Translations under genes and position numbers: made by a program
Shown here: piece by piece, positions 1 through 64,000 of the stretch
Layout of the letters: each line of letters starts with the position of its first letter
How positions within the stretch are numbered: position 1 is the first letter of the stretch
Notes under the pieces: model-generated
What the model saw: only the letters and a program-made list of their open reading frames with translations
What the model was told of the DNA's origin: nothing
The model's database searches: none
Source: Hexactinellida sp. DTS-2022
Lineage: Eukaryota; Porifera; Hexactinellida
Assembly (NCBI GenBank): GCA_028753945.1
Contig: JAPNXP010000014.1
Coordinates: 4,836,001 to 4,900,000 of the forward strand
Direction of reading: 5' to 3'
DNA length: 64,000 nt

Positions 1-1
1 T

Positions 2-325
2 AAGGCTAGCTTTTGTCTGGAGGACAGTGGTTGTAATATAGGTGGTTATTCGGTGCATAGATGTGGAACAGGCAGATATGGACGTCAGGGCATAGCGCCC
101 AACTGCTATGACTTGTATGCAGCTCATTTAGACTGTCAATGGATCGACGTTAGTTTGACGCCACCAGGTTTATATAGACTGGAATTAGATATGAATCCTT
201 TTAGACTGGTGCCTGAGTCAGATTTCTCAAATAACAAAATTAGTTGTGTTATAAATTTTCAAATTTATCATTATAAAACGGTATCCTGTGAATATGCACT
301 CGTTTCTACTCCTGGACACAGCTAG
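2..325 (+). CDS. Lysyl oxidase family protein, C-terminal end (5' truncated by window)
   Basis: Extracellular copper amine oxidase that oxidises peptidyl lysine in collagen- and elastin-like matrix proteins. The frame is open from base 2 and ends at TAG 323-325. It reads KASFCLED, CYDLY, LDCQWIDV, PPGLYRLEL and PESDFSNN, which follow the end of the LOX catalytic domain closely. The lysine of KASFCLED and the second tyrosine of CYDLY match the pair that forms the LTQ cofactor in human LOX. The copper-binding histidines lie upstream, outside the window. The LOX-domain cysteines in CLED, CYD, DCQW and the C-terminal VSCEYA are present. An AATAAA at 407-412 could be the polyadenylation signal. 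The member (LOX or LOX-like) cannot be decided from this end. Family call is very secure. Confidence 0.93.
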   Translation, partial: KASFCLEDSGCNIGGYSVHRCGTGRYGRQGIAPNCYDLYAAHLDCQWIDVSLTPPGLYRLELDMNPFRLVPESDFSNNKISCVINFQIYHYKTVSCEYALVSTPGHS

Positions 326-713
326 CTTGTTATATGGACTGTATCTTTCTATTCTATATTCAGTTTAATCTAATTTGTTTTTTGTTTGAAATTTATCATC
401 TTTCATAATAAACTTTGTCTTATATCCTGATATTTATCTTGTGCAAATATTTTTTAATTTATTTTTTGTTAGATTTTGCTAATTTTTTAGACCGACAATT
501 TAATTTTAGTATTTTTGTCAAATAACTTGACTATTGGAAGTCCGATACAAATGATCGAGAAATATATTTACACCTTTTTAACTTATTCTGTTATTTATGT
601 AAAAAAGTAAATACCAGACTGCAGCTACCATATTAAAATTAGGAATCTGACTTCCTTCTAAGCTAACAAGTACAACTTTTAAGTTCTATTTCCGACTGTA
701 ATTTCTGAAGAAA

Positions 714-818
714 ACTGTCGACTCCGCTTAATAGAGTCACCTCGGGACCAGGTTACTTTGATCCGATTAAGCGGAGAAATCTATTAACCGGTGGCTCTAT
801 TAAGCGGAGTCGACTGTA
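714..818. mobile_element. MITE family A copy
   Basis: Inverted terminal repeats starting like CAGTCGACTCCGCTTAATAG; the right end mirrors it (GCGGAGTCGACTG then TA). The internal segment TCACCTCGGGACCAGGTTAC recurs in the other family A copies. Confidence 0.8.
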
Positions 819-1185
819 TATGTATTTGCAAGGTCATTTATTTAACTTATGAGTCATGACTCAATTGAGGTCTCTATTCTATTTGGGAGTGTACTAATTA
901 GTACATACCTAAACTAATTGCTAATTAGTTTTGTCTATTAAGTAGTACTGTCTACACCGTTGAACCTTGTAGTTATTGAGAGGTGTGTCGGATATCAGTA
1001 ATGCATCTCAGAGGTTTAAGATTCAAGTTAATTAATGCACCTGGAGAGGAGATCATTCTTCATTTGTTCAAATATTCATCATAACGTTCAGTTGCATTAT
1101 TAATGGATTGGTACACCTTATTACAACAATTACGTGTTCTATCAACATGTGAGAACCAAATACTTCTGTTGTATTACGTATACAG

Positions 1186-1340
1186 CAAGTCGCATTTTTG
1201 CACGAAATTTGCTTGCCTAATATTAGGCAAGCTTGTTATTAAGAGGATCATAATTAACGTCAAGTTAAATGGCCACTTGGGGATGAAAAGTAACTTGCTA
1301 ATATAACTATATTGTCACTAAGTGTTTTGATATATCTACT
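1186..1340. repeat. Dispersed repeat family I copy
   Basis: Shares TCGCATTTTTGCACGAAATT, CTTGCTAATA and a CTTGGGGA block with copies near 7963-8085 and 23600-23720. Ends are not clearly resolved. Confidence 0.55.
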
Positions 1341-1560
1341 TGCAAGTAATTAAATTCTAAATATTCACCCACAGAATTTCTCCGCTTGAATTATGAACAT
1401 ATACTACTTAGCTGTGTTTTCCACAGTTCCCTACAATTCGATTTATTTATTTATGATCGTATTGGGTCTCAAATTTATAATTGCATGTATCCTTTGTTAG
1501 TTTTGGAAGATAAATAATGTAAATAATTTAACTTAGTTATTGTCCCAAGGGGTACGATTA

Positions 1561-1714
1561 CAGTAGAACCTCGTTGACGAATACGGTTAATACAAACACT
1601 AATTCAGTCCCCTTCAAAGCCTTTTCAATATAAATGATATTTGTTAATAAGAATTCCGGATAAGGCGAACACATTTTAACGGTCCCCAGCTGTTCGTACT
1701 AACGAAGTTCTGCT
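1561..1714. mobile_element. MITE family B copy
   Basis: Starts CAGTAGAACCTCGTTGACGA after TA. The right end is a degraded inverse (ACTAACGAAGTTCTGC). Core TTCAGTCCCCTTCAAAGCC is shared by all family B copies. Confidence 0.75.
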
Positions 1715-1741
1715 TTATATAAAGAGGGCTAGTATTGTATA

Positions 1742-1843
1742 CAGTCGACTCCGCTAAATAGAGTCACCTCGGGACCAGGTTACTTTGACCCGATTAAGCG
1801 AAGAAATATATTAACCAGTGGCTCTATTAAGCGGAATATACTG
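1742..1843. mobile_element. MITE family A copy
   Basis: CAGTCGACTCCGCTAAATAG at left and an inverted, slightly decayed end ATACTG at right, flanked by TA at 1740-1741 and 1844-1845. It ends 20 bp before the first NAT10 exon seen here. Confidence 0.8.
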
Positions 1844-1863
1844 TATATATAATTCCTATACAG

Positions 1864-4800
1864 GTCCCCCGCATCCTCTCTGGGTGCCCCTCCCCCTCAG
1901 AATGCGAGCTCTACTTCGTGAACAGAGACACGCTGTTCTCCTACCACCGAGCCTCCGAGCAGTTCTTGCACAGACTGATGTCTCTATACGTCAGTTCTCA
2001 CTACAGGAACACTCCCAACGATCTACAGCTTATGTCGGACGCCCCGGCTCACAAGGTGTTCGTGCTGCTAGGCCCCACGGCCCTGGACCAAACCAACCTA
2101 CCAGAGATACTCTGTGTCATGCAGGTACCTATTATACGGGAAAACCTCCAAAATACGAACACCTTTAAGAAATTATCAACTCCAAAATATGAACACTTTT
2201 TCTCTATGATAAATCATCAAAAGTGAACACCTCTTAAAAGTGAATATTTTGGCTGGTCCCCAAGGTGTTCACTTTCTGAAGGTTTTAATGTATACCGTAT
2301 TAGAGAGAATATACTTACAGTACAAACTTACAATATACTCAGCAGATTATAGTAGACTCTCGTTATTAGGAACACTAATAAGGATAAATATCGGTTAAGG
2401 AGTACAAAGTTTAAATTCTCTAGCCTATACGAATGCATTGCAAACTACTCCGGTTAATTAATACGAATTCCGGATAATACAATAGACTCCAGTTAATACG
2501 AATACCAGGGACTGTTATACTTATTGGTATCAGACTATTAGTATCCGGAAATTAGTATTAACCGGAGTTACTTGCATGCTTCTGTATAGGCTAGGGGAAT
2601 TAAACCTTAGCCGTACTCCTTAACCGATATTCCTATTAACTAGAGTCTACTTTATCTCACAAACAGGGAATAATGAATATACAGTGGAGTTCGCTTAATA
2701 GCAACCCGTGTTTGCCACTAAATCAGGTTGCTAATAGGGAATGAAATTCTAAACAGTATTATCACGCTTGGGACCCGAAAATCGGTTGCTAATAAAGCAA
2801 TACAGTTGAAACCGGATATTTTTAACACATTCTTTACACGAAAATTTGTTAAAAATATCCGATTGTTAAAAATACCCGATTTTATAACAACAACAATAAT
2901 TAATTATTTACAAGAAAATGTGTTAAAAATTCCGATTGTTAAAAATATCCGGTTTCAACTGTATACGTATATATGTATATATTGCTAATAGGTAGGGGAG
3001 TTGCTAAATAGCAAACTCCACTGTAGTACTACAGTTACAGTTAATCCTATATAACTATCACACAACAGGTGTGCCTGGAGGGGGCTATCTCCTCTTCCCG
3101 CGTAAAGAGCGGGCTGTCGAGAGGCGTGCGTGCGAGCGGGGACCTCATCCCGTGGATAGTGTCCGAACAGTTCCAGGACTTCGAGTTCTGCAACCTCTCG
3201 GGTGCCCGCGTGGTGCGCATAGCCACGCACCCGGACTTCCAGGGGATGGGCTACGGGAGTCGGGCCCTGGGGCTGTTAAAGCAGTACTACTCGGGGCTGG
3301 TGCCCTGTAATGGGGAGACAGGGGAGAGGGAGATACGGCCAGTCGGGGAGATAGACCCGGAGGAGAAGGCTACGCTTATATCCGAGCAGATTAAGCCTAG
3401 ACAGGACCTGCCGCCTCTCCTGCTGCAGCTCGCAGAGCGGAGAGCGGAGAAACTAGACTATTTGGGTATGTAGTATTATATGGTACAGTAGAACTCGGTT
3501 ATAATGTACCTGGATATGTTACGTACAGTATTTTTATAATATGCTACAGTAGAACTCGGTTATAACGAAGTAGGTTATTCCGAATTACCCGCTTATAACG
3601 AAATTGATATTTTCCCCATGAGACTGAATTCTTTATTTGTTATCCGCTTGTAACGAATATCCGGATATAACGAAGGAATTCACAGGTCTCAAACACTTGG
3701 TTATAGCGAGAGTTGTCTGTATATGCTACAGTAGAACTCGGTTATAACGTACCTGGGATAGTAGATTCTTAGCTTAGTACGTAGTATTAATTATGTTTAT
3801 AAAACAGTTTGTACAGTGGATGCCGGTTATACGAACATAGTCGGGAACTGAATATAATGTTCTTATAACCGACATGTTCTTATAACCGGTGTTCTTATAC
3901 TATCTAGCATCTATTGTATTTCTAAGTAGAGTAAAATTGGTTATTACGATTTCCTCGAGTAAATACGGTATTCTTATTCCCAAAGGGTACGTTATACCGT
4001 ATTATACTGTACAATATACTATCTTTACTACAGGAGTAAGCTACGGCGTGACGGAGCCTCTGCTTAAGTTCTGGAAGCGCGCGGGCTACCTGCCCGTGTA
4101 CCTGCGACAGACCCCTAACGAGCTCACGGGGGAGCACACCGTGGTAATGCTGCAGGGCCTGTCAGGCTCGCCTGAATGGCTAGAGGCCTACTGTACAGAC
4201 TTCTCGAGGAGATTCATACAGCTGCTTTCTTTCCAATTCAGAGAGTTTCCTGTCACTCTAGCCCTCAACGTGTTGTATAGGAATAGGAAACCGGATACAA
4301 ATGCGGTTAATGACACCTCTGTTGCCACAGCTGATTCCGCGAGTGCCGTGGGTCTAGCGGAGCTGCATACGCTCCTGTCTAAGTACGACCTGAAGAGGAT
4401 ACACCTCTACGCGAGACACCTGGTGGACTACCATCTCATTCTGGATCTCCTGCCGGCTATGGCGCGACTGTACTTCCTGGATAGGACGAGCTTCAGGTAA
4501 TTATACATATCATACAGTAAACTCCCCTTATAACAAGTAGGATATAACGAAATATATACGTGTAATATTATACAGACTAATAAAGTATACTAAAACTTCG
4601 TTAGTATTTACACCAGGAGACTGTCAAAATGTTTTCACCTTATCCGGAATTCGTTTTAACTTTTAACCAATATGATTTACATATACTGTATTGAAAAGGC
4701 TTTGAAAGGGACTCAAATAGTGTTTGTCCTAACGACGTTCTACTATAGTTTATATTACTACCTTGGACTTTATTATAACGGGAGTTTACTGTACAGTATA

Positions 4801-5967
4801 TTCCAATACTACTAGATTCCTAGTATGGATTCGTATTTGCAGTTAGATGAACTAACTAAAAAAAAAATTTCCTTTGGGACCAAATTTAGGGTTACACAGG
4901 ATTTACTATTTATGACTAAAGATGGAATATGTTTTAATGAATGGAACTGTCCCCATTACACTAAGCATACTATGTAGACTGTCTCTTGCCCAGTGCGCTA
5001 TTCTGCTGGGGATAGGCCTGCAACACAAGTCCCCAGACGATCTCTCCAAAGAGATGGAGGTGCCCACCACACAGCTGCTCGGTCTGTTCGTTCGGAGCAT
5101 TAGGAAGTTCTCCAAGTTCTTCAAGGAATTAGAGGAGTCTCCTATAACAGATAGCTTACCCACGGAGAGTACCATGGACACTGCTATGCCAGCTGTGGGC
5201 GCAGATACGGTGCCTCTGGAGCAGGAATTGGTACAGGCAGCTAAGTGAGTGTATTGTTATCAGTCGACTCCGCTTAATAGAGCCACTGGTTAATAGATTC
5301 TCCGCTTAATTGGGTCAAAATTTCACAGGATTTATAGGACGGGATTACATATAAAATATTTTCGGTTAATAGATTTCTCCGCTTAATCGGGTCAGAGCAA
5401 CCTGGTCCCGAGGTGACTATATTAAGCAGAGTCTACTGTATTTTCATTTAAAAACTAGATTTTGAAATTATGAAATACTTAATCATCGGTCAACACTTCT
5501 CTATGTAATTTCAGGTCATTTTTAAGCATCAAAATCAATTTTCGAAGCCAGCTGCAGGTTTTTATATTTAAAAGGTGTTGGTCGATATATAATTAAACCC
5601 TTAATATTGAATAAATACTTGATCAATTGCTTCAATATTTCAATGTGTTTAAGTTTATTTATTAGTAACATAATTATCCTGTATACTTGTTACCCCTGTT
5701 GTATGCTATGCTATTCCCTACAGAGAGGTTCAGGTCCAACAAGCTAGAGAGCTGCAGGAGTTCCTGCACTCCGACCTGACGCAGTACTCAGTGACTGGAG
5801 CGGAGCAGGACTGGGAGATGGCACTCGGCTCCGGCAAGAAGCAGACTGTAATCAGCATTCCATCTGCCGCCAAGCGTAGGCCCGTAGACACAGACGAGCT
5901 GCTTAAAGAGATGAGCGGAGAGGGAGCTCGTAAGAAAATGAAGAAATATTACAAGAAGAATAAATAG
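1864..5967 (+). CDS. NAT10: NAT10 RNA cytidine acetyltransferase, C-terminal half (5 exons)
   Basis: Nucleolar N4-acetylcytidine synthase of 18S rRNA and tRNA. Exons: 1864-2124, 3069-3465, 4034-4496, 4978-5244, 5724-5967 (TAG). All phases match and give 543 codons. Exon 1 reads SGCPSPSECELYFVNRDTL and LMSLYVSSHY. Exon 2 has the GNAT segment VVRIATHPDFQGMGYGSRAL (acetyl-CoA binding). Exon 3 has KFWKRAGYLPVYLRQTPNEL and the tRNA-binding region YDLKRIHLYARHLVDYHLI. Exon 4 has LLGIGLQHKSPDDL. Exon 5 ends in a lysine-rich nucleolar-type tail. These match the second half of the roughly 1,025-residue NAT10. The N-terminal DUF1726 and helicase half is absent between here and the LOX stop at 325, so upstream exons are beyond the window (LOX nested in an intron), or the gene is truncated or misassembled. 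Introns carry MITEs. Confidence 0.93.
2348..2652. mobile_element. MITE family C, two overlapping or inverted copies
   Basis: Two family C units (CAGTAGACTCTCGTTAATAC-like ends), one from about 2348 and one about 2485-2652 ending TAGAGTCTACT. They share the internal TTAACCGGAGT and TAGGGGAATTAA blocks. Lies in a NAT10 intron. Confidence 0.65.
2682..3023. mobile_element. MITE family F, host of a nested MITE
   Basis: Ends CAGTGGAGTTCGCTTAATAG and TAAATAGCAAACTCCACTG, flanked by TA at 2680-2681 and 3024-3025. Interrupted by the element at 2803-2961. Lies in a NAT10 intron. Confidence 0.85.
2803..2961. mobile_element. MITE family J-like, nested in family F
   Basis: Near-perfect inverted ends: CAGTTGAAACCGGATATTTT at left, AAAATATCCGGTTTCAACTG at right. 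TA at 2801-2802 and 2962-2963. Internal TTGTTAAAAATATCCGATTG repeats make it strongly palindromic. Confidence 0.88.
3546..3716. mobile_element. MITE family D copy
   Basis: CAGTAGAACTCGGTTATAAC at left, GGTTATAGCGAGAGTTGTCTG at right. Extra terminal fragments of the same family flank it near 3484 and 3727. In a NAT10 intron. Confidence 0.75.
3814..3900. mobile_element. MITE family E fragment
   Basis: Begins CAGTGGATGCCGGTTATACG after TA 3812-3813. Repeated TTCTTATAACCGG units follow; the right end is not clean. Confidence 0.6.
4515..4791. mobile_element. MITE family D copy interrupted by family B
   Basis: Ends CAGTAAACTCCCCTTATAAC and TATTATAACGGGAGTTTACTG with TA at 4513-4514 and 4792-4793. 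A family B element (about 4577-4750, with TTCGTTAGTA and AACGACGTTCTACTA) sits inside it. In a NAT10 intron. Confidence 0.75.
5261..5438. mobile_element. MITE family A copy (long form)
   Basis: CAGTCGACTCCGCTTAATAG at left, inverted GCAGAGTCTACTG at right. Internal TTTTCGGTTAATAGATTTCT and CCTGGTCCCGAGGTGACT are shared with 21288-21481 and 41501-41688. In the last NAT10 intron. Confidence 0.82.
5482..5590. repeat. Family G inverted-repeat element
   Basis: Left ATCGGTCAACACTT mirrors right AAAAGGTGTTGGTCGATATA. Related copies lie near 14820-14944, 19945-20096 and 55031-55146. Confidence 0.65.
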
Positions 5968-6194
5968 TTTGGTATTCTATTGAGTGAGGGCACTCTGTTC
6001 ATAGGACGATTTGTAGTTTCGAGGTATATTTTGATATCACACACTTATTTACAACGAGTCATTAGGTCAGGGGCTTCGCGAATTCGCGGCTAGCCAAACT
6101 ACACAGGTTTATTCACGCCTCCATACTAATTAGCTATAATCAGACTCAATTTGCTATGAATAGTTCTAGTGGTAACTTACATTGGCCATAATTT

Positions 6195-6342
6195 CCTATA
6201 CTCGGTCAATACGAACGTGAACACTATTTCAGTCCCCTTCAAAGCCCTCTCAATACTAATGGTATCGGTTAACACGAATTCCGGATAAAGCGTACACATT
6301 GACGGTCCCCTGGTGTTTGTACTAACTTAGTTCAATGCTATT
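6195..6342. mobile_element. MITE family B, decayed copy
   Basis: The family B core TTTCAGTCCCCTTCAAAGCC and GGATAAAGCG blocks are clear, but both termini are eroded. Confidence 0.6.
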
Positions 6343-6445
6343 CACAGTTCTCTGAGATAATGCCAATAAGATACATTAGTGATTACATACTCTATCATTT
6401 ATGTACATTGACTATACTCTGTGCTACAAACTAGTCTGTAGCCTA

Positions 6446-7836
6446 ATGGCATCAGCAGCAGAACAAGACGCAGCTTCGCTGAGTGGCTCGGATGACTCGG
6501 AGGAAGGAGACTCTAGATCCCAACCGTTCCTGGATCAGCTGATGCGCTGCTTCGCGACCTCTGACCTCTACGAGGTGCTACAGATCGGTGACAGGGCCTG
6601 TGACGTCACTGCCCTCAGGAAGGCTTACCACAGACTGAGTATAAAGGTGCATCCTGACAGGGTTAGGCCAGAAGAGAGAGAACAGGCCACACACAGATTC
6701 CAGCTGCTGGGACGAGTGTACCAGACACTCAGCGACACTGATAGGAGACGCGAGTATGATAAGTATGGAGCTATTCGGATGGAGGATGAGATGAGCTGTC
6801 CGGACGGGGCAGACAGCTGGGAGGAGTACTGGAGAGTTGTGCATCCAAAGGCAAGTGTATACAGGGGGGTACCAATATAGGAACATCGTAGGGAACTGCA
6901 TATACTGTTCTTATAACCGGTATACATATATAGGGATATATGGCAACCGTTTAACAGTAGAATGTTCTTATATCCGGCAACTACTGTATTGTATAACCAT
7001 GCTACAGTAGACACTGTAATCCGAATAGCGGTGTTCTGATTCAAAATATTCTGTTCTGATTAGTGAATTAGTTCCAATTAGTGAAGTAATACTTTTTCTA
7101 TAGGCATCTATAAATGAGAACCTCGATAATAATCTGAACCAAACTTCTTAGAACCTTTTTAACAAAACATTTAGTGTACTTACTTAGAATACTTGTCTAA
7201 GACTCGACTTATTTTTAATACTTCCAGATTTTTCCCACTTTTATTACAAATGATCTGATTTCGTATTAACAATGGTGTACTGTACGTATATAATATTCAC
7301 ACATTTCTACTGTCCCCTGTTGCATGTACTAACGAGGTGTATGCTATGCTTAGATTCTCCTGGAGGAGGTAGCGAGGTTCTCAGCTGAGTACCGAGAGAG
7401 CGCTAGCGAGCTCTCCGACCTGAAGCAGGCCTATAAGTCTAGCGAGGGAGACATGGACGTTATGTTGGAGAACATGATGTGCAGTGTGTACACGGATGAC
7501 GAGAGATTCCGTAGCATTCTAACTCCACTCATCGAGTCGGGAGAGATACCCGCTTATGACAAGTTCACGAATGAGACAGTAAAGCGACGGGAAAAAAGGA
7601 AGAAGAAGGGAATGCGGGAATCGGAAGAGGCGAAACAGCTGCAAGAAGAGCTGGGGATCAATCTGGATAGCGAGGCTAGTCTGATTGCTAAGATCAGGTC
7701 CCGGGGCGGTCAGGATAGATTTGAATCTTATCTGGATAATCTGGAAGAGAAATACACTGGTGAGAATGATGCTAAGAAAGTTAAAGTTGATAGGAAACAA
7801 ACCAAAGTTAAATCTAAAAGAGGTGCGAAGAAATAG
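6446..7836 (+). CDS. DNAJC9: DNAJC9-like J-domain histone chaperone (2 exons, GC-AG intron)
   Basis: HSP40 cochaperone that in animals binds H3-H4 and recruits HSP70. Exons 6446-6850 and 7354-7836 give 295 codons plus stop (human 260). The J domain (about residues 30-105) reads DLYEVLQIG, then KAYHRLSIKVHPDR with an intact HPD, and LGRVYQTLSDTDRRREYDKYG. Next comes DSWEEYWRVVHPK, the DNAJC9-type linker. Exon 2 starts ILLEEVARFSAEYR and carries DLKQAYKSSEGDMD, SVYTDDERFRSIL and ESGEIPAY, all DNAJC9 signatures, and it ends in a Lys-rich tail. The phase and homology join requires a donor at AAG|GCAAGT (6851), so this intron is GC-AG. The nearest GT donor (6855) would be out of phase. The start is the ATG followed by ASAAEQD; an upstream in-frame ATG at 6401 is possible. 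Confidence 0.92.
6858..6987. mobile_element. MITE family E copy
   Basis: Contains TATAGGAACATCGTAGGGAACTG-like left part and TTCTTATATCCGGCAACTACTG at right, inside the DNAJC9 intron just after the GC donor. Confidence 0.6.
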
Positions 7837-7962
7837 TAACTTTTTTATGTTTGTTTATAAAATAGTTTGAGTTCGAAATTCCACTGTTACAATAATTTCG
7901 ATAATTTGCCTACAAATTTGGGATACTCCAAATTTCTAGTGGTGTTCGTGTAATATCAAGTC

Positions 7963-8085
7963 GCATTTTGCACGAAATTTCCTGCTAATAGGCGAACAGA
8001 ATATATATTAAATGCTCCCTTGGGGACAGAAAATAACTTGCTAATTAATAGAGCAATATTGCCATTAAGCGTACACCACTGTATA
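7963..8085. repeat. Dispersed repeat family I copy
   Basis: Shares TCGCATTTTGCACGAAATTT, GCTAATAGGCGAAC and CTTGGGGACA with 1186-1340 and 23600-23720. Ends near CACCACTGTA. Confidence 0.6.
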
Positions 8086-8155
8086 ACAATAATATATTAC
8101 TTTCTAGAGATTGGATTAAATTCTTTCCCCATATTATTAGCGTGTTTTCTTGGTT

Positions 8156-10801
8156 ATGTCCCAAGTGCTCTCCCAGGAACCTCCTCTCCAGAATTGTACC
8201 AACACACTTAACTTCTCCCCTGTGTCATCAAAAGAAATGCCCATTAACCTGGTCACGCCCAGTAAAATAAGGAAACAAGTATCACTAGATGTCTACATAG
8301 ACCTTACAACACCAAGGCTTATACAAAAGAGTCCTAAGCCGCGAATTCTTACAGATTGCATTATCGATGAGATTGTTATCAGCGATTCTGATGACGAATC
8401 TCCTCCGAAACGTGTTAAAGATTGTGCATCTCCATTTTCCACGCCAACACGTATAAAATCTGCGCCACCAAACACATTTAGAAAATCCTGTTCACCTCTC
8501 ACCAAGAACAATGGAAAAGCCTGTTCACCTCTCCAACCTCCTGTAACTAAGAACAATGGATTACTCACCAAATTATACCAAACTCCGATACGAAATGGCG
8601 CTACAAAAGAATCTCCGAACAAAAATATAAATTCTCCTATTTTGAATACGATTGAATGCCAATCCCCACAAAACAGTGTCAAGCACTCTACGCCTGTTTC
8701 TGACCTAACAATGCCTACTCCTCTACAGATCCCAAACTCGCCGGATACACACAGCGTGTCAATGAACAGCTGTCCACAGTTAACTCCCATTAAAACAACC
8801 GTAGACTCTTTTGGACAAAAGCTGGAAACTTTTAACTTTGATAATGACGAGCGCCTGTTTCCTACTGACATTACTACAGTTGAATTATTCGCTTCCACTT
8901 CCAACTTGTGTACAACACCTTCAGAAACCTCGCGAAATATCACACTTAAAAGTGCCCTCGGTAAAAGTGTTATAAAAAACGAGAGTCCAAATTCCCTCCC
9001 AAAAATGAGTTTCGTGCAATCAAATTCCGCGAGACAACCCACGGTTGGTTCCCAGTTAGCAGATAAGTTAAAAACAGTTATATTTGAGGACGCTATTCCC
9101 TCCGAATTAATGAACTCAGATTTCTATACACCGACAGGGAAAACAGCTTTAGACGAAGAGTTCTTCACACCAGTTCCCTCCATTCCTTCTGCCACTAGTG
9201 CAGCTAATCTAACTCTACAGAGACTCGAGAGTAATTGGAAATGTTATAGACAACCTGGTTATCCTATTAAATTCCTTAGCGACATATCCGTTGAGGGGCA
9301 AGATATCCCGAATGAATGGATAGATGACAGTATCAACTTACCTCTAGAGGGACAGACCAGTTTCGTTAAAATCAATTCTCTACAATTCGTACGCTCTTGT
9401 ATTACAACTCCGCGTATTAAGATTTCCAAATTCCTTTTAACCCCACTTGTAACCCACCTCGTGACATCACAGGATGTCGATACAGCTGTTATAACAGCTA
9501 ACCTACTGTGTGACGTCATCAAGACACACCCAGCTGCAACCTTAAATAACACAGAGTGTTATAACGATGTGTTTACATGGGACCTTCTAAACACTTCGTT
9601 AGAAACTCTATGTAAAGAGACTTGCATAGGAATTGCATTTGACAGCTTATTGAAGCTGTATTGTGACGTCATTGAGAGTGAAATAATCAATTATCAGTCA
9701 GATACTACTAGCTACACTCATTCATTGTTTTGGCCTAAATCTTCGTGTGTGTGTTTGAGTGGCGTTTTGAAAGATCTAATTGCATATACATACAGATTAT
9801 TCTCCAAACAGTGTCCTATTATATACACACTGTTCAGGCTATTCGAGCTTATATTGGAGTGGAGCGTAAAGTTAAATGAAGTTATATGGCACGAACAAGC
9901 TGCGTACGAATTTAATTCTCAGTTCTCTAATCTCAAAACTGAAGACTACTCTCAGTTCACTGCATGTATTGCTCCCCCCTGGTTTGCCGGTTATATTGCC
10001 CAGGTCCGCTTGCGTGAGATCGGGGTCCCTCCTCTCCGATTAGCTCCTTTAGCCACCAGTCTAAAAGAGTTCTTTGCAACATACACCGATTTCCTTCCTA
10101 CCCACCCACAAGAGAAGATACAAGAATCCGCTATCGACACGGCGTCTCGGGACCGGCTGATTAAAGCCGCACAACACGGCGAGTGCCACGTTATAAAACA
10201 ATTAATTCGCGATGGCTGTGACCCGAACATTTGTGACGAGAAGAACTGGAATTCTCTGCTACGCGCTTGTTGGCGCGGCAGAGTTTCTAGTGTTGAAGCG
10301 ATTGTGGAAGCTTCCATTGAGAACAACACACAGGTTAATATTGTGCAGATCAATGCAGGTGCTACTCCACTGCATTTAGCTGCTAAATGCGGTAATATAG
10401 ACGTTTGTGTGTGTCTCTTAAATATGGGTGGACCATCCCTGTTGCTGCATCGTGATAAAGATGGATATTTCCCGTATGAAATGGCTACAAATTCGAAGCT
10501 TGTTAAACTATTGAAAATAGACTATAACGAAGACAAGTTCGATAGAATCTCAGCTTCATTAGGGTTTAATACAAACTTACGTGTTCCCATTGATACAAAC
10601 ACAATTCTCGAATTCGAGTCAATGGTTTGTACAGCAATAAGGGGACTGTTCGTTAAAGGAGGATTCGATCAAAATGACGTCACAGCTTGTCAACAGTCAC
10701 ACTTGTTTGTACAGAAATTAATTTCACAGATAAATAGGAGTCAAATGCACTCCATTAAGCTAACACGGTTAACTGCTCTCATTAATTCGTATTTCGTTTA
10801 A
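8156..10801 (+). CDS. SLF1/SLF2-like SMC5/6 loader: N-terminal SIMs, helical middle, C-terminal ankyrin repeats
   Basis: Intronless, 881 residues from the ATG of MSQVLSQEPP (a TTG two codons upstream is ignored). Residues 1-330 are disordered and Ser/Thr-Pro rich, with two SUMO-interaction-type motifs: VYIDLT (46-51) and IVISDSDDE (73-81). Residues about 400-640 are helical; the segment with LLTPLVTHLVTSQDVDTA and FTWDLLNTSLETLC resembles what I recall of the SLF2/FAM178 domain. Residues about 660-800 are ankyrin repeats (GCDPNICDEKNWNSLLRAC, GATPLHLAAKCGN). They end in LLNMGGPSLLLHRDKDGY, which resembles the GGPVLLQQRN stretch of human SLF1. SLF1 and SLF2 act together with RAD18 to bring SMC5/6 to damaged DNA. 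The BRCT repeats of vertebrate SLF1 are absent. The family call is inference from remembered sequence; ankyrin repeats and SIMs are directly visible. Confidence 0.55.
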   Translation: MSQVLSQEPPLQNCTNTLNFSPVSSKEMPINLVTPSKIRKQVSLDVYIDLTTPRLIQKSPKPRILTDCIIDEIVISDSDDESPPKRVKDCASPFSTPTRIKSAPPNTFRKSCSPLTKNNGKACSPLQPPVTKNNGLLTKLYQTPIRNGATKESPNKNINSPILNTIECQSPQNSVKHSTPVSDLTMPTPLQIPNSPDTHSVSMNSCPQLTPIKTTVDSFGQKLETFNFDNDERLFPTDITTVELFASTSNLCTTPSETSRNITLKSALGKSVIKNESPNSLPKMSFVQSNSARQPTVGSQLADKLKTVIFEDAIPSELMNSDFYTPTGKTALDEEFFTPVPSIPSATSAANLTLQRLESNWKCYRQPGYPIKFLSDISVEGQDIPNEWIDDSINLPLEGQTSFVKINSLQFVRSCITTPRIKISKFLLTPLVTHLVTSQDVDTAVITANLLCDVIKTHPAATLNNTECYNDVFTWDLLNTSLETLCKETCIGIAFDSLLKLYCDVIESEIINYQSDTTSYTHSLFWPKSSCVCLSGVLKDLIAYTYRLFSKQCPIIYTLFRLFELILEWSVKLNEVIWHEQAAYEFNSQFSNLKTEDYSQFTACIAPPWFAGYIAQVRLREIGVPPLRLAPLATSLKEFFATYTDFLPTHPQEKIQESAIDTASRDRLIKAAQHGECHVIKQLIRDGCDPNICDEKNWNSLLRACWRGRVSSVEAIVEASIENNTQVNIVQINAGATPLHLAAKCGNIDVCVCLLNMGGPSLLLHRDKDGYFPYEMATNSKLVKLLKIDYNEDKFDRISASLGFNTNLRVPIDTNTILEFESMVCTAIRGLFVKGGFDQNDVTACQQSHLFVQKLISQINRSQMHSIKLTRLTALINSYFV

Positions 10802-11382
10802 TTCTCATTTTACAGCTGATCACTATACAATACAACCCACCTCGAAATGTATCGCGAAAGATTTTTGATTCCAGAGGTTTGTGTTCTTAGAAGATTGACT
10901 TTAGAGTCGTATTTATTAATCTTTCCTTTAAAATGTATTATTTATCAAATCAATTGATAAACGGTTTTATTCGCGTCCCAATGTTATTTCATAAATTAAT
11001 TAACCCTTAAATTTTCCGAATATGTTGACTGTTCTCAATAAGTCCGAATAATCAAGGTTGCACTGTAGTATTAATCACCACAATATATTATTGGTTAAAT
11101 CTTAAGAACATATTTCTCTATTTATAATACCCTGTATCCACCAGTGTATTATACAGCCTTTTGTAAATACGCTCCCAATCCTGGTCTGATCCAATTTTCA
11201 TACGCCTAAATCACAAATTAATGTTATGGTATAGGAGAAGATTCCAATTTTTCGCGCTCCTAATTATTTTTTCCCCTAAAATCATACTCCAAAAGGAACG
11301 TCTCGCGCTCCTGGATAATACCCTATATCCACTGTATTTATTTCTCTCAAATACTTAGTATATAGCATAACTGGTAATATAG
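10802..11382. other. Intergenic region with a dispersed repeat
   Basis: AT-rich 3' flank of the SLF-like gene and 5' flank of PHB1. It contains the repeat at 11143-11335 and no gene. Confidence 0.7.
11143..11335. repeat. Dispersed repeat family L copy 1
   Basis: Nearly the same sequence recurs at 39577-39755: TTTGTAAATACGCTCC, CCTGGTCTGATCCAATTTTC, CGCCTAAATCACAAATTAAT, TTCGCGCTCCTAA and CGTCTCGCGCTC in the same order. Confidence 0.8.
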
Positions 11383-12768
11383 ATGTACGGGTTGGTTAGC
11401 AAGCTTGGCTGGCTCGGCCTAGGCATGGCAGCAGTAGGCGCAGCTGTGAATCAATGCCTATACAATGTGGACGGGGGAGAGCGAGCTATTATATTCGATA
11501 GATTCCGCGGTGTGCTCACCCACGTTTCAGGAGAGGGCTCGCACTTTATGATCCCGCTTGTACAGAAGCCGTACATATACAGTATCCGCGCCACGCCGCG
11601 CAGTGTACGCGTGGAGACAGGCAGCAAGGATCTGCAGAGTATCGACATAACACTGAGGGTGCTGTTCCATCCACAGGAGACTCAGCTGGTGAGCATATTC
11701 AGGAACCTCGGGGTAGATTATGCTGACAAGGTGCTCCCATCAATCACTACAGGTACATACTAGTATATTGTGTATAAGAACACTATATTGGAAAACGGTT
11801 GCCATATGTCCCTATATATTTTATGCCGTTATAAGAACATTTATGCAGTTCCCGACGATGTGCTTATAATCGGCATCCACTGTATATAACAAGTTATATC
11901 CATCAAGACAACACTTAGTAAAATATATTATAGGATAGTGACAAATTGACAATCATAATTCAGTATGATGAGACACCCGTTAATTGGACAACTTATTAAT
12001 TGGCACAAATATTAAGTATGTCCCATTATTCCCTCGCGACGCTAAAATTTTCACTTATCAATGATCAATGTTACAGTCGTTCTAAAATGGATTTTCCTAT
12101 AATTTAATACAGTAGAACCTCGTTAGTACGAACACAGTTGATACCAAATTCCGCATAAGACGAACACTATTCCAGTCCCCTTCAAAGCCTTTTTAACAAA
12201 ATTACACCGGTTAATAAATTCCAGATAAGACGAACGCATTTTACGGTACCCTGGTGTTCCTACTAACGAGGTTCCACTGTATGATTGCATTACTGCTATT
12301 TATATTATCCCTTTAGAGGTGCTTAAGTCGGTGGTGGCAGAGTTCGACGCGTCTGAGCTGCTAACGCAGAGAGACCTGGTGAGTCAGCGCATCGCAGAGA
12401 TGCTCTCCATCAGAGCAGACTACTTCGGAATCCTCCTGGACGACATTTCCATAACGCATCTCAACTTCGGGAGAGAGTTCACAAACGCCGTGGAGCAGAA
12501 ACAGGTGGCTCAACAGGAAGCGGAGAAAGCTCGCTTCTTCGTTGAGAAGGCTGAGTTCATAAAGCAGGCTAACGTAATTACCTCGGAGGGAGATGCCAAG
12601 GCGGCTGAAATACTAGCAGAGGCGTTCAAGTCGGCTGGCGACAGTCTCATAGAGCTACGGAGATTAGAAACTGCTGAGGACGTGGCGAGAATGCTAGCTA
12701 ATTCTAAAAACGTAGCGTATCTCCCTGGGGGGAATGATCAGCATCTGTTGTTACAGATACCCCCATAG
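11383..12768 (+). CDS. PHB1: Prohibitin 1 (2 exons)
   Basis: Subunit of the ring-shaped prohibitin complex in the mitochondrial inner membrane, which scaffolds m-AAA protease and cristae. Exons 11383-11752 and 12317-12768 join in phase 1 to give 273 residues (human PHB1 272). An N-terminal hydrophobic anchor ([15 protein letters not shown]) precedes [19 protein letters not shown]. The PHB/SPFH domain includes [31 protein letters not shown] and [12 protein letters not shown], then [17 protein letters not shown]. The C-terminal coiled coil runs through [23 protein letters not shown], and the tail is [25 protein letters not shown] and the C-terminus fit PHB1 rather than PHB2. The intron holds an E-family and a B-family MITE. 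Confidence 0.96.
11770..11881. mobile_element. MITE family E copy
   Basis: Internal GGAAAACGGTTGCCATATGT and the right end CTTATAATCGGCATCCACTG, in the PHB1 intron. The left end is eroded (TATAAGAACACT). Confidence 0.7.
12110..12279. mobile_element. MITE family B copy (best-preserved ends)
   Basis: CAGTAGAACCTCGTTAGTAC at left, ACTAACGAGGTTCCACTG at right, TA at 12108-12109 and 12280-12281. It lies 37 bp before the PHB1 exon 2 acceptor. Confidence 0.88.
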
Positions 12769-13224
12769 ACTGGTTAATAGCATAGGAATAGTAGTGCACC
12801 CTATACACTTATCATAGCTGCTGCCTAATGGCTAGTTCTTATCGATTTATTTGTTACGTTTCTATTGTAGTGTTACTAGATATTAAATACTTTCTAAATT
12901 GGAATTCTTAGCTAATACGTAGGATTTTTCCATCCCTTAAGTATTTGCAAACTTTCTATAGGGGGGGCAACCTTTCAAGGGGTTGTCTAATTTTCGAGAA
13001 TTTGCGTTACGCAATGTTTGGACAGCCTCAAAAGGAATTTATATTATTACTGTATTGTATTACAAGTTAGTAATAGTTATAATTAATTGCCTATAATTTG
13101 GAATATTTCCCGTCTAAATTCTCTTTATAACTTGTATATATTTGAATTTATTAGTTTTTATACCGTTTACATGCAGCCAGATGATTCTATATTTGCTGGA
13201 AGTTAACAAATCTCATCCCAAGAT
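12769..13224. other. Intergenic, no feature recognised
   Basis: 3' flank of PHB1 and 5' flank of the receptor kinase. AT-rich; nothing supportable seen. Confidence 0.7.
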
Positions 13225-16200
13225 ATGTCTATTTCATTATTTTTAATTTTATTTATATTTCGCTATTCAGATGGATGTTCCCAGCCAGTAAACTCATTCT
13301 GTGATTCTAATTTTATACAAGGTATACCACGCATTACTTACTCCAATTTATTCATTGTTTTTGCAAAAGTCTTGAAAACTGTATACAGTAGATGCCGGAT
13401 ATAAGAACATGCCTCTGGAAAACCGTTTCCACTTATCCCTATATACTTTATGCCGGTTATAAGAACACTATATGCAGTTCCCGATAATGTTCTTATAACC
13501 GGCATCCACTGTAACTCAATAATTAATGTATTAGTCTCATAGTACAGTCCGCTCTGCTTATTGTGAACAAGATTTCGTCTGCTTAATATGAAGATTTTTT
13601 TATTTTGACAAGCCCTACGGTCCCAATTTAACAACTTACATAGGGTTTGTATTATGTTGAGTTCGCTTATTATGAAGTCTCTCTATTATGAACACAATTT
13701 ATGGCCCATTAAATGTTCATAATAAAAGAACCTGACTATATATTAATTTGCTCTATCCCGTTTAGACAACACATTCTTCATAGCAGAGGATGGCGATGAC
13801 ACACGCGACTGCTCTAACGCTATGCCTTGCGGCTCCTTACAAGGCGCGTTTACCCGCGGCGCTCTAGAAGGCAGAACAGGAGTTCTCATACACATACAGC
13901 CAGGTGTCTACAGTGGCACTCAACAATCCCTTTATTTCAGCTCAGTCAACCAAACTAACTTATCCATTCAGTGTAATGCTACAGCTATTAATGACTCCTG
14001 TGTATTCGATCTGAAAGGCACTAACAGGTTCCTAACCATGGATGCGTCACACGATGAATCTATATTAGTAGAGTTAATCGGACTGCAACTTAAGAATGGA
14101 TTTGTTAGTGGAGAGAACGGTGGTCTTGTTCTAACTAGGAACGTGCATTGTTTGAGCATAGATAACTGTAGCTTTTCCTCTAATGACACGGCTCTACAGT
14201 GTGCAGTGGGTATGGCTATAGCCCTCTACAACACTAGGACCAATCTCAAGCATTCTACGTTTGATTATATTCCCGATACGACGTCTAACATTGTATACTT
14301 ACACGGGTTGTATAACGGGAGCAAGGATACTATTGCTGTTTCTGTGTTAAATGTTACGTTTATGGAGAACAGCTATGATGTTGAAAACTCTATGGTTAGT
14401 AGTACAGTTAATCCAGCTGTGTGTTTTAGTTAGCTAGGAAGTTATTACAGTCGAAATCGGGTTTTTTTGCCACGGGTTTTTTTGCCTTATCGGGTTATTT
14501 TGCCTCCTTGCTTCTCCTTGTTTCTTCATAACCTCATAGAACTGTATATTGTTAAATACGGGTTTTTTTGCGTATCGGGTTTTTTTGCCTCTTTTTCCAT
14601 GCATTTAGGGGTGCAAAAAAATCCAGTTTTGACTGTATTAGTTGCTTACTTATATACCGTATTTCCCCGAAAAAATTGCATTTATATGATAAACTAATAT
14701 CCACTAGTTGATAAGTGTAATTGCATTAATTTAGGCAATTTCGGTTAGTTTACTGTCACTGAGAACAATTAGATATACCTAAATATTATTTTCTGGATTT
14801 TCCAAAAATTTGTCTATAGTGTATTGGGCAAAGCCTTTTAAATATAAAAACCCGGCTTCTCAGAGGTTTAAAGTTGAGGGGTTGAAAAAAATAACTTTGT
14901 CTGTCCCTGAAAATCGCATTAGAAAAGGTGTTGGCCCCGATATATTTAGTTCCATTTTAAATTAAGAATTGTTATAATCAACGAGGTATCGGTCCATTAT
15001 TAAAATACTTTCCAGTGAATTTTGCGACCGATAAATTAGAGGATATCACATACATATTAGTTGTATTAATTAATATCTCCATTTAGGTTGACATGTACTT
15101 TTCTAACCTGACAGACATGGTCTCTATATCGACTCTCTATGAGCTGAACAGACAAATAGACACATACTACGTGTGTATATTCATAGTGGCTCCCAGACAG
15201 ATTAATTCTATTTATATCAACAGTTCAGAGGTTGCTATATTAAATGGTATTGAGTCCCCAGGATCCGAGCCTGTTCATATTGACTATCTATCTATGCACC
15301 ATCCCTTAAGCGTTCTACAGATTAGCACGATTCGAGAAATAGGTATGTATGGACTGTTGTAATGAACTACAGGGAACTCCCGTTATAACCAAGTCGGATA
15401 TAACGAATTAACCGCTTAAAAGAAAAGGATATTTATATTTTCCCCCAGAGCACTAAATGCATTAATTATTATCCGCTTATAACGAATATCCGGATAACGA
15501 AGGAATTTACATGTCCCAAGTACTTTGTTATACGGAGAGTTCTCTGTAGATGATCATTAATATACTAATAATACTATAGTACAGTAGACTCATTAATGCG
15601 AACACCAGGGGACCTTCGAACTTTGTTCGAATTATCCGAAATTCGTAATTTTTTAACGGAGTAATTTTAATGCATTTGCTAGGGGAATTAAAGCTTTACT
15701 TTTACCGACATTTGCATTATCCGTGTCCGTATTACCGAGTGCTTACAGTATCACAATTACGCCTATTAACCTGCTGTATTTCCTTAGAGATAGAACGTCT
15801 GGATTGGTATGGAGGTTATTTCTCTCTCACTAGAACAGTAACTATAACAGGCACCTCAAACTGGTACTGTCAAATAAACACAGTGTGTACTCCTGCCTGG
15901 TTTCCGTCCGCCCTTCTATTCAAGACAGCTATTAAGCTAGGGCAGAATGCTATTCTGACTATGACAGGGTACTATGTACCACACTCTCAAAGCTCTATTA
16001 GTATTGAGAACTATGGGACTCTACATATTAACAATACTGAATTAATAAAGTTCGATTCAATACAAAATTTCAATTACCTAAAGCTTGAGGGAGATTTTCC
16101 GTTTGTAAGATCTTTCAATCAAACATCAAGTGGCGTTCTAAATATAGTATATGGAGAAATAGTACCTTGGTATGTCGCGTATTTATATTTGGATGGAAAA

Positions 16201-19200
16201 GTTTGGTTGAGTTTTAATCAAATCCATGATTGTCCATATCACAACACTTCTATTACAATAATAATGTATTACTATTCAGAGGGGACCCCAGAGCCATATC
16301 CATACGATGGACTCAATTATACTATCAACCAGGTGCATGGAGGGGAGTATTGGAATGCTAACTTTACAGGTAAGAATTATTTGTAGGTTTGTATTGTACG
16401 TAACTCTTTGTAATAATTTATTGATTATTGGTTTGTACAGTCTATATTCGGTTAATTCCTTTAAAAAGCTTAGCAAAGATTCCAGTTTTCCAGGAAAATA
16501 CTATAAGCTTTGATTCATGCTAATTTTATAATACACTATTTATTCACTGGATTTTATTAATACTGTCTTGCTTGGTGAGAAAAGGTGTTTTTCGATTTTT
16601 CTAAAATCTGTTGGAGCGATGTTCTCATAATAATCATGTTATGCAACATGTACAGTAGACTCTCGTTAATACGAACACCAGAGGACCTTCGAAACTTGTT
16701 CGTACTATTATCCGGAAATCGTCTAAACGGAGTCACTTGCATGCATTTGTATAGTCTAGGAGAATTAACCTTGTACTGTACTGCTTAACGATATTTCGCC
16801 TACCCATGTTCGTACTAACGGAGTCTACTGTGGTTTGATAATACAGTCAGGTTCTTTTATTATGAACATTCAAGGGACCAAAAATTGTGTTCATAATAGA
16901 GAGACTTCATAATAACCGAACTCAACTTAATGCAAACCCTATGTGAGTTGTTAAATTGGGACCATAGGCTTGTTCATAATAAAAAATCTTCACATTAAGC
17001 AGACGAAATATTGTTCATAATAAGCAGATATGACTGTATCACTATATAGTGAGCACCTTGCATTAGATATCGCCTGCAAGCACCTGTCATGCGGCTGTCA
17101 CAGCTGTCGCAGCAGCCCCGCCTGCACCTACTGCGTCATAACTCACAGCTGTTTGGAGGACACGGATACCAGTCCGCTGTCCGCTTGTCCCATTCAGATG
17201 AAGCAGTCTTGCTGTCCGAACGACTGTAACGGGTACTACTGCGATTCAAAGATAGACCTATGTCGGTGCCCACCCATGTTCGGGGGATTTGACTGCAATA
17301 CTTGTAAGCTCTCTATTTCATTAGGATACTCACTGTATTGATTATCTAATTCATATAGTAGAACTCTTGTTATATTGATTATCTAATTAATACAGTAGAA
17401 CTCTGTTATATTGATTATCTAATTAATACAGTATAACTCTTGTTAAATTGACTATCTAATTAATATAGTATAACTCTGTTAAATTGACTATCTAATTAAT
17501 ATAGTAGAACTCTGTTATATTGACTATCTAATTATTACAGTAGAACTCTGTTATATTGATTATCTAATTAATACAGTATAACTCTGTTATATTGATATCT
17601 AATTAATACAGTAGAACTCTGTTATATTGACTATCTAATTATTACAGTAGAACTCTGTTATATTGACTATCTAATTATTACAGTAGAACTCTGTTATATT
17701 GATTATCTAATTAATACAGTATAACTCTGTTATATTGATATCTAATTAATACAGTAGAACTCTGTTATATTGACTATCTAATTATTACAGTAGAACTCTG
17801 TTATATTGATTATCTAATTAATACAGTATAACTCTGTTATATTGATTATCTAATTAATACAGTAGAAATCGGTTATAACTTATTGGGTTAGTACGTAATA
17901 ATTTTTCTACCAAGTTTATAAAGCAGTATATACGTATTTCTATGTAGGGTAATTTCGGTTAGTACGTACATTCAGATAATACCTACTTATTTTTCCTGCC
18001 CGAGGGGTAATTACTTCCGAATTCTACTGTACTGTATAATGATATGATTTGCAATTTTAGTTCTGTTTAAATTCCTATTAATCTCGTGGCTAGGTTTCTG
18101 TAGATAATAACATCACTAACTTTACTAGGTAATATTAACAAAGTACTTTTTCACATATATCAAAATTTTACAGATTGCATTTCTTATTTCATAGAATAGT
18201 TATCTTTATTGTTGCTTTACTTAATGCTTGATATAGTATATTATTAAAAAATGCAAAATGACAAAATACTTTTCTTTCGTTTGTTTGTTAGTTTGTTTGA
18301 TCATTAGTTTGTTTGATCATTTAATCATTTAAGTAATATTATATTATTAATAAAAAGTCTGGATATTGGATAAGTTATTTTAGTTACTATTTATCATATT
18401 TGTGTTTAGTCCACTGGTGGGTAGTCCTAACTGCAGCCGCGTCGCTCGGAACTATAGTTACCTTCTTCGCCATTTGTGGAGTGTACAAGTGCTGGCAGAG
18501 ATCAATGCGCCACAAACTTAGAGACCTGAGGGACCACTTGGAAGAGGAACACAACTGCTATCTGGACAGAATACAGAATAGACAGGTGCCCCCCAGTCTC
18601 ATTATAGACTTCAAGGAGATTAGAATTAAGAGACAGTAAGTGTTGTTTGTTTGTTTGTTGTTTGTATGTTTGTTTGTTTGATGTATGTTTGTTTATTTGT
18701 TTGTTTGTTTGTTTGTTTGTTTGTTTGTTTGTTTGTTTGTTTGTTTGTTTGTTTGTTGTTTGTTTGTTTGTTGTTTGTTGTTTGTTTGTTTGTTTATTTG
18801 GTTATTTATTTGTTTGTTTGTTTGTTTGTTTGTTGTTTGTTTGTTTGTTTGTTTGTTTATTTGTTTGTTTGTTTGTTGTTTGTTGTTTGTTTGTTGTTTG
18901 TTTGTTTGTTTATTTGGTTATTTATTTGTTTGTTTGTTTGTTTGTTTGTTGTTTGTTGTTTGTTTGTTTGTTTATTTGGTTATTTATTTGTTTGTTTGTT
19001 TGTTTGTTTGTTGTTTGTTTGTTTGTTTGTTTATTTGTTTGTTTGTTTGTTTGTTTGTTTGTTTGTTTGTTGTTTGTTGTTTGTGTGTTTGTTTACTTTA
19101 TATATATTTATATACTACGTATATTTGTTATTTATTATTCCTCTGTAGAGTTGGTTGTGGTAGTTTCGGAGAGGTGTACGAGGGGAACTGGCGGAATTCA

Positions 19201-22200
19201 GTAGTGGCTGTTAAGAAGATTCGCATTCGCACTTCAGGACTCAGTCAGGAAGAAAAGGAAGAGTTCCAGCAGGAAGCAGCTATCATGAGGTACGTAGTTA
19301 TCCGAAAATGAGAACTGTGCTGTGTACTCAACTAACTTGTTGTCATTATGATAGAGATAGAACTACATCGAAACTGGTTTTCTTTTTCTAACCAATTCTT
19401 TACATGAAAATTAAGTAAGAAAATTCCGATAGTTAGAAAAACCCGATTGAAAATACAACAAATTTGGAATTTCTTACACATTTAGAATAAATAGTTTGTC
19501 AGAAAAAACCGGTTTCGACTGTACAGTAAACTCTCGGTAATACGAATACTAAGAGACAGTCGAATTTGTTCGTATTAACCGGAGTCACTTACATGAATTT
19601 GTATAAGATAGAATAATTAAACTTTGTACGCCTTAACCGTATTCGTAATTTCGTATTAACGAGAGTCCACTGTATTTGTATAAGCTAGGCTGCTAGGGGA
19701 ATAACCTTGTACTCCTTAACCGTGTTCGTATTAACGAGAGTCTACTGTATTGTTTAGCAAGCTCCTACATCCCAACATAGTCCTGTTGATGGGCGTATGC
19801 AGTGAGGAGCCTAACCTGTGTCTGATAACCGAGTACATGCAAATGGGATCTGTAAGGGAGATACTGGACGACAGGTCTATTGACCTAGACTGGGGAATGA
19901 CTATCATAATGGTAAGTCATACGCTTGTTCATTATCTCGTGTTAATTTATATACTCAGTTCTAAAATTAAATTAAGGGCAAACTTGTACCTTTCAATATA
20001 AAACCCGGTATCAGAAAGGTGAATCTTTGATGTACAAAATGACCTCGCCTCCATTGCCTGTAATTATATTGAAAAGGGGTTGGACGATATTTTTAGTAAT
20101 TCCTAGAATATTACTTGTATCTAGTAACATAATTTCTACATTAATTTCAGTTTAAATTAGATAAAGCCGTTCTTAATTATGAACTTCTGGCACAAATGGT
20201 GGAGTATCTTGCTATATTTATAAAATCTACTACCTAAGGTAATTCTTTAATCACAAGAATGCTAATTATATTATTCATGTAATTAATTAATTAACAAAAC
20301 TATTGATATTTTCTAGAAATAAAGCAATACAAATCTAATAATAGATCATGGAATATTTACATATTGTAAACGTATATTAAATGTGTAAAGTAATCGAATT
20401 ATGTATAAATGAAACTAAAAAGACTTGTAGCACTTGTTTCATTTATTCCGGTTATTTCCACTTCTTAACAGGCATTAGATGCAGCTCGTGGCATGACCTA
20501 TCTACACGGCGTGACGCCTCCAGTTATTCACAGAGACCTCAAGACTGCTAATCTACTGGTAGACCACAGTTGGAAGGTTAAAGTAGCAGATTTTGGTGTT
20601 GCCAAGATGATTAAAGATATTGACTATATGGTAACCGTGTTGAGTAACTCTCTGGTGAACATGCCCTCTCAAGAAGCCGCCACACAAGCGAATGAGTTAA
20701 ATGAGAATTGTACGATTTATAATATTTTCAATACGATTATAAGCCGATTGAATAAGAATAAATAATTTCGAATTAAAGCTTACCAATTATTTAATGAGTT
20801 TACTTATACAGCGATCATCGGCGTTTGTATTAAAAAACCTGGCTAGTTTCTAGCGATTGTTTTTTTATGTTTATAAAAACACCATCGCTGGTAACTACCA
20901 GGTTTTTAAAAACAAACGCCGATGATCGGTGCTACCGATGATCGCTGTATAAGTAAATTCTTATTTAATAATCACTCTAATTAAGGTAATTACCCCTGAA
21001 AGTAATCCTAACTCCTTTACACGCTAGGAGCTAACTTAGGAGGCCATTGATATTTACTCTAATTACCGTATAGGCGTACTATACACTAAGCAGTGAACTC
21101 TCAATAAGTATTATAAGTGTAAGGTAGTAACACTGTCGGTTCTCTGAGGTTTACATGTACCAGAGGGTCTGGATGCATTTGATCCTAATCATAGTCCAAT
21201 CCATAATCCATTTTGTTCAGAATTAATATTCCGTATTTCCAAATCCATATTCATCCGGCCCTCTGCGTGTATCAATTTTACAAAATACAGTCTACTCCAC
21301 TTAATAGATTAATAGAATCACCGGTTAATCGGTTTCTCTGCATAATCGGGTCAAAATTTCACAGGTTTTATAGGACATAATTACAGTTTGGCTCACAATA
21401 TTTTCGGTTAATCGGTTTCTCCGCTTTAATCGGGTCAAAACAACCTGGTCCTGAGGTGGCTCTATTAAGCGGAGTCGACTATAATTCAAATTTTACAAAT
21501 TAAGATTATTGAATACATCGTCCCTGCGTTGTGTTTGAGGTATCTGTCGCAATACGATCTAACCAGAGACCAGAGAGCTGTTATTACTATACCCTTCTCC
21601 TAGCCCCCCTGCTACACAGACAAGCTGAGCAGTACAACACAACCTGTGCCGGGTCTCTGAGATGGTGCGCTCCTGAATCCATGAAGCCGAAGCTAGCTGC
21701 CACTGTGTACGGACAGAAAGTTGATATATACTCCTATGGAGTCATTCTATGGGAACTAGCTACTAGGGAATGGCCCTATGCTGAGTTGAAGTTTGATTTT
21801 GAAGTAAGTATTTTCAATTATTTATTAATGAACGAAATAATAGCCATACTTGTGGTTTTCAGTAAAGCAAAGTTTATTTTAGAAAACTGGACTCTTATTT
21901 TCTACTATGATTCGGCAGCATGTATAGCCGTATTATATATATAGTAGTCCATGTATAGATCTATAAAATACAGTTTGAATAATAAAATTTAAAATTTAAA
22001 TATAATATTGTTAAAATTAAATTAAAATCACTACAAATGAAAAACCTGTGTATTTTTATCAACATCCTACAAGACCGTCCCAGTGCAGAGAGAGACTCCA
22101 GTCTCGCAGTTAAGGTATTCTCGGAGCTGAATTACCAACTGGAGCTGCACCAGGATGTGAGCAGCAGAGAGCTGGCATCGGTTCTGGAGAGAGCGCGCAG

Positions 22201-23291
22201 TCTCGTCTGCAGCGCGGCTCTCCCGTTCGCCTCTCTCACAGTGTTCGTGGGAGCTCACGGCTCCGCAGAGGGCTTGGCCATGAGGGACGGGGCGCGGGTG
22301 TGCGTGGAGGAAATAGTCAGTCGATTCATGCCGCACAGCTGTCCCGCTCTGGTGGGGAAACCGAAGCTGTTCTTCCTTCAGAACTGCCGCGAATTCCTAT
22401 ACACACACTCTGTGTCCAGGGAGAGCAACATAGAACAGATGGTGGAGTCAGCTGGCGACATGATGGTGGCCCTGAGCACGAGGGAGGGATGCCCGTCTCT
22501 GAGGTGCGAACAAGGGACTCTCTTCTTCCAAGCTGTGTTGCAGCAGATAGCGTCAGCCGGAGTCTCCCACGCGCCTCTGACCAAGCTGTTGTCAGAAGCA
22601 GTGGAGAGAGTTAAACGCGAATCGGTACTGCTGTCCAACACATGCCAGACGCCCCAAATAGTAACCAGCTTAACTCGACAGTTCTATTTCAATCCTCCTC
22701 CTCCTATTAACACGGAACCATTCAACTATTCATCTTTCTACTCCTGTTTTCATTGCAGCAATTCTCACAGTTCAACTGTACCTTGTTATCCTGGTGCAAA
22801 TACTCCACAATCCACTTCCCATACTCCTAACTACTCATCCCATATGACTTACTACGTAGCTTCTATTCGTACAACTGCTGTACAAATATCTAGCATTCCA
22901 ATTGCTCCTTTTATACACAGTGAACTCTCGGTATAACGAAGTGCTTGGGACCTGTCAATCCCTTCGTTATATCCGGATATTCGTTATATGCGTATAATAA
23001 TTTATGAATTAGTGCTCTGGGGGAAAATATCCATTTCGTTATTAGCGGTTATTTTGTTATATCCGACTTCGTTATAACTGTAATCCCTACCTAACCAGAT
23101 ACAATTATTTGATTGTATTTATTTAGGTAATGGAACATGTGTTGAAAGGAGGTCGGCTGCCTGTCCCCATGAACTGTCCCTCGCAGTACATATCTCTATT
23201 GCAGGAATGTTGGTGCCAAGACCCGAGATACAGACCCTGGTTCCCAGATATCGTTACTATTCTGGAAGATATGCGCAAGTCATTTAATTAA
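13225..23291 (+). CDS. Receptor kinase: beta-helix ectodomain, PSI/EGF-like module, TM, TKL kinase (11 exons)
   Basis: Exons: 13225-13321, 13766-14394, 15087-15342, 15788-16369, 17067-17303, 18410-18635, 19149-19289, 19758-19911, 20472-20630, 21630-21803, 23127-23291 (TAA). Phases all agree; 939 residues. A signal peptide ([12 protein letters not shown]) is followed by a Cys-containing start. Residues about 33-520 are a pectin-lyase/beta-helix-like ectodomain rich in N-glycosylation sites. Exon 5 encodes a PSI-like cluster ([13 protein letters not shown]) and an EGF-like tail ([12 protein letters not shown]). Exon 6 encodes the TM segment [20 protein letters not shown]. The kinase has [13 protein letters not shown], the alpha-C Glu in [30 protein letters not shown] and [18 protein letters not shown]. 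All catalytic residues are present, and HRDLKTAN marks it Ser/Thr/TKL-like rather than a tyrosine kinase. Ligand unknown. Intron 10 contains a caspase-like ORF. Confidence 0.85.
13386..13511. mobile_element. MITE family E copy (complete)
   Basis: CAGTAGATGCCGGATATAAG at left, CTTATAACCGGCATCCACTG at right, TA at 13384-13385 and 13512-13513. In receptor-kinase intron 1. Confidence 0.9.
13545..13736. mobile_element. MITE family H copy
   Basis: Reverse orientation to the copies at 16844 and 26260. Contains TTCGTCTGCTTAATATGAAG, ACTTACATAGGGTTTGTATT and the end AAAGAACCTGACT. Intron 1, 29 bp upstream of exon 2. Confidence 0.82.
14448..14635. mobile_element. MITE family J copy
   Basis: CAGTCGAAATCGGGTTTTTT at left, AAAATCCAGTTTTGACTG at right, TA at 14446-14447 and 14636-14637. 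Internal repeats GGGTTTTTTTGC. In receptor-kinase intron 2. Confidence 0.82.
14820..14944. repeat. Family G inverted-repeat element
   Basis: Ends with AAAAGGTGTTGGCCCCGATA and contains AACCCGGCTTCTCAGAGGTT, as in the copy at 55031-55146. The left end is degenerate. Confidence 0.55.
15370..15545. mobile_element. MITE family D copy
   Basis: CAGGGAACTCCCGTTATAAC at left, TTGTTATACGGAGAGTTCTCTG at right, flanked by TA. It starts 27 bp after the exon 3 donor of the receptor kinase. Confidence 0.8.
15582..15751. mobile_element. MITE family C copy
   Basis: CAGTAGACTCATTAATGCG start, GGGGACCTTCGAACTTTGTT core, and a decayed right end GTATTACCGAGTGCTTACAG. It ends 36 bp before exon 4. Confidence 0.7.
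16653..16830. mobile_element. MITE family C copy (complete)
   Basis: CAGTAGACTCTCGTTAATAC at left, CGTACTAACGGAGTCTACTG at right, TA at 16651-16652. Intron 4 of the receptor kinase. Confidence 0.85.
16844..17036. mobile_element. MITE family H copy (complete)
   Basis: CAGTCAGGTTCTTTTATTAT at left, ATAATAAGCAGATATGACTG at right, TA flanks at 16842-16843 and 17037-17038. It ends 30 bp before the exon 5 start, so the acceptor region is MITE-adjacent. Confidence 0.87.
17337..17870. repeat. 36-bp minisatellite, about 14 copies
   Basis: Tandem units of ACAGTAGAACTCTGTTATAT plus TGATTATCTAATTAAT. The first half of the unit equals a family D MITE terminus (CAGTAGAACTC.GTTATA), and the array runs into a partial family D end (CAGTAGAAATCGGTTATAAC). 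Intron 5 of the receptor kinase. Confidence 0.93.
18640..19094. repeat. (TTTG)n simple-repeat tract
   Basis: About 450 bp of TTTG/TTG units with TTTA interruptions fill most of intron 6, between the TM exon and the glycine-loop exon. Open frames reading VCLFVCLF through it are repeat translations, not genes. Confidence 0.95.
19358..19521. mobile_element. MITE family J-like copy
   Basis: Right end AACCGGTTTCGACTG. Left end decayed (CATCGAAACTGGTTTTCTTT). Internal AGAAAATTCCGATAGTTAGA. Intron 7. Confidence 0.65.
19524..19749. mobile_element. MITE family C, one full copy plus a duplicated right half
   Basis: A full copy from CAGTAAACTCTCGGTAATAC to CGTATTAACGAGAGTCCACTG (19672) is followed by a second 3' half ending GAGAGTCTACTG near 19747. 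Exon 8 of the receptor kinase begins at 19758, so its acceptor lies just past the MITE end. Confidence 0.78.
19945..20096. repeat. Family G element, decayed
   Basis: TATAAAACCCGGTATCAGAA core and AAAAGGGGTTGGACGATATT right end, as in the other family G copies. Intron 8. Confidence 0.55.
20809..20947. mobile_element. Palindromic MITE (family K)
   Basis: CAGCGATCATCGGCGTTTGT at left; the inverse ACAAACGCCGATGATCGG, then CCGATGATCGCTG, at right. TA flanks at 20807-20808 and 20948-20949. AAAACCTGG/CCAGGTTTT pair internally. In receptor-kinase intron 9. Confidence 0.88.
21288..21481. mobile_element. MITE family A copy (long form)
   Basis: CAGTCTACTCCACTTAATAG at left, CTATTAAGCGGAGTCGACT at right, with the same internal blocks as 5261-5438. 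Intron 9. Confidence 0.82.
22037..22936 (+). CDS. Caspase-like cysteine protease nested in the receptor-kinase intron
   Basis: Single-exon ORF, 299 codons, on the same strand and inside intron 10 of the receptor kinase. It starts directly at the caspase fold (NLCIFIN as strand 1), so there is no prodomain. Visible landmarks: Arg19 (possible S1-pocket Arg), FVGAHG with His74 as the catalytic His, [18 protein letters not shown] with Cys117 at the position of [15 protein letters not shown] as the small-subunit strand, Arg156 in PSLRCEQG at the S1 Arg of SWR, LFFQAV, and [11 protein letters not shown] closing the p10. The p20-p10 linker is very short and lacks a DEVD-like site. Residues 219-299 are a Ser/Thr/Asn/Pro-rich tail; its last codons and the TAA come from a MITE terminus. 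The active-site set suggests an Asp-specific protease. QNCRE instead of QACRG is unusual. It could be expressed separately; splicing into the kinase through the acceptor at 22072-22073 would be out of phase. Confidence 0.82.
   Translation: MKNLCIFINILQDRPSAERDSSLAVKVFSELNYQLELHQDVSSRELASVLERARSLVCSAALPFASLTVFVGAHGSAEGLAMRDGARVCVEEIVSRFMPHSCPALVGKPKLFFLQNCREFLYTHSVSRESNIEQMVESAGDMMVALSTREGCPSLRCEQGTLFFQAVLQQIASAGVSHAPLTKLLSEAVERVKRESVLLSNTCQTPQIVTSLTRQFYFNPPPPINTEPFNYSSFYSCFHCSNSHSSTVPCYPGANTPQSTSHTPNYSSHMTYYVASIRTTAVQISSIPIAPFIHSELSV
22918..23080. mobile_element. MITE family D copy overlapping the caspase 3' end
   Basis: CAGTGAACTCTCGGTATAAC at left, CCGACTTCGTTATAACTG at right, TA after it at 23081-23082. 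The caspase-like ORF stops inside its left terminal repeat. Confidence 0.85.
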
Positions 23292-24127
23292 TCTGCTTTT
23301 GTTTTATTTTTATGTCTGTTTTTATTATATGCAAAGTTTGTTTGTTTGGCGACATTTTTAATGATAAGTGTATATTTAGGAATTTTATTATATATTAATG
23401 CTGTTTGTAACTTTAATTAGTCAAACGTTTAACCATGTTACAACGGTCAATCTTACAATCTAAACGGCAATATTTGTCATGCAATTTTAATTGTAAATAA
23501 CACATTTTGCAAAATCTCACTGTATTTAACTGTTTTGTCATTATGTCAGTCACTTTAATAACCATTTAATGTTTGATAATAATTTGTTAATATGTACATT
23601 TGTGTTCGCTTAAAAGTAAATAACATTTTTGCTCGAAATTGCTTGCTAATAGGCGAACTTGTTATTGGAGGAACACAATTAACATTAAATGCTCGCATGG
23701 GGACTTAAATCATACATTTATATTTTGAATAACAGGTGGCACGGTTAATCCCACTGATTCCCACACCAATCAAATGATCTGATAATTGAATGCCCCAATC
23801 GGATAAAACAATGAGAAATACTGTAGTTTTCTGTTTGTATTTATTTTGCTACGTGCCGATGTAGTAGGAAGTAATGATGTATTTTGAATAATGATTTTTT
23901 GAGTGATTCGTCGCAAAAATACCGCTACTCAAAGACTCCTATATTTATTAATTAAAAGACATAGATGTCCTGATATGAGGTCCAAGGTATAAATAGAAAA
24001 AACTCACTTTCATTTTCACTTTCAATTTAAATTAAATTAAATTTCACTTTCAATTCGTAACTAAGTAATACCCATTAGAATAATTAGGTATTATTACTAG
24101 TACCATACAACAGAGTGTATAGCATCT
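23292..24127. other. Intergenic with a family I repeat
   Basis: 3' flank of the receptor kinase. A family I repeat (GCTCGAAATTGCTTGCTAAT, GCGAACTTGTTATTGGAGG) lies at about 23600-23720. No gene seen. Confidence 0.65.
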
Positions 24128-25339
24128 ATGTGTGAAAACACAGCCAGAGAGCTGGAACGGATTCGAGAGGAAGTGCTTGTGGCGAAAGAGGAGTTACGAG
24201 TCCGATTCGAGTGTTATTTCCAAATACTCCGTGATAAACATCTCGAACTGGTGGCACAGCTGGACGAAGTGGTCCGTGTGGCAGAGACACAAGTGGAGGA
24301 GAGACAGGTGAAGATGAATCAGCTTAAAGTAACCAAAGCTGAGGTGTCACACAATCTCCAACACAATGAGCTCAATGAGATTCTAATAAATGTGTCCCGA
24401 GAGTTGGACGAGAAGATACGGGGACTAGAGGCGACTGTGGATCGGATTCCATCTGTGTGGCTCGAGTGGCATGACGGGTGGTTGGAAGGTGGCATGGCTG
24501 GATTGTGTCGCTTGTGTGAGGGTGTATCCTACGTGAACAGACACAACCCAGTGTGGTCTGGTGTAAATGAAGGAAAGGGACAGTTGAAAATATATCGTCC
24601 GTTTGGTCTGTCAATAGACAGAGACGATGGAAATATATTTGTGTGTGATTATAATGCTGATAGGATTCAGGTGTTTAGCAAAGAAGGTAATTATTCGAGA
24701 ACAATTAAGCTAGAAGGAGTGTCTCATCCTAATTCCATAACTATTTCACTCCATCACCTGTTTGTCAGCTGTTATTATTCACATGAGATCTACAAGCTAA
24801 ATAAAGTGTCTGGAGTAATTCTGTGTCGTGTTGAAACAGAGCATGGCATGTCTGGTCTGTCAGTTGACACAGACACACTGTATATTGGAACGTATGCAAC
24901 TTGTCACATATCTCATTTGAGTGTTGAAGATTTGAGTTATGTCAAAATGACTCCACTTAACTCTCCACATATAACCGAGAACACTAGGCTATGCGACTTA
25001 AAATTAGCTCCCGGTCTATTTATAGTCCTGTTTCATAAGTGTAAGTATCCTGTGCAATCATTCTCCAGAGATGGGGACCTAATTCACTTGATCGTGTCAC
25101 AGGATCAGCTGACTGCTGGTAGTTATTTCTGTCTGGACAGACACTTGAATATTATAATTAGTGACTATGGAGCTCATAATGTTAAGGTCTTCAGTAGAGA
25201 GGGACGGCTTGTCACAACAATCGGACACGAAGGGACAGACCCCGGGGAATTCGATGATCCGCAAGGGATAGATATTAGTAGAGAGGGGCTTGTTGTTGTT
25301 GTTGACCTGAAAGATTCTCATAAGCTACAGTTCTTTTAA
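24128..25339 (+). CDS. Coiled-coil plus NHL-repeat protein (TRIM-like without RING/B-box)
   Basis: Intronless, 403 residues. Residues 1-120 form an acidic coiled coil (RELERIREEVLVAKEELRV, QLDEVVRVAETQVEERQV). Residues about 155-403 form NHL/beta-propeller repeats: PFGLSIDRDDGNIFVCDYNA, DRIQVFSKEGNY, SFSRDGDLI, and a last blade with GTDPGEFDDPQGIDISREG. This is the C-terminal layout of TRIM2/3/71-type proteins, but no RING or B-box cysteines precede the coiled coil, so it cannot be called an E3 ligase. Partners are unknown. The first in-frame ATG was taken, right after an upstream gene-free stretch. A related, shorter pair lies at 31028-33666. Confidence 0.85.
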   Translation: MCENTARELERIREEVLVAKEELRVRFECYFQILRDKHLELVAQLDEVVRVAETQVEERQVKMNQLKVTKAEVSHNLQHNELNEILINVSRELDEKIRGLEATVDRIPSVWLEWHDGWLEGGMAGLCRLCEGVSYVNRHNPVWSGVNEGKGQLKIYRPFGLSIDRDDGNIFVCDYNADRIQVFSKEGNYSRTIKLEGVSHPNSITISLHHLFVSCYYSHEIYKLNKVSGVILCRVETEHGMSGLSVDTDTLYIGTYATCHISHLSVEDLSYVKMTPLNSPHITENTRLCDLKLAPGLFIVLFHKCKYPVQSFSRDGDLIHLIVSQDQLTAGSYFCLDRHLNIIISDYGAHNVKVFSREGRLVTTIGHEGTDPGEFDDPQGIDISREGLVVVVDLKDSHKLQFF

Positions 25340-25843
25340 TTTTTGACAAACTTTTTCATCTAATTTATTATTGAATTATTAAAATATTTATTTAAATACT
25401 TCGCGTTTCCCTCATCCTTCCTTTTAAAATGTCGAATTTTGTTATTAGTATAATATATAATCGTATTTACTGTTAAAATTTACTAGTGACCATCATCTTG
25501 CGTGTATGTATATGTTATCGTATGGAAAACTATACTGTTCCAGGGGCGTAGCTAGGGGGGGGACCGCCCCGGACGGCACTATTAAGGGGCGGCATAAATT
25601 GTAGTCTAGTTTACGGCATAAAAAGACAGATGATAATAATTATCTTTGATAATTATATTCATCAGTAGGACCAAACATTACATACCCTTTCCTATTATTG
25701 TTAAGTAAGATATCCACAAACTCAAACAGGGGCATAAACTTGGAGTTTGGTCATGGGGGTGCCAACATGGCACACCCACTTCAGCTAATTATTGGGACGA
25801 TAGTTTCGTCAGTGTATACTTATAGACTTGCATGTGTTGTAAT

Positions 25844-26608
25844 TAGGGGTCTCAATCCCGGAGCCTTTTTCCAATCCCGGGATTCCGGGATTGGAATCAT
25901 GTTCAATCCCGGGATCCCGGGATCCCGGGATTGATCAAATAATTTATTGACACCTGACCAATCATGCAAATATGTTGAATTAATGTAATTGTGTATTGAT
26001 TGATAACTCCATTACATAATAAATAGAGCATAAGATCGTAGTATAGTAATAATAAGATTTTAATTAAGATTTTTCTGATTATTCCTGATAGGAATTTAAA
26101 TCTATATTTATATGAAATGGTTCAGGATTGTTGTTAATAAACAAAGCATCATGTTATCAAAAATTAACCTAATGACAAAGCCACACGTAATTGAACAAGT
26201 AACGAATAATTGATTACCGAGAAATGTAAGCGATAAAAATGAATTAAAGAATATAATTACAGTCAGGTTCTATTATTATGAACATTCAAGGGACCAAAAA
26301 TTGTGTTCATAATAGAGAGACTTCATAATAAGCGAACTCAACTTAATACAAACCCTATGTAAGTTGTTAAATTGGGACCGTAGTATTTGTTAATAATAAT
26401 AAATCTTCATATTATCAGACGAAATCTTGTTCATAAATAAGCAGACCTGACAGTATATGTCATGCGAGAAGATAATATTCACATCAGGCTCACAATCATT
26501 GCAATACTCATAATATATCTGGATCCCGGGATTGGAAAGTCTAATCCCGGGATTGAATCCCGGGCTAAAATGGACCGGGATCCCGGGATCCCGGGATTGA
26601 GACCCCTA
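25844..26608. mobile_element. Non-autonomous hAT-like element 3, inside element 2
   Basis: Ends TAGGGGTCTCAATCCCGG and CCGGGATTGAGACCCCTA. Exact 8-bp target duplications GTTGTAAT at 25836-25843 and 26609-26616. Subterminal repeats of ATCCCGGGATCCCGGG at both ends. Confidence 0.92.
26260..26453. mobile_element. MITE family H copy, inside hAT-like element 3
   Basis: CAGTCAGGTTCTATTATTAT at left, AAGCAGACCTGACAG at right, TA at 26258-26259 and 26454-26455. Same internal order as 16844-17036. Confidence 0.88.
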
Positions 26609-27343
26609 GTTGTAATTGAGAAACACTGTTTACAACTGGAGCTTGCTTCCTTGTAATTTGTGGTTGAGATTTGTCAATAATGCGATATTTATATGATACA
26701 TCTTAGCACAAGCGGTACTACCAAGCATTACGTCTTGGCGCAATTCACGAAAAAATCATGGGGGTGCCAGGCCTGCCTGGCACCCCCATGAATTTCCGTC
26801 GGGAGTGCCACGCACCTCCGGCACCCACCAAGTTTAGTAGTTTACGCCACTGAACTCAAAGACCATAACTTGTCTCAATTAAATTGCTTCAATTCAATTC
26901 AATTTGATACATCCAGCACTAGCGTATCCAGAAATGTTGAGAGGGGCCCAAGAAATAATGCAAGCTTAGCGAGAAACTTTTATGGGCGTCTGGGGGGCTA
27001 CCGCTAAAAATTTTCGACTTATATATACTCAGAAGTAATTTTAAACTCTAATTTTTCTACGGAGCCCTAATTCAAACATGAAGCTGAAGTTCCTTAGTTA
27101 TTTTGTCAATTTCAGTATCGAAGGGGAGCCCAAGCCCCTGGAACCGCCCTCATCCATGTCCTCGGTTGTTAAAATAATAGCATTTGTCATGAATAAATAA
27201 TACATACAACCAATAAATATAAGTTGTAAATAACACCATAATTTACTGAAATAGACACCCAACTTGAGATTGATATGGGTGCCGAAGGGCGGCATGAAAT
27301 TTGTCCGCCTCGGGCGGCATAAGTATAAGCTACGCCTCTGTAC

Positions 27344-27787
27344 TAGAGGTGAGCGTCGTGTTCAAATTTGTATTTAAGACTAACACGAACACGAAACATG
27401 TGACACGAACACGAATTCCACCCCACCAATATGTCACGACACGAACACGAAACACGAACGCCAACACGAAACACGAACACGAAACACGAATGTCAACACG
27501 AAACACGAATATCAACACGAAATACAAAGTTGGAAAAATTAATGAATTAATATAATGAATTAAGATCATAACATACGAATATTTATATACAATAACTTGT
27601 ATACCACAAGTATTGTATAATATTAATAACAAAAACCCCCATGAAACTTTAACCGAACACGACGCAAACACGACACGATACATGAACTTTGAACACGAAA
27701 TCGACACGAACACGAAAATCTTTGCCCAACACGACACTAACACGAAAACTTTGGCCTGTCGTGTTCTTGTCTTATCGCTCGGCTCTA
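27344..27787. mobile_element. Non-autonomous hAT-like element 4, in the target duplication of element 1
   Basis: Ends TAGAGGTGAGCG and CGCTCGGCTCTA are inverted. Exact 8-bp duplications CTCTGTAC at 27336-27343 and 27788-27795. Filled with irregular ACACGAA repeats that give spurious open frames on both strands. Confidence 0.9.
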
Positions 27788-27937
27788 CTCTGTACTGTTC
27801 AGTGTAATCATCAATCTCTTGTAAGTGAATGAACAATTTAATAATAGCCAATATTTAATAAATATAAATAAAATGCTACCTCCCGTCCCAATTTTCACAA
27901 AAAGATGGATGATAAAGTAATTTATTTTAGGTGGCCT

Positions 27938-28053
27938 AAACTGACTCCCGTCATTACGAATTCGGATATAACTAAGTATCCGCTTGTATAAACGGAGTTA
28001 TATGAAGTAAACTTAATTAAGGTCCATTGGAGATCGTTATAACATGAGTTGAC
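27938..28053. mobile_element. MITE family D-like fragment
   Basis: AACTGACTCCCGTCATTACG ... GGATATAACTAAGTATCCGC resembles family D interiors. Ends are eroded. Confidence 0.45.
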
Positions 28054-28808
28054 TGGTAAGATTTTGTATTTTAAAAATTATACAGTGGTATTCGCAAATA
28101 GTGCATAATTGCAATATGATTTCGAATTTAAAAAAAATTATTTTTATAATATGAATATTTATTGTTGTTGTTTACCAAAATAGGTAAACAAATTAATTCA
28201 AAATGCAAAATGAACCTAGAGACTAACTTCCAAATGTTAGAAAAGGTAAACAAGTACATATGCTGATTATGAATTAAATTTTATGTAAATATTTATTGTC
28301 TATTGAAAAAAGCTAGACCGAAGGACTCGTCATGTATTTTAATAATACACTATCACTGAATCATTATTTTGTTGTATTGAACACCTCGTTTTTTTCAATA
28401 AAACTTTATAATGCTCTTAGTCTAGAAATATAATAAATCCTTTACCTGAAATATAGTTTTATTATAGAGTTTTATCCTTGTACTTTCTAATTGCATTCAT
28501 CATTATTCCAACTCCGTTGTTCCGAAATAATTCATTGAACTCATCATAATCAGTTGTCAACAACAATAGATAACTGTGTGTAGACAAATCACGTTTCTGT
28601 TATTCTAAGACGAGAAACCAAATATACATTCTTCTGTTCTGCAAACTGAAACCAAACAACAAGCTGAATTCCTGGTTACCAATAGGCATAATTAGAACAG
28701 CATTCCATCTATAAATACTATGTGAACACATTTTTATCATATTATTCTAGGCATATTACATTTCTGTTAGCCCACCTACTAAGTTTCTTATTTTTGAATC
28801 AATTCGAA
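28054..28808. other. Intergenic, no feature recognised
   Basis: AT-rich sequence upstream of the small gene at 28809. Its promoter probably lies here but no motif can be supported. Confidence 0.6.
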
Positions 28809-29174
28809 ATGCCGATTGGAAAACTACCAACTACCGCGAAGGGAGCTGATTACACAGCTGGCTCAATCAACATCGACCACGTGAGACAGGAGACGGGGAA
28901 ATCTGGCAGATCCGAGCAACTCGGCATCCAGAAATCGTCCGCATCTCACTCGTACGGGGCTGGGGCTGTGAGTATCAAAAGCGCGACCGATATCCCAAAG
29001 GTTGCTGTAAACAAAGGCTACGCCCTCTCTCCTGATTCTGGAAAGTCCTCCTATGGAGTTGGAGCTCTCGCGGTGGAGCAAGCGCTGGCAGCTCCCAAAC
29101 CAAAGGCAGAAGCTTTAGCCAAAGTCGATAAGACTTTGGAAGTTGACTTTACGAGGAAGCTAGCTACTCATTAG
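28809..29174 (+). CDS. Small unknown protein with an internal repeat
   Basis: 121 residues from the ATG of MPIGKLPTTAK. The open frame continues upstream to 28722 with hydrophobic residues, but that part is AT-rich and unlike the coding body. The protein is Ala/Gly/Ser/Lys-rich without TM segments. It contains two similar units: SYGAGAVSIKSATDIPK and SYGVGALAVEQALAAPK, each preceded by a short Ser/Lys stretch. Codon use is more GC-rich than the flanks, which supports a real gene. I do not recognise the family. It could be an intrinsically disordered structural or regulatory protein; no function is assigned. Confidence 0.65.
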   Translation: MPIGKLPTTAKGADYTAGSINIDHVRQETGKSGRSEQLGIQKSSASHSYGAGAVSIKSATDIPKVAVNKGYALSPDSGKSSYGVGALAVEQALAAPKPKAEALAKVDKTLEVDFTRKLATH

Positions 29175-31027
29175 GGAGCACTTTGGGAAGAATTACACAT
29201 TGATAGACCCTATCTTACTTACTAACAAAATCACTTATATTTATTTTTGTCTTTTATATCACATTACTTGTTATTCATAGTTAGAGAGTACGTGTCAAAT
29301 ATATTATCTATAAAATAAATGTGGGTATCAAGTAAACTTCTGGATATATTGGGAAGGGAGCGACGGTTGGCCAAAACTTTATTTCTTAGCATGGCGTCGT
29401 GTGCAATTTGGTGCCAGGTGTCTGGCCAAGAAATTCATGGATAAATCTTTGTTTGGGTTCCGTACAAATTTTACCTCCTTCAAATAATGCCGCATCATTG
29501 AATTCTACCGATTACGTATTATGACTGACACCCTTAGAGTGCCGTAAAATTTTACCTCCATGATAAAGTGCCGCCAAGAAAATCCTAGATAAATCCCTGA
29601 TCAGTTGCTAAGCTATGTTGGGCCCATTTCTGACCTTTAGTACTCGTCCTATTTCGTTCTTGGCATTTAGTTCGTGCCCTTATAAACTATCCTTCTTGGC
29701 TATGCCACTGATATACATTCTGAGTGATTTTTCCTTGTTAGAAGGTCTGGGTAAGTCTCTACTTTTTCACCTTACTACTAATCCTAGTTTAATTCTTGTA
29801 TAGAGGGGAACAGGATTGAGAATTCCCGATGGGATATTGTACGGTGGAACAGGAATAATTCTGACATCGGAATAATCGCCAAAATAACGTGTAGCCGATG
29901 AAATTGAAGGGTCGTTCATTTTATAGTTGTTACTACAACCGTATTGGATGATAACACTAACAAATAATTCGGAATTTCCATAACTTGATTTGTTAGGGAA
30001 TTTAGTATAAGTTTGAGCAGTTTTTATCTGACACTAGTTATGGCAGTCGTCCCTAAACTGATAATAACAAAATTATACATATAGCAGCCTGTAAATAACA
30101 AAATTATACATATAGCAGCCTGTAAATTTCAATTGCAATTGTGTACAATACTATAGTAATGGGTTTTTTTTCTGTCCATTTGTTTACACTGCCTAGCCGA
30201 CAAAAACAACCGTTAGACAAAAATATCCGATTATTTTATAATGGAATTAAACAATTTATGCAAAAACCCAAAGACAAAAAATCCCGATGGGACAAAAAAC
30301 CCCGATTTTGACTAACGCTGTTTTAATTTTAGATTTAACATTCCAAAGAGACATTGGTAGCTATAAGATAAATAATCTACGTGTTATGAAGTATTGATAA
30401 TCTTTTTGTACTTTAATTTTGTAGTAGACAATTTATCTCAATACAATGCCCAGTCTGATGGTATTTCCGTTTTATCATGTAAAACGGGTCAGGTCACTTA
30501 TGTCTTGGTAGATTGGATAATTTCATTATAAGTGGGCGTAAGAATATTCAAGTGTTAATTAATGGTGTGCATATATTCTCTGGCAGCCAATATTTTGGTG
30601 TGACAGACTGACAGTTACTAAAGACTATTGAATTAATTATGCAATGAATTCTGGAAACAGAACAATAACTGCTATGTATTGATTGACTCAAGTGTTTTAT
30701 TATTAATTATGTCATAGCATTATTTGTCTTTGAGATTTTTCTACGTTTATTTTATATCTTGCATATTGTTAAGTTTGTTTTGAATTTGTGTCTGCCAAAT
30801 TAATTAATTAATTAACCATTGTATTTGTATCATTTACTGGTTCAATGTTATTCAATTTTACAGAACATTACAGGTTTTTACTGTGCCGAATTACAACGTA
30901 GCTGCCAGTTCTAATTAAACTGTCTAGAATTTGATTAATTGATTTAATTCCATGTATAATTCTCTGGATTGCATAACATAATAAATAGAATGATCACACT
31001 ATACCCTGGTATGTTTTTATATAGCTA
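29175..31027. other. Intergenic, mostly unassigned
   Basis: No gene recognised. A 31-bp direct duplication (ACAAAATTATACATATAGCA unit) lies at about 30066-30127. A possible decayed family J element with AACAACCGTTAGACAAAAAT and CCCGATTTTGACTA spans about 30190-30316. The last 200 bp are the left part of a tandem duplication unit repeated at 32307. Confidence 0.6.
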
Positions 31028-32188
31028 ATGGCAGCTTGCACCCAAGATATTTTCAAAGAAATAGAAGACTCTATTAACCTCACGTTTGATGAGTTGGTTG
31101 ATGCCGCCAATACAAGGAGAGAGGAATTACTCGATAAGCTGAAGAAACTTAAGTTAGACTATTTAGAAAAGGAACGTGTACGTATAGAGCAGTTACAAGA
31201 TTTAGAAAAGCTAATCGAACAACTTGATGCAACTCAAATAAAACATAAACTAAGTCAAAATCTTCAAAGTGATTTCGTATCCAATGCCAAGAGAGAAAAG
31301 AACAATTTCATTCAACCCACACTCGTTGCTATTCAAGGTTTTGTTACTGAAGAATTTGAGTTTATTAAAGATTTTTTAGAAATATATGGGGATATTCAAT
31401 TGGCCCCGTATTGTGATATAATAGTTCCCAAAGAATCATTTGGGAGAAAAGGAGTAAAACCAGGTCAACTGAGCGTCCCCTTGGGAATAGCATTTTCTAT
31501 TAATCGCATATTCGTTGTTGACATGATGAATCACAGAATTCAATTTTTTACCTCCAATGGTGAATTCAATGATAAATTTGGTTGGAAAGAGATTGAAAAG
31601 CCCCATGGAATAGCTATATACAATGATACCACTGCTTTCATCACTGACACGGGTAAAAACGTGTTACATCAATTCATCTTTGGACTAGAGACGTTTGTCT
31701 ATCATGGGGCTACAGAAGAAGGGTTACTTGACACACCGTTGGGTGTTGCGACTTTTGGAGGCTCAGCTTATGTGGCTGATAGTGGGAATAATAGAATCGT
31801 TGTATTCTCCACTTATGACCTATCTCTAGTTGAGGAAATCGGTATTGGTAAGCTGAACAACCCTCGTGACGTAACGGTATCAAACAACAAGGTATTTGCT
31901 ATCGACTACAGTGTACCATTCCATGTGCACGTGTTTCAACTTGATGGAACCTACTTGAATAGTATTATCAGCTTAAAAGGAGGAACTGGTACACTATTCA
32001 TGTGTATTGATGATTCTAATAATATTCTTATTAACGATGGTGCTGGCTCATGCATGCAAATATTCAATGAAAAAGGTTTGCTAATGCACTGTATCAATAT
32101 TAAATCTCCAGGTGGTATTGCTCTTTCAAATGATGGTGATGTTATTTGTGCTAGGAAATATGACAAAGAACAAATAGCGATCTACTAA
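31028..32188 (+). CDS. Coiled-coil plus NHL-repeat protein, tandem copy 1
   Basis: Intronless, 386 residues. The N-terminal coiled coil (about 1-115) has TRREELLDKLKKLKLDYLEK and RVRIEQLQDLEKLIEQLD. NHL propeller repeats from about 140 on include GVKPGQLSVPLGIAFSINR, FVVDMMNHRIQFF, EKPHGIAIYND, YVADSGNNRIVVFSTYD and LNNPRDVTVSNN. There is no RING or B-box, so the layout matches the gene at 24128 rather than a full TRIM-NHL ligase. Presumably cytosolic, binding protein or RNA through the propeller; that is family-level inference. It forms a head-to-tail pair with the next gene (offset 1,479 bp) and shares its promoter region with it. Confidence 0.88.
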   Translation: MAACTQDIFKEIEDSINLTFDELVDAANTRREELLDKLKKLKLDYLEKERVRIEQLQDLEKLIEQLDATQIKHKLSQNLQSDFVSNAKREKNNFIQPTLVAIQGFVTEEFEFIKDFLEIYGDIQLAPYCDIIVPKESFGRKGVKPGQLSVPLGIAFSINRIFVVDMMNHRIQFFTSNGEFNDKFGWKEIEKPHGIAIYNDTTAFITDTGKNVLHQFIFGLETFVYHGATEEGLLDTPLGVATFGGSAYVADSGNNRIVVFSTYDLSLVEEIGIGKLNNPRDVTVSNNKVFAIDYSVPFHVHVFQLDGTYLNSIISLKGGTGTLFMCIDDSNNILINDGAGSCMQIFNEKGLLMHCINIKSPGGIALSNDGDVICARKYDKEQIAIY

Positions 32189-32506
32189 TACGTTTTATCT
32201 TCGTTGGAATTTACGTTGTTTTGAATTAACTTTTATTTTTATTTTGTAATCTTTATAGAATTATAGTTAGATTTTGTGTTTAATTTTATTGAACTAAACT
32301 AGTTATGTATTTGTATCATTCACTGGTTAAATGTTATTCAATTTTGCAGAGCATTACAGGTTTTTACTTTGCCGACTTACAACGTAGGTACCAGTTCTAA
32401 TTAACTGTCTAGAATTTGATTAATTCCATGGAAAATTCTCTTGGAATGGATAACATAATAAATACAATAATCACAATATACCTGGTATGTTTTAAATAGC
32501 TAATTA

Positions 32507-33666
32507 ATGGCAACTTGCACCGAAGATATTTTCAAAGAAATAGAAAACTCTATTAACCTCACGTTTAATGAGTTTGTTGATGCCGCCAATACAAGGAGAG
32601 AGGAATTACTCGCTGAGCTGAAGAAACTTAAGTTCGACTATTTAGAAAAGGAACGTATACGTGTAGAGCAGTTACAAGATTTAGAAAAGCTAATCGAACA
32701 ACTTGATGGAACTCAAATAAAGCATGAACTAAGTCAAAATCTTCAAAGTGATTTCGTATCCAATGCCAAGAGAGAAAAGAACAATTTCATTCAACCCACA
32801 CTCGTTGCTATTCATGGTTTTGTTACTGAAGAATTTGAGTTTCTTAAAGGTTTTTTAAAAACAATGGGGATATTCAATTGGCCCCGTATTGTGATAAAAT
32901 AGCACCCAAAGAATCATTTGGGAGAAAAGGAGTAAAACCAGGTCAACTGAGCGTCCCCTTGGGAATAGCTTTTTCTATTAATCAAATATTCGTTGTTGAC
33001 ATGATGAATCACAGAATTCAGATTTTTAACTCCAATGGTGATTTCGAAGATAAATTTGGTTGGAAAGTGATTGAAAAGCCCCATGGAATAGCTATATACA
33101 ATGATATCATTGCTTTCATCACTGACACGGGTAAAAACGTGTTGCATCGATTCAACTTTGGACTAGAGACGTTTGTCTATCATGGGGCTACAGAAGAAGG
33201 GTTACTTAACACACCTTTGGGTGTTGCGGCTTGTGAAGGCTCAGCATACGTGGCTGATAGTGGGAATAATAGAATCGTTGTATTCTCCACTTGTGACCTA
33301 TCTCTAGTTGAGGAAATTGGTATTGGTAAGCTTAACAACCCCCGTGACGTAACGGTATCAAACAACAAGGTATTTGCTATCGACTACAGTGTACCATTCC
33401 ATGTGCACGTGTTTCAACTTGACGGAATCTACTTGAATAGTATTATCAGCTTAAAAGGAGGAACTGGTACACTATTCATGTGTATTGATGATTCTAATAA
33501 TATTCTTATTAACGATGGTGCTGGCTCATGCATGCAAATATTCAATGAAAAAGGTTTGCTAATGCACTGTATCAATATTAAATCTCCAGGTGGTATTGCT
33601 CTTTCAAATGGTGGTGATGTGATTTGTGCTAGGAAATATGACAAAGAACAAATAGCGATCTACTAA
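32507..33666 (+). pseudogene. Coiled-coil plus NHL-repeat protein, tandem copy 2, frameshifted
   Basis: Close paralog of the preceding gene. The frame runs from ATG 32507 to about 32857-32866, where TTAAAAACAATGGGG replaces TTAGAAATATATGGGG of copy 1, one base shorter. The frame then meets a stop at 32902, while the NHL part continues in another frame to 33666. Upstream and downstream of the break the two copies are highly similar, and the last 250 coding bases are nearly identical. It is either a recent pseudogene or an assembly error. The intact NHL frame could still be translated from an internal start. Described as broken; no joined protein is proposed. Confidence 0.8.
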
Positions 33667-33869
33667 TACGTTTTATCTTCGTTGGAATTTACGTTGTTTT
33701 GAATTTATTTTAATTTTATAAGCTTTATAGAATTATGGTTAGATTTTGTGTTAATTTTATTGAATTAAACTAGTTATTTAATTAGTATAGAAAATTAGGA
33801 CTTCTTAAAAATATCAAACATTGTTTACTGTTATTGATTATTCGGGTTGTATACAAGGTATATAATAGA

Positions 33870-36800
33870 ATGGATCGAGATGAAGCAGATGCCCAGTTCT
33901 TTAGAGTTAAATTAGCTTGTCAGTCATACGCAGGAAACCCTTGTCCCAGATCATTAAAAACAATACTTGAATCAGTTAAAGTTGAATCTCGAATACATTG
34001 TCTAGTTGCTTCATACTTGATGTATCCCATATGTTTACACATGAAGTACAGCGGGTTCAAAATACATGAAAACTTCGCTGAACTTGCATTTAGAGTTCTA
34101 AGTCAAACCTTGAAACGCACGAATGTTACTCAGTTTAATACTTTCTTGGAGTTGTATGGTACACTGTGTGTGCATCTCGATACGGAGTCACCTGTTAGGA
34201 AATGCAAATACAACCTTTCTGAAGAAATTAAAGTTGAAATTCTATCCGCCATCGGTTATCTATTCAAAGCAACAGAACATCAAATTATGAGGCAATTTTA
34301 CAGCGACACTAAGTATAAGAACCAATTGGGATTCTTGATTTTCCTGTTGTTTAAAGAACTCGGTATTAAACAGGGAAATAAAATACCTTTTCTTGTTGTT
34401 AATATATTAATGGGTTTATTGAATCCTGTCTGTCAAACACGACAAATCCGATATACCCCAAACAAAACGCTTTTTAACACCTCGTTACATTATGATTTCT
34501 TATGGTCAGCTGTTAAAAAATGTACTGAGAGTTATTTTATTCAGAAAGAATTAATTTTTTTTCTCCCCGGCGTTACGAGTAAACTGATTAACTTTATTAT
34601 ATCTGAAACGAATCCTTCTGCTAGTCTCATCGCGGCTGCCATTCTAACATTCGCGAATTTTATCGCATACACATGTAACAATAAATTCTATAAATACATA
34701 CTCGATAACCCAAGTGAAAGTCCACCACCTGATCCTAACATAGACGATCTCCAGATTGAATTAACTAAGAGTTGGTGGGAGCAAACTTCAGTTAACCTTG
34801 CCTCGCTCTATGTTAGCGTAACTCAGATTTGCATTGCGCATGAGAACTTTAAAACGCGGCTTTGCTTACTGGAGTCCGCTGCTGTTCTCCTTGCGAACTG
34901 TCAAACTAGTCTTTCTAACCTAATCACTGCTCTGGTCGATACACTTATTGTACTGTCAGCTGATAGCCACCCGTTTGTGAGTAATTATGCGACTAAGATA
35001 ATAACAACGTTCTCTTCGCTATCTTGTCTCAACACATTCAACCCAATGCTACTACGCATAGAGGACCTCACATACTCCCTACCTAATGTAGTGCATAACC
35101 TCAAGGACACCAACAAACTGCCCGTATTTCGGTTACTAACAGGCTACCTCAATTTAATCGGTAAAACCCAAATGAAAATAGGTAATTCTAATATTCGTAT
35201 GAAAGAATGTCTGAAAAACTTGATAAAAACTCTGACTAGTGTTTTAGAGTTTGATTTGTCAGATGACTCTCTGCTTAGCCAATTAGTAATACAATCTGAT
35301 TCACAGGAAATGCACTTCGATAAACCTAAAATTGTGTTCACTAATTTAGGAGATACCTCGACTAAGGCTGTATTAGATGTACTGCATGCCGTTGGTCAGT
35401 TTTGTGTGTTAGATTCGATTCTAGGGTATATATTTGAATTGGCAGAGAAGGAAAAAATACGTAAGGAATTAATTTTCATTTTAAACCATTTAATAGTTGG
35501 GAGTGTAAAAACTCAGAAAATTGAGGCCATTATAGAATCTGTGGAGACTATAATCCCTTTGTATTTGCAAGCTGAATGGATTGATGATTTGGACAAAGGG
35601 ATGTATGTATTGCTTAGGAACACACAATTCGATGAGGAAGCTAATTTACCGACAATATTAGCGCTGAAACGCAGAACAATGCAACAAATTTTGATTCTCG
35701 AGGGTTTAGGACATTTCGCGATTGCTCTCGGCTCGAAATTCCAACCATTTATAGTTACAACTATTTTCCCTTTACTTGAGAAATCAAACAATTTAAATTC
35801 CTACATTCAGGCTCAGTCATTTGACTCTCTACGAAATATATGTTCTGCACTTAACTACTCTTCAGTCCAAACTCTCATTCATTCCAATGCTGATTATATA
35901 ACTAATATTATTTCACTTCAGTTCTTTCAGGAGTGCACCAGTCAGTCTGCACTCGACGTGTTACAAGCCGTGTTTCGCAACAGTACCAAACAGCTGTTGC
36001 CTCTGCTAGAAGACTCTGTTAACTATCTACTCAAGTCTATTCGCTTCTACCATTCTAATGACGAGAGTGTTATTCTCCTGCCCACACTAGTTGTTATATC
36101 AGATCAGCTGTTCAAATGGCAACAGGATAGCTCAACAGATTCTAATACAAACACGGATTCAGTTAATGCTACGGATAAGTTAATAAAGGAGTATAGGGAA
36201 TATTTAATATTCTATTTCCCACAAACAAAAGGGAATGAGAATACCAATGCAGCTCCGATGGAAGAACAACAACAACAAACACCTGAAATACTAGAACACA
36301 CTATCTGTATTGACATTATAGATGCCATATCCTATTATATTAACTTCCCTACACCACGGATAACAGGGTTTGCATTTAAGGTACTCACCAATTGCCTGTT
36401 GGCTTTGCAAACAAATATGGATAAAGCACTGCCAATTCTACATAGGATTTGGCAACACTTAGTTTCATGTATTAAAACCAATGTACCTGTAATCCTAATA
36501 GCTTCGCTACACTGCTTAACACAAATATCACACCACTATGGGCACTTTTTAATATCCAAGGTAAAGAAAGATATCTGGCTACACCTTGTAGATCAGCTGA
36601 GGATATTATCTGTACCCAATAGAGGCCATGGCAATTATTATCTACACACACAGGATTTCAAAATACAGACTACAATGCTACAGTGCCTACCCGTTATAGC
36701 TTTGGAGGTGAAATTACGATTTCCAGAGTTTCATCAGTTACTTGTTGTATACCACACATACTGTAGTTTATCGCAACCGAAAATATTACGTGATACAGCT

Positions 36801-36914
36801 ATCAAAGGTATGTCGATTCTGGCAAAGATTAACCTTGGTTCAGTTCATTTACTAGCAACTCTCCTCGACCCAAATGAATATGGAGAGGTTTATACGGAAA
36901 TAACTCATCAGTAA
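33870..36914 (+). CDS. TTI1: TTI1, TELO2-interacting protein 1
   Basis: Scaffold of the TELO2-TTI1-TTI2 (TTT) complex, which with R2TP/HSP90 matures PIKK kinases (mTOR, ATM, ATR, DNA-PK). Intronless, 1,014 residues from the ATG of MDRDEADAQFF (human 1,089). It is all alpha-helical HEAT-type. Recognisable TTI1 stretches: FRLLTGYLNLIGKTQ with TLTSVLEFDLSD, then the C-terminal ILEGLGHFAIALGSKFQPF, FPLLEKSNN and IHSNADYITNIISLQ, which align with EGIGQFAYALG, YPVLEKAGD and NQNSDYLVNGISLN of human TTI1. A Gln/Asn-rich low-complexity loop (MEEQQQQTPE) lies near residue 800. The start was chosen because the twelve codons upstream look untranslated. Confidence 0.88.
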   Translation: MDRDEADAQFFRVKLACQSYAGNPCPRSLKTILESVKVESRIHCLVASYLMYPICLHMKYSGFKIHENFAELAFRVLSQTLKRTNVTQFNTFLELYGTLCVHLDTESPVRKCKYNLSEEIKVEILSAIGYLFKATEHQIMRQFYSDTKYKNQLGFLIFLLFKELGIKQGNKIPFLVVNILMGLLNPVCQTRQIRYTPNKTLFNTSLHYDFLWSAVKKCTESYFIQKELIFFLPGVTSKLINFIISETNPSASLIAAAILTFANFIAYTCNNKFYKYILDNPSESPPPDPNIDDLQIELTKSWWEQTSVNLASLYVSVTQICIAHENFKTRLCLLESAAVLLANCQTSLSNLITALVDTLIVLSADSHPFVSNYATKIITTFSSLSCLNTFNPMLLRIEDLTYSLPNVVHNLKDTNKLPVFRLLTGYLNLIGKTQMKIGNSNIRMKECLKNLIKTLTSVLEFDLSDDSLLSQLVIQSDSQEMHFDKPKIVFTNLGDTSTKAVLDVLHAVGQFCVLDSILGYIFELAEKEKIRKELIFILNHLIVGSVKTQKIEAIIESVETIIPLYLQAEWIDDLDKGMYVLLRNTQFDEEANLPTILALKRRTMQQILILEGLGHFAIALGSKFQPFIVTTIFPLLEKSNNLNSYIQAQSFDSLRNICSALNYSSVQTLIHSNADYITNIISLQFFQECTSQSALDVLQAVFRNSTKQLLPLLEDSVNYLLKSIRFYHSNDESVILLPTLVVISDQLFKWQQDSSTDSNTNTDSVNATDKLIKEYREYLIFYFPQTKGNENTNAAPMEEQQQQTPEILEHTICIDIIDAISYYINFPTPRITGFAFKVLTNCLLALQTNMDKALPILHRIWQHLVSCIKTNVPVILIASLHCLTQISHHYGHFLISKVKKDIWLHLVDQLRILSVPNRGHGNYYLHTQDFKIQTTMLQCLPVIALEVKLRFPEFHQLLVVYHTYCSLSQPKILRDTAIKGMSILAKINLGSVHLLATLLDPNEYGEVYTEITHQ

Positions 36915-37480
36915 ACACACCTGATTAATAACTAGCACATCAGTGTATGTTGGAACTGTTGGAAACAAAAATCCTTAGACAGATGGATGCTGTGTATTTT
37001 AAGAGTATACAGCTGAGAAGATATTACAATTTAGGAAGAGATGGTATTTTCTAAATTGGAGGAAAGAATATTTTGTCATTTAAAGTATAAACCCCAATCT
37101 TAGAATTGGTTAATTGATTTTGTTACACTCATTATCTCGTTCGTAATTTTTTATTTGAGATGATTTATTAATTATTACACTAGATTTGTTATATTTACTC
37201 TAACTACACCACACCCGATCCTTAGTGCCATGGTTCTTCTATCAGTCTCGTTATATTTTCTAATGAAACTAAAGTCCCTTATTTACATAGAGTTATAGAT
37301 GAAGGGTTTGTATTAGCATATTCGACTGTAGCAGACTATGAGTTTAAGCCCCAACAAAGTTTGCTTATTAGCCAACATAATTTCTTGGTAATTTATTAAC
37401 CCTACTAGTATATTCATCATAACATGTATATTTGTCACTAATATCATACTATACCAAAGAGAGAGTAATTTGAATTGGCT
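36915..37480. other. Convergent intergenic region, TTI1 and selenoprotein a
   Basis: 3' flanks of two convergent genes. No further feature apart from the SECIS beginning at 37481. Confidence 0.65.
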
Positions 37481-37545
37481 AAACTCTAAAAATCAGTAAA
37501 TAACACCATTAACATGTTTATGTTATTCACATCATAAGTGAGTCT
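37481..37545 (-). ncRNA. SECIS element of selenoprotein a
   Basis: Minus strand, 36 bp past the stop. Helix I AGACTC/GAGTTT. Quartet TGAT (37534-37531) opposite TGAT (37495-37492). An 11-bp helix II, GTGAATAACAT with GTGTTATTTAC, fully paired counting G-U. The 13-nt apical loop begins AAACATG with the required AA. All eukaryotic SECIS hallmarks are present. Confidence 0.9.
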
Positions 37546-37580
37546 CTATACCGCTTCTTCACTATCTCTCCTAGCTACTT

Positions 37581-38159
37581 CTATTTCAGTGTTGGTAGCA
37601 ACTTAAGCAGGTCACCAGAGGTAGGTCTATCATCCGGAGTCACACACCTGTGTAGATATAGGATCTTTCCTTCTCTGGTCATAATCAAATTCCCACCCAT
37701 TTGTTCCGGTAGATTTGCTTTCGGCAATACTGGGAGTGAATGGGCTTTAGCTGCCAGTGCTATAGCTCTGAAAATAGTCTTAGCTTTGAAAGTTGCCTTC
37801 GTCTTATACCCTAGCACGTTGTATGTACTGTTGTTTGAATCTAGGTACATTGGGAAGTTTGTATTTACTTCCTGCATCCACTGTATTGCTGTCTCACGAT
37901 CGTAGAAAGAGACAAGAACCACGTTGAGTTGGTCTAGTAGCGCTTGTGTACTGCCCAACTGTTGCACGTGGTCCTGTCAGAAAGGTCAGAGAGTGTAACG
38001 CAAGAATACAAACAATGTGTTCTTTGACTCGTCTTTTGCAGCGATATCAATAAGTGAGATGCTATCTCCACTCTCCAACTCGGATACTTTCGTGGGAGGG
38101 ACAGTATCTCCTACGATAAGAATGGGGGCTATTTCGCTAGTGGAATTCCCCTCTGCCAT
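37581..38159 (-). CDS. SelL-like diselenide selenoprotein a (UxxU)
   Basis: Thioredoxin-fold, peroxiredoxin-like protein of the SelL/SelU/PRXL2C (AAED1) group; a thiol/selenol redox role is inferred. It is 192 residues if TGA is decoded as Sec at codons 58 (37988-37986) and 61 (37979-37977). The N-terminus is MAEGNSTSEI, then VGDTVPP and the strand FVFLRYTL leading directly into U-P-F-U, at the position of the CxxC (CYIC) of human PRXL2C. After the TGAs the frame stays open and homologous for 132 codons: QDHVQQLG, LDQLNVVLVSFYDRETA, QMGGNLIMTREGKILYLHRC. The third base pattern and the three paralogs exclude a random broken frame. Intronless. A SECIS lies 36 bp downstream. Two Sec two residues apart allow an intramolecular diselenide. 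Confidence 0.92.
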
Positions 38160-38659
38160 TTCTAATACTTGTAACTTTAACTATCTCCTTGCAAAAAAAT
38201 TGAATCGATAGAATTAACGAAGGAGTATACTCTTATATATTTTACTCTCCTTGTACATATTTTATCTCCATTCATTATTTGCTGCTAATCTGTTAATTCC
38301 GATTAATTAATTAATGCGTTTCATTCCTACATTACATTCGTAAACTAATAACTGCAATAATGTAACAATTTTTATAATTATTGAAATTATTAATAGAATG
38401 TAATAGATATGGTAAAATCTTAATTAAAATATATTTGAGGAAAATAGACCATAGAAAGTAGAAATAGTATTCATCACATAATTATCGACGATATCGTACT
38501 ATTACACTCTACTTTGTAACCTACGACTGTGTCGCCTTTGTTTCATTGTCCTATCCAGAAAAAATACCGTTTTACCTTAAAAATCGCTCCCAAGATGGAA
38601 TTGATTTTTAAGTTTTCCCCAGATATTATTCGAAGAGAAAGTTTAGTTAAATGTAGATT

Positions 38660-38735
38660 GTGAATTCAGAGATCAACAAATAATACCAATAAATAATTGT
38701 TTCTATTATCTGCATCATTATAATGACTTCATATC
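38660..38735 (-). ncRNA. SECIS element of selenoprotein b
   Basis: Minus strand, downstream of the stop at 38746. TGAT (38717-38714), helix II GCAGATAATAG with TATTATTTGT (10 consecutive pairs with G-U), opposite TGAT (38675-38672). The apical loop starts AAACAATT. Helix I is weaker than in the other three. Confidence 0.87.
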
Positions 38736-38745
38736 TACATTCGTT

Positions 38746-39330
38746 CTATAATAATTTGGATAATAAATTCCTTAGCTCCTTAACTGTTGGCCTACTATTA
38801 CCTTTTTTCCCTTTGAATAAATATTCAATTTCCCATTTTTTATTCACAATAACATCACCTCCAGATTGTGAGTTATCGTCTCCTTTCTTTGGCTTTTGAA
38901 TTGTACCTCCTCTAACCACAGCTCTAAAATGCCAGAAAGTAGCTTCCCAACTGTGTTTCACAGATTTATCGAACCCGAATGCATGATAAACTGACATATC
39001 TAGGTCTTGGTAGAATGGAAAGTTTGTTTTATTTTGGCTGATCCAATACCTAGCTCTTTCATTATCGTAATTAGCGATTATAACAACATTTATTTGAGCT
39101 AGAATGAGCTGTACATTGGCTAGCTCTCTCACATGATATATTCACGGATTTCAATGCACATGTCGTAAGAATATGAAGAGAGTTCGATCCTTATCTCCTC
39201 GTAAAACAACGTTTGTTAAGGAAATATTTTCTCCACTCTCGACTTCTGTTAATTCTAGGGAATTAGGTATATAATCCCCACTTCTGAGAATAGTAGAGAT
39301 TTCGCTAAATACAGGAACCTTCTCTGCCAT
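38746..39330 (-). CDS. SelL-like diselenide selenoprotein b (UxxU)
   Basis: Paralog of the neighbouring genes; 194 residues with Sec at codons 60 (39153-39151) and 63 (39144-39142). Start MAEKVPVFSEI fits the MAE start of the paralogs. LFIFLRHVH runs into U-N-P-U, then IYHVRELANVQLILAQ, VVIIANYDNERARYWI, FPFYQDLDMSVYHAFGF and QSGGDVIVNKKWEIEYLFKG. The final segment carries the family pattern of Gly-Gly, the VNKKWEIEYLF strand and RPTVKELRNLL. This is the most divergent copy (Lys-rich, KSVKHSWEA), yet both TGAs are at the same alignment columns. Intronless; head-to-tail with copies a and c. Own SECIS at 38660-38735. Confidence 0.91.
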
Positions 39331-39576
39331 TTTGACTCAATAATTAATTATTTGAGAATATTGTAAGCATATATGTATTCTTATTTAGATTGCTTGTAAT
39401 TATACTATCTATTATGCTATCATATTTCAAGAAATATAAGATGTTATAGAAATTATGATCTGCTTAGGGTACCACAATCGTGACAACTAGATTAGAAAAC
39501 GAGTTTTTTAGATACACTGTTTAACGGGTCTTAGCTATTGATACCGGGGGATAAAATATTGACTACCAGGCTGCAG

Positions 39577-39755
39577 TTATTATACAGGCATTTGTAAATA
39601 CGCTCCTAATCCTGGTCTGATCCAATTTTCGTACGCCTAAATCACAAATTAATGTTACGGTATAGGAGAGAATTCCAAATTTTCGCGCTCCTAAAGTCAA
39701 ATTTTCCAAAAATAATGCTAAAAAAGGAGCGTCTCGCGCTCTTGGATAATTCCTT
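39577..39755. repeat. Dispersed repeat family L copy 2
   Basis: Matches 11143-11335 block by block (TTTGTAAATACGCTCC, CCTGGTCTGATCCAATTTTC, TCGCGCTCCTAA). Lies between selenoproteins b and c. Confidence 0.8.
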
Positions 39756-39837
39756 GCCAGGCTGTTTTCTGCTCACGATCACACTTTGTGATAGAATTTT
39801 AAGCGAGGGTATGGAGATGGGGAAATCTAACCGAACT

Positions 39838-39976
39838 ATAGTAGAACCTCGTTAGTACGATCATGGTTAATACGGACACTATATTTCAGTACCCTTCAAA
39901 GCCTTTTCAATACAAATTATATTGGTTAGTATGAATTTTGACGGTCCCATATGTTCGTACTAACGAGGTTCTACTG
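39838..39976. mobile_element. MITE family B copy
   Basis: Left TAGTAGAACCTCGTTAGTAC, right GTACTAACGAGGTTCTACTG then TA; core CAGTACCCTTCAAAGCCTTT. Confidence 0.8.
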
Positions 39977-40102
39977 TATATTGTTGTAATACTCTTTCCA
40001 GCGAGTAAACAACGTTTCAGGATGATTTGTTTACATTTAGTTATAATTATTCAGATTATTGCTACACTAATTTCTATTATTGAGAGAAATAATAATTGAA
40101 TT

Positions 40103-40168
40103 GACTCGAAAAATCTGCAAATAATACCAATTCTAGTTTGTTTCTACTATTCGCTTCATAAATGAGTC
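40103..40168 (-). ncRNA. SECIS element of selenoprotein c
   Basis: Minus strand. Helix I GACTC/GAGTC. ATGA (40159-40156) opposite AGAT (40116-40113). Helix II GCGAATAGTAG with TATTATTTGC (10 pairs). The apical loop begins AAACAAAC. Lies about 40 bp past the stop at 40205. Confidence 0.9.
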
Positions 40169-40204
40169 GTACATCAAGCTATCTCCCAATTGTTAGCCGA
40201 TATT

Positions 40205-40777
40205 TTAAGGTTTCATCTGCAACATCTCATCTACGGGCGGCCAATCATCAGGACTCTCGCTTTTATATAAATACACAATCTTTCCTTCTCTTGTTATAAT
40301 CAGCTCGCCTCCAGATTGAGTTGGAATGTCTCCTCGAGGTATTCTTGGTATAGTCCGAGTTCTAACAATATACGTTAACGTTCTGAATACTGTCTTAGGT
40401 TTACAATTGGATGTGCCCTTGTACTCGAGTAGCTTGTAAATACTGTAATCTGAGTCGGTATACATTTGAAAATTGGTATGGACATCTTGTATCCATTTCT
40501 TAGCAGTCGCACGGTCGTAGAATGAGACAAGAACTACGTTTAGTTGGTCTAATATTTGTTGATTATAGCCCAACTGTTTAACGTGTTCTTGGCAGAATAT
40601 TCAAAGGTGATGACGTAAGAATACAAAAAGTGTATTCTTTGAATCATCTGTTGAAGCAATCTCTCTGATCAATATTTTCTTTTCGCTCTCCATTTCCATT
40701 AGTGTCAGAGTTGACTCAAGAGAGTCTCCTACTTTCAAAACTGGGTCTGATGAGCTGCTGGATTTTCCCTCAGCCAT
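40205..40777 (-). CDS. SelL/SelU-like selenoprotein c (UxxC)
   Basis: 190 residues with one Sec at codon 59 (40603-40601). The motif is U-I-F-C, so the second Sec of the paralogs is a cysteine (Cys62) here. Start MAEGKSSSSSDPV by homology; an in-frame ATG at 40828 is also open. Order of parts: VGDSLEST, KNTLFVFLRHHL, UIFC, QEHVKQLG, LDQLNVVLVSFYDRATAKKW, YTDSDYSIYKLLEY, TQSGGELIITREGKIVYLYK. It is closest to copy a. Family-wise the UxxC form recalls SelU, while the UxxU neighbours recall SelL. Its own SECIS is at 40103-40168. It is divergent from copy d across 943 bp, suggesting separate or bidirectional promoters there. Confidence 0.91.
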
Positions 40778-41500
40778 TTGTAACAATGTCTTTTGAATAC
40801 CTGACCTATCACAAACTATCAATAGCACATAATAAGCGTACTAAATTTGTACAGATATTTGACCGAAGTTTATTGGAATAACACCTAGGATTTATTTATA
40901 TGCCCAATGTCGGCGAATTCTTTTTTTACATAATTTAAGCCATTGGAATGGTAAGTTTCTTTAATTAACACCTAAAATCACCTATTAGACATCCGGAGTC
41001 TGTTTTTGTTTTTTAATTCTCGCCAACAAGTGCAAGCAACGGCTGTTTCCATCTAAGTAAACTCTAAATTAATTGTCTAGTATTTCAACAATTTTCCAAG
41101 GAATTAATTAAAAAATTTCGTTTCGTTCGGTCATATGTTGGGTGTACTGATTCAAATGTTTACCTTGTATATTAATAATCTTCTTATTATACTCTTTTAA
41201 TATTCAGAGAACCATAAGAGCCGACTATTATAGTATAATATTAAAGTTTCACTTGACTGAACCATACACCGTGTCATACAATATTTTCCCATTTATCACT
41301 GCATGCCCAGCTAGCTACATTGTATAACAGCTGATCACCTATTCAGGCTATTCTATACAATGTATTTCACTCGACTGTGAATACACGCTTTCTTATAGAG
41401 CGATATTTGTCACAAATCAAACATAGAAAATATTCCATGATTCAAAATGTTAGGGATTTAGTTTAATTGCATATGTTATCTGCTCTCTTCAATATACTTA

Positions 41501-41688
41501 CAGTCAACTCCGCTTAATAGAGCCACCGGTTAATAGATTTCTCCGCTTAATCGGATCAAATAATCACAGGATTTATAGAACGGAATTACATTTTGGCTAA
41601 AATATTTTCGGTTATTAGATTTCTCCGCTTAATTAATCGGGTCAAAGTAACCTGGTCCCGAGGTGACTCTATTAAGCGGAGTCGACTG
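41501..41688. mobile_element. MITE family A copy immediately upstream of selenoprotein d
   Basis: CAGTCAACTCCGCTTAATAG at left, ATTAAGCGGAGTCGACTG at right, TA at 41499-41500 and 41689-41690. Ends 31 bp before the ATG at 41720, so it lies in its 5' UTR or promoter. Confidence 0.9.
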
Positions 41689-41719
41689 TACTTTATTTGC
41701 TAAACTCTATAATCATAGC

Positions 41720-42334
41720 ATGGCTGAGCGGGATCCTACTGGTCCTATATCGCTCAATCTAGGGGACACTCTACACCCCTCTCTTGTCGTATCAGATTAT
41801 AAGAACGGAGATAGGATATCATTGTTAGACATAGCTAAAAGGAGAGATGATGGAATTCCAATTGCTCGTGAGAGAACTTTATTTGTGCTTCTCAGACATT
41901 CCAATTGACTCCCATGAAAGCTCCACGTACAGGAGCTAGCTGGGGCACAGGAAGAACTGAATGGGCTCAGTATTGCACTCGTAGCTAATTATGATAGAGA
42001 AACAGCAGGTAACTGGCTGAATGAAGCAAACGTAGATTTTCCTATTTATCTCGATCAAACTTCGGCTGTGTATAGAGCCTTGGGTTTACCTGTCTCTTCT
42101 TTCAAAAGTTGGCATGTCTACACTTTATGGTGGTATCTGAAGAAAGCATACCAAGGACACACTATACAGTGGCCTAGGAGAGATGAAGAGGCGTCTCAAT
42201 TGGGTGGAGATTTTATTGTTGACTCAGAAGGGAATATTATATATCTCCATCGATGTGAGAGGCCAGAAGATAGACCTACTATTGGAGAGTTAGTCAATGC
42301 ATTATCTGAACATAATACGAAAAGTAAACTGTAA
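41720..42334 (+). CDS. SelL-like diselenide selenoprotein d (UxxU)
   Basis: 204 residues with Sec at codons 63 (41906-41908) and 66 (41915-41917). It is the only copy on the plus strand. Start MAERDPTGPISLNLGD. ERTLFVLLRHSN runs into U-L-P-U, then KLHVQELAGAQEELNGLSIA, LVANYDRETAGNWL, FPIYLDQTSAVYRALGL, QLGGDFIVDSEGNIIYLHRC and RPTIGELVNAL. The QLGG and DSEGNIIYLH stretches match the QQGG and GPGNNIHFIH region of PRXL2C. Compared with the others it has a few extra residues before the redox strand (RDDGIPIARE). Intronless. A textbook SECIS lies 19 bp after TAA. A MITE sits 31 bp before the ATG. Confidence 0.92.
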
Positions 42335-42352
42335 ATTTATTGGTAAGATTGG

Positions 42353-42412
42353 TTCTGAGTTTGATGTGGATAGTAGAAACCGTTTTGGTTATTATTTACT
42401 GACTTGTCAGAG
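42353..42412 (+). ncRNA. SECIS element of selenoprotein d
   Basis: Helix I TTCTGA/TCAGAG, a 3x3 internal loop, TGAT (42362-42365) opposite TGAC (42400-42403). An 11-bp helix II, GTGGATAGTAG with TTATTATTTAC, fully paired counting G-U. The 12-nt apical loop begins AAACCG; CC..GG could add a mini-stem (form II). Confidence 0.92.
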
Positions 42413-42450
42413 CTCAATTTTATTGTATATTTTTATATACGTATTTAATA

Positions 42451-42633
42451 CAGTAGAACCTCGTTAGTACGAACACAGTTGTTACGAATTACCGGTTAAT
42501 TGATATTAAGCACTATTTCAGTCCCCTTCGAAACATTTTCAATACAAATTATATTGGTTAATTTATACGAATTCCGGAAAAGGCGAAGGCATTTAGACGG
42601 TCCCTTTGTGTTCGTACTAACGAAGTTCTACTG
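42451..42633. mobile_element. MITE family B copy
   Basis: CAGTAGAACCTCGTTAGTAC at left, GTACTAACGAAGTTCTACTG at right, TA at 42449-42450 and 42634-42635. Confidence 0.88.
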
Positions 42634-42937
42634 TATTTATTCTTCTATTATTAATATCGATTTTAGACTATTAATTAATAGATTGGGATACGTAACTGTA
42701 ATAAATTGATTTGGTGTTTTTTTTTGGTCAAAAGTTTATTCATTACTCTTACCATATGGAAATCGAATTTTGCTTATGAAACCTGACTAAACGACTTAAA
42801 TATTCATATTATATTACTAATATTTCTGGCTAATTCCATATACCTATTCGCAATCAAACATAACACTGTTATCGTTACTAGATAGCGATTGTCTCTCAAA
42901 ACTCTAACTATATCATCAGATAATTCGCGTGCTTAAA

Positions 42938-44038
42938 ATGTCTGAAACAGAAGTCCCCCTAACTGAGACAGACACAATGGACGCAGCTCTCAACGCTTCA
43001 GCTAACCTGACTCGCTACACTGCTTCCAGAGAGGCTCTGGTCGTGGCCTATTCAAGCATGCTAATTATGGCACTAACACCTATTATTATAGGATCAATTC
43101 GGTCGGTCGGATTTCATCTGTTGGAGCGAAGTTCTGGTAAGCCAGAAAATACAGAAATAATCACGGAAAAAAAAGCAATGCTATTTCCCTTCTACGCTAG
43201 TGCAGTGTTACTTAGTTTCTATATAGTTTTTAAATACTGCCCTCCGGACATAGTTAACTTTATTATTTCGTCAGTATTCACATGGCTGGGTGTAGTTAGT
43301 ATGTCCTTTTTCATTGAGAAATCCATTGTGAATTGTGGGTTCACTCAAGTGGAGTTATTCTCACTGTTTGGCACTCCAATCACAGCACTCACTATCCTAT
43401 CATTCGTTTTCTCCAGTTTATTCGGAGGTTGGTATTTCATGGAGAAACATTGGGTAGCGAATAATCTAATTGGTCTCACGCTAGCAACGTCCGCTATCGA
43501 AAGTATTCCAATCCAAAGCGTGTCTGTGGCTAGTATCATGATGGGTGGTCTTTTCGTTTATGATATATTTTGGGTTTTCGGAACAGATGTGATGGTAACA
43601 GTTGCCAAATCATTTGATGCGCCAATAAAATTAATGTTTCCACTCGATTTTTTAGACCTAGGCTTTTCGGGTTCGATGCATACAATGCTTGGGTTAGGAG
43701 ATATTGTAGTACCAGGCTTATTAATAGCAATGTTCTGTAGATATGATAACTCTCGGAAAGTTGGGTCAAGGTTTTATTTCTACACCAGTTTAATTTCTTA
43801 TATATTTGGTATGGTAGTTACTGTGATTGTATTGCAAATATTCCAAGCAGCACAACCTGCACTACTTTACCTGGTACCAGCTTGCCTAGGCATTCCTCTC
43901 ATCACTGCATTCCTATGCGGCGACTTGGATACTCTATTGAAGTATGAAGATTACGAAGAGGAGATGGTAAATAAAGTGAAACAAACTGTGTCCCAGAAAG
44001 AAGAACAAATGATCCCTGGATCTAAGAAAGATGATTAA
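42938..44038 (+). CDS. HM13: Signal peptide peptidase (intramembrane aspartyl protease)
   Basis: Multi-pass ER protease that cleaves left-over signal peptides within the membrane. Intronless, 366 residues from the ATG of MSETEVPLTE. It has the N-terminal glycosylatable segment (LNASANLTR), nine predicted hydrophobic spans, and the three family signatures: the YD aspartate in GGLFVYDIFWVFGTDVMV, the GLGD aspartate in MLGLGDIVVPGLL, and QPALLYLVP (PAL). The cytosolic tail ends KKDD, a KKxx-type ER retrieval signal as in SPP. ER type (HM13) is favoured over the SPPL2/3 types by that tail, the length, and the absence of a signal peptide with a PA domain. Confidence 0.95.
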   Translation: MSETEVPLTETDTMDAALNASANLTRYTASREALVVAYSSMLIMALTPIIIGSIRSVGFHLLERSSGKPENTEIITEKKAMLFPFYASAVLLSFYIVFKYCPPDIVNFIISSVFTWLGVVSMSFFIEKSIVNCGFTQVELFSLFGTPITALTILSFVFSSLFGGWYFMEKHWVANNLIGLTLATSAIESIPIQSVSVASIMMGGLFVYDIFWVFGTDVMVTVAKSFDAPIKLMFPLDFLDLGFSGSMHTMLGLGDIVVPGLLIAMFCRYDNSRKVGSRFYFYTSLISYIFGMVVTVIVLQIFQAAQPALLYLVPACLGIPLITAFLCGDLDTLLKYEDYEEEMVNKVKQTVSQKEEQMIPGSKKDD

Positions 44039-44517
44039 ATTTACTTGTATTATGAATATAGTATACCGGTATTTGTTGTGTTAACAAACGTTAGTTAATT
44101 GTAGGTGTAGCTCATTCTTAACTCATATACTACTTGTATTGTTTCAAGTACTAGGGTGGCGATAAGCCAAAATATCGGGGGTCGAATCAGGTCTTCATCT
44201 GAAAAATTTACGCATTAATTTGCGCTCAAATTACTTAAGATAACTGGGCCAGAATTTTTTTTTGTGGGCAAGTGCTGTTATACAAATCCTATGAGAACTG
44301 CCAAGTTTAATTAATTTCACAATGAATAGTTCGTTTGTATTATTTCTCTGCCTTCTGAATTTATTGAATTTACTATTGTTTCTTTTCGTCTCATGACAAA
44401 AATATTTCCATTTCACTGATTTCCTATGCCAATGTATACAATAGACTTTCCTTGAATATACTAATTTATTGAGGACACGTTTCCTATTGTTATTATACTC
44501 ACACGGTCATTCTCTAA
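44039..44517. other. Intergenic, no feature recognised
   Basis: AT-rich spacer between HM13-like and SETMAR-like genes on the same strand. A short minus-strand open frame here has no coding features. Confidence 0.65.
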
Positions 44518-45285
44518 ATGGCCTCTAATTCAACTGCTCCATTCGACCACATCTCTCTACGTAGTTATTCTATTGAAGGCATTAACGATGTAGAATGCTA
44601 TTATCCCGGCTGTGAGTGTCAATCTTGTTCTCCCGCTCATTGTAACTGTATATTAAATGCTACGCATCCAGCAATTAAACCAGCATTCAAAGATGGCATA
44701 CTTAACACTGAGGAGATGAATTCCGATGAGGAATATACGTTACCAATTTATGAATGTAACTCGAAATGTACTTGTGATTTGAGCTGTGCTAATAGGGTAA
44801 CACAGAGAGGTGGGATTACAACCCTTGAAGTGTTCCGTACAGAGAATAAAGGTTACGGTATACGCAGTAGTAAACATATTTCATCAGGACTATTTGTAAC
44901 AGAGTTCATAGGAGAAGTTGTGAGGGTTATAGAAGCGAAAAAGCGATTGGAAAAGTTAACTGAAAACGATTCTTGTTTTATAATTGTACTCAAAGAACAT
45001 GCAGGAGACTCTAAGACGTTCATTACTTGCATTGATGCAACTTTAACAGGAAACGAGTCTCGTTTTATAAACCATTCTTGTGAGCCTAATCTAATTATGC
45101 TGCCAGTCCGAGTCAACTCTATTGTTCCCCGTCTCTGTTTATTTAGCCAGAAGGAAATAGCTGTCGGGGAAGAGCTTACATATGATTATGTAGGTGGGAG
45201 TGACGCCTTATTTAATAGGAGAACTGGAAAGTGTTTTTGTAATTCTGTGAATTGTAGGGGGTTCCTACCTTTTCAGGATCTTTAA
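44518..45285 (+). CDS. SETMAR-like SET-domain histone methyltransferase
   Basis: Intronless, 255 residues. Pre-SET cysteines (CYYPGCECQSCSPAHCNC, YECNSKCTCDLSCANR) are followed by a SET domain: TENKGYGIRSSKHISSGLFV, the catalytic core RFINHSCEPNLIMLPVRV, VPRLCLFSQKEIAVGEELTYDYVG, and post-SET FCNSVNCRGFLPF. FINHSCEPNL...PVR.. .VPRL.LF and the FLPF ending match the SET moiety of human SETMAR more than SUV39H or G9a. Vertebrate SETMAR methylates H3K36/K4-type sites in reports; substrate here is not inferable. No mariner transposase is fused or adjacent, as expected, since that fusion is primate-specific. Presumably nuclear. Confidence 0.88.
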   Translation: MASNSTAPFDHISLRSYSIEGINDVECYYPGCECQSCSPAHCNCILNATHPAIKPAFKDGILNTEEMNSDEEYTLPIYECNSKCTCDLSCANRVTQRGGITTLEVFRTENKGYGIRSSKHISSGLFVTEFIGEVVRVIEAKKRLEKLTENDSCFIIVLKEHAGDSKTFITCIDATLTGNESRFINHSCEPNLIMLPVRVNSIVPRLCLFSQKEIAVGEELTYDYVGGSDALFNRRTGKCFCNSVNCRGFLPFQDL

Positions 45286-45674
45286 TGGTTGTCTCTATTT
45301 TTCATTTTCGTGGTTATTTGTTATACAATCATCTTAATATTTAAGTTTACTACATCAGCCTTAGGTCAAATAAAAAATGCTATGAAGCCCGAAACAGTGT
45401 TTAGTATCTTTTTACTAACGAGAGTCTACTGATTATCGGCACTCGAATGCACCATATAACCTTTACTTATTAAAACTGTTTAAAATATCTACGTAATTTG
45501 CTTACACTTTTTTTAATACACAAATATAAAATAATAATAATATGAATAATATGAAGCAACCAGCAAAAGAAGCAAACCTAATTACAAATTGCCAAAACTA
45601 AAACACTACCAAATGTATAGCATTGCAGAGCTCATACACCACAAAGTCTATCTAAATTTATTTATTAGGTTTTT
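45286..45674. other. Convergent intergenic region
   Basis: 3' flanks of the SETMAR-like (+) and PKC (-) genes. A stray MITE-end-like ACTAACGAGAGTCTACTG lies near 45415-45432. Nothing else seen. Confidence 0.6.
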
Positions 45675-47756
45675 CTAAGAAGATTCTGCTTCCCTTTCAA
45701 CAGCCATTCTTTCTTTCCGAACCGCGATCCTCAAATCTGGACTTGTGTATTCAAATCCCTCGAAAGCTTCATGCTGCATAAGAATACTATTACGACCTGC
45801 TGTTTGTGTAATTCTATTGGAAGACTGTGTGAATTCTTTGTCGAAATTCGCCATTGACTTTTTGTCCTTGATAACTGGCACGAAAGGCGGTTCCACTCCT
45901 TGTTTCCCTAACAGCTCCCAATCGATGTCTGCGAAAAATTTATTCGCTTGGAAGTTCTTCTGTCCATCAACTGGATCATATCCTAGTCTCTCTTTCGGGA
46001 TTTTCTTCAACAGAGCACCTATTAGCTTCTGAGCATCTTTCGAGAATGTGCTTGGGTAACTTGGAGTCCGGTTCTTTATATTTGCAATTACCATTTCTTC
46101 TGTACGTGCGTCGAATGGTGTTCTTCCGGCAATCATCTCATACAACACAGCACCCATGCTCCACATGTCAACTGAATTGTCGTATTCCTTTCGCTGTAGG
46201 ATTTCAGGAGCCATGTAATCAAGTGTACCACAGTAAGTCTTAGTACCCGACTTGCCATTCTTTATTCCTTCTTTGCAGAGACCGAAATCTGCAAGTTTTA
46301 CATGTCCTTGAGCGTTCAACAGAACATTATCTGGCTTCAGGTCTCGGTATATAATTTCTTTTGCGTGCAGAAAGAATATCCCAAGTGAAATCTCTGCTAT
46401 GTAAAACTTTGAACGTTCTTCGGTAAAACGATGATTTTTAAGGAGATGGAATAAAAGATCTCCTCCAGGGAGAAACTCCATCACCATGTAGAGATTCTCT
46501 TCATCTTGAAATGAAGTTTTGAGGGCAGTTAGGAAGGGTGGTTTGTTCTTATCTTCCAGGGCTAGAACGAGTTTCTCCATCATGGTGCAATCTGCTGCGT
46601 CGTATTCAAGCACAAGTTCTTTGTGCAAAACTTTTAGTGCAAACACATCATCCGTGTATTTACTCTCAGCCATAAATACTTTGCCGAACGCGCCTTTTCC
46701 AAGTACACCAAGCAGCTTGAACTGATCCAGTACCATCACATCTTCCACTGTCATACCAGGTATGTTTGATACAGCCAGACTGAGATTTAATGGAAGAGAC
46801 TTAGTCGGGGAGCTAAGACGAACAGTCTTGATCTGATCGATCAATCGTTTAATTTCTTCTTCATCCGATTCTACAACAGTCCTGGTGTTGAGATGCCTGC
46901 CAACTTGTTCACTGTAAAGAGTAAACCAGATGTCTTCTGGTTTTGTAAAGTTTGCCAACTCACTCATACCGAATGACATCCCGCCTAAAAATCGACCTGA
47001 AAAGTCCATCATTTCAATGTTCATTCTTTCGCATTTGGAAGGATTGAAAGGAATCACGAAACTCTCGTTGAACACAGGTGCCAGAGTACGTTCTTCCATC
47101 TCTGTTTTATGTGTGATTACCACTTTCCCTTTCTGGTCAACCATTGTCACTTGACAGTATGGATCTGACATTCCATCTCCGTCACTTGGTAGCAGATTTT
47201 TTGCTTGCTTTATGTCAATAACTATTACTGGATTCCTGTCATTCATCTCATTGAATCTGATGTTCATTTGTAGTCGCCCGTACTTTTCAACACAATGCGT
47301 CCCACATAGGTTAGCAACGAACGGTTTGCAATAGGAATGCACATTGATGCCACAATCTGCGTCGCTGCATTGATAACCTTGTCTGAACAGCCCATATAGC
47401 ATCTGGCCACAGTGGTCACAGTATGTGAATCTGCTGTACGAATGTACTTGGAAGTCGTGCACCTTCCCCTCGCTTTTCTTCAATATTTGAATTCCTTTGG
47501 CGCTCTTTGGGCAATTGAATGCTACTAGATCCACGCAATGTCGATGCAACACGTAACCACATTGGAGACATTGGAATCCCTGCTTTCCTAATCCGTATAT
47601 GAAGGTCCTACAATGCGAACAGTATGTTGGTTGTTTGAAGAAATGCTGTTCAAATGTATGATCCTTCATTACTACTCGCTTTTTCTCGCGTATTGCTCTT
47701 CTACGCGCTATGTCTCTGTGACAAGTTTCATCTTTCTCATCCACTGAGCTGGCCAT
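45675..47756 (-). CDS. Protein kinase C, conventional layout, paralog 1
   Basis: Ser/Thr kinase for diacylglycerol/Ca signalling. Intronless, 693 residues. An N-terminal pseudosubstrate-like basic stretch (RRRAIREKKRV) precedes C1A (HTFEQHFFKQPTYCSHC) and C1B (HSYSRFTYCDHCGQMLYG), both with full HxnC zinc ligands. The C2 domain (about 160-275) has DGMSDPYCQV. Kinase: LGKGAFGKVF, FALKVL, YRDLKPDN, DFGLCKEG, activation loop TYCGTLDYMAPE. The hydrophobic motif is FEGFEYTSP, with Glu where conventional PKCs carry a phosphorylated Ser. In C2 loop 3 the family's WDWD..D pattern reads MMDFSGRFLGG, so two Ca-ligand Asp and some residues are missing. Membrane response may therefore be Ca-independent. 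Domain order is that of cPKC alpha/beta/gamma. Confidence 0.95.
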   Translation of the reverse strand: MASSVDEKDETCHRDIARRRAIREKKRVVMKDHTFEQHFFKQPTYCSHCRTFIYGLGKQGFQCLQCGYVLHRHCVDLVAFNCPKSAKGIQILKKSEGKVHDFQVHSYSRFTYCDHCGQMLYGLFRQGYQCSDADCGINVHSYCKPFVANLCGTHCVEKYGRLQMNIRFNEMNDRNPVIVIDIKQAKNLLPSDGDGMSDPYCQVTMVDQKGKVVITHKTEMEERTLAPVFNESFVIPFNPSKCERMNIEMMDFSGRFLGGMSFGMSELANFTKPEDIWFTLYSEQVGRHLNTRTVVESDEEEIKRLIDQIKTVRLSSPTKSLPLNLSLAVSNIPGMTVEDVMVLDQFKLLGVLGKGAFGKVFMAESKYTDDVFALKVLHKELVLEYDAADCTMMEKLVLALEDKNKPPFLTALKTSFQDEENLYMVMEFLPGGDLLFHLLKNHRFTEERSKFYIAEISLGIFFLHAKEIIYRDLKPDNVLLNAQGHVKLADFGLCKEGIKNGKSGTKTYCGTLDYMAPEILQRKEYDNSVDMWSMGAVLYEMIAGRTPFDARTEEMVIANIKNRTPSYPSTFSKDAQKLIGALLKKIPKERLGYDPVDGQKNFQANKFFADIDWELLGKQGVEPPFVPVIKDKKSMANFDKEFTQSSNRITQTAGRNSILMQHEAFEGFEYTSPDLRIAVRKERMAVEREAESS

Positions 47757-50700
47757 TTAACCGATGTAAGATATTCGCTTATAGATCAATGTAGTACTGG
47801 TTCTACTGTAGCCACACTGGCATTTATATGTATTACCAGTTTGTGAGCCTATTATGAGCATCTTATTCCATATTCATTCTGTAATATAAACGGTTGATTG
47901 TCTACATCCCAAATAGATTTGTATTTCACTGGCTTAATTATCCTACTCTTTCAATATGCCTTAAATTTCTTAGCTGTAGATACAACGCAATTTAATTGAA
48001 ATAGCCACTTAAACATTTTTCATTTGTTTTCTTAGAAGATTACATAATATTCTTATTTTAAGTTAGTCAGTTGATGTGGCTCATTAGAATTAGCAATGAT
48101 TTTATTTGAATTTGCATTCCAGTAAATTGTGACTATCTCTTCCAGCAGAGCGAAAGCAAATGAACATATTTGGACAAATAATGCCACTAGGTTAATTTAA
48201 AATGTGTTGATGCAACATATTCTAACAGTATATTATTTGTTTCGATTAATTTGAAGATTTTTAGGAAATGGAGCATGGAGAATATTTCTGTTAATCTACT
48301 TCACTCATTCCATTTTTTCCTATAGTAGGACACTTTAAAAGGAATAGGATATTGAACAACTATTAATATTCACCCGGTGATTAGATTTTGTAGGATTAGC
48401 CAATTAATTAAAAGCACGTGCAAGCAAGTAATTGCAATACGTATTTACAACTGCAGTTAACTAATTTATTTCTTACCGTAATCTCCGCTTAATGGGACCA
48501 TACGTAGATTATGCCAAATTCCCAATTAGAAATTTAAGATTGAATTCCCTAATTTTAGTGAAGATTGATTGTAAGATTTTAATTCAAATCGAACCCATCT
48601 CTTATTGGATTGGGAGACCTTGGTTCCAGGCAGTTTGCCCCGATTAACCGAAAATATATTTGTTGTAAACAGTATATTGAGACATTTTGGTTGTTGGATT
48701 GTTTGATTGTTTGATTACTCATCTACTCACTACTAATATGTGGAGTCGGTACTTCACACACTACTCATCAGAATCTATTAGATACAACTAGGACTAGGTG
48801 TATGTGATTATTGTTTTCTTCCACATAAATCTTCGAAATCAATCCACGACGATTCTATACACGAATAAAACTGATCTCATGTGTCAAACAGATTAATTCG
48901 TGTATAAAATCGTCTGTATCGAAATGTCGGATTCCCAAAATCTGATATACGTAATATATTATAATCCATGCGCTCTATTTGGAGATAAGGTATTTTGTAT
49001 TTATTCGTTCAATGGTAGTAATCACATCGACTCAAGATAAGTTTTTGGGATATGTATACATATGTATGCCTTCCTAAAATACACCGAATCTCAAATATGA
49101 GTGTTAGACGAATTGTTTTTTGACAACCCAGGAATGTAACGCCATTAATTCGGATCCCCAATATTTTGTAGAACGATATCGAGTGACCCCTTGTTCGACT
49201 TGTTTCCTCAAACTGAGTTTAATTTATGCAAATATATTTAAGATCAATAACTCAAATTATCGACATTTTGCAATTTTGGTCTTATTTGGAATTAATTTTA
49301 GGTATTATTCTTTAAAGACTCTTGGGCTATATATAGTATAACATGATATAATTGATATTATATCCACCTTGAATGATGATGAATGCATTCTATGCTATCA
49401 TATTGTTTCAATTTATTAATAGTAATCAAGATGGGGGGAAACAATGCTAGGAATGGTTAGAGCAAACAATTATCTACACTGAGCCATTTTCCCTCATAAT
49501 ATCCATTAAGCGGCGCTCTGCTATTATATCTCTATAACCACTGACTCGCGTAGACACTTGCCGTGGCCACTGCTCATATCTTTCATTGATTTTATTATTT
49601 AGGATTATCATAATATTCAACATAAGCACATATCTCAATGAGATTTCGCAATTCCCTTACAGCAGCGATTCCCAACCTTTATCATCTGTAACAAATATCA
49701 AACATTCTGTGGGTTCCCATTGACAGTAATTTATTGTATATTATCACATTTGTATTTTCTTTAAATTGTTGTTCAACCACAATTGATGGATGTATTATTT
49801 CTACGAAGAAATGCACTTCTAATGATACTAAAATCAGCTTTGTATGAATTTTTCCAAATTGAAACTTCCAACCACCAGACTAATTTGATTTCTTGATAAT
49901 ATTACTAATTTGATAAAAAATTTCGAGATTTACCATAAATATCGAATAATTTTATCAATTACATATAGTAGGGTCAAAATCTAAGATTCAGTGACCAACC
50001 TCGGCATGTTAAGTTTTATGCCTGATTCTGATACTTTCGGGTATATCTCGCGATTTAAGCTCCCATGCCGATCTCGAAAATTTGGGCAAACTTGTTTATA
50101 GCGACAAATTCAAAGGGCCTCCGGCAATCATTTTGAAAAATTAGGGCCCCTCTGAAAATTTCATAAAGTGAGATTAGAGTGTTTTCGGACAGTATATACA
50201 AAAGTACTAGCTGCACTGAAAATTTCACTCAATCGGGACTATTCCATTAATGTAATATCTATTTTTAAAGGGATTTGAAGCAGATCTTATCCTATATACA
50301 TGCGTTAACCTTTTAACTGGCTATGTAGTATGTCTCCATGTAAATCTCGGTATAGACCTAAATTTAGCACTTTTAATTTACAAAAATTCAAAAATCCAGT
50401 CTATTGTCGTCAAAATTGTGATAAAAGTGGGTGAAAATAAACTATTATGGGTCAATTTCTCTTGCTTCGTCACCCCCATGTGAGATCCCCAGAAGAGTCA
50501 AAGCGCTAAATTTAGGTCTATTACCGACATTTACATGGAGATATACTACATAGCGAGTTAAAAGGTTATTGCATGTATATAGGATAAGATCTGCTTCAAA
50601 TCCCTTTACTTATTGTATACTGTTAAAAAACACTCTAATCTCAATTTATGAAATTTTCAGAGAGGGGCCTTAATTTTTCAAAATGATTGCCGGAGGCCCT

Positions 50701-51319
50701 TTGAATTTGTCGCTATAAACAAGTTCGCCCAAATTTTCGAGATCGGCATGGGAGCTTAAATCGCGAGATATACCCGAAGGTATCAGAATCAGGCATAAAA
50801 CTTAACTTGCCGAGGTTGGTCACGAAATCTTAGATTTTACTAATATTTGTATAAATATACTCAGATAGCTGAATGAGTCGAATGAGTGGTTACTTGATTG
50901 GGTAAGGACACAATTTGAGAATGGAATTTCTGACACATTCCTGATGCATTCCAGCGTGCTATGGAATTATGGTTATGTGATATATCAAATTATCGGGAAT
51001 TTACACCGAACTCGAATTCAACAATAAAAACGATTTTACTTTGATATTACATTATTCGATATTATTTGAACTAGTTTTTATGGGGGACATTTCCGGCGAA
51101 CACTATCGGACGTGGTAACTTGGCGAGCTGTCATGGCCGATATAGCACTCTTTCAATTGTCTCAATATCCAAAAAATGTTCGCACTACATCGAAAATTTT
51201 GGTGCTTTTATCAAAAAAATGAACAATGTTGAAATTTTCAGGCTATGCCGCTGCGCTATAAATCCAGGTATTTGGGATCTGTTTACAAATCTTGCATCTC
51301 AAATAGACTCTCACGTTAG
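47757..51319. other. Long gene-free region
   Basis: Divergent promoter space between PKC paralog 1 (-) and RBBP4/7 (+). Apart from the foldback element at 49976-50838 only AT-rich sequence and short uninformative frames (for example 49120-49341) are visible. Confidence 0.65.
49976..50838. mobile_element. Large foldback element (inverted repeat about 860 bp)
   Basis: Left arm from AAAATCTAAGATTC, right arm ending in AATCTTAGATTTT. The arms (about 395 and 335 bp) are near-identical inverses, e.g. CGGCATGTTAAGTTTTATGC with GCATAAAACTTAACTTGCCG and CTCCGGCAATCATTTTGAAA with TTTCAAAATGATTGCCGGAG. The unpaired centre is about 130 bp. The left arm has about 55 bp (near 50205-50265) not matched in the right. 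No open frame. Confidence 0.92.
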
Positions 51320-52630
<1,311 letters not shown>

Positions 52631-53104
52631 ATATAAACTGCCAGATTAGTATGCATAGGTTAGCTCACTTACGTCAGCTCTATTTCTACCTATAAATTAA
52701 CTGAATTAATTGATTGTTTCATTATATTCAGTGTTTTGATAACTAACGAGATTTAATTCTATCTCTGATCATTAAGTTCTTTAATTGATATTACATAAGT
52801 CATGTATCAAGTTAGTAAGTTATTGGGTATCTTCCTGTGTCATTATAGTAATATATATTATTATAAATATTATCATGCGTCATCTAATTATTTAATCGTT
52901 TGAACCGCCATATTTGGATATTATTAATGAAGCAAAATACACTAAGTTATTAGGGGATATATTATTATTTAAGTAATTACGCTTAAATATACGTAACTTA
53001 TGTGTAATTTGAGATTTAAGGATTATCGATTGAGAAATAGCTTTATAGAAAGTATCCTTATAATCAAATTTAATAGGATACGTTCTTTAAAAGTTATTGT
53101 TGCC
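52631..53104. other. Intergenic, no feature recognised
   Basis: AT-rich spacer between RBBP4/7 and the transporter gene. The transporter frame extends back to 53000 but without typical coding features. Confidence 0.6.
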
Positions 53105-54973
53105 ATGGCTACCGGTGATGAGATTAACCACGTTAAAATATGCGTTATTTTCGGACCCAAAATCCCACTCACTCAAAGACGCGGTATGTTCCTCTTGCTC
53201 GCAATATTCGCAATGCAAAGATTCTTCTATTACAACTGCAAAGCATTGTTATCCGAGATGCTAAGTTATGCAATGGGCGATTTTCATAATGAATACTCGT
53301 TTACTTTGGCCATTCAGGTCCCGCTTATTTTTTCATGTCTCGTTGGACTTTTCTTTGATAACTGGGGGTTTAGACGAGGTAGACTAGTGCTATTAAGCTT
53401 AGTTGCTTATATTATTTCTAGTTTGTCTTTATTAATTGGTACCGGATTGGTGTTCTATTGTTTTCAATCACAAGGTTATGTTAACATAAATGAGATGCCA
53501 ATTGTTTTTATTCATTTGATTCGGGTTTTCTTGTTACTCAGTTTGATACTATTTGTAATCGCTACGGTTATTTTCCAGCCTATTTCATTGGTATATGGAC
53601 TGGATCTTATGTATGATGCTCCTCAAGTAGCTAGCTTACTCTACTTAGCTTTAAGCTATCTCGCTTTCAACTTTGGAAACATGTTTGCCTATCTACCATT
53701 CGTCTCATTTAAACCTGAAGTGAATATCTATCATGCCATTATCATGTTTGTAGTTATGTTAATCGCTGGAATAATGTTTTCTGTTGGCAGGTACATCCAA
53801 TGGCTAGACGATTTGATTGTAGTTAAATCTGAGTACTCATTCTGTTTAGGTATTGGTGTTTTTTGCCAGGCATTCGCTCGGTTAATTACATGCAAAAAGC
53901 GTGGGATACCGAATAATAAATCCTTTCTCCATCTTGCCAATAAAAGATTTGGTGGTTCATTTGATTCCAACTTAGTTTTGATGGTAGAGTCAATGACCTT
54001 TTTAAATATTAGTTTATTTTTGCTACTCCCGTTTTTCGGATTATATTTCGCAGATTTAGTGCTATTTTCTCAACAATCAAACGTGCTGTTTCTACCTGGC
54101 ATTGTGGATTATGAAAACATGACTTGCCATAAAGGTCATATAGAATATACGTTTATTTCCTCATTAGAATTCGTCGGATCGCTAACCATTATACTTTTCC
54201 TTCCTTTATTCGAATTCGTATTTTACGATGTAACCTTCGGTTACAAGAAAGACAAATTGCCTTGGTTTGTTCGTTGTTTTTCGAGTAAATTCAAATGTCT
54301 TCGAGTATTTCGAAGTAATATAATTCAAATACGGATTCGAATCTGCACCTATTTCTCTAGTGTTGATACTATAATGAAGAGAATGTACTGGGGCCTTTCG
54401 TTTGCTATTCTCGGTGTATGCGCATCTTTGATTGTAGAGTTATACCAAATACAGTCTAAAAAAGTTAACGTGACTTGTAATATTGGTAATTCTACAGGTC
54501 ATGATTATGTGAGTCATGTGTCCGTGTTTTCTCAAATACCGCAATACATCTTTTTAGCAATATTCGAATGCTATACAATGGTTGGATCTTTCCAATTTAT
54601 ATTCGGTCAATGTAGTAATTATTTCGGGAGTTCTATGAAAGGGTTTTTCTTTGGTTTATTCTATAGTTATTTGGCTTTAAGTGAAACATTTTTCGCTGGT
54701 ATTTTCTGGGTAATTGAGTCAATGTGTAAAGGCAAGGATTGCGAGCACTGTTACACACACAATAGCCATTGTACTAACTATAATAACCTAACGAAAACAT
54801 GGATAATGTGGGTAGTACTATTAGTTCTGTTAATTGTCCTAGTTATCCTATATTTCTTCATTGTACACTATCGACATTGGAAGTACAGTAGAGCTGCAGA
54901 CCAGTTTGAACAAGAGCTAGATGATGATGAGAGAAATCTTAGAAGACATCTTTTAGTAAATAAAATACTATGA
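53105..54973 (+). CDS. POT/SLC15-like proton-coupled transporter (MFS)
   Basis: Intronless, 622 residues from the ATG of MATGDEINHVK; an in-frame ATG at 53000 is possible. About 11-12 hydrophobic spans. Early segment FAMQRFFYYNCKALLSEM resembles the ERF.YYG.. helix 1 of POT transporters. VGLFFDNWGFRRGRLVLL resembles the ADSWLGKFKTI loop. A cytosolic loop with NNKSFLHLANKRFGG leads to FLLLPFFGLYFADLV and QQSN, at the position of the DQQGS segment. Toward the end, GSSMKGFFFGLFYSYLALSE matches the late POT helix (SNMKSVLQ). The EXXER proton-coupling motif and the canonical PTR2 signatures are not well kept, so the substrate (di/tripeptide or other) is open. Confidence 0.65.
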   Translation: MATGDEINHVKICVIFGPKIPLTQRRGMFLLLAIFAMQRFFYYNCKALLSEMLSYAMGDFHNEYSFTLAIQVPLIFSCLVGLFFDNWGFRRGRLVLLSLVAYIISSLSLLIGTGLVFYCFQSQGYVNINEMPIVFIHLIRVFLLLSLILFVIATVIFQPISLVYGLDLMYDAPQVASLLYLALSYLAFNFGNMFAYLPFVSFKPEVNIYHAIIMFVVMLIAGIMFSVGRYIQWLDDLIVVKSEYSFCLGIGVFCQAFARLITCKKRGIPNNKSFLHLANKRFGGSFDSNLVLMVESMTFLNISLFLLLPFFGLYFADLVLFSQQSNVLFLPGIVDYENMTCHKGHIEYTFISSLEFVGSLTIILFLPLFEFVFYDVTFGYKKDKLPWFVRCFSSKFKCLRVFRSNIIQIRIRICTYFSSVDTIMKRMYWGLSFAILGVCASLIVELYQIQSKKVNVTCNIGNSTGHDYVSHVSVFSQIPQYIFLAIFECYTMVGSFQFIFGQCSNYFGSSMKGFFFGLFYSYLALSETFFAGIFWVIESMCKGKDCEHCYTHNSHCTNYNNLTKTWIMWVVLLVLLIVLVILYFFIVHYRHWKYSRAADQFEQELDDDERNLRRHLLVNKIL

Positions 54974-55030
54974 AACGCTGGACTTTAAACTATGAACTAA
55001 ATACCCGTATATACAGTAATTAGGCTCACT

Positions 55031-55146
55031 TATATTTCGGCCAACACCTTTTATAAATCCCGGCTTCGCAAAAGTGAATTTGGTTGTTTAAAAAACCTTG
55101 CCTATGCCCGAAAAGAAAAGGTTAGAAAAGGTGTTGGCCGATATAT
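55031..55146. repeat. Family G inverted-repeat element (best copy)
   Basis: TATATTTCGGCCAACACCTT at left, AAGGTGTTGGCCGATATA at right. Internal AATCCCGGCTTCGCAAAAGT. Between the transporter and Paip1-like genes. Confidence 0.82.
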
Positions 55147-55269
55147 GAGCAATATTTTTGTATAATTTGTTTTTATTTACCTGTGTCAAATGGTTTATTA
55201 TTGTAAATCCATAGACTATTAGTCTATACAAATTTGTTAATAGTATAAATAATACAATTAGCACTCAGT

Positions 55270-56292
55270 ATGAATTCGCAAAGCATAGAAAACACAGATT
55301 ATTTCAACCCAAAGAAAGAACTTAATCCGCAGGCTATAGAATTCATACCCAAAGCTCACCAAATGCAACAGCAAGTTTCCAATACTCACGAACAGGAGAC
55401 ACAGCTGCAGAAATTCCTTGAAGCGTATCAGGTCGCACTCAGTATTATCTGTTTATTCCCGCAAGATCTGAAAAAGCACTTTCATTCTATAGAAACTGCA
55501 TTTAAAGGTGCGATAAGATTTAATATCGTGTTGACAAAACCCATTATAGAAGATTTGGTGAAAATGAATATAGAACAAGCCATCAAGCATAGGAATTACT
55601 CAAAACTGAGTTCTAAATTCTGTTATCATTTAGATGCGTTGTTATACGAACACCCAAGTGCCACTCGTACTAATCTCCTAGCTGAAGAAATGTCTATTGT
55701 GTACATGTATAAGAAATTTATAAACTTGATAACAGAGCTGTATTTTGAGGAAGAATTAGCCACACAAGATTATCTAAATTTTTGTTGTGTCATCAGTGAT
55801 TATTTTGTGACTGCGAAAAATAGGAATCAACAACCTTATCCGTTTCTAGGACAAGCTTTAGTGCGACTTTTATTCGAACTTTTCAGCTCCAATAATACAT
55901 TAGAAAATCTGCAGTTTGTATATGAACGTTTTGAGTTCTCTTTCAATACTCTTATATTGTCTGAGGAGTATAACAAGGAACATTTGTACAAGCTCAAAAC
56001 TCTCGTTGAGTCGAAACGTACAGTTGAAGATAGAGAAAGTGAACCGTATAAACTACTAACCAAGATCCTTGATATGATTATAACAATCGAATTCAACCAT
56101 AATATTATACATTCCACTACGGATAATGAGTTGCTATGTGAGAACACACTTGATGAGATAACTGAAAAGCAAGAAGACAAGCCGGTGTGTAGCGAGGAAG
56201 AATGGGACGATTTTCTTGACCAATTCGGTGATCCCGTTTGTGACCCTCCAGAGCTCTCTCACTTAGAGGGACCTTGTCAATCCCACACTTAA
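55270..56292 (+). CDS. Paip1-like protein: PAM2 motif and MIF4G-type domain
   Basis: Intronless, 340 residues. The N-terminus carries a PAM2 motif, LNPQAIEFIPKAH (residues 18-30), the peptide that binds the MLLE domain of poly(A)-binding protein. Residues about 70-235 are all-helical, with IEDLVKMNIEQAIKHRNYSK, KFCYHLDALLYEH, FINLITELYFEEEL and QALVRLLFELFSSNNTLENL, which follow the MIF4G fold and resemble LCNYLSHHL, FLGELYLNLEI and LRELLNALFSNP of human PAIP1. The C-terminus is acidic (CSEEEWDDFLDQFGD), as the PAM1 region of PAIP1 is. It likely bridges PABP with eIF4A/eIF3 to stimulate translation; that role is family inference. MIF4GD/SLIP1 or another PAM2 protein is the alternative. Confidence 0.7.
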   Translation: MNSQSIENTDYFNPKKELNPQAIEFIPKAHQMQQQVSNTHEQETQLQKFLEAYQVALSIICLFPQDLKKHFHSIETAFKGAIRFNIVLTKPIIEDLVKMNIEQAIKHRNYSKLSSKFCYHLDALLYEHPSATRTNLLAEEMSIVYMYKKFINLITELYFEEELATQDYLNFCCVISDYFVTAKNRNQQPYPFLGQALVRLLFELFSSNNTLENLQFVYERFEFSFNTLILSEEYNKEHLYKLKTLVESKRTVEDRESEPYKLLTKILDMIITIEFNHNIIHSTTDNELLCENTLDEITEKQEDKPVCSEEEWDDFLDQFGDPVCDPPELSHLEGPCQSHT

Positions 56293-57051
56293 TTAATTAC
56301 CATTAGTATATCTACAGTGTTTCTTTTTGCAGGATTAAAAGTAGGAATTTGATGTAGATAGGAGAGTTCAGTTATTCATTATTGTTAAATTAGCAGCTTG
56401 ATTAGTGCCACGTTACAGAGTTGAACAGATCCATGTACGCTTCATCTCACTTGCAGATTCCAGTATATATATATATAATCTCTTGTACTTAATTGAGTAA
56501 TCAGGCTGTATTTAAATATATTATCTATGAAACACTCATTTAGATTCAGGAGTCAACGATTGTTACTTTATTTTCTTGAGTTTATTGTTCTGAGTTTATC
56601 AATTGGTTATGGTGTATTTAAGGGGGACTATTTAGGCGTGATAAATTTAAAATAACCAAAGATTAAATGATTTTCTCGCATTTACATGTAACGTTAAGTA
56701 ACGAAAATACCAGATAATTATACACCCCCTCCTTATGTCACGCTTTTTCTACCATTTTGTAATACAAAAGGATGGTCTGTCACACATTTTAAGGTAATAA
56801 ATAAATTTAGATATCGAAATTTTTGGAAATCTCGAACTTGTTGGTTGCGAATATTGGCATTTATATAAATTAGTTTTCAGTTTCGAGAATACTGTTCTAA
56901 TACAATCGGCTTAAAGTGATTAACATGTGATCTCTAGTATTAAATGTTTCTATTAGTTTTGACAAAATATCAATTTTGGAGCGAGCAAGCGAGTCAAATT
57001 TTCCCTTTAATTATATTTATCCATGGTTGATTAATAGACTTTCTGTTAATA
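56293..57051. other. Intergenic, no feature recognised
   Basis: AT-rich, with no repeats or genes recognised; it precedes CLYBL. Confidence 0.6.
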
Positions 57052-58017
57052 ATGATTTCAAGACTTTTGAAGAATAAATTTTTCTTTAATTTTAACTTAC
57101 AACCATTGAGCTCGTCCTCTCACAACACATATTCTCCCAGACTTAGACCGAGAAGATCCTTACTGTATGTCCCCGGGGATAGTGAGCGGAAACTCGCAAA
57201 GGTTTTGAAATTGAACGCAGATTGTGTTTGCTTAGATTTAGAAGACGGCGTAGCTTTTTCCCGAAAAGCAGAGGCAAGGCAATTGATCCCAAAATTCTTA
57301 GAAAATCATAAGCAAAGTTTGAAAAATGAAATTGCTGTTCGAGTAAACTCGTATGAATCTGAATTAGTTGCTGAAGACACTAAGGCTATTTTGAATGGGA
57401 AAGTACTCCCAGATTCAATTGTTTTACCGAAAATCGAATCCAAACAAGAGATAACACACTTTTCTAATCTAGTACGAGAAATTAAAGGCAATGAATTTTG
57501 TATTCCAATCATGATCCTAATCGAGAGCCCAATTGGTTTAATAAATATACGCGAAATATTCGAAACAGCTGTTGGTTTAATATCCGGGGTTAAGTTGACT
57601 GGTGTAATATTCGGATCAGATGACTACCTAGCTCGCTTAGGCGCAGTTAGAACTGAATCCAGACAGGAGCTGGCTTATGCCAGACAGCATATCGTGACTC
57701 ACGCCTCTGCATTCGGTTTACAAGCTATTGACATTGTACACATTAACTACACGGATCTAGATTCCCTGCGAGTAGAGGGGAAGGAAGGCGCCGAAATGGG
57801 GTACTCTGGAAAACAGATAATTCATCCAACTCAGATCGATATAGTGCACCAGGTGTTCGCACCTGCACCACACGAGATTGAATGGGCGAAAGGATTACTC
57901 ATTGCTTATGAGGAACACCAGAAATCAGGAAAAGGTGCATTTACTTACATGGGACGAATGATAGATCGTCCTTTATTCCTACAAGCGCAGAATGTTATAG
58001 CTAAATCAATTGGGTAG
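57052..58017 (+). CDS. CLYBL: CLYBL, citramalyl-CoA lyase (mitochondrial)
   Basis: Cleaves (S)-citramalyl-CoA to acetyl-CoA and pyruvate in the C5-dicarboxylate (itaconate) detoxification route that also protects vitamin B12. Intronless, 321 residues. The first 35 residues are basic, Ser-rich and lack acidic residues (MISRLLKNKFFFNFNLQPL), a likely mitochondrial presequence. The TIM-barrel HpcH/HpaI family core: RRSLLYVPGDSERKLAKVL, CVCLDLEDGVAFSRKAEAR, VRVNSYESEL, DSIVLPKIESKQE, PIMILIESPIGLINIREI and GVIFGSDDYLARLGAVRT with its metal-binding acids. Then ELAYARQHIVTHASAFGLQA, GYSGKQIIHPTQIDIVHQVF and AFTYMGRMIDRPLF. Length and motifs match human CLYBL (340). Confidence 0.95.
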   Translation: MISRLLKNKFFFNFNLQPLSSSSHNTYSPRLRPRRSLLYVPGDSERKLAKVLKLNADCVCLDLEDGVAFSRKAEARQLIPKFLENHKQSLKNEIAVRVNSYESELVAEDTKAILNGKVLPDSIVLPKIESKQEITHFSNLVREIKGNEFCIPIMILIESPIGLINIREIFETAVGLISGVKLTGVIFGSDDYLARLGAVRTESRQELAYARQHIVTHASAFGLQAIDIVHINYTDLDSLRVEGKEGAEMGYSGKQIIHPTQIDIVHQVFAPAPHEIEWAKGLLIAYEEHQKSGKGAFTYMGRMIDRPLFLQAQNVIAKSIG

Positions 58018-58168
58018 ATTTAATTATTGTGGCAATTAATTAATACAGTTAATTACAACTTACATACTAATTACATGACCTAATAAATAACACACAAAAT
58101 TTTTCAAATTGTAAAGAAAGGAAAATAAGTTTGGGCATGGAATAACTACGGAACTAATTAGTTGGGAA

Positions 58169-60205
58169 TTATTTTAGAATTTCCTCCGAAGTGAATTCGA
58201 ATCCATTAAACATCTCTTGGTCTATCACAAGAATGTTAGCTGGATTTATTCTAGTTATTTTAGTCGAGGCTCTGGTGTATTCTCTGTCGAAATATAAATC
58301 TGATTTCCTGCTTGTAACTTTCGGTACAAAACTTGGTTGTAACTCCCGCTTTTCAGCTTTAATCCAATCAAAGTTGGAGAAAAACCCGTGTGCTCTAAAC
58401 CCCGTCTCGCCTAGCTTGGTATCAACTCCCAATCTCTCAGCTGGGTTCTTCTTTAACAGCTGGGAAACAAGGTCGATTGATGGTTTGCTAAGGAAGGGAG
58501 GAAAAGTTGGGTTTCTGGTTAGTAGATTCTGCATAATAACTTCGTCAGTTCGGCCGTAGAACGGAGGGCGACCCACTAACATTTCGTAGAAAAGCGCGCC
58601 CATACTCCAGATATCAACAGCTGTGTCATACGGCTTCCTGGCTACGATTTCGGGCGCCATATAATCGAGTGTTCCGCAGAATGACGTGGTGCTAGATTTC
58701 GCGTGGTAAATCCCTTCTTTGCAGAGGCCGAAATCGGCGAGTTTAACATGTCCCTCTATGTCTAGCAGTACGTTATCCGGTTTTAGATCTCTGAATACGA
58801 TTCCCTGGCGGTGTAGATAAAACAATCCGAACGAAATTTCTGCTAAATAAAGCCTACTTCTTGGCTCGGGGAAATTAGTGTTTTGAATCAAGTGGAACAG
58901 TAGATCTCCTCCACAGAGGAACTCCATGACAATGTACACATTCTCTTCGTCTTGAAACGAAGCCTTTAAGCATGTCATAAACGAAGGCTTTTCGTCCATA
59001 CAGAGAATTCGCTGTTCTATCATAATACAGTCAACTGCATCATACTCGAATATTAGATCTTTGTGCATTATTTTCATTGCGAAAATCTTTTCTGGTTTCC
59101 TCTTGTATTCCACCATTATAACTTTACCGAACGCGCCTCTGCCCAACAGTTCTATTCGCTCGAAATCATCCACACTCAACGCGTTAATGAGCGAATACGA
59201 ATCCTTTCTTCGGTTTCTCGCTTTCTCAAATCGCGATCTGTTCTTTTCGCGAATAGTTTCGTACTCTTTCATAATGCGCTCTTTCTCTCCTTCGTCTGCC
59301 TCTGAGAGACTTCTCTGGTTCATAAAGTTAGCCGAAGTAGGGTTGATTAGCGCGAACCAAATATCCTCACCTTTCTCCAACCTCTTCAACTCATCAATAC
59401 TGAACGACATACCACCAATGTTGTCGCTTTTGAATGCATTGTCGTAATCCCACATCCATATTTCCAAACGTCCGTCAATAGAAGGATTAAATGGAATCTC
59501 AAAACTCTCATCAAATGTAGGATTTAGAGTTTTTTTATGAATTTTAGTTTGGTGTTTGATGATGGTTTTACCTTTGGCGTCTTTTAGTTTTATTTTACAA
59601 TAGGGATCTGATAAACCATTTGAATCGGCTGCCATTAAATTTTTTCCGTTTTTTATGTCAACATAGATGCTGCCTTTCTTTTCTGTATCCATGTGACAGA
59701 GAATATTCAACAATAGTTGACCGTATTTCTCATTACTGGCTGTTCCACACAAGTTAGCAACGAATTCGCGGCAATAAGAATGCACATTCATACCACATAC
59801 CTTACCCTGGCATTGGAAACCCTGTCTGTACAAACCGTACAGCATCTGACCACAATGATCGCAAAAAGTGAACTTTGAGTAAGTCGCGATTTTAAAATCA
59901 TGTCGCTTTACGTCAGGACGCTCGGCTACCATTTCAAACTTTGGGCATTTGAAGGCAACCAAATCTACACAATGTTTGTGTATTGCATAGCTACAGCGTA
60001 GGCAGTGGAATCCTTGTTTTCCCAGTCCGTAAATGAACTGGTGGCAATGTGCACAGTAGGTTGGCTGTTTGAAGAAATGCAGCTCGAATAAATGGTTCCT
60101 TATCTGGACACGCTTCTTCTCACGCACAGCAATATGCTTTTGCCGTCTGTCGATAAATCCTGACTCATCTGGGAAAGAACTAACTTTTGCTAACTTTTCA
60201 GCCAT
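58169..60205 (-). CDS. Protein kinase C, conventional layout, paralog 2
   Basis: Intronless, 678 residues, the same order as paralog 1. Basic pseudosubstrate-like stretch RRQKHIAVREKKRVQIR; C1A HLFELHFFKQPTYCAHCHQF; C1B YSKFTFCDHCGQMLYGLYRQ. C2 has SNGLSDPYCKI and loop 3 with WMWDYDNAFKSDNIGG, so the Ca-ligand Asp residues are kept, unlike paralog 1. Kinase: LLGRGAFGKVIM, FAMKIM, FRDLKPDNVL, DFGLCKEG, activation loop SFCGTLDYMAPE. The tail hydrophobic motif FNGFEFTSEE again has Glu at the phosphosite. Typical Ca/DAG-activated PKC with an atypical-PKC-like hydrophobic motif. Similar length, shared N-terminal MASS/MAEK plus REKKRV suggest an old duplication; the two lie 10.4 kb apart with four genes between. 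Confidence 0.95.
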   Translation of the reverse strand: MAEKLAKVSSFPDESGFIDRRQKHIAVREKKRVQIRNHLFELHFFKQPTYCAHCHQFIYGLGKQGFHCLRCSYAIHKHCVDLVAFKCPKFEMVAERPDVKRHDFKIATYSKFTFCDHCGQMLYGLYRQGFQCQGKVCGMNVHSYCREFVANLCGTASNEKYGQLLLNILCHMDTEKKGSIYVDIKNGKNLMAADSNGLSDPYCKIKLKDAKGKTIIKHQTKIHKKTLNPTFDESFEIPFNPSIDGRLEIWMWDYDNAFKSDNIGGMSFSIDELKRLEKGEDIWFALINPTSANFMNQRSLSEADEGEKERIMKEYETIREKNRSRFEKARNRRKDSYSLINALSVDDFERIELLGRGAFGKVIMVEYKRKPEKIFAMKIMHKDLIFEYDAVDCIMIEQRILCMDEKPSFMTCLKASFQDEENVYIVMEFLCGGDLLFHLIQNTNFPEPRSRLYLAEISFGLFYLHRQGIVFRDLKPDNVLLDIEGHVKLADFGLCKEGIYHAKSSTTSFCGTLDYMAPEIVARKPYDTAVDIWSMGALFYEMLVGRPPFYGRTDEVIMQNLLTRNPTFPPFLSKPSIDLVSQLLKKNPAERLGVDTKLGETGFRAHGFFSNFDWIKAEKRELQPSFVPKVTSRKSDLYFDREYTRASTKITRINPANILVIDQEMFNGFEFTSEEILK

Positions 60206-61372
60206 TTAGCTATTAGAAAATAATTATAAATCACAACCTTTATACTACTAGTATGTTTCAGGCTGTAATGCATAGTTTTATTATCTCCTTCGTAACCGGA
60301 CATTAATGTTAATTATAAGTAATAAGTAATAACCAGAAATACGAGACAATCGGCGACAGACCCACTGGTAATTTGATATTAAACGTATCTGGTTTAAACA
60401 AGATACCACTTAATTATTGAAAAAGGCAAAGTTACTATTCTAACTCTTCATGTTAGCAATAATTTATTCTGTGCCATCCTATTGGAATGATAGAATATAG
60501 TATAGCTATATATTTATGATTAACATAAAGTAAATCTTTATGTTTAAGTTTAATTGCGTTTATAAACTTCATTCTACTGATGGATTTATTTACTTATTTA
60601 TACCGATGATCATCTTTAATAATAGTATCGGATAAGAACTGAAGATGAACTATCAACTAATTAATTTTAAGTCACCAAGGTACAATGTCGAAGTTGATAA
60701 TGGAGCTTTTTTAACAATCAGTGAATCATTCGCCTTTGCATTTTTCTGTAGCAGAAAATCAATCTGCAGTATTTAAATTATTATGTTTTAACAGATTAAT
60801 TTTGTCTATTATTTCATTCAATTTAGCTTATAATAAATTATAATAGTGTCAAAATAATAATCTACATACGTAATGTATCTGTATCCTGAACATAGGATTG
60901 GAAACCATAATTTGGCAACAAAATTTCAACATTTTTGTGGATAAATCGGATAGCTACAAGCTATCCCAAACCCAAATACAATTTGCCCACAGACATTCAA
61001 TATTAGTAGTAATCCATTATTATAATAAATACCGAATTTCCCCGAATAAGCGTCGGGGCGCTTTTTCGGGGAAAGACGGTACCTCAAGAAGCATGTCATA
61101 CACACAATTAACAAAAAAATTACTCAATTGAATCACACATTATTATGCCAGCTAAATTTTACCTGTAACTTGAGCCACAAGTAATAGTTGCGCAACCTAA
61201 ATTTGGAAGAATTGTAGTCACAAATAACAAAAGCTAGAACTATAATTAGCTCTACTTAAAAGTTTACTGATTATTGTAGCTTTTTAAGTCGATGGAATTA
61301 GTGATACTCTTTATTTACTATCTATTTATGTAATTGTAGAACGAGCTAATATTATTATTGAGACTTGAAGAA
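60206..61372. other. Divergent intergenic region, PKC paralog 2 and USP34
   Basis: AT-rich promoter space. At 61028-61080 an inverted repeat CCGAATTTCCCCGAATAAGC ... TTTTTCGGGGAAAG resembles a further MITE end; a related TACCGTATTTCCCCGAAAAA lies near 14657. No gene seen. Confidence 0.6.
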
Positions 61373-64000
61373 ATGAATGACTATTACAATATTGATCAAG
61401 AGAAGATGAGTAAGGATTTCTGTGCAGATGTAATGCATATTTTAGATCGAAAATTTACCAAAGAAATCTTACAAAAAAACTCCGATACAACACAAGTTAG
61501 CAAAGATGAAGTTTTTATTCCTCTTCTAGATGATGGAGATTTGACTGTTTTGACAGATTTTATAATATCCTGGTTTGGAAGGAAATGTGAATGTCTAATC
61601 AAGTCACATTGTGAGAAGTTGCCGATACTAATACAAGTATACCTACAACATGTGCCCAGTGTGTTAGTCTCTATTTGGAGACAGCTGTTGCAACTCGATG
61701 ATACAAGCACCAATCAGGAGGTAACATAGATTATATTATTATTATTATTCTACGTACTTGTTAGGAAATATTAATACTTATCTTAGATTATTTTTCGTCT
61801 GCTTAATATGAAAAACCTCTATTATGAACAAGCCCTATGGTCCCATTTTAACAACTTACATAGGGTTTGTATATAGTTTAGTTCGCTTATTATGAAGTCT
61901 CTCTATTATGAACAAATTTTTGGTCCTTTGAATGTTCATTAAAAAAACTGACTTTATTGCGTGTTGCATAGGAATAAATGGCGATATTGTTTTAGTGATC
62001 AGATAGTAAGTGCGGAATTCAAAGTGTTGTACATTTCACTAATCATTCAGTTTCCCTTTAGTATGAATTTATCAATTTCTAACAAATTGGAAAAATAAGT
62101 CCACATAAGGACATAAATCCTAATGTATCCTCTTTCTATGTAAATCTCCTGTCCAACTAATTACCATTACTAGATTATCAACACTCGCTTACACCTGCTG
62201 AAGAAATTCCAAGTGATCAGTTTTGCTACCATAAAATGTTTCCTTATTCACTTCACACTATACCAAGTGAAGAAGTTACGGAACCTAGAGCTACTGGACG
62301 AAGAGCAGCTGTTTGTTAAAACAGACACAGGTGTACACAGCCATACATTAATGCTACGGAATATCTATACATTCTGTCATTGTGCCAGGGGATTTGAAAT
62401 GATAACAACTATCTTCCGTGATGAAAGCCAGCTAAATAGACTTCCTCTGCTAATAGCTAGAGAGCTATGTACTATTCTAATATACGTGCGTGTTCATCTC
62501 ACCAAGAGTTATTTGATAGAACACATCACTTGCATACGACCGCTTGTGTACAGCTATCTGAACCAACTCGCTGACACAGTGATACGCGACAACAAGTATT
62601 GTGTCAGTCAGATCATAAACAGTGTTGTAGATCCGTTAGAACGAGCGCCGTCCTTTGATCTAGACATACTGGGACTAGCATTGAAGTACATCTGTTCTGC
62701 TATACTCATTCTAAAGCTGGAAGGGCTTGCATCTTTGAATACACAGCTTTATCTATTCTTAGATTGGAAATCAAAGGTTGGTTGTTGTATAGTAGATTTA
62801 GTGTCGATTGTTGTGAACTAGAATACAGTAGATTCTCGTTAATATGAACACCAGGGGACCGTCGAATTTGTTGGTATTATCCGGAATTCGTATTAACCGG
62901 AATAATTTGTATAGGATAAGGGAATTAATCTCGTTCGCCTTAACCAATGTTTCACTTATCCGTATTCATATTAACGAGTGTCTACTGTACAATTCATTCA
63001 CAGTAAACGACTCTGAATGTACCTCATTTAATTGGCATTCCTTGTGACTAATATTGTTGCTAGGGGTTTCTCGCTGAGAGTGAACACGTGCTGGCTAAGC
63101 AGTTCACTAACTGGATTATCGAAAATGAGATTGTGGAGCGGGTCCTGGGGCGGTCAGGTCAGGGCTCGTTCCACCCGGAAATGCTTAAGATTAGCTACGT
63201 CCTGTTACAGTTCCTATCGACTAACTGCTCTCTTACGACGGAGCACGTTGATACTCTGTGGGAAGACACCAAGGACAAGCACTGCTCGAGACAAGTGTTC
63301 CATCTCCTCTCCGATCTGTCCAAGTTCCTTGAGGAGGATCTGGTTAGTTGTTATACTAGCATAAACATAAATATAATTGTACAACTCTCTCTTAAATGCG
63401 AATTAGAATTTACACTTTAAAATGTTAAACTATAATGGAATTCATAATGAAACAAACCGAACCACATACATACTATATTATTATTTTTCTTGATACAGAT
63501 CGGATTAGCTAGGCTAGGGTGTACTGTAGTTAGTTAGTTAGTTTATTAATCCACATGAGTAATCCGTATTATTGATTTTAGAATTAATTTCAAATAAATT
63601 TCCTAATCCAATCCATAGTCCAAAAAATGGATTTTTTTATCCGTAAAATCCATAATCCACCTGCCCCATTACACCTATACTACACTGCTCCTGTAGGTTA
63701 AGCATCTGCTCGGGAAGCTAACAGATCTGCAGGTGGAGGAGCACAGCGTGGGCTCTCTCCACCTCTGCTACGCTCTGATACGAGCCCACTGGTCCAACAT
63801 ACAGAATGTGGGTACACACGGTAAGACGGGATCTGATAGACAGCTGACCGGCGTGTCTGATAATCTGGAGGCGATGCTGGCCACCTCGGATAGATCTTCT
63901 TCCAGCAGTGTAGCTAGCACTGAGGTGCAGGTGACAGAGGATGTCCCTGTACAGGATAACGAATTGGAGTTAGAGACTATTGGGTTTGTATTAATAATAA
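61373..64000 (+). CDS. USP34: USP34-like deubiquitinase, N-terminal part (4 exons seen, continues past window)
   Basis: Giant ubiquitin protease with roles in Wnt and DNA-damage signalling; only the non-catalytic N-terminal helical region is here. Exons: 61373-61720, 62174-62776, 63064-63342, 63697 to the window end, all phase 0. Matches to human USP34: DLTVLTDFIISWFGRKCECL with LNIFTYINSW.QRQCLC; ATIKCFLIHFTLYQ; RNIYTFCHCARGFEMI; LNQLADTVIRDNKYC; SFDLDILGLALKYI; and best EHVLAKQFTNWIIENEIVE, LSTNCSLTTEHVDTLWEDTKD, KHCSRQVFHLLSDLSKFLEED, KHLLGKL. The acidic Ser-rich stretch from about 63820 (DRSSSSSVASTEVQVTED) corresponds to the disordered USP34 insert. Donors include AAG|GTTGGT and CTG|GTTAGT. 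A donor near 63979 could end exon 4. Confidence 0.9.
61796..61951. mobile_element. MITE family H copy (decayed)
   Basis: TTCGTCTGCTTAATATGAAA, ACAACTTACATAGGGTTTGT and TCTCTCTATTATGAACAAAT in family H order. Ends eroded. In USP34 intron 1. Confidence 0.75.
62826..62987. mobile_element. MITE family C copy
   Basis: CAGTAGATTCTCGTTAATAT at left, ATATTAACGAGTGTCTACTG at right, TA at 62824-62825 and 62988-62989. In USP34 intron 2. Confidence 0.87.

Follow-up and report, generated by a model that had tools for sequence, protein, structure and literature searches.

How should a stretch of DNA be read in which four neighbouring, homologous frames carry seven in-frame TGA codons, all of them at what looks like the redox motif of a peroxiredoxin-like protein? 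The question is raised by positions 37581-42334 of a 64,000-nucleotide stretch (the window) from the sponge Hexactinellida sp. DTS-2022, a locus that lies on a 5.37 Mb contig, with TTI1 and a signal peptide peptidase flanking the cluster. To our knowledge, few proteins hold two selenocysteines (Sec, U) in one active site; SelL (selenoprotein L), known in fish, invertebrates and marine bacteria, is among them, and its diselenide was reportedly described by Shchedrina in 2007. The genes, here called A to D, are in all likelihood genuine SelL-type selenoprotein genes that were duplicated in place, and we hold with high confidence that they are best explained as four duplicated animal genes of this type whose UGAs are read as Sec by way of SECIS elements.

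Gene A (37581..38159, minus strand, 192 residues, stop TAG) has the motif U-P-F-U, with TGAs at 37986..37988 and 37977..37979 for the putative Sec58 and Sec61; gene B (38746..39330, minus, 194 residues, TAG) has U-N-P-U, with TGAs at 39151..39153 (Sec60) and 39142..39144 (Sec63); gene C (40205..40777, minus, 190 residues, TAA) has U-I-F-C, with one TGA at 40601..40603 (Sec59) and TGC, for Cys62, at the second motif place; and gene D (41720..42334, plus, 204 residues, TAA) has U-L-P-U, with TGAs at 41906..41908 (Sec63) and 41915..41917 (Sec66). Each gene is a single frame beginning with MAE, the frames are homologous on both sides of the motif, TGA is confined to two redox-motif columns (7 of 7), and there is no other in-frame stop in any of the four. 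The first-pass annotation had described exactly these four homologous genes, three on the minus strand and one on the plus, and was right about coordinates, strands, motifs and all seven TGAs; its frames that stay open after the TGA were borne out as well, running for 131-138 codons, a length that random codons of window composition would reach without a stop with a chance of about 2-3e-4 per gene. It had also foreseen that conventional annotation would break the genes, and conventional reading does give two frames for each. Downstream of the motif, third codon positions are the most divergent and pN is below pS in 6/6 gene pairs, and for A and C dN/dS is about 0.16 downstream of the TGA (dN 0.334, dS 2.04; upstream, dN 0.36 and dS 1.37), a pattern of substitution that marks the codons after the TGAs as being under purifying selection.

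Near each stop the first-pass annotation had placed a hairpin with SECIS hallmarks, and a SECIS-type core indeed lies 47 (A), 29 (B), 47 (C) and 28 nt (D) 3' of the stop, in the putative 3' UTR and at a distance of 427-456 nt from the TGAs. The element of A (37482..37544, core 37492-37534, minus) scores 41.9 bits with Rfam SECIS_1 (RF00031, cut-off 35 bits), a search independent of our own pattern, and that of C (40103..40168, core 40113-40158, minus) scores 34.3 bits, 0.7 bit below the cut-off; both are also found by pattern scan and folding. The core of D (42362..42403, plus) was identified by pattern scan, pairing and a minimum-energy fold with z -3.87, and that of B (38672..38717, minus), the weakest of the four, by pattern scan and pairing; neither B nor D has an Rfam SECIS_1 match at E up to 5. 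Folded singly, A, C and D take the SECIS shape as their minimum-energy structure and B does not. Run over the window on both strands, the pattern gave 7 matches, four of them the elements of A-D, and simulated first-order sequence gave 9 in 1.28 Mb, or about 0.9 per 128 kb; the pattern was composed after the sequences of A-D had been viewed, and the scan is thus not a blind test. In the four-row alignment, which has 79% mean column identity, 95.5% of helix positions are paired and three pairs have changed in both partners; when the partners are offset by 1-3 columns, pairing falls to 32-73%. Column shuffles matched the real covariation score in 19/500 cases, the count of both-side-changed pairs in 73/500 and the number of pair types in 399/500, so that covariation support for the pairing is modest. 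A covariance model of the four elements recovered its own training sequences and found nothing of use in the loci of E (a fifth copy, described below), SPS2 or the SelU-like genes; the pattern scan 3' of SPS2 and of two SelU-like Sec genes found a SECIS in 0/3, meaning that either the scan misses real elements or the elements lie outside the stretch scanned, and Rfam gave one weak match (20 bits, E 4) at the expected place of one SelU-like Sec gene.

The first-pass annotation had made its reading depend on a genome that holds the Sec machinery, and that machinery is present: tRNA-Sec (75.8 bits), SepSecS (426 bits), an eEFSec domain (124 bits, in a single frame of 580 residues) and SBP2 (a single frame of 722 residues matching PDB 7zjw_B at 5.6e-39), together with a PSTK-like gene found by profile and, for SPS2, profile-matching pieces and a frame with KLKGUGCKV, its TGA at the active site, the SPS2 and PSTK profile matches scoring below their cut-offs. 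Judged by this gene content, the genome has the apparatus for Sec insertion.

To which family, then, do the proteins belong? A protein search with the readthrough frames, as had been proposed, returned NF040769 (SelL_rel_redox) as the top NCBIfam match in 4/4, with E values of 1.2e-24, 1.8e-24, 2.2e-25 and 4.9e-33 for A to D; the curated cut-off of 120 bits is missed by all five copies A-E (86.3-116.2) and also by 2/5 of the bacterial Sec relatives scanned. Copy E, a fifth UxxU copy, lies on a different contig, has a provisional N-terminus and a candidate SECIS whose sole basis is the pattern scan (9/11 positions paired), and groups with A-D. In a 50-row tree of A-E and the best 45 bacterial rows (160-225 residues, E < 1e-6), A-E form one group on a branch with 100/100 support, and in a 23-row tree with 16 bacterial rows, whose SelU-like sequences come from this genome alone, A-E are again one group (100/100) while the two SelU-like genes, each with RRPGUxxC and one Sec, stand apart on a long branch (100/100). 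Membership of A-D in SelU/PRXL2 was rejected on that separate branch, and the SelL/SelU/PRXL2C fold named at first pass is thereby refined, the genes falling, by profile, tree and the predicted fold of A, with SelL rather than SelU/PRXL2. For A, the only copy modelled, AlphaFold (pLDDT 89.8, pTM 0.86; alignment with 39 of the 45 bacterial rows) predicts a thioredoxin/peroxiredoxin fold in which the two Sec occupy the customary active-site position, Sec58 and Sec61 opening helix 59-70, and the top Foldseek match in the PDB is 9usa, human prostamide/PGF synthase, whose title names a C44/C47 protein. A bacterial pattern scan gave at least 118 loci, of which 104 are homologous Sec-type frames sharing the active site; the 14 of 118 listed that were dropped lacked a BLASTP match to A-E at E < 1e-3, and they include all four UxxU-looking rows. 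Relatives of D were also sought in prokaryote and virus contig collections, where an animal relative would not be expected, with no confirmed match.

If A-D are transcribed, one SECIS would sit in the 3' UTR of each mRNA, SBP2 bound to it would recruit eEFSec and Sec-tRNA(Sec), and the redox-motif UGAs, one in C and two in each of the others, would be decoded as selenocysteine, giving small thioredoxin-fold, peroxiredoxin-like oxidoreductases in which U-x-x-U or U-x-x-C opens the active-site helix. The first Sec would attack and the second motif residue would resolve; the reduced form of A, B and D, with two selenols, would alternate with one holding an internal diselenide, and that of C, with a selenol and a thiol, with a selenenylsulfide. 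UxxU is found in A, B, D and E, and A and C, which are 52% identical, are sister copies in the 50-row tree (100/96). The second motif place needs a minimum of two changes on that tree; A and C being sisters, this agrees with Sec having been gained once on the stem of A-E and lost once in C. C is thus most simply read as having changed from UxxU to UxxC, in a tree where A-E are the only animal SelL rows and E is a long branch. An ancestral UxxC in C was weighed, the bacterial relatives found being UxxC, and the two-change minimum fits loss in C. The tree gives B, D and E no firm branching order, an AU p of 0.411 does not decide for or against A-D as a clade excluding E, and B, C and E are flagged for atypical composition. 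That the family is a diselenide battery tuned through its resolving residue, kept as UxxU in A, B and D and altered in C by TGA to TGC, is a tentative idea that we rate as nearly an even call.

As sisters in one genome that contrast at precisely this place, A and C provide a natural pair for testing what the second Sec of SelL costs a cell and what it gains; if the tuning idea is true, they are a natural matched pair for the role of the second selenium. The cluster also shows selenoprotein genes that were duplicated along with their SECIS elements, as their column identity indicates, and adds four genes liable to splitting in routine annotation.

Could the TGAs simply be true stops, with A-D as dying copies or genes for short N-terminal peptides? 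The conventional two-frame reading would suit this, as would B, which combines the greatest divergence among A-D with the weakest SECIS and could by itself be decaying; however, the constraint after the motif in all six pairs, the lack of any further stop, the SECIS cores 3' of all four genes and the Sec machinery make it very improbable for the set. Reading through TGA would equally yield open frames were the codon edited or a sense codon for another residue, but TGA occurs in A-D solely in the two motif columns, serves as terminator at the end of the SBP2 frame and of 1/14 long window frames, and is matched by TGA or Cys at the same places in bacterial relatives, which, with SECIS and tRNA-Sec present, leaves this proposal next to no credit. 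Bacterial contamination of the assembly deserves equally little, even if single-frame genes with a close profile match to bacterial proteins might bring it to mind, for the cluster sits between its two flanking genes on a long contig, has eukaryotic-type SECIS elements and is separated from all 45 bacterial rows by the 100/100 branch, in a genome where long single frames, such as those of SBP2 and eEFSec, are common.

A more serious alternative, which would leave the mechanism unchanged and which we place somewhat short of even, is that A-D are the sponge AphC.like family of a 2012 survey and E is the true SelL. As far as the parts of that survey drawn on here describe them, the AphC.like selenoproteins of Amphimedon, Oscarella and Suberites are Trx-like, contain Sec and are multi-copy, and Amphimedon has two in tandem, its genome also holding one SelL (PMC3473315), a layout paralleled here by four clustered genes and one distant copy. 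Yet A-E are a single group against the bacterial relatives, the scores of A-D against the SelL-related profile are as expected of kin, and, in the same parts of the survey, AphC.like genes have two or five coding exons and are not among the several-Sec families named, SelL and SelW (PMC3473315). Compared by description only, A-D share with them the Trx-like character, Sec, multiple copies and tandem order and differ in being one open frame each, and the tandem genes of 2012 may belong to the same family as A-D.

Read as SelL-type genes, A-D enlarge a known family and found no new one: kind and mechanism are known, and what is new is the copy number, the clustering and the UxxC copy. The first-pass annotation had called a tandem array with a UxxC variant unusual, which holds for number and clustering, whereas UxxU, UxxC and a sponge tandem pair are, by the portions of these papers used here, already in print (PMC2397514, PMC13188914, PMC3473315), the review among them including UxxC and UxxU in its Prx-like group (PMC13188914). 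Relative to SelU/PRXL2, including prostamide/PGF synthase, A-D have the Pfam domain AhpC-TSA_2 in common, and A the same predicted fold, with 9usa as its top match, but they sit on a separate branch. With the bacterial Prx-like thiol:disulfide oxidoreductases of NF040769 they share active site and profile; the homologous bacterial matches listed are UxxC in 104/104, from a pattern that required TGA at the first motif place and F or Y at the third and left UxPU and CxxC forms unsampled, whereas A, B and D are UxxU. Finally, SelL itself is described, in the portions of the literature cited, as peroxiredoxin-like, with two Sec three places apart, one SECIS and a reported diselenide (PMC2398784, PMC2397514, PMC3316567), and the 2012 table has one SelL in 5/6 invertebrates and zero in the sixth (PMC3473315); the sponge genes are of the same family type, with UxxU in A, B, D and E, but here there are at least five copies in a single genome, four of them within 5 kb, and one, C, is UxxC.

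When TGA is taken as a residue, each of four clustered SelL-type genes, A (38159-37581, minus strand, motif UPFU), B (39330-38746, minus, UNPU), C (40777-40205, minus, UIFC) and D (41720-42334, plus, ULPU), becomes a single open frame of 190-204 residues with MAE at its N-terminus and TAG or TAA as its stop codon, and the seven in-frame TGAs are confined to two motif columns. A and C share 52% identity and the remaining pairs reported 32-42%. On a 5.37-Mb contig of a 112.4-Mb genome in 18 contigs, the cluster occupies the interval from a TTI1 frame, which ends at 36914, to one for signal peptide peptidase, which starts at 42929. This peptidase, a caspase and two kinases speak for an animal, conceivably a sponge on the AphC.like parallel given below. 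Three short MITE-like elements with terminal inverted repeats (39837-39978, 42447-42638 and 41499-41690), two of one kind and a third that differs, surround C and D and so may have had a part in rearrangement; the end of one lies about 30 bp upstream of the D start codon.

Elsewhere in the window, the two kinase genes (45675-47756 and 58169-60205) are single frames of about 680 codons in C1-C1-C2-kinase order, resembling conventional protein kinase C; the neighbouring, nearly identical frames 31028-32188 and 32878-33666 look like recent tandem duplicates of a gene of NHL/beta-propeller type (family judged by eye); and 18647-19311 is a low-complexity repeat whose translation gives long F, V, C and L runs.

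If the products were truncated at the TGA, drift of the second part would be expected, and the constraint found there argues for coding past it: pN is below pS in all six pairs of A-D on both sides of the motif, and after the motif third codon positions are the most divergent, again in all six. Nei-Gojobori estimates for A/C, before and after the motif respectively, are 0.36 and 0.334 for dN and 1.37 and 2.04 for dS; among the remaining five pairs, pS (0.61-0.86) is saturated or close to it.

Each of the four 3' flanks carries a core, 28-47 nt past the stop, that consists of TGA-N, a helix of 11 positions, AAA and, to close it, N-GA-N. These four account for four of seven pattern matches in the window (0.9 expected), a descriptive figure and no blind test, since the pattern was written after the sequences had been viewed. 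The Rfam SECIS model, independent of our pattern, places A above its cut-off and C 0.7 bit below, and does not find the B and D elements. When the four elements are aligned, 95.5% of the helix is paired and three pairs differ in both partners, and pairing falls to 32-73% once the partners are slid; column shuffles, which matched the covariation score in 19/500, the number of both-side-changed pairs in 73/500 and the number of pair types in 399/500, give modest support. Folded unaided, the A, C and D elements take the SECIS shape and B does not. Behind three control genes, SPS2 and a pair of SelU-like Sec genes, the pattern scan found no element (0 of 3), so the absence of a match carries little weight; Rfam gave 20 bits behind one SelU-like gene and no match at the SPS2 and E loci, E being a fifth copy (UHPU) on another contig, C4.

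The first-pass annotation had made its reading depend on tRNA-Sec, SBP2 and EEFSEC, and all three are present in the genome. The tRNA-Sec (75.8 bits) is the sole one above cut-off among five matches, and its anticodon, read directly, is TCA; the eEFSec domain scores 124 bits inside a 580-residue frame. SepSecS scores 426 bits, a PSTK-like gene 106 bits (below cut-off), and SPS2 appears as four pieces, every one below the SelD cut-off, one frame including KLKGUGCKV, which we take to be the active site. SBP2 occurs as two neighbouring copies about 3.6 kb apart near 2.21 Mb of contig C8; the longer (722 residues), the only one compared, matches SECIS binding protein 2 (PDB 7zjw_B) at 5.6e-39. The RNA-binding regions of the two copies are near-identical. 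Judged by this anatomy, it is well supported that Sec would be inserted into A-D by the standard eukaryotic route.

All four proteins match Pfam AhpC-TSA_2 above cut-off, and SelL_rel_redox is their top NCBIfam match, at scores below its cut-off. AhpC-TSA_2 matches occupy at least eight places in the genome (copy counts being lower bounds, with at least five SelL-type copies): A-E, one read as Prx6-like, and a SelU-like pair (L151 and L155) in which RRPGUxxC occurs with a single in-frame TGA apiece. When 45 bacterial Sec-type relatives are included, the tree unites A-E (100/100) and resolves a single pair among them, A and C (100/96); in a separate 23-row tree the SelU-like pair stands apart. 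AlphaFold models A (44 input sequences) confidently as a thioredoxin-like protein whose active-site helix begins with the two Sec residues; the best PDB match of the model is human prostamide/PGF synthase, and peroxiredoxins and ResA also match. From fold and motif it follows that A-D are putative thiol/selenol oxidoreductases. Diselenides are described in the accessible text of one paper as having very low redox potentials, and aquatic organisms as possibly possessing diselenide-reducing systems (PMC2397514).

Among the homologous bacterial matches listed, 104 of 104 have UxxC, UxPU being invisible to the search pattern; the accessible parts of two sources list UxxU for prokaryotic Prx-like proteins (PMC13188914) and for a marine metagenomic Prx-like group (PMC2398784). 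Six of the bacterial SelL-like frames of Sec type (L038, L040, L081, L084, L119 and L134) are 441-549 residues long and apparently carry an added C-terminal part.

For SelL, the combination of two Sec residues with a single SECIS is established knowledge (PMC3316567). Among the open-literature matches listed, in their accessible text and with the variants of Shchedrina 2007 outside the comparison, neither a four-gene SelL array nor a UxxC form of animal SelL is reported. The 2012 survey, in its accessible portion, gives one SelL apiece to Amphimedon, Trichoplax, Nematostella, Capitella and amphioxus and none to Lottia, and assigns to Amphimedon three selenoproteins, two in tandem, of a sponge-only family, AphC.like (PMC3473315), which, as far as that portion goes, may be the family of A-D.
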